Notes: generated by a model from the sequence alone, not told the origin. A stretch of 18,988 bases of DNA from Nitrospirota bacterium (GCA_013151555.1 JAADIA010000082.1:1-18988), one strand, 5' to 3'. Shown: positions 1 to 18,988, numbered from the stretch's first letter. Made by a program: numbers and translations.

Positions 1-1007
1 AGTTGATCAAAAAAGGGTATGCTTATCAAATTAATGGAGACGTCTTCTTCGAAGTGGGAAAATTAAAAGGTTATGGTAAGCTTTCCGGCCGCAGCCTGGA
101 AGAGATGAGAGCCGGGTCTCGCGTAGAGATCAATGCCAGGAAACGCAATCCCCTGGATTTTGCCCTCTGGAAAAGTGCAAAGGAGGATGAGCCTTCCTGG
201 GACAGTCCCTGGGGGAAGGGTCGGCCGGGCTGGCATATCGAGTGCTCGGCTATGTCCATGAAGTACCTGGGAGAGACCTTCGATATCCATGGCGGGGGGC
301 AGGATCTTATTTTTCCTCATCACGAGAACGAGATTGCTCAGTCAGAGACTTATACCGGAAAGAAGCTGGCCAATTATTGGCTTCATAACGGATTTGTTAC
401 CGTGAATCGGGAGAAAATGTCTAAGTCTTTGGGTAATTTCTTTACCCTGAGGCAGATTTTCGAAAAATTCTCTCCTTCGGTGGTAAGGCTGTTTTTGTTG
501 TCTACTCACTACCGCAATCCGATAGATTTCAGTGATGATAAACTGATGGTGGCCGGGAGGGGTTGGGAGCGAATCAAGAACTGCCGGCGGGAAGCGGCGA
601 GGAGGGTAACTGATTTCCCTTCTTCTCAAGGAGGCGAGAAGGAAGAAATTCGCGTCTACCGGGAGAGGTTTGAGGAGTCTATGGATGATGATTTTAATAC
701 CGCTGCGGCCCTGGGAGTGGTTTTTGACCTGGTAAGTCAGATAAATATCTGGGTGGAGAAGGAAGATTTATCCCCGGTGAGGGAAGCTGTCCTTGTCCTG
801 GAAGAGCTCTGTGGGATTTTGGGGATAAACCTGGGGGCAGAGGAAGAGGAAGAACTTGAAGAAGAATTGATGCTTCTTGTAAAGGGACGGGAAGAAGCTC
901 GCCGGAACCGGGATTGGGAAAAAGCTGATGCTATCCGGGCAAGACTGAGAGAGAAAGGAATTATCCTGGAAGACCGTCCGGGAGGAACCATCTGGCGGCG
1001 GGAGTAA
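1..1007 (+). CDS. cysS: Cysteinyl-tRNA synthetase, 5'-truncated by the window edge
   Basis: Charges tRNA-Cys with cysteine in the cytoplasm. The frame is open at the left edge, so roughly the first 130-140 residues of a usual 460-480 residue enzyme, including the HIGH motif and the first zinc cysteine, lie outside the window. Visible residues, numbered from base 3, show [10 protein letters not shown] (76-85) with a zinc-ligand cysteine at 81, the FPHHENE zinc and active-site segment (104-110), and the KMSKS ATP-binding loop (138-142). The C-terminal part is the DALR-type helical domain, and the end ([14 protein letters not shown], then [12 protein letters not shown]) is typical of the family. 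The TTG at 3-5 is an internal codon, not a start. The stop is followed after 3 nt by the next gene, so the two are probably cotranscribed. The family call is very secure. Confidence 0.97.
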
Positions 1008-1010
1008 AGG

Positions 1011-2666
1011 TTGTCAAAGAACCGGATATTTATCCCTTTATTGATTGTTCTCTTTGCCTTTATCCCTCGTTATATCTATCTTACCCAAATAGAGAGTAGC
1101 GATCCTTCCTTTTACCATCTCCTTGCGGGAACCGACGCCCGGACTTTTCAGGGCTGGGCGGAAAATATTCTTCAGGGGAAGATTGAAGGAAACGATAAGT
1201 TGCTCTACACTTCTTTCCTCTCCCTCATCTACCGTTGGGCCGGGAACGACCTCTACGCTGTGCGCCTGATCCAGATTATCCTGGGTAGTCTTATTCCTCT
1301 CCTCCTTTATTTTACCGGCAAGCTGCTTTACCGGGAATCGGTCGGCCTGGTAGCAGCAGGTCTGGCTTCTTTCTATGCGCCCTTTGTCTTCTATGAAGGG
1401 ACTATTCTTATTGCTTCCTTCCAGGTTTTCCTGATGGCTCTTCTCCTCTTTGCTTTATCCCTGGCCGTTAAGCGTCTCCGTCCTCTTTACTGGTTAGCAG
1501 CAGGACTGGTAATGGGGCTGATGTCCATAGACCGGGGAAACATTCTCCTTTTTATTCCCTTTTTTTTGTTGGGAATTCCGGCTGTTTTCAAGGGGACGGG
1601 GAAGAAACTCTGGCAGGGTGTAACCTTTTTCTTCTTGGGAATCGCTATCGTGCAGGCGGGATTGTTTTCTCTCCATTTTTCTCTCACGGGGACCGGGAAG
1701 GTGAAGACTAATCCCCTGGGAGTTCATCTCTACCGGGGCAATGCCTACGGGGCCAGCGGGCAATACGGCCGGCTGAGCGCTCTGCCGGCAGTCCCTCCCG
1801 GCCAGTCGTATCTCCTGGCTACTGCCAGGAGTATCCGGGCTCATCCCGGGGCCTGGATGAAACTTCTGGGCAGAAAAAGCCTCTTTTTCCTGAATCGGTA
1901 TGAGATACCTAATAATTACAGTTTTGAATACTCCCAGCGTTACTATTCCCTTTTGCGTTACCTGCTGCATTTCGGTTGGATAGCTCCTCTGGGCTTATTG
2001 GGTATGGTTATGGCTGCCCGGGAACGCCGCCTGCGCCTTTTTCTTCTCCTGGCTCTCTCGTACGGAATCAGCATTATTGCCTTCTTTGTCGTCAGTCGCT
2101 ACCGTTTACCCTTTGTCCCCCTGCTGATTTTATTTGCCGCTTACCTCTTGACAAATGCCAGGAGATTTTTGCAGGAGGCAAGAGTGAGCAGGAAAGTAAT
2201 CTATTTTTTCCTGATTATTGGTCTCTTCTGGATAAGTAACCGGAACCTTCATCTTTCCTATCCTAACGCTCCCTACAACTGGGGTTCGGCTTATCTTCAA
2301 GCGGGTAATTTCCAAAAGGCGATTCCTCATTTTGAGGAAGCCATCCGTATTTATCCCGGTTATGCTAAAGCCTACGATGCTCTGGGGAACTCTTATCTGA
2401 GGTTAGGTGAGATTGATAAAGCCATTGTTGCCTATGAAAGGGCTGTGAGCCTGGAGTCGGGAAAGGCTTCCTTCCATAACAACTTAGGGACAGGCTATTT
2501 TGAGAAAGGTCGCTGGGAAGAGGCTATCCGCGAGTATGAGAAGGCTCTGGAATTACGTCCTGATTATGATAAACCTTATTATAACCTGGGGAACCTTTAC
2601 CGGCGTTTGGGAAGGGAGAAAGAAGCCCGGGAGATGTTCAGGAAAGCCAAAGGACTGAAGGATTAA
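1011..2666 (+). CDS. GT-C (GT39/PMT-like) membrane glycosyltransferase with C-terminal TPR repeats
   Basis: Predicted 551-residue integral membrane protein. Residues about 5-400 hold some ten or more hydrophobic segments. An acidic first external loop (GTDARTFQGWAENI, about 40-53) is the layout of lipid-phosphosugar dependent GT-C enzymes of the ArnT/PMT_2 type, which move a sugar from a polyprenyl carrier on the outer face of the inner membrane. From residue about 419 to the end are three full and one partial tetratricopeptide repeats, with typical spacing of Y/W, G, A and Y (for example AYLQAGNFQKAIPHFEEAI). These probably dock a partner or the acceptor. The start is TTG: GGAG at 1001-1004 sits 6 nt upstream, overlapping the end of cysS. 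Donor and acceptor are unknown. The family is clear, but the exact GT class was inferred from topology and one loop. Confidence 0.82.
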   Translation: MSKNRIFIPLLIVLFAFIPRYIYLTQIESSDPSFYHLLAGTDARTFQGWAENILQGKIEGNDKLLYTSFLSLIYRWAGNDLYAVRLIQIILGSLIPLLLYFTGKLLYRESVGLVAAGLASFYAPFVFYEGTILIASFQVFLMALLLFALSLAVKRLRPLYWLAAGLVMGLMSIDRGNILLFIPFFLLGIPAVFKGTGKKLWQGVTFFFLGIAIVQAGLFSLHFSLTGTGKVKTNPLGVHLYRGNAYGASGQYGRLSALPAVPPGQSYLLATARSIRAHPGAWMKLLGRKSLFFLNRYEIPNNYSFEYSQRYYSLLRYLLHFGWIAPLGLLGMVMAARERRLRLFLLLALSYGISIIAFFVVSRYRLPFVPLLILFAAYLLTNARRFLQEARVSRKVIYFFLIIGLFWISNRNLHLSYPNAPYNWGSAYLQAGNFQKAIPHFEEAIRIYPGYAKAYDALGNSYLRLGEIDKAIVAYERAVSLESGKASFHNNLGTGYFEKGRWEEAIREYEKALELRPDYDKPYYNLGNLYRRLGREKEAREMFRKAKGLKD

Positions 2667-2738
2667 AAAACAGAAGAACTTGAGGACAAGAGAGTAGTTT
2701 CTTTGTTTCTTGCAGGATAAGATACTATAGAACAGAAA

Positions 2739-2825
2739 TAGTGGCCGAGCTTGCTTGTTCCCGTCTGTTCCCGCAAGGGTATAAGGGTGCTCGGCCGTAT
2801 AAGAGCAAAGCAAACTTTGCCACTA
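2739..2825. repeat. Imperfect palindromic repeat between convergent genes
   Basis: The outer arms TAGTGGC (2739-2745) and GCCACTA (2819-2825) are exact inverse complements. The similarity continues inward with mismatches (CGAGCTTGCTT against AAAGTTTGCTT). A second perfect 8 bp pair, GGCCGAGC (2743-2750) with GCTCGGCC (2789-2796), competes with the outer arms. Inside are a direct repeat of TGTTCCCG (2756-2763 and 2766-2773) and a CCC-GCAA-GGG hairpin with a GNRA tetraloop (2770-2779). It lies between the 3' ends of two convergent genes, so it could end transcription in both directions, or be a small mobile palindrome or a structured RNA. No T-run follows, so a classical terminator is not shown. 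Confidence 0.6.
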
Positions 2826-2871
2826 CAAGAAGTGATGGGATGAAGTGAAGGTTGCGAAGCTTTCTTGGTTC

Positions 2872-4011
2872 TTAAGTTTCTAAATCTTTTCTTAGAGTAT
2901 GCATAGCTCTTGCGGCAGTTTCCGTAGTCAGTTCTTTAGCTCTTTGCATTGCTTCTTCTCTGCTCATTGAGTCTATTCGGTTGGGAAAGAGAGCCTGGAA
3001 ACCGTGTTGGTAGAGGATTTCAGCTCCTTCTCCCAGCATTCCGCAGATGCCTATTACTTTTTTCTTATGGCGTCCGGCTAATTTAGCTACCCCATAGGGA
3101 GCCTTGCCATAGATCGTCTGTTTGTCCATCTTTCCTTCCCCGGTGATAACCAGGTCGGCGTCGAGAATATTCTTTTCCAGTTTCATGACTTCCATGACGA
3201 TATCTATTCCCGGCCTCAAGTTAGCTTCCAGGAAGGCCATGAGTCCGGCTCCCAGTCCCCCGGCTGCTCCCGCTCCGGGGATATTTGCTACATCTTTATG
3301 TAAATCCCTCTTGATGATTTCGGCAAAATGCCGGAGAGCTTTATCCAGTTCTTCTACCATCTCCGGGGTAGCCCCTTTCTGGGGACCATAAACTCGGGCG
3401 GCTCCTTTCTCTCCCCAAAGAGGATTATCTACATCGGAAGCTACAGTTACTTTACTCTCCTTTATGCGCCGGTCAAAATGAGCGAGATCTATTCTCTCCA
3501 GCTTTTTTAGTTCTCCTCCCCCAAAACCGATATCTTGCCCTTTTTCATCCAGCAACTTTGCTCCTAAAGCCTGAGCCATCCCTGCCCCTCCATCGGTGGT
3601 AGCACTTCCCCCGATACCGACGATGAATTCACGACATCCTTCCTGAAGAGCAGCCTTGATCAGTTCTCCCGTCCCGTAAGTGGTCGTCCGGGAAGGGTCT
3701 CTTTTCCGGGGAGGCACCAGGGGCAGCCCCGAGGCGGTAGCCATCTCGATGACGGCAGTTTTCTCATCTCCTAAAATTCCATAATTCGCTTTTACCTTCT
3801 CTCCCAGAGGGCCGGTTACCTCAACTTCTTTTATCTTGCCGCCGGTAGCTTCGACTAAGGCTCTTACCGTTCCTTCTCCCCCATCGGCCAGGGGCACTTT
3901 CCTTATCTCGGCTTTGGGAAAGACCTTCCTTACCCCTTCCTCTATAGCTGCCGCTACTTCCCCGGCGGAAAGAGACCCCTTAAAAGAATCGGGAGCGATT
4001 ACTATTTTCAC
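2872..4011 (-). CDS. Glycerate kinase (GarK/GlxK family)
   Basis: Phosphorylates D-glycerate with ATP, feeding it into glycolysis as phosphoglycerate. The 379-residue product is the usual length for the type 1 glycerate kinase family. Motifs in order: APDSFKGS (6-13), LADGGEGT (41-48), GIGGSATTDGGAGMAQALG (132-150), ASDVDNPL (191-198), a glycine-rich GAGAAGGLGAG (246-256) and ITGEGKMDKQT (289-299). The start is GTG: AAGGAGG lies 6 nt upstream on the minus strand, and MKIVIAPDSFKGS is the standard N-terminus. It stands alone on this strand, with a possible promoter at 4041-4069. Whether it makes 2- or 3-phosphoglycerate cannot be decided by reading; 2-phosphoglycerate is usual for this family. 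Confidence 0.95.
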   Translation of the reverse strand: MKIVIAPDSFKGSLSAGEVAAAIEEGVRKVFPKAEIRKVPLADGGEGTVRALVEATGGKIKEVEVTGPLGEKVKANYGILGDEKTAVIEMATASGLPLVPPRKRDPSRTTTYGTGELIKAALQEGCREFIVGIGGSATTDGGAGMAQALGAKLLDEKGQDIGFGGGELKKLERIDLAHFDRRIKESKVTVASDVDNPLWGEKGAARVYGPQKGATPEMVEELDKALRHFAEIIKRDLHKDVANIPGAGAAGGLGAGLMAFLEANLRPGIDIVMEVMKLEKNILDADLVITGEGKMDKQTIYGKAPYGVAKLAGRHKKKVIGICGMLGEGAEILYQHGFQALFPNRIDSMSREEAMQRAKELTTETAARAMHTLRKDLET

Positions 4012-4040
4012 TGTTTTCCTCCTTAAGCGTTATCGTTTAT

Positions 4041-4069
4041 ATTATAACAAAGGAGAGGTCAATCCACAA
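4041..4069 (-). promoter_or_regulatory. Possible sigma-70 promoter for glycerate kinase
   Basis: On the minus strand, a perfect -10 TATAAT (4046-4041) follows TTGTGG (4069-4064) with a 17 nt spacer. The -35 matches consensus at only three of six bases. The GTG start lies about 30 nt further on. The nearby TTGACC is only 10 nt from the -10 and is therefore not used here. Confidence 0.4.
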
Positions 4070-4136
4070 TAAAAACTATCCTACCCTCGGGTTTCCGGAT
4101 AAGCTGGATTTAAGTTAGATAAAGGAATTATTTTCT

Positions 4137-4166
4137 TTGACTTGCTCTTGAGAGGAGTGCTATCAT
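4137..4166 (+). promoter_or_regulatory. Sigma-70-type promoter for the DUF3467 gene
   Basis: TTGACT (4137-4142) and TATCAT (4161-4166) are separated by 18 nt, each one or two bases from consensus. The predicted transcript starts near 4173, about 60 nt before the ATG at 4234. It is divergent from the glycerate kinase promoter, so the 4012-4136 gap serves both directions. Confidence 0.55.
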
Positions 4167-4233
4167 TAGAAAGAAGTTTGGAGTGCAGAGGTTGTCAAAA
4201 GCAGAGAAACGAAGAAAAGGGAGGAGATGCAGT

Positions 4234-4533
4234 ATGCCGGATGAACAGAAGAAGGAAGTCAGGATAAATTTTCCTCAAGACTTGCAAGGCGGGGTTTATG
4301 CGAACAACATGGTCGTGAGCCATACCAGAGAGGAATTTATTATGGATTTCCTCATGGTAGGCCCTCGGGCCGGAGCGGTTACCGCCCGGGTTATCACCAG
4401 CCCCGGGCATATAAAACGTATCATTGCCGCCTTACAGGATAATATAAAGAGGTATGAGCAAAGGTTCGGGAACGTCAAGGTTGCTGAGGAACCAAAAGGT
4501 TCTATTGGTTTCACTCCCTCTACGAAACACTGA
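4234..4533 (+). CDS. DUF3467 family protein
   Basis: A 99-residue soluble protein recognised by its family pattern: IRINFPxDL-like N-terminus (VRINFPQDLQGGVYANNM), a central HTREEFIMDFLMVGP, and a C-terminal TSPGHIKRIIAALQDNIKRYEQRFG. The function of the family is unknown. It is a small single-domain protein found widely in bacteria. The ATG at 4234 was chosen because GGAGG at 4221-4225 precedes it and the family begins at this point. The open frame runs back to 4183, but the extra 17 residues are basic, carry no ribosome site and start too close to the predicted transcript start. It is first in a run of three plus-strand genes, although a gap of about 110 nt follows. Confidence 0.82.
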   Translation: MPDEQKKEVRINFPQDLQGGVYANNMVVSHTREEFIMDFLMVGPRAGAVTARVITSPGHIKRIIAALQDNIKRYEQRFGNVKVAEEPKGSIGFTPSTKH

Positions 4534-4644
4534 AGTGGGGAGAGCCGGACTTTTTCAGTCTTATTCCGAAATATTTTGTTGAGGTAAAGGAAACCCATAT
4601 CCAAAATTTTGCGGGGTTATTGTCTTAGAACAAGGAGGGAAAAC

Positions 4645-5547
4645 ATGCTTTCTATCCAGGATCGAATAGGCATTTCTACCCATTTCATGCCGTCTACACA
4701 TGGAGAAGATATTTTTGATGCGATACGTATGGTTCATGAAGCAGGATTTAAAGGTTTTGAGATTGTGCCTACGCTGGACCAGGCACAAGTAGGATTTCCG
4801 GCGAACTATCCCAATGTAGGAATAGACCTTTTGGAAATAACTCCGGAAGAGGTTGTTCGTTTAAAGGAAGCCTTGAGCGTTTTCGATTGGGTTACAATCC
4901 ATTCTCCCCATCTGGATTGGAACCTTTCCAGTGCTAACCGCCATCTTCGGCGTTTGACTGAGCAGTACTTTGACAAATGTTTTGAGCTTGCGGTAAAGTT
5001 GGGGGCTGCTGCCATGACTTATCATAGCGGACGTGAGACGCCGGGGTTCATCCGTCCTCTTGAGCGGATATGGGAATACAATGTCGATTATGCTAAACGC
5101 TTGATACCGCGGGCAAAAGAAGCAGCGATGCCCGTAGGTTTTGAAGCGGGAACCCTGGACTATCTTAAGTATGTCTGCGACCGGGTGGAAAACTGGGGAA
5201 TCAATCTCGATATCGGTCATGCGTATATGTTTGCCGGCACGGACGAAGGCTTCCGGGCTTACATCGATGAGTTTAAAGGACGCATCGCTGAAGTGCACCA
5301 TAATGGCGTCAACCATTATTGGGGACGTTACATGGAACATCAGCCTCCCCATTTAAACAACATGATTGATTTTCAGCGTACTTATGAAGGCCTGAAAGAA
5401 ATTGGGTATCAAGGTCCCATTGTTTGTGAAATTCAAGGACATGATATTGCTCAGGTCATCCGGCACTGTCAGGAATCCAAAGATATGATCGTGGGAATTT
5501 GGAACGGCACTCGCAGGTTATCTCAGCGCTGGAATATCGCTGAATGA
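4645..5547 (+). CDS. Sugar phosphate isomerase/epimerase-like TIM-barrel protein
   Basis: A 300-residue member of the xylose isomerase-like (AP endonuclease family 2) superfamily, which holds sugar isomerases, epimerases and IolE/IolI-type inositol enzymes. Strand-end motifs fit a metal-binding barrel: GISTHF (9-14), VTIHSPHLDW (83-92), MTYHSG (124-129), GFEAG (165-169), LDIGHAYMF (188-196), AEVHHN (215-220) and CEIQGHD (261-267). Likely metal ligands are E167, D189, H218 or H219 and E262. The ATG at 4645 is set by AAGGAGG 6 nt upstream; the frame could extend to 4609, but without a ribosome site. The substrate is unknown: neighbours (DUF3467 and AMMECR1) give no pathway, and the nearby glycerate kinase is on the other strand. 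The superfamily is secure; the reaction is not. Confidence 0.88.
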   Translation: MLSIQDRIGISTHFMPSTHGEDIFDAIRMVHEAGFKGFEIVPTLDQAQVGFPANYPNVGIDLLEITPEEVVRLKEALSVFDWVTIHSPHLDWNLSSANRHLRRLTEQYFDKCFELAVKLGAAAMTYHSGRETPGFIRPLERIWEYNVDYAKRLIPRAKEAAMPVGFEAGTLDYLKYVCDRVENWGINLDIGHAYMFAGTDEGFRAYIDEFKGRIAEVHHNGVNHYWGRYMEHQPPHLNNMIDFQRTYEGLKEIGYQGPIVCEIQGHDIAQVIRHCQESKDMIVGIWNGTRRLSQRWNIAE

Positions 5548-5576
5548 GACAAGTGCCGATTGTTACAAGATTAATT

Positions 5577-5596
5577 GGGACGGTGACAGCTGTCCC
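5577..5596. repeat. Short palindrome upstream of the AMMECR1 gene
   Basis: GGGAC (5577-5581) pairs with GTCCC (5592-5596), and inside lies the perfect 10 bp palindrome GACAGCTGTC (5585-5594). It sits in the 69 nt gap between the isomerase-like gene and the AMMECR1 gene. It may be a weak hairpin or a protein-binding site. No T-run follows, so it is not called a terminator. Confidence 0.4.
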
Positions 5597-5616
5597 GGGC
5601 TTGCAGGATTAGGCAT

Positions 5617-6171
5617 ATGTTGACGGAGACGGAAAGAAAAACCTTATTAAGAATCGCCCGCCGGACGATTGAGGAATATGTCCGGGAGGGAAAGAGACCG
5701 GCGTTTGAGGTGACGGAGCCTGCCTTGAGAGAGAAAAGGGGTGTGTTCGTTACCCTCCATAAGGGCGGAAGGTTGCGGGGATGTATCGGTCGGATAATGC
5801 CCGGGGATGAGCTTTATAAAGCTGTCTCCCTGATGGCTATCGAATCGGCCACTGCCGACCCCCGTTTTTCCCCGGTTAGGGCTGAGGAACTAAACGAAAT
5901 CGAGATAGAAATTTCTGTGCTTACTGTCCCGACAAGGATTAAGGGCATTGATGAGATTGAGTTAGGACGGGATGGAGTTATCATCAAAAGAGGAATGGGG
6001 CAAGGGGTTTTTCTTCCCCAGGTAGCCAGGGAGGTCGGCTGGAGCAAGGAAGAATTTCTCAGTCATCTTGCCCGGGATAAAGCAGGACTGGAAGCTGATG
6101 CCTGGAAAGATAAAGATACCGAGATTTTTACTTTTCAGGCGGAAGTATTCTCGGAACATAAGAAAGCATAA
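5617..6171 (+). CDS. amrA: AMMECR1-domain protein (AmmeMemoRadiSam protein A type)
   Basis: A 184-residue single-domain protein. The hallmark LRGCIG is at 53-58, followed by DPRFSPV (81-87), an EIEISVLT strand (96-103), GVIIKRGMGQGVFLPQV (120-136) and EFLSHLARDKAGL (146-158), all in family order. In many prokaryotes AMMECR1 proteins occur with a Memo-like protein and a radical SAM enzyme, forming the AmmeMemoRadiSam system of unknown chemistry. The other two members are not in this window, so this copy is either an orphan or has its partners elsewhere. The ATG at 5617 has a modest AGGA site about 8 nt upstream. A palindromic repeat begins almost at its stop codon. The family call is firm; the biochemical role is not known. 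Confidence 0.92.
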   Translation: MLTETERKTLLRIARRTIEEYVREGKRPAFEVTEPALREKRGVFVTLHKGGRLRGCIGRIMPGDELYKAVSLMAIESATADPRFSPVRAEELNEIEIEISVLTVPTRIKGIDEIELGRDGVIIKRGMGQGVFLPQVAREVGWSKEEFLSHLARDKAGLEADAWKDKDTEIFTFQAEVFSEHKKA

Positions 6172-6355
6172 ACTACAGAGACACGGAGACGCGAAGGTCA
6201 CAGGCAAACCCTTAAAAACTTTATAACCACAGATTACACAGATTGTCACAAGATTAAAATTAAATTAAATCTTTTTCTGTGTAAATCTTGTGAAATCTTG
6301 TGGTTTATATTTTGTCCTGAAGGTTCTTCTTTGTGGTTCGGAGCCTCTATAGTGA
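6172..6355. repeat. Palindromic intergenic repeat, copy A
   Basis: A noncoding element starting at the AMMECR1 stop codon. The left end (actacagagacacggag, from 6173) resembles the inverse complement of the right end near 6335-6353. The centre contains an imperfect inverted pair: accacagattacacag (about 6227-6242) against tcttgtgaaatcttgtggt (about 6286-6304). The right half (aaatcttgtggtttatat, then tgtcct, then aaggt) matches copies B and C at 9846-10268. It carries no credible gene. Confidence 0.7.
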
Positions 6356-6426
6356 GAAATAGTAGTGGGCTGAGTTGTCTTCGTGGTTGTTTCTTAGAAC
6401 GCTCGCTGGCAGAAAGGAGTTGGGGA

Positions 6427-7716
6427 ATGAAGAAACATTCTGGTGGGGATAGGTCCCGGAACATTGGTTTTATCTCCACGCGTTTGGCGGGAACGGACGG
6501 AGTTTCCCTGGAGACAGCGAAATGGGCTGAGGTTCTGGAAGAGGAAGGTTTCTCCTGTTTCTATCTGGCCGGGGAGCTTGACCTGCCCCCGGAAAGGTCT
6601 TTTCTGGTAGAAGAAGCGCATTTCTCGCATCCGGAAATTCGGGAAATCTATGAAAAGTGTTTCCAGGTCCAGGTCCGGGATTTAGCCGTTACCCGGAAGC
6701 TTCAGCAAATGAAAGATAAGCTTAAGGAGCAGATTTATAAATTCATCAGTAAGTTTGAAATCGACCTTCTCATCCCGGAGAATGCTTTAGCCATACCCCT
6801 AAACATTCCTTTGGGTCTGGCTATCACCGAAGTCATTTCGGAAACAGGTATTCCTACAATTGCTCATCATCACGATTTTTTCTGGGAACGCAAACGTTTC
6901 CTGGTGAATGCCGTCTGGGAATATCTGAATATGGCCTTTCCTCCCCACTTGCCTTCTATCCAGCATGTGGTCATAAATTCTTCGGCGGATAACCAGTTGA
7001 GCCTGCGGACCGGCATTTCCAGCACTATAATTCCCAACGTTATGGATTTTGATAATCCTCCCCCATCTCCGGATGATTATTCATCCGATATCCGGAAGGC
7101 TTTCGGTCTGGCTGAGGACGAGTTGTTTATCCTCCAACCAACGAGAGTGGTAAAGCGTAAGGGGATCGAGCAGGCCATAGAGTTAGTAAGCCGTCTGAAG
7201 ATGAAAGCCAAGTTAATCATCTCTCATGCTTCCGGGGATGAAGGTAAAGATTACGAGCAGCGGGTGCGTCAGTATTCAGCGTTAATGAAGGTGGATACCT
7301 TATTTGTATCCGAGTGCAGCATTGGAGAACATCGCAGAATGACCGAGGATGGAAGAAAGATATATACGCTCTGGGATGTTTACCCCCATGCGGACCTGGT
7401 GACCTATCCATCTACCGTGGAAGGTTTCGGGAACGCTTTTCTGGAAGCCATCTACTTTCGCAAGCCTATCGTGGTCAATGACTATTCTATCTTTGCCACC
7501 GACATTAAGCCCAAAGGATTCAAGGTCATCGAGCTGGAAGATTATGTTAGCGACGAGGCCGTCAACTCCACCCGGGAAGTTCTGAAGAACCCCGGCCTGG
7601 CCCGGGAGATGGCTGATCACAACTACGAATTGGGAAGACGATATTATTCCTATTCTACCCTCAGGCAAAAACTTATGACCCTGATGTTACACTGCTTCGG
7701 AGCCCCATGCCTGTGA
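6427..7716 (+). CDS. GT4-family glycosyltransferase, possibly mannosylglucosylglycerate synthase-like
   Basis: A 429-residue cytoplasmic GT-B fold enzyme that should retain anomeric configuration. The N-terminal domain has IGFISTRLAGTDGVSLETA (13-31), an acceptor-domain opening with the glycine loop and GVSLE motif, and HHHDFFWERKRF (147-158). The C-terminal donor domain shows ILQPTRVVKRKGIEQAI (235-251) with R240 and K245 as likely phosphate contacts, and the EX7E pair E332/E340 within TVEGFGNAFLEA. The ATG at 6427 is chosen for AAAGGAG 7 nt upstream; the frame runs open to 6298, but that stretch is a palindromic repeat. The opening and HHHDFFW segment remind me of mannosylglucosylglycerate synthases, which make a compatible solute from glycerate. 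That is memory-based and weak, though a glycerate kinase lies 2.4 kb away. A terminator hairpin follows at 7849-7888. Confidence 0.88.
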   Translation: MKKHSGGDRSRNIGFISTRLAGTDGVSLETAKWAEVLEEEGFSCFYLAGELDLPPERSFLVEEAHFSHPEIREIYEKCFQVQVRDLAVTRKLQQMKDKLKEQIYKFISKFEIDLLIPENALAIPLNIPLGLAITEVISETGIPTIAHHHDFFWERKRFLVNAVWEYLNMAFPPHLPSIQHVVINSSADNQLSLRTGISSTIIPNVMDFDNPPPSPDDYSSDIRKAFGLAEDELFILQPTRVVKRKGIEQAIELVSRLKMKAKLIISHASGDEGKDYEQRVRQYSALMKVDTLFVSECSIGEHRRMTEDGRKIYTLWDVYPHADLVTYPSTVEGFGNAFLEAIYFRKPIVVNDYSIFATDIKPKGFKVIELEDYVSDEAVNSTREVLKNPGLAREMADHNYELGRRYYSYSTLRQKLMTLMLHCFGAPCL

Positions 7717-7787
7717 CCCCGGGAGAGAAAGTATATCCTTAGGATAGTATAAAGAAATCGTTTCCTCTTCCTGCCATAACCGGCTTT

Positions 7788-7853
7788 TTACTTTCTTCCT
7801 TTCCGTAAAGATACCCTCCCCGGCAAGCCCGAACCCAAGACAAAAAATAGGGG
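7788..7853 (-). pseudogene. Remnant of a PEP-CTERM sorting tail
   Basis: Read on the minus strand, this stretch encodes FFVLGSGLPGRVSLRKGRK followed by TAA. It parallels the tail of the intact neighbour (LLLGSGLLGMVMRKKRRSA): a hydrophobic strip with GSG, then a basic end. At the DNA level a 19 bp block at 7822-7840 matches 7985-8003 at 17 positions. No start or upstream protein remains, and the terminator hairpin overlaps its upstream end. It is most likely a decayed duplicate of the 3' end of a PEP-CTERM gene. The short length means chance or simple local duplication is possible. Confidence 0.4.
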
Positions 7854-7888
7854 ACGCTGTTTTTTATCTTCAAAAACAGTCATCCCCT
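7849..7888. terminator. Bidirectional rho-independent terminator
   Basis: AGGGGA (7849-7854) pairs with TCCCCT (7883-7888), and CTGTTTTT (7857-7864) pairs with AAAAACAG (7872-7879) inside it. A T-rich run (ttttcttta) follows on the plus strand, and the minus strand reads into ATTTTTTGTC. It lies between the end of the plus-strand glycosyltransferase and the end of the minus-strand PEP-CTERM gene, where a shared terminator is expected. Confidence 0.75.
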
Positions 7889-7947
7889 TTTCTTTATTTA
7901 AATTCCGATTGATGCAAAAATTAAGTTTTTATTCTTTCCTTTTTCTC

Positions 7948-8748
7948 TCAGGCACTCCTTCTCTTCTTCCGCATAACCATTCCCAGCAAGCCCGAACCTA
8001 AGAGGAGTAAGGTAGCCGGCTCGGGAATCATTAGACCGGGACCGGTGGACAGGTAAGCATAATTACCATCAAACCCCGTTGTATCTACTCCTGGCAGGGA
8101 GCCGTCCGGCAACAGATGGACATTGCCGCCATACGTATCCCATTCCCCTTCCTGGCCGATAAACCCTTCCGGGCCAAGGAGTCCACCGCTGAAATTACCA
8201 TTGGGCACAGGCAATGAGATATTATCTATCAGAACCCCGGAGTCTACAAATCCGTCCCCTGAATCAAGTATCGCAAAGGCAAGCTTCACATTCGTCCCTC
8301 CATATGTTGGAGAGATGGTTATGGAATCTGAAAGAACACCGGTCTCATGGGTGAAGTAAGAACCGTGAGGCCCGGCAGTTCTTGGGAGAGGAGAGAAAGT
8401 AGAGGTGGAGACATCGGCAAGGGAATAGAATTCCACCGGCCCACTATCCTCGACATAGTTGTTAAACAAAGCTATCCCAAAGACATCGTTTGCACCATAT
8501 GTTTCTCCGTTGAACTCACTGGTAAGGAAATTGTAATCAAAGGAGATCGTAGCCCCTTCGGTAGGTATTGTGAACATCCGAGAAATCATCCAGCTTCCCT
8601 CAAAAGTGCTAAGAGGTACAGGCGGTTCGACATCTCCTGGTCCCAAAGGGGGATGAGCCGGGTCGGGAAAAGGCAAAGCCTGGGCTAAACCGACACTTCC
8701 CAGCCCCAGAACCATAACTAAAACCGATTTCATGAATAAGCTTTTCAT
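7948..8748 (-). CDS. PEP-CTERM sorting domain protein, exported
   Basis: A 266-residue exported protein. Residues 1-25 form a signal peptide (KS, then hydrophobic VLVMVLGLGSVGLAQA). The middle is rich in G, S, T and aromatic residues and has a beta-sandwich pattern: ISFDYNFLTSE (68-78), NDVFGIALF (88-95 region), and GDGFVDSGVLIDNISL (164-179), as in bacterial choice-of-anchor surface domains. The C-terminus is a textbook exosortase signal: IPEP (241-244), the hydrophobic LLLLGSGLLGMVM (247-259) and RKKRRSA. Exosortase (EpsH/XrtA type) should remove the tail at the inner membrane, in step with exopolysaccharide export; no exosortase is in the window. AAGGAGG 9 nt upstream supports the ATG. A sigma-54 promoter lies about 60 nt upstream, matching the known link between sigma-54 regulators and PEP-CTERM genes. 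Binding partner or ligand is unknown. Confidence 0.9.
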   Translation of the reverse strand: MKSLFMKSVLVMVLGLGSVGLAQALPFPDPAHPPLGPGDVEPPVPLSTFEGSWMISRMFTIPTEGATISFDYNFLTSEFNGETYGANDVFGIALFNNYVEDSGPVEFYSLADVSTSTFSPLPRTAGPHGSYFTHETGVLSDSITISPTYGGTNVKLAFAILDSGDGFVDSGVLIDNISLPVPNGNFSGGLLGPEGFIGQEGEWDTYGGNVHLLPDGSLPGVDTTGFDGNYAYLSTGPGLMIPEPATLLLLGSGLLGMVMRKKRRSA

Positions 8749-8807
8749 AATTATTCTCCTCCTTTTGTTTTATTTTCATCTATTATCATGCCTTGCACAT
8801 AAATACA

Positions 8808-8823
8808 TGCAAATTTCATGCCA
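8808..8823 (-). promoter_or_regulatory. Sigma-54 promoter of the PEP-CTERM gene
   Basis: The minus strand reads TGGCATGAAATTTGCA. This fits the -24/-12 consensus TGGCACG-N4-TTGCW with one change, and the GG and GC elements are exactly 10 nt apart. Transcription should start near 8797, leaving a leader of about 50 nt before the ATG at 8748 with a strong AAGGAGG site. The upstream activator-binding site was not identified. Confidence 0.75.
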
Positions 8824-8845
8824 GACTGGCAAAAAAAATAGCTGT

Positions 8846-8869
8846 AAGGCTTATTTTTTTCTAAGCCTT
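8846..8869 (-). terminator. Probable terminator downstream of kdsB
   Basis: AAGGCTTA (8846-8853) and TAAGCCTT (8862-8869) form a perfect 8 bp stem with a T-rich loop. In the minus-strand direction, a run of eight T residues (8838-8831) follows the stem after about 7 nt. It separates kdsB transcription from the sigma-54 promoter of the PEP-CTERM gene. The gap before the T-run makes it a weaker terminator than usual. Confidence 0.5.
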
Positions 8870-8940
8870 TTGTTTTCAAAAAGATGAGCCATGAACAAAT
8901 TTTGTGGTTCCGCTTCTATTTAATCTCTTTTAGCCTCAAA

Positions 8941-8989
8941 TGTTTAAATAAAACAACATTTTTCTTCCAAGTGTTGAATAATTTAAACA
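8941..8989. repeat. Long A+T-rich hairpin overlapping the kdsB stop codon
   Basis: TGTTTAAAT (8941-8949) pairs perfectly with ATTTAAACA (8981-8989). After a small internal loop, CAACA (8954-8958) pairs with TGTTG (8972-8976). The right arm contains the kdsB stop codon. It may protect the 3' end of the mRNA or assist termination together with the hairpin at 8846-8869. Confidence 0.5.
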
Positions 8990-9729
8990 CATATGGCTCT
9001 TACCTTCTTCAGGTCGGCAGGAGTATCTACTTCTATACAGTCATATTTAGTTTTTACCATCTTGATCCGATAGCCGTTTTCCAGGACGCGCAGTTGTTCT
9101 AATTTCTCGGCCTTTTCGAGAGGGGTAGGAACCATCCGGGCTAGTTTTAAGAGGAAAGATTTTCGATAGGCATAGGGGCCGATGTGTTTGTAATAGTTTA
9201 AGGTTGAAAGTTTAAAGTTTAAAGTTTTATCTCTGAGGTAAGGGATGGGCAGACGGGAGAAGTAAAGGGCGAACTCTTTTTTGTCCAGGATCACTTTCAC
9301 AATGTTGGGGTTGGATAACTCTCCCTCGTCCTTTATCCGGCAACAGAGAGCGGCCATCTTGACTTCCGGATGGGCTAAGAACGGTTTGACCAATCGGTCG
9401 ATCATTCCCGGTGGGAGAAGGGGGGCATCTCCCTGGATGTTGACCACTACTCCGTCTCCGGGTATCTTTAACCGGGAAGCGGCCTCGGCTACGCGGTCGG
9501 TTCCCGAGCGGTGCCGGGAAGAAGTAACTCTGACTTCTCCCCCAAATCTCTTCACTTCCCGGAGAATCCTTTCGTCGTCTGTAGCCACGACAACTCTCTC
9601 TAAAACTTTAGATTTCTTTGCCTGCCGGTAGACTCTCTCGACCATTGTCCGGCCACCAATATCGGCCAGGGGCTTTCCCGGGAAGCGCTGGGAAGCATAT
9701 CTGGCCGGAATGATTCCAATTATTCTCAT
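8983..9729 (-). CDS. kdsB: 3-deoxy-manno-octulosonate cytidylyltransferase (CMP-KDO synthetase)
   Basis: Activates KDO with CTP to CMP-KDO for the inner core of lipopolysaccharide, so the organism should have an LPS-type outer membrane. Family motifs (numbered from an ATG at 9735): GIIPARYASQRFPGKPL (7-23), the ATDD turn (51-54), SGTDR (77-81), NIQGDAPL (99-106), ALYFSRLPIPY (156-166), HIGPYAYR (184-191), EKLEQLRVLENG (210-221) and the closing VDTPADL (236-242). Length is normal. The ATG at 9729 is preferred because GGAG lies 8 nt upstream. The ATG at 9735 is only 2 nt from that site and would add two residues. A repeat-derived segment encodes TLNFKLSTLN (171-180) in a loop that is naturally variable in the family. 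No other LPS gene is adjacent. Confidence 0.95.
   Translation of the reverse strand: MRIIGIIPARYASQRFPGKPLADIGGRTMVERVYRQAKKSKVLERVVVATDDERILREVKRFGGEVRVTSSRHRSGTDRVAEAASRLKIPGDGVVVNIQGDAPLLPPGMIDRLVKPFLAHPEVKMAALCCRIKDEGELSNPNIVKVILDKKEFALYFSRLPIPYLRDKTLNFKLSTLNYYKHIGPYAYRKSFLLKLARMVPTPLEKAEKLEQLRVLENGYRIKMVKTKYDCIEVDTPADLKKVRAICV
9196..9226. repeat. Short dispersed repeat inside kdsB
   Basis: A stretch built of GTTTAAA/GTTGAAA units. Positions 9203-9225 match 11717-11739 inside trxB at 21 of 23 bases on the same DNA strand. In kdsB it is read antisense and encodes most of TLNFKLSTLN. Confidence 0.55.
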
Positions 9730-9765
9730 CTTCATTTCTCCAAATTTCTCCAGGAACCTATTAAG

Positions 9766-9795
9766 ATTCTATCATTGTCTATTCCTTCCCTGCAA
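9766..9795 (-). promoter_or_regulatory. Promoter for kdsB with extended -10
   Basis: On the minus strand, TTGCAG (9795-9790) is followed after 18 nt by TAGAAT (9771-9766), which is preceded by TGA, an extended -10 element. The -35 is weak. Transcription would begin near 9759, some 25-30 nt before the start codon. Confidence 0.45.
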
Positions 9796-9845
9796 GAAAA
9801 AAACCAGGGTGCGGTCTTTGCCGATAAAATAAAGATTAATAAAAC

Positions 9846-10038
9846 TTTTACCACGGAGACACGGAGAACACAGAGAAAAACTTTAAAAAGTTTAAAATAA
9901 ATTATCCGGTACATCCTGTTAATCCTGTCAAAAAAAAGATTTTACCTAATTACTATCTGGGTAAATCTGGTGAAATCTTGTGGTTTATATCTTGTCCTCA
10001 AGGTCTTCTCTGTGACTTTGCGACTCTGTGGTAAATCT
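9846..10038. repeat. Palindromic intergenic repeat, copy B
   Basis: The left end (ttttaccacggagacacg, from 9846) and the right end (gactctgtggtaaat, to about 10036) are imperfect inverted repeats of about 30 bp. Between them are acatcctgttaatcctgtc (9911-9929) and aaatcttgtggtttatat (about 9973-9990). It contains no credible gene. With copy C it fills most of the 650 bp gap between kdsB and the deacetylase gene. Confidence 0.75.
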
Positions 10039-10077
10039 TTTTTGTAGGTCTCTGCAGGGAGAATGAAGATTAAAAAC

Positions 10078-10268
10078 ATTCACCACAGAGACACGGAGAA
10101 CACAGAGAAAAAGTTTAAAGATTTTAAAATTATCCGGTACATCCTGTCAATCCTGTCAAAAAAAAGGATCTTACCTAATTACTGTCTGGGTAAATCTGGG
10201 TAAATCTTGTGGTTTATATCTTGTCCTCAAGGTCTTCTCTGTGAACTTTGGGTCTTTGTAGTGAATCC
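10078..10268. repeat. Palindromic intergenic repeat, copy C (tandem to B)
   Basis: Nearly the same as copy B in the same orientation, about 230 bp downstream. The left end attcaccacagagacacg (from 10078) mirrors the right end tctttgtagtgaatcc (to 10268). The cores share attatccggtacatcctgt, then ttacctaattact, then aaatcttgtggtttatatc, then tgtcctcaaggtcttctctgtg. It ends just before the promoter of the next gene. Confidence 0.75.
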
Positions 10269-10289
10269 TTTTGTGGTTACGGGGTTTTC

Positions 10290-10318
10290 TTGTTTTTTCC
10301 TCGAATTTATGATAAAAT
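10290..10318 (+). promoter_or_regulatory. Extended -10 promoter for the deacetylase-trxB operon
   Basis: TTGTTT (10290-10295), a 17 nt spacer and TAAAAT (10313-10318) with TGA directly before it, giving an extended -10. The start should fall near 10325, about 60 nt before the ATG at 10386. It lies immediately after repeat copy C. Confidence 0.5.
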
Positions 10319-10385
10319 TTGCGATAAGACGTCATCAAAGTATTATTGCCTTTGGTTCGGCAGAGGCAGGCATGTAGGAGGAAAA

Positions 10386-11480
10386 ATGGTTAGGAGAAGA
10401 AGACATTCGAGAAGAAAGGCAAGAGTTTCTCCTCAAGGGGCACTCATTGGGTTGGTTTTCTTTCTGATAATCAGCTTCTTTTTTCTCGATTTCCTCTATA
10501 AATGGAAGGAAGGGGCCGGGAGAAGCATAAAGCAAGTAAAGCAAATAGAGAAAATAAAGAAAATAGAGCAAGTAGAGAAGATAGAGCAATTAGGACAACA
10601 GATAGAGCAAGCGGGAGAGAGTGTAAAGAAGGAGAAAGAGCCGTTAGAATCAAAGGTAGGTAAAGAGGTAAAAGAGATAGGGATAAAGGTAACAGAAGGA
10701 ATCCGGACAGAAGCAGAACCTTCAGAAACAGGAGGAACAGAAGAACTTCTTCCTAAACTTAAGGAAGAGAAGCCGGAGGAGGCAAAAGAGGAAAAACCGA
10801 TTACCCTTCCTCCTCCCCGGGTAGCTCTCATAATCGATGACTTAGGTTACAGCCTGAGGGCAGCCAAGCCCTTACTCGATATTAAGTATCCCCTAACCTT
10901 GTCTATACTGCCCGGACTTCGCTATTCAGTGTCTTTAGCAAAAAGAATGAGTCAACCTCCTTTTGAAGCCACTTTACATCTTCCCTTGGAGCCGGAGGGA
11001 AAAGGACATTTGGAACGGGGAACGATTATGGTGGACATGAGCGAGGAGAAAGTGAGAGATTTGATGGAGAAACACCTGAGTCTTCTTCTTCCCTATATCA
11101 AAGGAGTTAACGGCCATATGGGGTCGAAGGCTACCGCAGATAAGAGAATAATGAGCATTGTCCTGGAAGAGGTCAAGAAAAGAGATTTATATTTTGTGGA
11201 TAGTTATACTACCGATAAGTCCGTAGCTCTTGAGGTGGCCAGGGGGTTAGGATTAAAGACTGCCTCCCGCCAGGTATTCCTGGATTCAGGACGGGAGAGG
11301 AACAACCCTGATTATATCCGGGCCCGGATGGAAGAATTAGCCGATATAGCCCGAAAGGAAGGCAAAGCGGTAGGTATTGGCCACCCGAGGCCTCTTACTT
11401 TGAAAATAGTTCAGGAGATGATGCCGAAGTTGGCAAAAGAGGGAATCCTGTTTGTTACTGCTTCGGAGGTGGTAGAATGA
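10386..11480 (+). CDS. Divergent polysaccharide deacetylase (YibQ-type), membrane-anchored
   Basis: A 364-residue envelope protein. Residues 1-17 are very basic, 19-39 form one membrane helix, 46-75 form a glutamine/lysine/isoleucine repeat, and 80-140 are a charged linker. From 145 to the end is a divergent polysaccharide deacetylase domain (Polysacc_deac_2): VALIIDDLG (146-154), LHLPLEP (197-203), GVNGHMGS (240-247), FVDS (270-273) and IGHPRPLT (331-338). These keep the NodB-like aspartates and histidines (D151, D152, H198, H244, D272, H333). The domain should lie in the periplasm and act on cell-wall or surface glycans; the substrate is not known. The ATG at 10386 follows TAGGAGG. The open frame back to 10248 crosses a repeat and the promoter and is rejected. 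Its stop overlaps the trxB start (ATGA). Confidence 0.88.
   Translation: MVRRRRHSRRKARVSPQGALIGLVFFLIISFFFLDFLYKWKEGAGRSIKQVKQIEKIKKIEQVEKIEQLGQQIEQAGESVKKEKEPLESKVGKEVKEIGIKVTEGIRTEAEPSETGGTEELLPKLKEEKPEEAKEEKPITLPPPRVALIIDDLGYSLRAAKPLLDIKYPLTLSILPGLRYSVSLAKRMSQPPFEATLHLPLEPEGKGHLERGTIMVDMSEEKVRDLMEKHLSLLLPYIKGVNGHMGSKATADKRIMSIVLEEVKKRDLYFVDSYTTDKSVALEVARGLGLKTASRQVFLDSGRERNNPDYIRARMEELADIARKEGKAVGIGHPRPLTLKIVQEMMPKLAKEGILFVTASEVVE
10532..10594 (+). repeat. 9-bp tandem repeat coding a three-residue periodic segment
   Basis: Seven consecutive 9 bp units of the type GCAAGTAGA or GAAAATAGA lie within the deacetylase gene. They encode units such as Q-V-K, Q-I-E and K-I-E, so an isoleucine, valine or leucine recurs every third residue (protein residues 48-69). 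The period is not the seven-residue period of a coiled coil. Confidence 0.7.
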
Positions 11481-12415
11481 ATTATGACCTTATTATTATT
11501 GGGGGGGGAGCCGCAGGATTAACAGCCGGCATCTATGCTGGACGGGCCCGAATGAAAACTCTCCTTATGGAAAAGATGGCCCCGGGGGGACAGGCTGCCT
11601 CGACTGATATAATTGAGAATTATCCCGGTTTCCCGGGAGTGATTTCCGGCCCGGAATTGATGGAGAGAATGGCTAAACAGGCGGAGAGGTTCGGACTGGA
11701 AACGGTTATAGATAAAGTTGAAGGTTTAAAGTTAAAAGTCGAAAGGGAAATCGTCGTGATAACTCAAGGGGCGGAGTATAAGACCTTAAGCGTTATCATC
11801 GCTGTTGGAGGGGAACCGCGTTCGTTGGGGGTTCCCGGAGAGGAAGAGTTGCGGGGCCGGGGGGTTTCTTACTGTGCTACCTGCGATGGTCCCCTTTTCC
11901 GGGATAAAGAGATTATTGTCGTTGGGGGTGGTAATACTGCTGTCCAGGAGGCTTTATTCCTGACAGAGTTTGGAAAGAAAGTTACTCTGATTCACCGGAG
12001 AGATAGGTTGCGAGCTACCAAAGTCTTACAAGAACGGGTTCTTTCTCATGCAAAGGTAGATGTAGCTTGGAACTCTGTAGTGACCGGGATTCGGGGAAAA
12101 GAGAGAGTAGAAGGAGTACGAGTGAAGGATGTGCAATCCGGCGAAGAGAGAGAAATTCCCGGCCGGGGAGTGTTTATCTTAACGGGGATTAAACCGAGCA
12201 CGGATTTCCTGCGCGGTTTTCTTGATAGAGATGAGGCCGGTTATATCATTACCGATGAGAATATGAAGACTTCCCGGGAGGGTATCTATGCCTGCGGTGA
12301 CTGCCGCCAGAAACGGGTTCGCCAGATAGTTGTGGCTTGTGGAGAAGGAGCTACTGCAGCTATAGAAGCTCAACATTATATAGATAAAGTAAAAGGGAAT
12401 GTTTATGGAGGCTAA
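11477..12415 (+). CDS. trxB: Thioredoxin reductase (NADPH)
   Basis: A cytoplasmic flavoenzyme passing electrons from NADPH through FAD to thioredoxin. The 312-residue product has the FAD-binding IIGGGAAGLTAGIYAGRA (7-24), APGGQA (35-40), the redox pair CATC (C133 and C136), the NADPH-binding VVGGGNTAVQEA (148-159) with HRRDRLRA (173-180), and the C-terminal YACGDC-RQIVVACGEGATAA (271-295, with intervening residues). The HRR motif favours NADPH. It overlaps the deacetylase stop by 4 nt, so it is translationally coupled. No thioredoxin gene is in the window. Residues 79-90 (DKVEGLKLKVER) are encoded by a copy of the short repeat also found in kdsB. Confidence 0.95.
   Translation: MNYDLIIIGGGAAGLTAGIYAGRARMKTLLMEKMAPGGQAASTDIIENYPGFPGVISGPELMERMAKQAERFGLETVIDKVEGLKLKVEREIVVITQGAEYKTLSVIIAVGGEPRSLGVPGEEELRGRGVSYCATCDGPLFRDKEIIVVGGGNTAVQEALFLTEFGKKVTLIHRRDRLRATKVLQERVLSHAKVDVAWNSVVTGIRGKERVEGVRVKDVQSGEEREIPGRGVFILTGIKPSTDFLRGFLDRDEAGYIITDENMKTSREGIYACGDCRQKRVRQIVVACGEGATAAIEAQHYIDKVKGNVYGG
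11717..11739. repeat. Short dispersed repeat inside trxB
   Basis: Matches 9203-9225 in kdsB at 21 of 23 bases on the same DNA strand. Here it is read in sense and encodes KVEGLKLK in a surface region between FAD-domain motifs. Confidence 0.55.
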
Positions 12416-12503
12416 AGTTACCTTAGAGTTCAAGGAAGAAACAGCGGTCGTAGCGAAGGAGACTGAAGAGAATCCAGAGGAGAAAACTGAGAGCACAGAG
12501 TAA
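12405..12503 (+). CDS. Possible small acidic protein overlapping the trxB end
   Basis: An ATG inside the last codons of trxB opens a 32-residue frame ending at TAA 12501-12503. It starts MEAKVTLEFKEE and is rich in glutamate, lysine and threonine, with no cysteine, aromatic core or membrane segment. The 11 nt overlap would allow coupled translation, but the only ribosome-site candidate (AAAGGG) is weak. It resembles no family known to me and may not be expressed. Confidence 0.25.
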   Translation: MEAKVTLEFKEETAVVAKETEENPEEKTESTE

Positions 12504-12538
12504 GAAAGAAAAAACCATATAGGACGCACCCTCCTGAG

Positions 12539-12666
12539 GCGGACAGGGATTTTCACGAGATTTTTATTTAATTTTATCTTGTGTTAATCTTGTGTAATCT
12601 CGTGGTTTCTTCTTTTATTATTGTTTTTCTGACTTTGTGCCTCTGTGTCTTCTGTGGTGAGAAAGT
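12539..12666. repeat. Palindromic intergenic repeat, copy D (partial)
   Basis: Contains ACGAGATT (about 12555-12562) paired with AATCTCGT (about 12596-12603), then aatcttgtgtaatctcgtgg and the typical right end gactttgtgcctctgtgtc, then tctgtggtga. The left end with the acacggag motif is missing, so this is a truncated copy of the A-C family. It ends about 25 bp before the deformylase start. Confidence 0.65.
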
Positions 12667-12691
12667 TTTCTTGACCCAAGGGAAATAAGGA

Positions 12692-13204
12692 ATGGCGATG
12701 AGAGAGATAAAGATTTATGGAGACCCTATCCTGAGGGAGAAGACTTGCCTGGTGAGGGAAATAACCCCTCGGACGAAAGAGTTAATTAAGGATATGGCTG
12801 AGACTATGTATGGAAGCAAAGGAGTTGGATTAGCTGCTAACCAGATAGGAGTTGATGCGCAGATAATGACTGTAGATGTGGGCAGGGGGCTGTTAGTTCT
12901 GGTCAATCCCCGGGTTCTAAGCAGTTTCGGGGAAGAATCGGCTGAGGAAGGTTGTCTAAGCCTGCCGGATATCAGAGTGGGGGTGAGGAGGGCTGCGAAG
13001 GTAAAAGTCGAGGGATTAAACGAAGAGGGAAAAGAGGTCGAAATCGAAGCCGAGGGGCTTCTGGCCAGAGCTATCCAGCATGAGATAGATCACCTGAATG
13101 GAATTCTGATAACTGACCGGATAAGTTTGGCCCGCCGGCATTTGCTAAGCTCGCATTTGAAGAAGTTGGAGGGAAGCAGCAAAAGTTTGCCGGAAAGGCG
13201 TTAA
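12692..13204 (+). CDS. def: Peptide deformylase
   Basis: Removes the formyl group from N-terminal methionine of new proteins. The 170-residue product has all three active-site motifs: GVGLAANQIG (44-53), EGCLSLP (86-92) with the metal-ligand cysteine 88, and QHEIDHLNG (129-137) with H130, E131 and H134. Length is normal. Two starts are possible: ATG 12692 has a weak AAGGGA 8 nt upstream, while ATG 12698 (MREIKIYGDP) has AAGGA 6 nt upstream and would remove two residues. The second is at least as likely. The gene follows a palindromic repeat and precedes tatA by 24 nt. No formyltransferase gene is adjacent, unlike the common def-fmt order. Confidence 0.95.
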   Translation: MAMREIKIYGDPILREKTCLVREITPRTKELIKDMAETMYGSKGVGLAANQIGVDAQIMTVDVGRGLLVLVNPRVLSSFGEESAEEGCLSLPDIRVGVRRAAKVKVEGLNEEGKEVEIEAEGLLARAIQHEIDHLNGILITDRISLARRHLLSSHLKKLEGSSKSLPERR

Positions 13205-13228
13205 ATTTTAGAGGAAGGGGGTGGGGAT

Positions 13229-13420
13229 ATGCTCGGGGGAATCGGGATGCCGGAATTAATTGTTGTTCTTATTATCCTACTGGTTCTTTTTGGGGCTGCT
13301 AAGTTGCCTGAGATAGGGAAATCTTTAGGGAAGGCAATAAAGGAGTTCAAGAAAGCGGGCAAAGAGATTAAAAACGATATCGAGGAGGTAACTAAGGAGG
13401 ATGACAAGGAGAAGAAATAA
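13229..13420 (+). CDS. tatA: Sec-independent protein translocase subunit TatA/E
   Basis: A 63-residue subunit of the twin-arginine translocase, which exports folded proteins. It has a short N-terminus, one membrane helix (about 8-21, [14 protein letters not shown]), the [10 protein letters not shown] hinge (21-30), an amphipathic helix ([18 protein letters not shown], 31-48) and a charged tail. The ATG at 13229 has a strong purine-rich site (GGAAGGGGG). Two of the next genes encode Tat-signal proteins, so placement close to its own cargo is suggestive. TatC and TatB are not in the window and must be supplied from elsewhere. The call of TatA rather than TatB rests on its short length. Confidence 0.93.
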
Positions 13421-13422
13421 AG

Positions 13423-13614
13423 ATGAGCGGCGATATGAAGATTGCTCCCCATCAAACACTTAGAGGAATTTCGGAGAAGGCTCAGCGTTTGTTTAGTCTC
13501 TATCTTCGTCTTTGCTCTCCTATCTTATATTCTCAAGCCGAGAAGATCCTTGTCCTTATCTTCATTCCCGCTGCCGTTATGACTTCTCCGATACATTCAC
13601 TTAAATATTTTTAG
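13423..13614 (+). CDS. Possible small protein after tatA, not recognised
   Basis: A 63-residue open frame beginning 2 nt after the tatA stop. It starts MSGDMKIAPHQTL and ends with a hydrophobic stretch (ILVLIFIPAAVMTSP, about 42-56). GGAG lies 11 nt before its ATG, at the edge of useful spacing. It matches no family known to me and is not a TatC fragment: none of the TatC motifs is visible. It could be a small membrane protein or simply an open frame in the 259 bp gap before the DUF362 gene. Confidence 0.25.
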   Translation: MSGDMKIAPHQTLRGISEKAQRLFSLYLRLCSPILYSQAEKILVLIFIPAAVMTSPIHSLKYF

Positions 13615-13679
13615 CTATTTCCGTTCTTCTCCTTTATAGGATAAGTCGAACCACTGTATCGTCTATGGGAGGAAAGAAA

Positions 13680-14621
13680 ATGGAAAATAAAATTACCCGC
13701 CGGACATTTTTAAAGATTCTGGGAGGGGGAGCAGTTTCTCTCTCCGGGCTTTCTTTTTTGACCTCAAGAGGGAGTGCTGCGCCCGGGAATAAAAGGGAGG
13801 AAGGACGAGTTTCCCATGAAAGCCATATCGTAGTTGCAGAGGGAAGAGACCCTTATGCTATGACCATGGCTGCCCTGGCGGGATTAGGGGGAATGGGGCA
13901 GTTTGTCAGAAGGGGAGATATCGTTGTGGTCAAACCCAATATGGCTTTTAATAGGGTGCCGGAACAGGCTGCCAATACCAATCCCGAAGTGGTAAGAGCA
14001 GTAGTTCGGTCCTGTTTAGAGGCCGGAGCCAAGGTAGTGAAAGTCTTTGACAAAACCGTCAATGTCTCCAGAATGACCTATGATAGAAGCGGTATCGCCC
14101 CGGCGGCCAGAGAAGCCGGAGCCCGGGTGAGTTTCATCGACGAGAGAAAATTTAAAGAGAAACAGATCGCTCAGGGTAAATTTATTAAGTCCTGGCCTAT
14201 ATATAAAGAGGCTCTGGAAGCAGATGTCTTCATCAATGTTCCCATTGCCAAGCAGCATAGCCTGGCTCGTCTCACCCTGGGAATGAAAAATATTATGGGG
14301 GTCTTGGGAGGCAATAGAGGAAGACTTCACCAGAATATTGACCAGAACTTAGCCGACCTGAATACCGTTATTCCCATCCATCTAACGGTGATGGATGCTT
14401 ACCGTATCCTTACGGCTAACGGTCCTACCGGAGGGAGGCTGGAAGATGTGAAGTTTACCGGTCAGGTTATCGCCGGAACGGACCGGGTGTCCGTGGATGC
14501 TTACAGCACCGGACTCTTTGGTCTGAAACCGGAAGATATCGGCTATATAAGAATTGCTTACGAGAAGGGTTTAGGGGAAATTGACTTAGCTAAAGTAAGA
14601 GTGGAGACGGTGAGAGTATAG
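13680..14621 (+). CDS. DUF362 domain protein with Tat signal peptide
   Basis: A 313-residue exported protein. The N-terminus MENKITRRTFLKILGGGAVSLSG is a classic Tat signal, with arginines 7 and 8, the FLK motif and a cleavage region near SAAP (32-35). The mature part matches DUF362: DIVVVKPNMAFNR (80-92), TNPEVVRAVVRSCLEAGAKVVKV (100-122), ADVFINVPIAKQH (181-193), LTLGMKNIMGVLG (198-210) and DRVSVDAYSTGLFG (268-281). The fold is of unknown chemistry; related proteins often sit beside ferredoxin genes, and Tat export suggests it folds with a cofactor first. It lacks cysteine clusters of its own. The ATG at 13680 is chosen because GGGAGG lies 7 nt upstream; the ATG at 13665 would place that site inside the gene. 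It is first of a four-gene redox set. Confidence 0.88.
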   Translation: MENKITRRTFLKILGGGAVSLSGLSFLTSRGSAAPGNKREEGRVSHESHIVVAEGRDPYAMTMAALAGLGGMGQFVRRGDIVVVKPNMAFNRVPEQAANTNPEVVRAVVRSCLEAGAKVVKVFDKTVNVSRMTYDRSGIAPAAREAGARVSFIDERKFKEKQIAQGKFIKSWPIYKEALEADVFINVPIAKQHSLARLTLGMKNIMGVLGGNRGRLHQNIDQNLADLNTVIPIHLTVMDAYRILTANGPTGGRLEDVKFTGQVIAGTDRVSVDAYSTGLFGLKPEDIGYIRIAYEKGLGEIDLAKVRVETVRV

Positions 14622-14668
14622 TAAGTCTTAATCAGTAAAGGCGGAAATAAAGGGAGGGGGGAGAGAAT

Positions 14669-15910
14669 ATGAAGAACAAGAGTGCGCCGGAAGGAAATTC
14701 TGTCGTCAATAGACAGATGGACAGAAGGGAATTTCTCGGGGAAACATCCAAAGGAATTTTGACAGCTACCTTCGTATTAAGTTCTCTTGACCCTTTAAGC
14801 CTGGCGGGAAAGTGGCTGGCGAAAGAGACCGGTGAGAAGGAATCTCCGAGAGTTCAGGGAAGGAAAAGAAATTCCGGCCCGGTCGAATATCGACGTCTGG
14901 GAAAAACCGGGCTAATGGTCGCCACGATAGGTTTTGGAGCTATGCGCACCCGTAATCCGGCTGTTATCCACCGGGCTCTTGACTTGGGGATAAATTATAT
15001 TGATACGGCTCACTGTTATCAGGGAGGCAATAATGAAAAGCTGGTTGGACAGGTTATTGAGAACCGCCGCCAGGATGCTTTCATAGCCACTAAGGTACAT
15101 GTTAAGAATCGAAAGGAGATGATTCTTTCCGTAGAATCCAGCCTGAGAAGTCTCAGGACGGATTATATTGACATTATTCAGCTACACAACTTGAGGAAAC
15201 CTGAGCAGGTTACCAGCCAGGAGGCTATGGCGGCCCTGGAGCAATTAAGGAAAGATGGCAAGGTCCGGTTTCTGGGAGTCACCACCCATGAAAATGAGGC
15301 GACGGTGTTAAAATCTGCGGCCGGGACGGGATTTTACGATATGGTTCTGCTTAAGTATAATTTTCGGAGTTCCCCGGCCGTTAAGGAAGCTATTGAAATA
15401 GCTGAAAAAGCCGGCTTGGGTATTGTGGCCATGAAGACTCAGGCGGGAGGATATAGGAGCAAGGAGATGGGGAACCTCAGTCCTCACCAGGCTGCTCTGA
15501 AATGGGTGCTGGGGAATAAGAATGTGGCTACCACTATTCCCAGCATGGTAACTTTTGCTCAGGTGGAAGAGAATTTCCAGGTAATGGGAACAAGGATGAG
15601 CTGGAATGACCGGAAGACCCTGAGCAGATATGCCCGGGCTACCGATAAAGTTTACTGTCGCTTGTGCGGGGAATGCCGGGATACTTGTCCTGACATGGTG
15701 TCTATCCCGGAAGTGATGAGGTCCTTAATGTATGCAGAGGGGTATGGAGATTTCCCGCTGGGACGGTCTCAGTATGTTTCTTTAGCTCCGGACCGGAGTG
15801 CCGCTAAGTGTCTTCAGTGCAAGAGATGTAAGGCCAAGTGCGTAAACGGTCTGAATATAGCGGCCAAAATGGTTCGGGCTCATCACCTTCTCACCCGGGG
15901 TTATAGTTAA
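14669..15910 (+). CDS. Tat-exported aldo/keto reductase with C-terminal dicluster ferredoxin domain
   Basis: A 413-residue fusion. Residues 17-40 carry a Tat signal (MDRREFLGETSKGILTATFVL, arginines 19-20). Residues about 74-310 are an aldo/keto reductase barrel with the usual catalytic set D112, Y117, K142 and H173 (IDTAHCY, ATKVH, IQLHN). Residues 330-340 (CRLCGECRDTC) and 381-391 (CLQCKRCKAKC) give eight cysteines for two 4Fe-4S clusters. Such reductases normally use NAD(P)H, which is absent outside the cytoplasm. The attached clusters suggest electrons come from, or go to, the membrane polyferredoxin two genes downstream. Alternatively, it exports with tightly bound nucleotide, as Zymomonas glucose-fructose oxidoreductase does. 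GGAGGGG upstream supports the ATG. Its stop overlaps the next start by one base. Substrate unknown. Confidence 0.9.
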   Translation: MKNKSAPEGNSVVNRQMDRREFLGETSKGILTATFVLSSLDPLSLAGKWLAKETGEKESPRVQGRKRNSGPVEYRRLGKTGLMVATIGFGAMRTRNPAVIHRALDLGINYIDTAHCYQGGNNEKLVGQVIENRRQDAFIATKVHVKNRKEMILSVESSLRSLRTDYIDIIQLHNLRKPEQVTSQEAMAALEQLRKDGKVRFLGVTTHENEATVLKSAAGTGFYDMVLLKYNFRSSPAVKEAIEIAEKAGLGIVAMKTQAGGYRSKEMGNLSPHQAALKWVLGNKNVATTIPSMVTFAQVEENFQVMGTRMSWNDRKTLSRYARATDKVYCRLCGECRDTCPDMVSIPEVMRSLMYAEGYGDFPLGRSQYVSLAPDRSAAKCLQCKRCKAKCVNGLNIAAKMVRAHHLLTRGYS

Positions 15911-16842
15911 TGAAAAGAAGGCTGGCCTTTATTATAACTATACTTGTGGTGGGATTGTGGGGATGTGCCGACCGTTACTTCCCTCTTAGCAGGGAAAAGT
16001 CCGAGCTGGAAAATTTATTGCCGCCCTCCTCCTTTTCCCCCGGCTGGAGGAGAGAGAAGAAGCCTTCCTCTTATAACCCCGGGAACCTCTACGAGTATAT
16101 TGACGGAGCGGCAGAGTTGTATCTGGACTATGGGTTCAAAAAGTTGGTTACGGCTCTTTACCTCTATGAGGGTAAAAAGGACTATTCTCTTATTATTGAT
16201 GTCTATGATATGGGTTCTGAGTTAAATGCTTTTGGCATTCACTCTTCTTACCGGGGTTCGGAGGCGCAACTTTTGGAAATAGGTTCTGAGGCCTATCTTA
16301 CGGATTATACCCTTGCCTTCTATAAGGGAAAATATTTTGTCTACCTGCAGGCCGGCAACCCTTCAGGGGAAAACAAGACATCTATGAAAAAAGCAGCTCA
16401 AATAGTAGCCGAGAGAATTCCCGGGCAAGCTGAGCAGCCCCGGGAGCTTAGCTACTTACCCGGGGAAAATTTACTGAAAAACACTTCTATCTATGTCCCT
16501 AAAGGGCTTCTTGGCTACCATTTCCTGCCCGGAGGTCTCCAGGCTGAATATCAATTGGGGAAGGAGAAAATCTTATTGTTTGTCGGTCTTTCTCCTTCTT
16601 CCCGGGAAGCGCGGGAAGCTTTTCAGGGATATGTGGAACAGATAAAAAAAGCCGGGAAGAATCTTGCTTTCCAAACCGGTTTAGCAGAAGAAGCCTTTTT
16701 TGCTGACGATTCCTATTATGGTAAGGTTCTGGTAGCCAGACATAAAAGATTCCTCGTGGGGGTGGTTAACCTACAAAATTATAAAGAAGGCGAATCTTTA
16801 CTGAAGGCTACTTTGAAAAAAATAGAAATTAGGGAGGAATAG
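15910..16842 (+). CDS. DUF6599 family lipoprotein
   Basis: A 310-residue protein with a lipoprotein signal: MKRR, a hydrophobic stretch and the lipobox GLWGC with the lipid-modified cysteine at 19, so it is anchored to a membrane from the periplasmic side. The mature part has the DUF6599 pattern YEYIDGAAELYLDYGFKKL and later a VYDMGSELNAFGIHSSYRG segment. The function of the family is unknown; members often sit beside DUF362 and ferredoxin genes. It carries only the lipobox cysteine, so it probably does not bind a metal cluster. Translation is coupled to the upstream reductase (TAATG overlap), and the polyferredoxin starts 5 nt downstream. That tight packing argues it belongs to the same redox system, perhaps as a structural or substrate-binding part. 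Confidence 0.85.
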   Translation: MKRRLAFIITILVVGLWGCADRYFPLSREKSELENLLPPSSFSPGWRREKKPSSYNPGNLYEYIDGAAELYLDYGFKKLVTALYLYEGKKDYSLIIDVYDMGSELNAFGIHSSYRGSEAQLLEIGSEAYLTDYTLAFYKGKYFVYLQAGNPSGENKTSMKKAAQIVAERIPGQAEQPRELSYLPGENLLKNTSIYVPKGLLGYHFLPGGLQAEYQLGKEKILLFVGLSPSSREAREAFQGYVEQIKKAGKNLAFQTGLAEEAFFADDSYYGKVLVARHKRFLVGVVNLQNYKEGESLLKATLKKIEIREE

Positions 16843-16847
16843 AGGGT

Positions 16848-18413
16848 TTGAAACTAAATAACACTTATCCTGTTTTAAGAACTATCCGCCGAATAGTCCA
16901 AATAGGAGTTCTCTTTTTCTTCTTCTTCCTTTTGGTGAAGACTGCTTATCCCCTGCAGTTAAAAAAATGGGTGGATTTTTTCCCCCGGTTAAGCCCTACG
17001 GGGGTGTTCTTAACCATTATTTCCTCCCGGATGGCTATTTCGGGCATTCTCCCGGCGATCCTTCTCTTGGTTCTTACTCTCTTATTAGGACGTTTTTTCT
17101 GTGGGTGGCTCTGTCCGCTGGGAACGACTATTGACTTTTCCGATACTCTTCTGCGAAAAAATCGTCGCGAGAGGAAAGAATCTCAGCTTAACCTCCGGGC
17201 TCTCAAATATTACTTTCTTCTCTTTCTTTTCATAACTGCCCTTTTTGGTCTCCAGACGATTGGTTGGGTGGACCCTTTGAGCTTAGTTACCCGAAGCTAC
17301 GCTCTCCTTATCTATCCTTATCTAAATTTTCTGGGAGCCGGTCTTTTCAATCTTCTCTACCAGGTTCCCGGGGTAAATGCTCTTTCAGAACCTCTCTACT
17401 CCTTCTTGAAAACATATTTCTTTACCCCTTTTCAGTACCTTTATCAGGGACATCCTTTTTTCCTGCTTGTCTTGGTCTCTATCCTCATCATGGGATTATT
17501 TTCCCGAAGATGGTGGTGCCGGAATCTCTGCCCCTTAGGTGCGCTTTTAGCCCTTGTTTCTCGTTGTTCCTTTCTGAAGAGATTAGTAAAAAGCGAATGC
17601 CTTGACTGTGATGCTTGTCTTAAAGCTTGTAAGATGGGAGCCATAGGTGAGGATGGAAAGAAGGTTTGGAGGGGAGAGTGTATTGAGTGTTTGAACTGTG
17701 CCGGGCAATGTCCCCAGGCTGAAGTAAGTTTTCAGTTTTTTCCTCCGAAGAGAAATTACCGGTCGGCACCTCTCGATCTATCCCGGCGCGGTTTTCTCCT
17801 GGGAACTCTCTCTGCCGTAGCTGCCTTTCCTCTCTTTTCTCTGAACTATCCTCGCCGGAAGAAATATCCTTATCTTGTTCGTCCTCCCGGGTCTATTCCC
17901 GAGGAGAATTTTACCGGCAAGTGCATAAGGTGCGGGTTATGTATGGCTGTCTGTCCTACCAATGGATTGCATCCCGGCCTCTGGCAGGCGGGAGGGGATA
18001 GCTTATGGACTCCTATCCTCGTTTCCCGGGTGGGGTACTGTGAATATAGTTGTAACCTGTGTACTCAGGTCTGTCCTACGGATGCTATTCGGGAGATTAG
18101 CCTGGAGAGGAAAAAGAAATGGGTTATCGGGACGGCCTACATTGATGAGAACCGCTGTATTCCCTACTCCCGGGATAAGAATTGCCTCGTCTGTGAGGAG
18201 GTTTGTCCTATTCCCACCAAGGCCATAAAATTCCGGAAAGATAAAGCTAAAAATACTCCGGGAAAGAAGCTTCTCTATCCCTATGTCTTGGAAGAGAGAT
18301 GTATTGGTTGCGGCATCTGTGAAAATAAATGTCCGGTAGAAGGAAAGGCTGCTATTATTGTAACTGTGCCCCAACTTTCTCCGCCGGGTTATGCCGACCG
18401 GATCCCTGTTTGA
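16848..18413 (+). CDS. Membrane polyferredoxin, NapH-NapG-like fusion
   Basis: A 521-residue protein. The N-terminal half is NapH/CcoG-like: about five membrane helices (for example 17-30, 66-80, 121-138, 203-218), FCGWLCPLGT (84-93) and WWCRNLCPLGALL (222-234), then two 4Fe-4S motifs (C251/254/257/261 and C278/281/284/288). At 312-331 is an internal twin-arginine-like segment (LSRRGFLLGTLSAVAAFPLF). The second half is NapG-like with four more cysteine quartets: 359-369, 398-409, 437-453 and 485-495. That gives six predicted clusters. In NapGH, such proteins move electrons from quinol to periplasmic enzymes; here the target is likely the exported reductase upstream. TTG start: GGAGG lies 10 nt upstream (AGAGGG is closer), and there is no better in-frame ATG. 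Cofactor count is from motifs; direction of electron flow is unknown. Confidence 0.9.
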   Translation: MKLNNTYPVLRTIRRIVQIGVLFFFFFLLVKTAYPLQLKKWVDFFPRLSPTGVFLTIISSRMAISGILPAILLLVLTLLLGRFFCGWLCPLGTTIDFSDTLLRKNRRERKESQLNLRALKYYFLLFLFITALFGLQTIGWVDPLSLVTRSYALLIYPYLNFLGAGLFNLLYQVPGVNALSEPLYSFLKTYFFTPFQYLYQGHPFFLLVLVSILIMGLFSRRWWCRNLCPLGALLALVSRCSFLKRLVKSECLDCDACLKACKMGAIGEDGKKVWRGECIECLNCAGQCPQAEVSFQFFPPKRNYRSAPLDLSRRGFLLGTLSAVAAFPLFSLNYPRRKKYPYLVRPPGSIPEENFTGKCIRCGLCMAVCPTNGLHPGLWQAGGDSLWTPILVSRVGYCEYSCNLCTQVCPTDAIREISLERKKKWVIGTAYIDENRCIPYSRDKNCLVCEEVCPIPTKAIKFRKDKAKNTPGKKLLYPYVLEERCIGCGICENKCPVEGKAAIIVTVPQLSPPGYADRIPV

Positions 18414-18414
18414 A

Positions 18415-18525
18415 ATGAAAAGAAATAAGGGCAGGAACTTAGAAGTAATCCTGAGTCGGATTAACCGGATGAATTTACCGGGGGAATCAAACGTTATCGA
18501 TATTACAACCCGAAAGAGGAGATAA
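18415..18525 (+). CDS. Possible 36-residue basic protein
   Basis: An ATG one base after the polyferredoxin stop opens a short frame (MKRNKGRNLEVILSRINRMN onward) ending at TAA 18523-18525, 4 nt before the next gene. It is basic, with no cysteine or membrane segment. It fills the 116 nt gap almost exactly and has protein-like composition. There is no clear ribosome site of its own; coupling to the preceding stop would be needed. The ribosome site of the next gene lies within its end. No family recognised. Confidence 0.35.
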   Translation: MKRNKGRNLEVILSRINRMNLPGESNVIDITTRKRR

Positions 18526-18529
18526 AAAT

Positions 18530-18982
18530 ATGCTCAGAAAGGCTAAAGTGACCGATGTGAATCGGATAAAGGAACTTATCGGTTTTTTTTCCCGGGAGGG
18601 AGAAATGCTCCCTCGTTCTCTGAACGAATTATATGAGAGCATAAGAGATTTCTGGGTTTATGAAGAAAAGGGAAAGATTTTGGCCTGTGGAGCCCTTCAT
18701 CCCAGCTGGGAAGACTTAGCAGAGGTTAAGTCTCTGGCCGTGGAGAGGGAGAAACAAAGACGAGGGATAGGGAGGGAAGTCCTTAACGCTTGTCTCAACG
18801 AGGCTGAGGGTTTAGGGATTAAGAAGATATTCGCTCTCACTTATCGACCCCGGTTCTTCCAGAAGGAAGGTTTTCGGATAATCAATAAAGTTGATCTGCC
18901 TCATAAGATCTGGAGTGAATGCATCAAGTGCCCGCATTTTCCCGATTGCAAGGAAGTCCCTCTTCTCTATGAGGTTAAGTAA
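18530..18982 (+). CDS. GNAT N-acetyltransferase, short ArgA-like type
   Basis: A 150-residue GNAT-fold protein. It has the acetyl-CoA loop RRGIGRE (77-83), the core strand AEVKSLAVE (64-72), FALTYRPRFFQKEGF (101-115) and a cysteine-bearing end LPHKIWSECIKCPHFPDC (123-140). The segments EGEMLPRSLNELYE (23-36) and HPSWEDLAEVKSLAV (57-71) with that end are typical of the short N-acetylglutamate synthase-like group, which acetylates glutamate in arginine synthesis in several bacteria. No other arginine gene is in the window, so the substrate is inferred from family only. GAGGAG lies 8 nt before the ATG. The stop is 6 bp from the window end. Confidence 0.85.
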   Translation: MLRKAKVTDVNRIKELIGFFSREGEMLPRSLNELYESIRDFWVYEEKGKILACGALHPSWEDLAEVKSLAVEREKQRRGIGREVLNACLNEAEGLGIKKIFALTYRPRFFQKEGFRIINKVDLPHKIWSECIKCPHFPDCKEVPLLYEVK

Positions 18983-18988
18983 TTCTAT

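Follow-up and report, generated by a model that had tools for sequence, protein, structure and literature searches.

A Tat-signal DUF362 protein with a LarA-like fold, paired with a dual Sec-Tat polyferredoxin: a candidate nickel-cofactor redox module in a Nitrospirota bacterium

Gene content of the locus

The window, a stretch of 18,988 nucleotides from a Nitrospirota bacterium (GCA_013151555.1, JAADIA010000082.1:1-18988), carries four consecutive genes on its plus strand. They encode a DUF362 protein (13680..14621, PF04015, 313 aa), a Tat-signal aldo/keto reductase, hereafter AKR (14669..15910, PF00248 and Fer4_17, 413 aa), a DUF6599 lipoprotein (15910..16842, PF20244, 310 aa) and a NapH-NapG fusion polyferredoxin read from a TTG start (16848..18413, NapH and NapG NCBIfam matches, 521 aa). 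All four ORFs of the families named in the first-pass annotation were recovered at these positions, as was the tight packing it had described for the last three: the DUF362 and AKR genes are 47 bp apart, the AKR and DUF6599 genes overlap by 1 bp, and a gap of 5 bp precedes the polyferredoxin gene. For DUF362, the start at 13680 was preferred over a longer one at 13665 because a GGGAGG motif sits just 5′ of 13680.

A tatA-like gene on the same strand (13229..13420, 63 aa, PF02416 at 71.4 bits), encoding a Tat translocase subunit, lies directly 5′ of the set, in which three genes (DUF362, AKR and polyferredoxin) carry a Tat motif. Adjacency of tatA to the polyferredoxin was considered as a conserved trait and rejected, being found in one of 84 loci, that of this window. 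Promoter and terminator scans of the window gave signals at or below the level of shuffled sequence, and no periplasmic nitrate reductase gene was present among its Pfam-scanned genes. Further upstream, a gene for an AMMECR1/AmmeMemoRadiSam protein A (5617-6171) lies on the same strand as the set, about 7.5 kb 5′ of it, and a minus-strand gene (7948-8748) encodes a protein with a C-terminal PEP-CTERM sorting motif.

The DUF362 protein matches PF04015 at 172.7 bits, against a gathering score of 24, and displays an N-terminal Tat signal (ITRRTFLK) with no TM segment. It contains a single cysteine, and no cysteine position is conserved among its relatives; the exported DUF362 protein is thus expected to hold no Fe-S cluster, and its assignment as an Fe-S protein was rejected.

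Analysis of the polyferredoxin revealed multiple Fer4 and Fer4_5 domains in Pfam, with the NapH and NapG models of NCBIfam matching its two halves. The membrane half comprises about four TM segments and two CxxxCP motifs (CGWLCP at 85 and CRNLCP at 224), and two cytoplasmic-type [4Fe-4S] motifs are located at 251-288. An internal Tat motif, SRRGFLLG, is found in mid-protein at about residue 312 (RR at 313), and C-terminal of it lie four [4Fe-4S] motifs within 359-495 (359, 398-409, 437-453 and 485). Four TM regions were called ahead of the internal Tat motif; the segment beside it was not called by hydropathy at a threshold of 1.6. These features agree with the NapH-NapG-like identity proposed in the first-pass annotation and, judged from sequence, the protein is a member of the published dual Sec-Tat polyferredoxin family (PMC5449189). 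For a homologous polyferredoxin of this family, PFD (MLMS-1, Q1NSB0), Tooke et al. (2017, PMC5449189) reported Sec and then Tat insertion on the basis of reporter fusions.

The AKR matches PF00248 at 134 bits, carries the Tat signal DRREFLGE and ends in the ferredoxin-like Fer4_17 domain, where eight cysteines at 330-391 make up two [4Fe-4S] motifs; cluster motifs are fewer in its relatives from loci L152 and L153, described below. The catalytic tetrad of D112, Y117, K142 and H173 is invariant in 19 aligned relatives. In an alignment with solved AKRs, the SN pair is replaced by TTH, the tyrosine of the YSPL motif by Met255, and the K/R positions of IPK...R by S/Q; we take these to be positions that usually hold NAD(P)H. 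The DUF6599 protein matches PF20244 at 144.2 bits, against a gathering score of 27, and has a hydrophobic N-terminus with a lipobox-like LWGC sequence (C19). Its structural model was poor (pLDDT 63) and gave no PDB match at E < 0.001.

Recurrence of the gene set across phyla

A scan of public genomes for the polyferredoxin returned 374 relatives, and the best 80 of these 374 loci, distributed over more than ten phyla, were examined. DUF362 is the next gene 5′ of the polyferredoxin in 72 of the 76 loci with enough upstream sequence, a count that takes in two loci with a small doubtful ORF between the two genes. Among the remaining scorable loci, DUF362 lies downstream in L020 and is not adjacent in L030, L032 and L076. 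Many of the gene pairs overlap by 1, 4 or 20 bases. The conserved core is therefore the DUF362 and polyferredoxin pair. No AKR was reported in the neighbourhoods of these best 80 of 374 loci, and since AKR and polyferredoxin are adjacent in three loci only, the idea that they are constant partners was rejected.

DUF6599 was surveyed in 40 neighbourhoods, which were chosen partly by best score and are not a random sample. It adjoins an AKR in 19 of the 40 loci and a DUF362 gene in about 11 (some of them distant DUF362 relatives). AKR and DUF6599 are a second, separable pair. DUF6599 accompanied by a polyferredoxin, or the order DUF362-polyferredoxin-DUF6599, was observed in L020, L066, L074, L077, L078 and L156. 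Poribacteria and Neomarinimicrobiota both have DUF6599 together with the polyferredoxin, in a short form in four Neomarinimicrobiota loci.

All four families lie contiguously in L152, which belongs to a single-contig genome, and in L153, in the order DUF6599-DUF362-polyferredoxin-AKR, with unrelated flanks and in phyla other than that of the host. The order in the window, DUF362-AKR-DUF6599-polyferredoxin, is unlike that of these two loci, and a set that stays together although its order has changed is better explained by function than by inheritance of the order. Since the four families come together again in these loci of other phyla, they probably constitute one functional set. The first-pass annotation had proposed a single extracytoplasmic set and had named, as grounds for refuting it, homologues that seldom occur together in other genomes. 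These grounds apply only in part: in the sampled loci the four families are rarely found all together, but linked pairs are frequent. The DUF362-polyferredoxin core mostly occurs without AKR or DUF6599.

Two side observations concern the distribution of these families. Pairs of a Tat-signal AKR and DUF6599 are common in the phylum of one sampled genome, G053 (for example L127-L138 and L162-L165), mostly without a nearby polyferredoxin, and DUF6599 is carried by 54 of the 82 genomes of that phylum. In addition, four Neomarinimicrobiota loci (L066:7949-9067, L074:2083-4743, L077:8124-10783 and L078:2441-5223) contain AmmeMemoRadiSam genes: downstream of the succession DUF362-polyferredoxin-short DUF6599 comes an AmmeMemoRadiSam radical SAM protein with a Tat signal (TIGR04337 at 381 bits in L066), and L074, L077 and L078 encode an apparently exported AMMECR1-domain protein that looks like a Memo-AMMECR1 fusion. 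These radical SAM and AMMECR1 genes apparently represent an exported version of the AmmeMemoRadiSam system.

LarA-like fold of DUF362 and lar genes in its host

A model of the DUF362 protein was obtained by AF2 with 41 relatives (pLDDT 90.7). In a Foldseek search against the PDB, all 19 matches at E < 0.001 belonged to the LarA family, with E values of 2e-7 to 4e-5. Comparison by VIA with LarA entries gave Z scores of 19.1 to 15.8 over about 200 residues; the best match (Z 19.1) covered 206 residues at 2.6 Å, against Z 5.8 for the best unrelated chain. The superposed region spans residues 54-283 of the DUF362 model and residues 33 to about 268 of the 425 of LarA, and VIA matched no counterpart of the LarA C-terminal region. 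A sequence search of the PDB with DUF362 gave only insignificant methionine synthase matches. According to PMC11770544, in which DUF362 serves solely as an outgroup, DUF362 and DUF2088 (LarA) are grouped in one Pfam clan, CL0471.

In LarA, the nickel-pincer nucleotide (NPN) is borne by a lysine residue, and a histidine supplies the remaining nickel ligand (PMC12611868). Profile alignment with hhalign placed DUF362 H193 on LarA His174 and K203 on Lys184, the site of NPN attachment, with a spacing of 10 in both proteins. H217 falls one to two positions off LarA His200, the nickel ligand, lying 14 residues from K203 compared with 16 in LarA, an offset due to a DUF362 loop that is 2 residues shorter. 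The end points of the VIA alignment (54 to 33 and 283 to 268) bracket the same residue offsets. The profile alignment is weak (E 0.09, or 0.003 with a deeper alignment) and some unrelated controls outscored LarA over short segments, probably the Tat signal or ferredoxin, and the residue mapping therefore leans on the structure match and the spacing.

Conservation was determined from 85 DUF362 sequences, among them paralogues and a cytoplasmic form with a fused ferredoxin. Every one of the 85 has K203, N204 and N87, H193 and H217 are each conserved in 84 of 85 sequences, and K85 is also among the invariant or nearly invariant residues. LarA possesses two catalytic histidines, His108 and His174, of which DUF362 keeps the His174 equivalent H193 only; no conserved histidine N-terminal of H193 was found in 42 DUF362 sequences. 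Because His108 and a match to the C-terminal region are missing, DUF362 is not a LarA, although it may work like one. The first-pass annotation had regarded DUF362 as a cofactor or scaffold part and the AKR as the catalyst. Neither assignment fits well with a protein that resembles the enzyme LarA in fold and in key residues and that is the partner of the polyferredoxin across phyla, usually without an AKR.

The host genome, which is about 94% complete, encodes LarC and an adjoining LarB, both over the NCBIfam cut-offs, LarE above its cut-off, and two DUF362 proteins. As for LarA itself, no Lar_N (PF09861) match was detectable in this genome of about 94% completeness, the DUF362 proteins included. 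The second DUF362 protein (L175, on contig C73, 949-2142) has a C-terminal ferredoxin domain. Positions 9499-17129 of the same contig carry genes for a UbiA-family protein, a four-CxxCH cytochrome-like protein and redox proteins resembling heterodisulfide-reductase/hydrogenase subunits; the UbiA-family prenyltransferase was read as MenA-like.

Co-occurrence was analyzed in a sample of 241 genomes, with LarC in 125, DUF362 in 128 and LarA in 106. The odds ratio between LarC and DUF362 was 9.5 (p 1e-15), and it was 8.9 (p 9e-8) in the LarA-free genomes, both p values ignoring shared ancestry and anaerobic lifestyle; other LarA thresholds left the association unaltered. LarC was present in 76% of the DUF362 genomes and in 75% of the LarA genomes (absent from 31/128 and 26/106, respectively), so that DUF362 goes with the NPN pathway no less closely than the proven NPN enzyme does. 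In 17 LarC genomes both LarA and DUF362 are missing, which leaves room for further NPN-using proteins. LarC and LarE occur in all four of the genomes in which polyferredoxin and DUF362 were seen here (G000, G020, G031 and G050). At L202:7180-9026, a LarC1 gene and a DUF362-ferredoxin gene share 4 bases, which ties NPN synthesis to DUF362 directly at the gene level.

Copy numbers vary in the sample, some of the 241 genomes carrying 12 or more DUF362 copies. In genome G053 (97% complete), three Lar_N matches and six DUF362 proteins were found, but LarC gave no match and LarE none above cut-off; this genome has LarA homologues and lacks the known NPN pathway.

Of surveyed genomes, about 15% are NPN producers that lack LarA, and the protein using NPN in them has been described as unidentified (PMC11796402). 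By its fold, its key residues and its genome distribution, DUF362 is a candidate NPN user and may be a missing nickel-cofactor protein, a testable proposal since an expression system for an NPN test has been published.

Proposed mechanism, alternatives and known systems

The reading we favor, to which we give a probability of roughly 0.4, is that the four genes specify one redox module in which DUF362 is a LarA-type NPN domain wired to the polyferredoxin and the quinone pool. The polyferredoxin would be inserted by Sec and Tat. By analogy with its family, its NapH half would take electrons from the quinone pool or give them to it, and electrons would run through the four periplasmic [4Fe-4S] clusters. 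DUF362 would act as a LarA-type catalytic domain in which K203 bears NPN or a closely related cofactor, H217 binds the metal and H193 serves as acid/base. It would be loaded by the cytoplasmic LarB, LarC and LarE proteins, folded, and then exported by Tat, and cytoplasmic loading of this kind would give a protein devoid of clusters a reason to use Tat. An exchange of electrons between DUF362 and the polyferredoxin is suggested by their near-obligate pairing and by the DUF362-ferredoxin fusions found elsewhere. With LarA-type hydride chemistry joined to Fe-S clusters, a hidden-redox racemisation could become a quinone-coupled reaction in which a hydroxy/oxo compound undergoes net oxidation or net reduction. 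The AKR, likewise Tat-exported and equipped with clusters, and the lipoprotein DUF6599 would be accessory components dealing with a particular substrate; as a first guess, drawn from LarA and AKR chemistry, this could be a 2-hydroxy/2-oxo acid or a sugar-like carbonyl.

A fold match indicates ancestry and not cofactor, and DUF362 might use its LarA fold for another ligand, such as a nucleotide, a metal or a quinone-like cofactor, and serve without NPN as a small electron-transfer or assembly partner of the polyferredoxin. His108 and the LarA C-terminal region are unmatched in DUF362, LarC is missing from about a quarter of DUF362 genomes, and polyferredoxin genes almost always have DUF362 as a neighbour whatever other genes are close by, as for a structural or assembly partner. 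We consider this explanation somewhat less likely than the favored one, since the position of the NPN lysine and the metal-ligand histidine are among the least variable in the 85 DUF362 sequences and the association of LarC with DUF362 persists in genomes that lack LarA.

The same loci bear on two further explanations. If the AKR were the catalyst and the polyferredoxin its electron carrier, with DUF362 and DUF6599 as cofactor or scaffold parts, the invariant D112/Y117/K142/H173 tetrad, the [4Fe-4S] motifs of the AKR and the reunion of the four families in L152 and L153 would be accounted for. This is nevertheless unlikely, as the AKR stands beside the polyferredoxin in three loci only and is absent from the other polyferredoxin loci, while the conserved partner is DUF362, which has an enzyme fold. 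Chance proximity of two independent modules, DUF362 with polyferredoxin and AKR with DUF6599, sharing only the need for Tat, would be consistent with the 19 of 40 DUF6599 loci in which AKR and DUF6599 adjoin with no polyferredoxin in view, with the occurrence of DUF362 and polyferredoxin without AKR or DUF6599 in most of the best 80 of 374 loci, and with tatA adjoining the set here. We regard such a coincidence as rather improbable, given that L152 and L153 reunite the four families in a different order between unrelated flanks and that Poribacteria and Neomarinimicrobiota also bring DUF6599 and the polyferredoxin together.

Extending the favored reading, a LarA-type NPN domain in DUF362, to the whole family can be proposed only tentatively. 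DUF362 would then be a major "missing" NPN family, in which one branch, exported by Tat and linked to the polyferredoxin, and another, cytoplasmic and fused to ferredoxin, carry out net quinone- or ferredoxin-coupled redox reactions by LarA-type nickel-pincer chemistry, and it would account for many NPN-making genomes without LarA. A DUF family of very wide distribution would thereby gain its first chemistry, and the use of NPN would reach beyond racemisation into extracytoplasmic redox metabolism. Should the cofactor be another one, DUF362 and the polyferredoxin still make up a widespread redox unit, of which no functional description was found in the literature searched. The polyferredoxin family and the clan link between DUF362 and LarA are already known. 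In the literature searched, part of it accessible as excerpts, we found no report of a DUF362 function, of an NPN role for it or of this module, and prior mention elsewhere is possible; DUF6599 was not mentioned in the literature searched.

Compared with canonical NAD(P)H-dependent AKRs (e.g. 1ynp and 6kik), the AKR of the window shares the TIM-barrel family and the catalytic tetrad, and differs by its Tat signal, its ferredoxin-like tail and, as the alignment suggests, the loss of several usual dinucleotide-binding positions. The polyferredoxin resembles PFD in its fused NapH-NapG organization, its approximately four TM segments, its internal twin-arginine motif before a weak fifth TM segment and its four [4Fe-4S] motifs. 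Tat export of the C-terminal half was demonstrated with reporters in the MLMS-1 homologue and would apply here by shared architecture. Biogenesis is the topic of the PFD paper, whose accessible text assigns no partner or reaction and does not mention DUF362 (PMC5449189). The two halves also match the NapH and NapG models of the NapGH quinol dehydrogenase of nitrate respiration; unlike NapGH, they form one fused protein, with no nap reductase genes in the window and with DUF362 as the partner.

With LarA, the lactate/malate racemase (PDB 9eid, 6d6z and 5huq), DUF362 shares the N-terminal domain fold (Z 19), equivalents of Lys184 and His174, a near-equivalent of His200, clan CL0471 and a host genome that contains larB, larC and larE. 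It differs from LarA by the absence of His108 and of a C-terminal region match, by falling below Lar_N detection in the host, by its Tat signal and by the linkage of its gene to that of a polyferredoxin. The ferredoxin-fused cytoplasmic DUF362 proteins (Npun_F2552-like) have the same domain, the same invariant residues and a comparable wiring to [4Fe-4S] clusters; in those proteins, which bear no export signal, the clusters are present in cis, whereas in the module described here the polyferredoxin would give them in trans.
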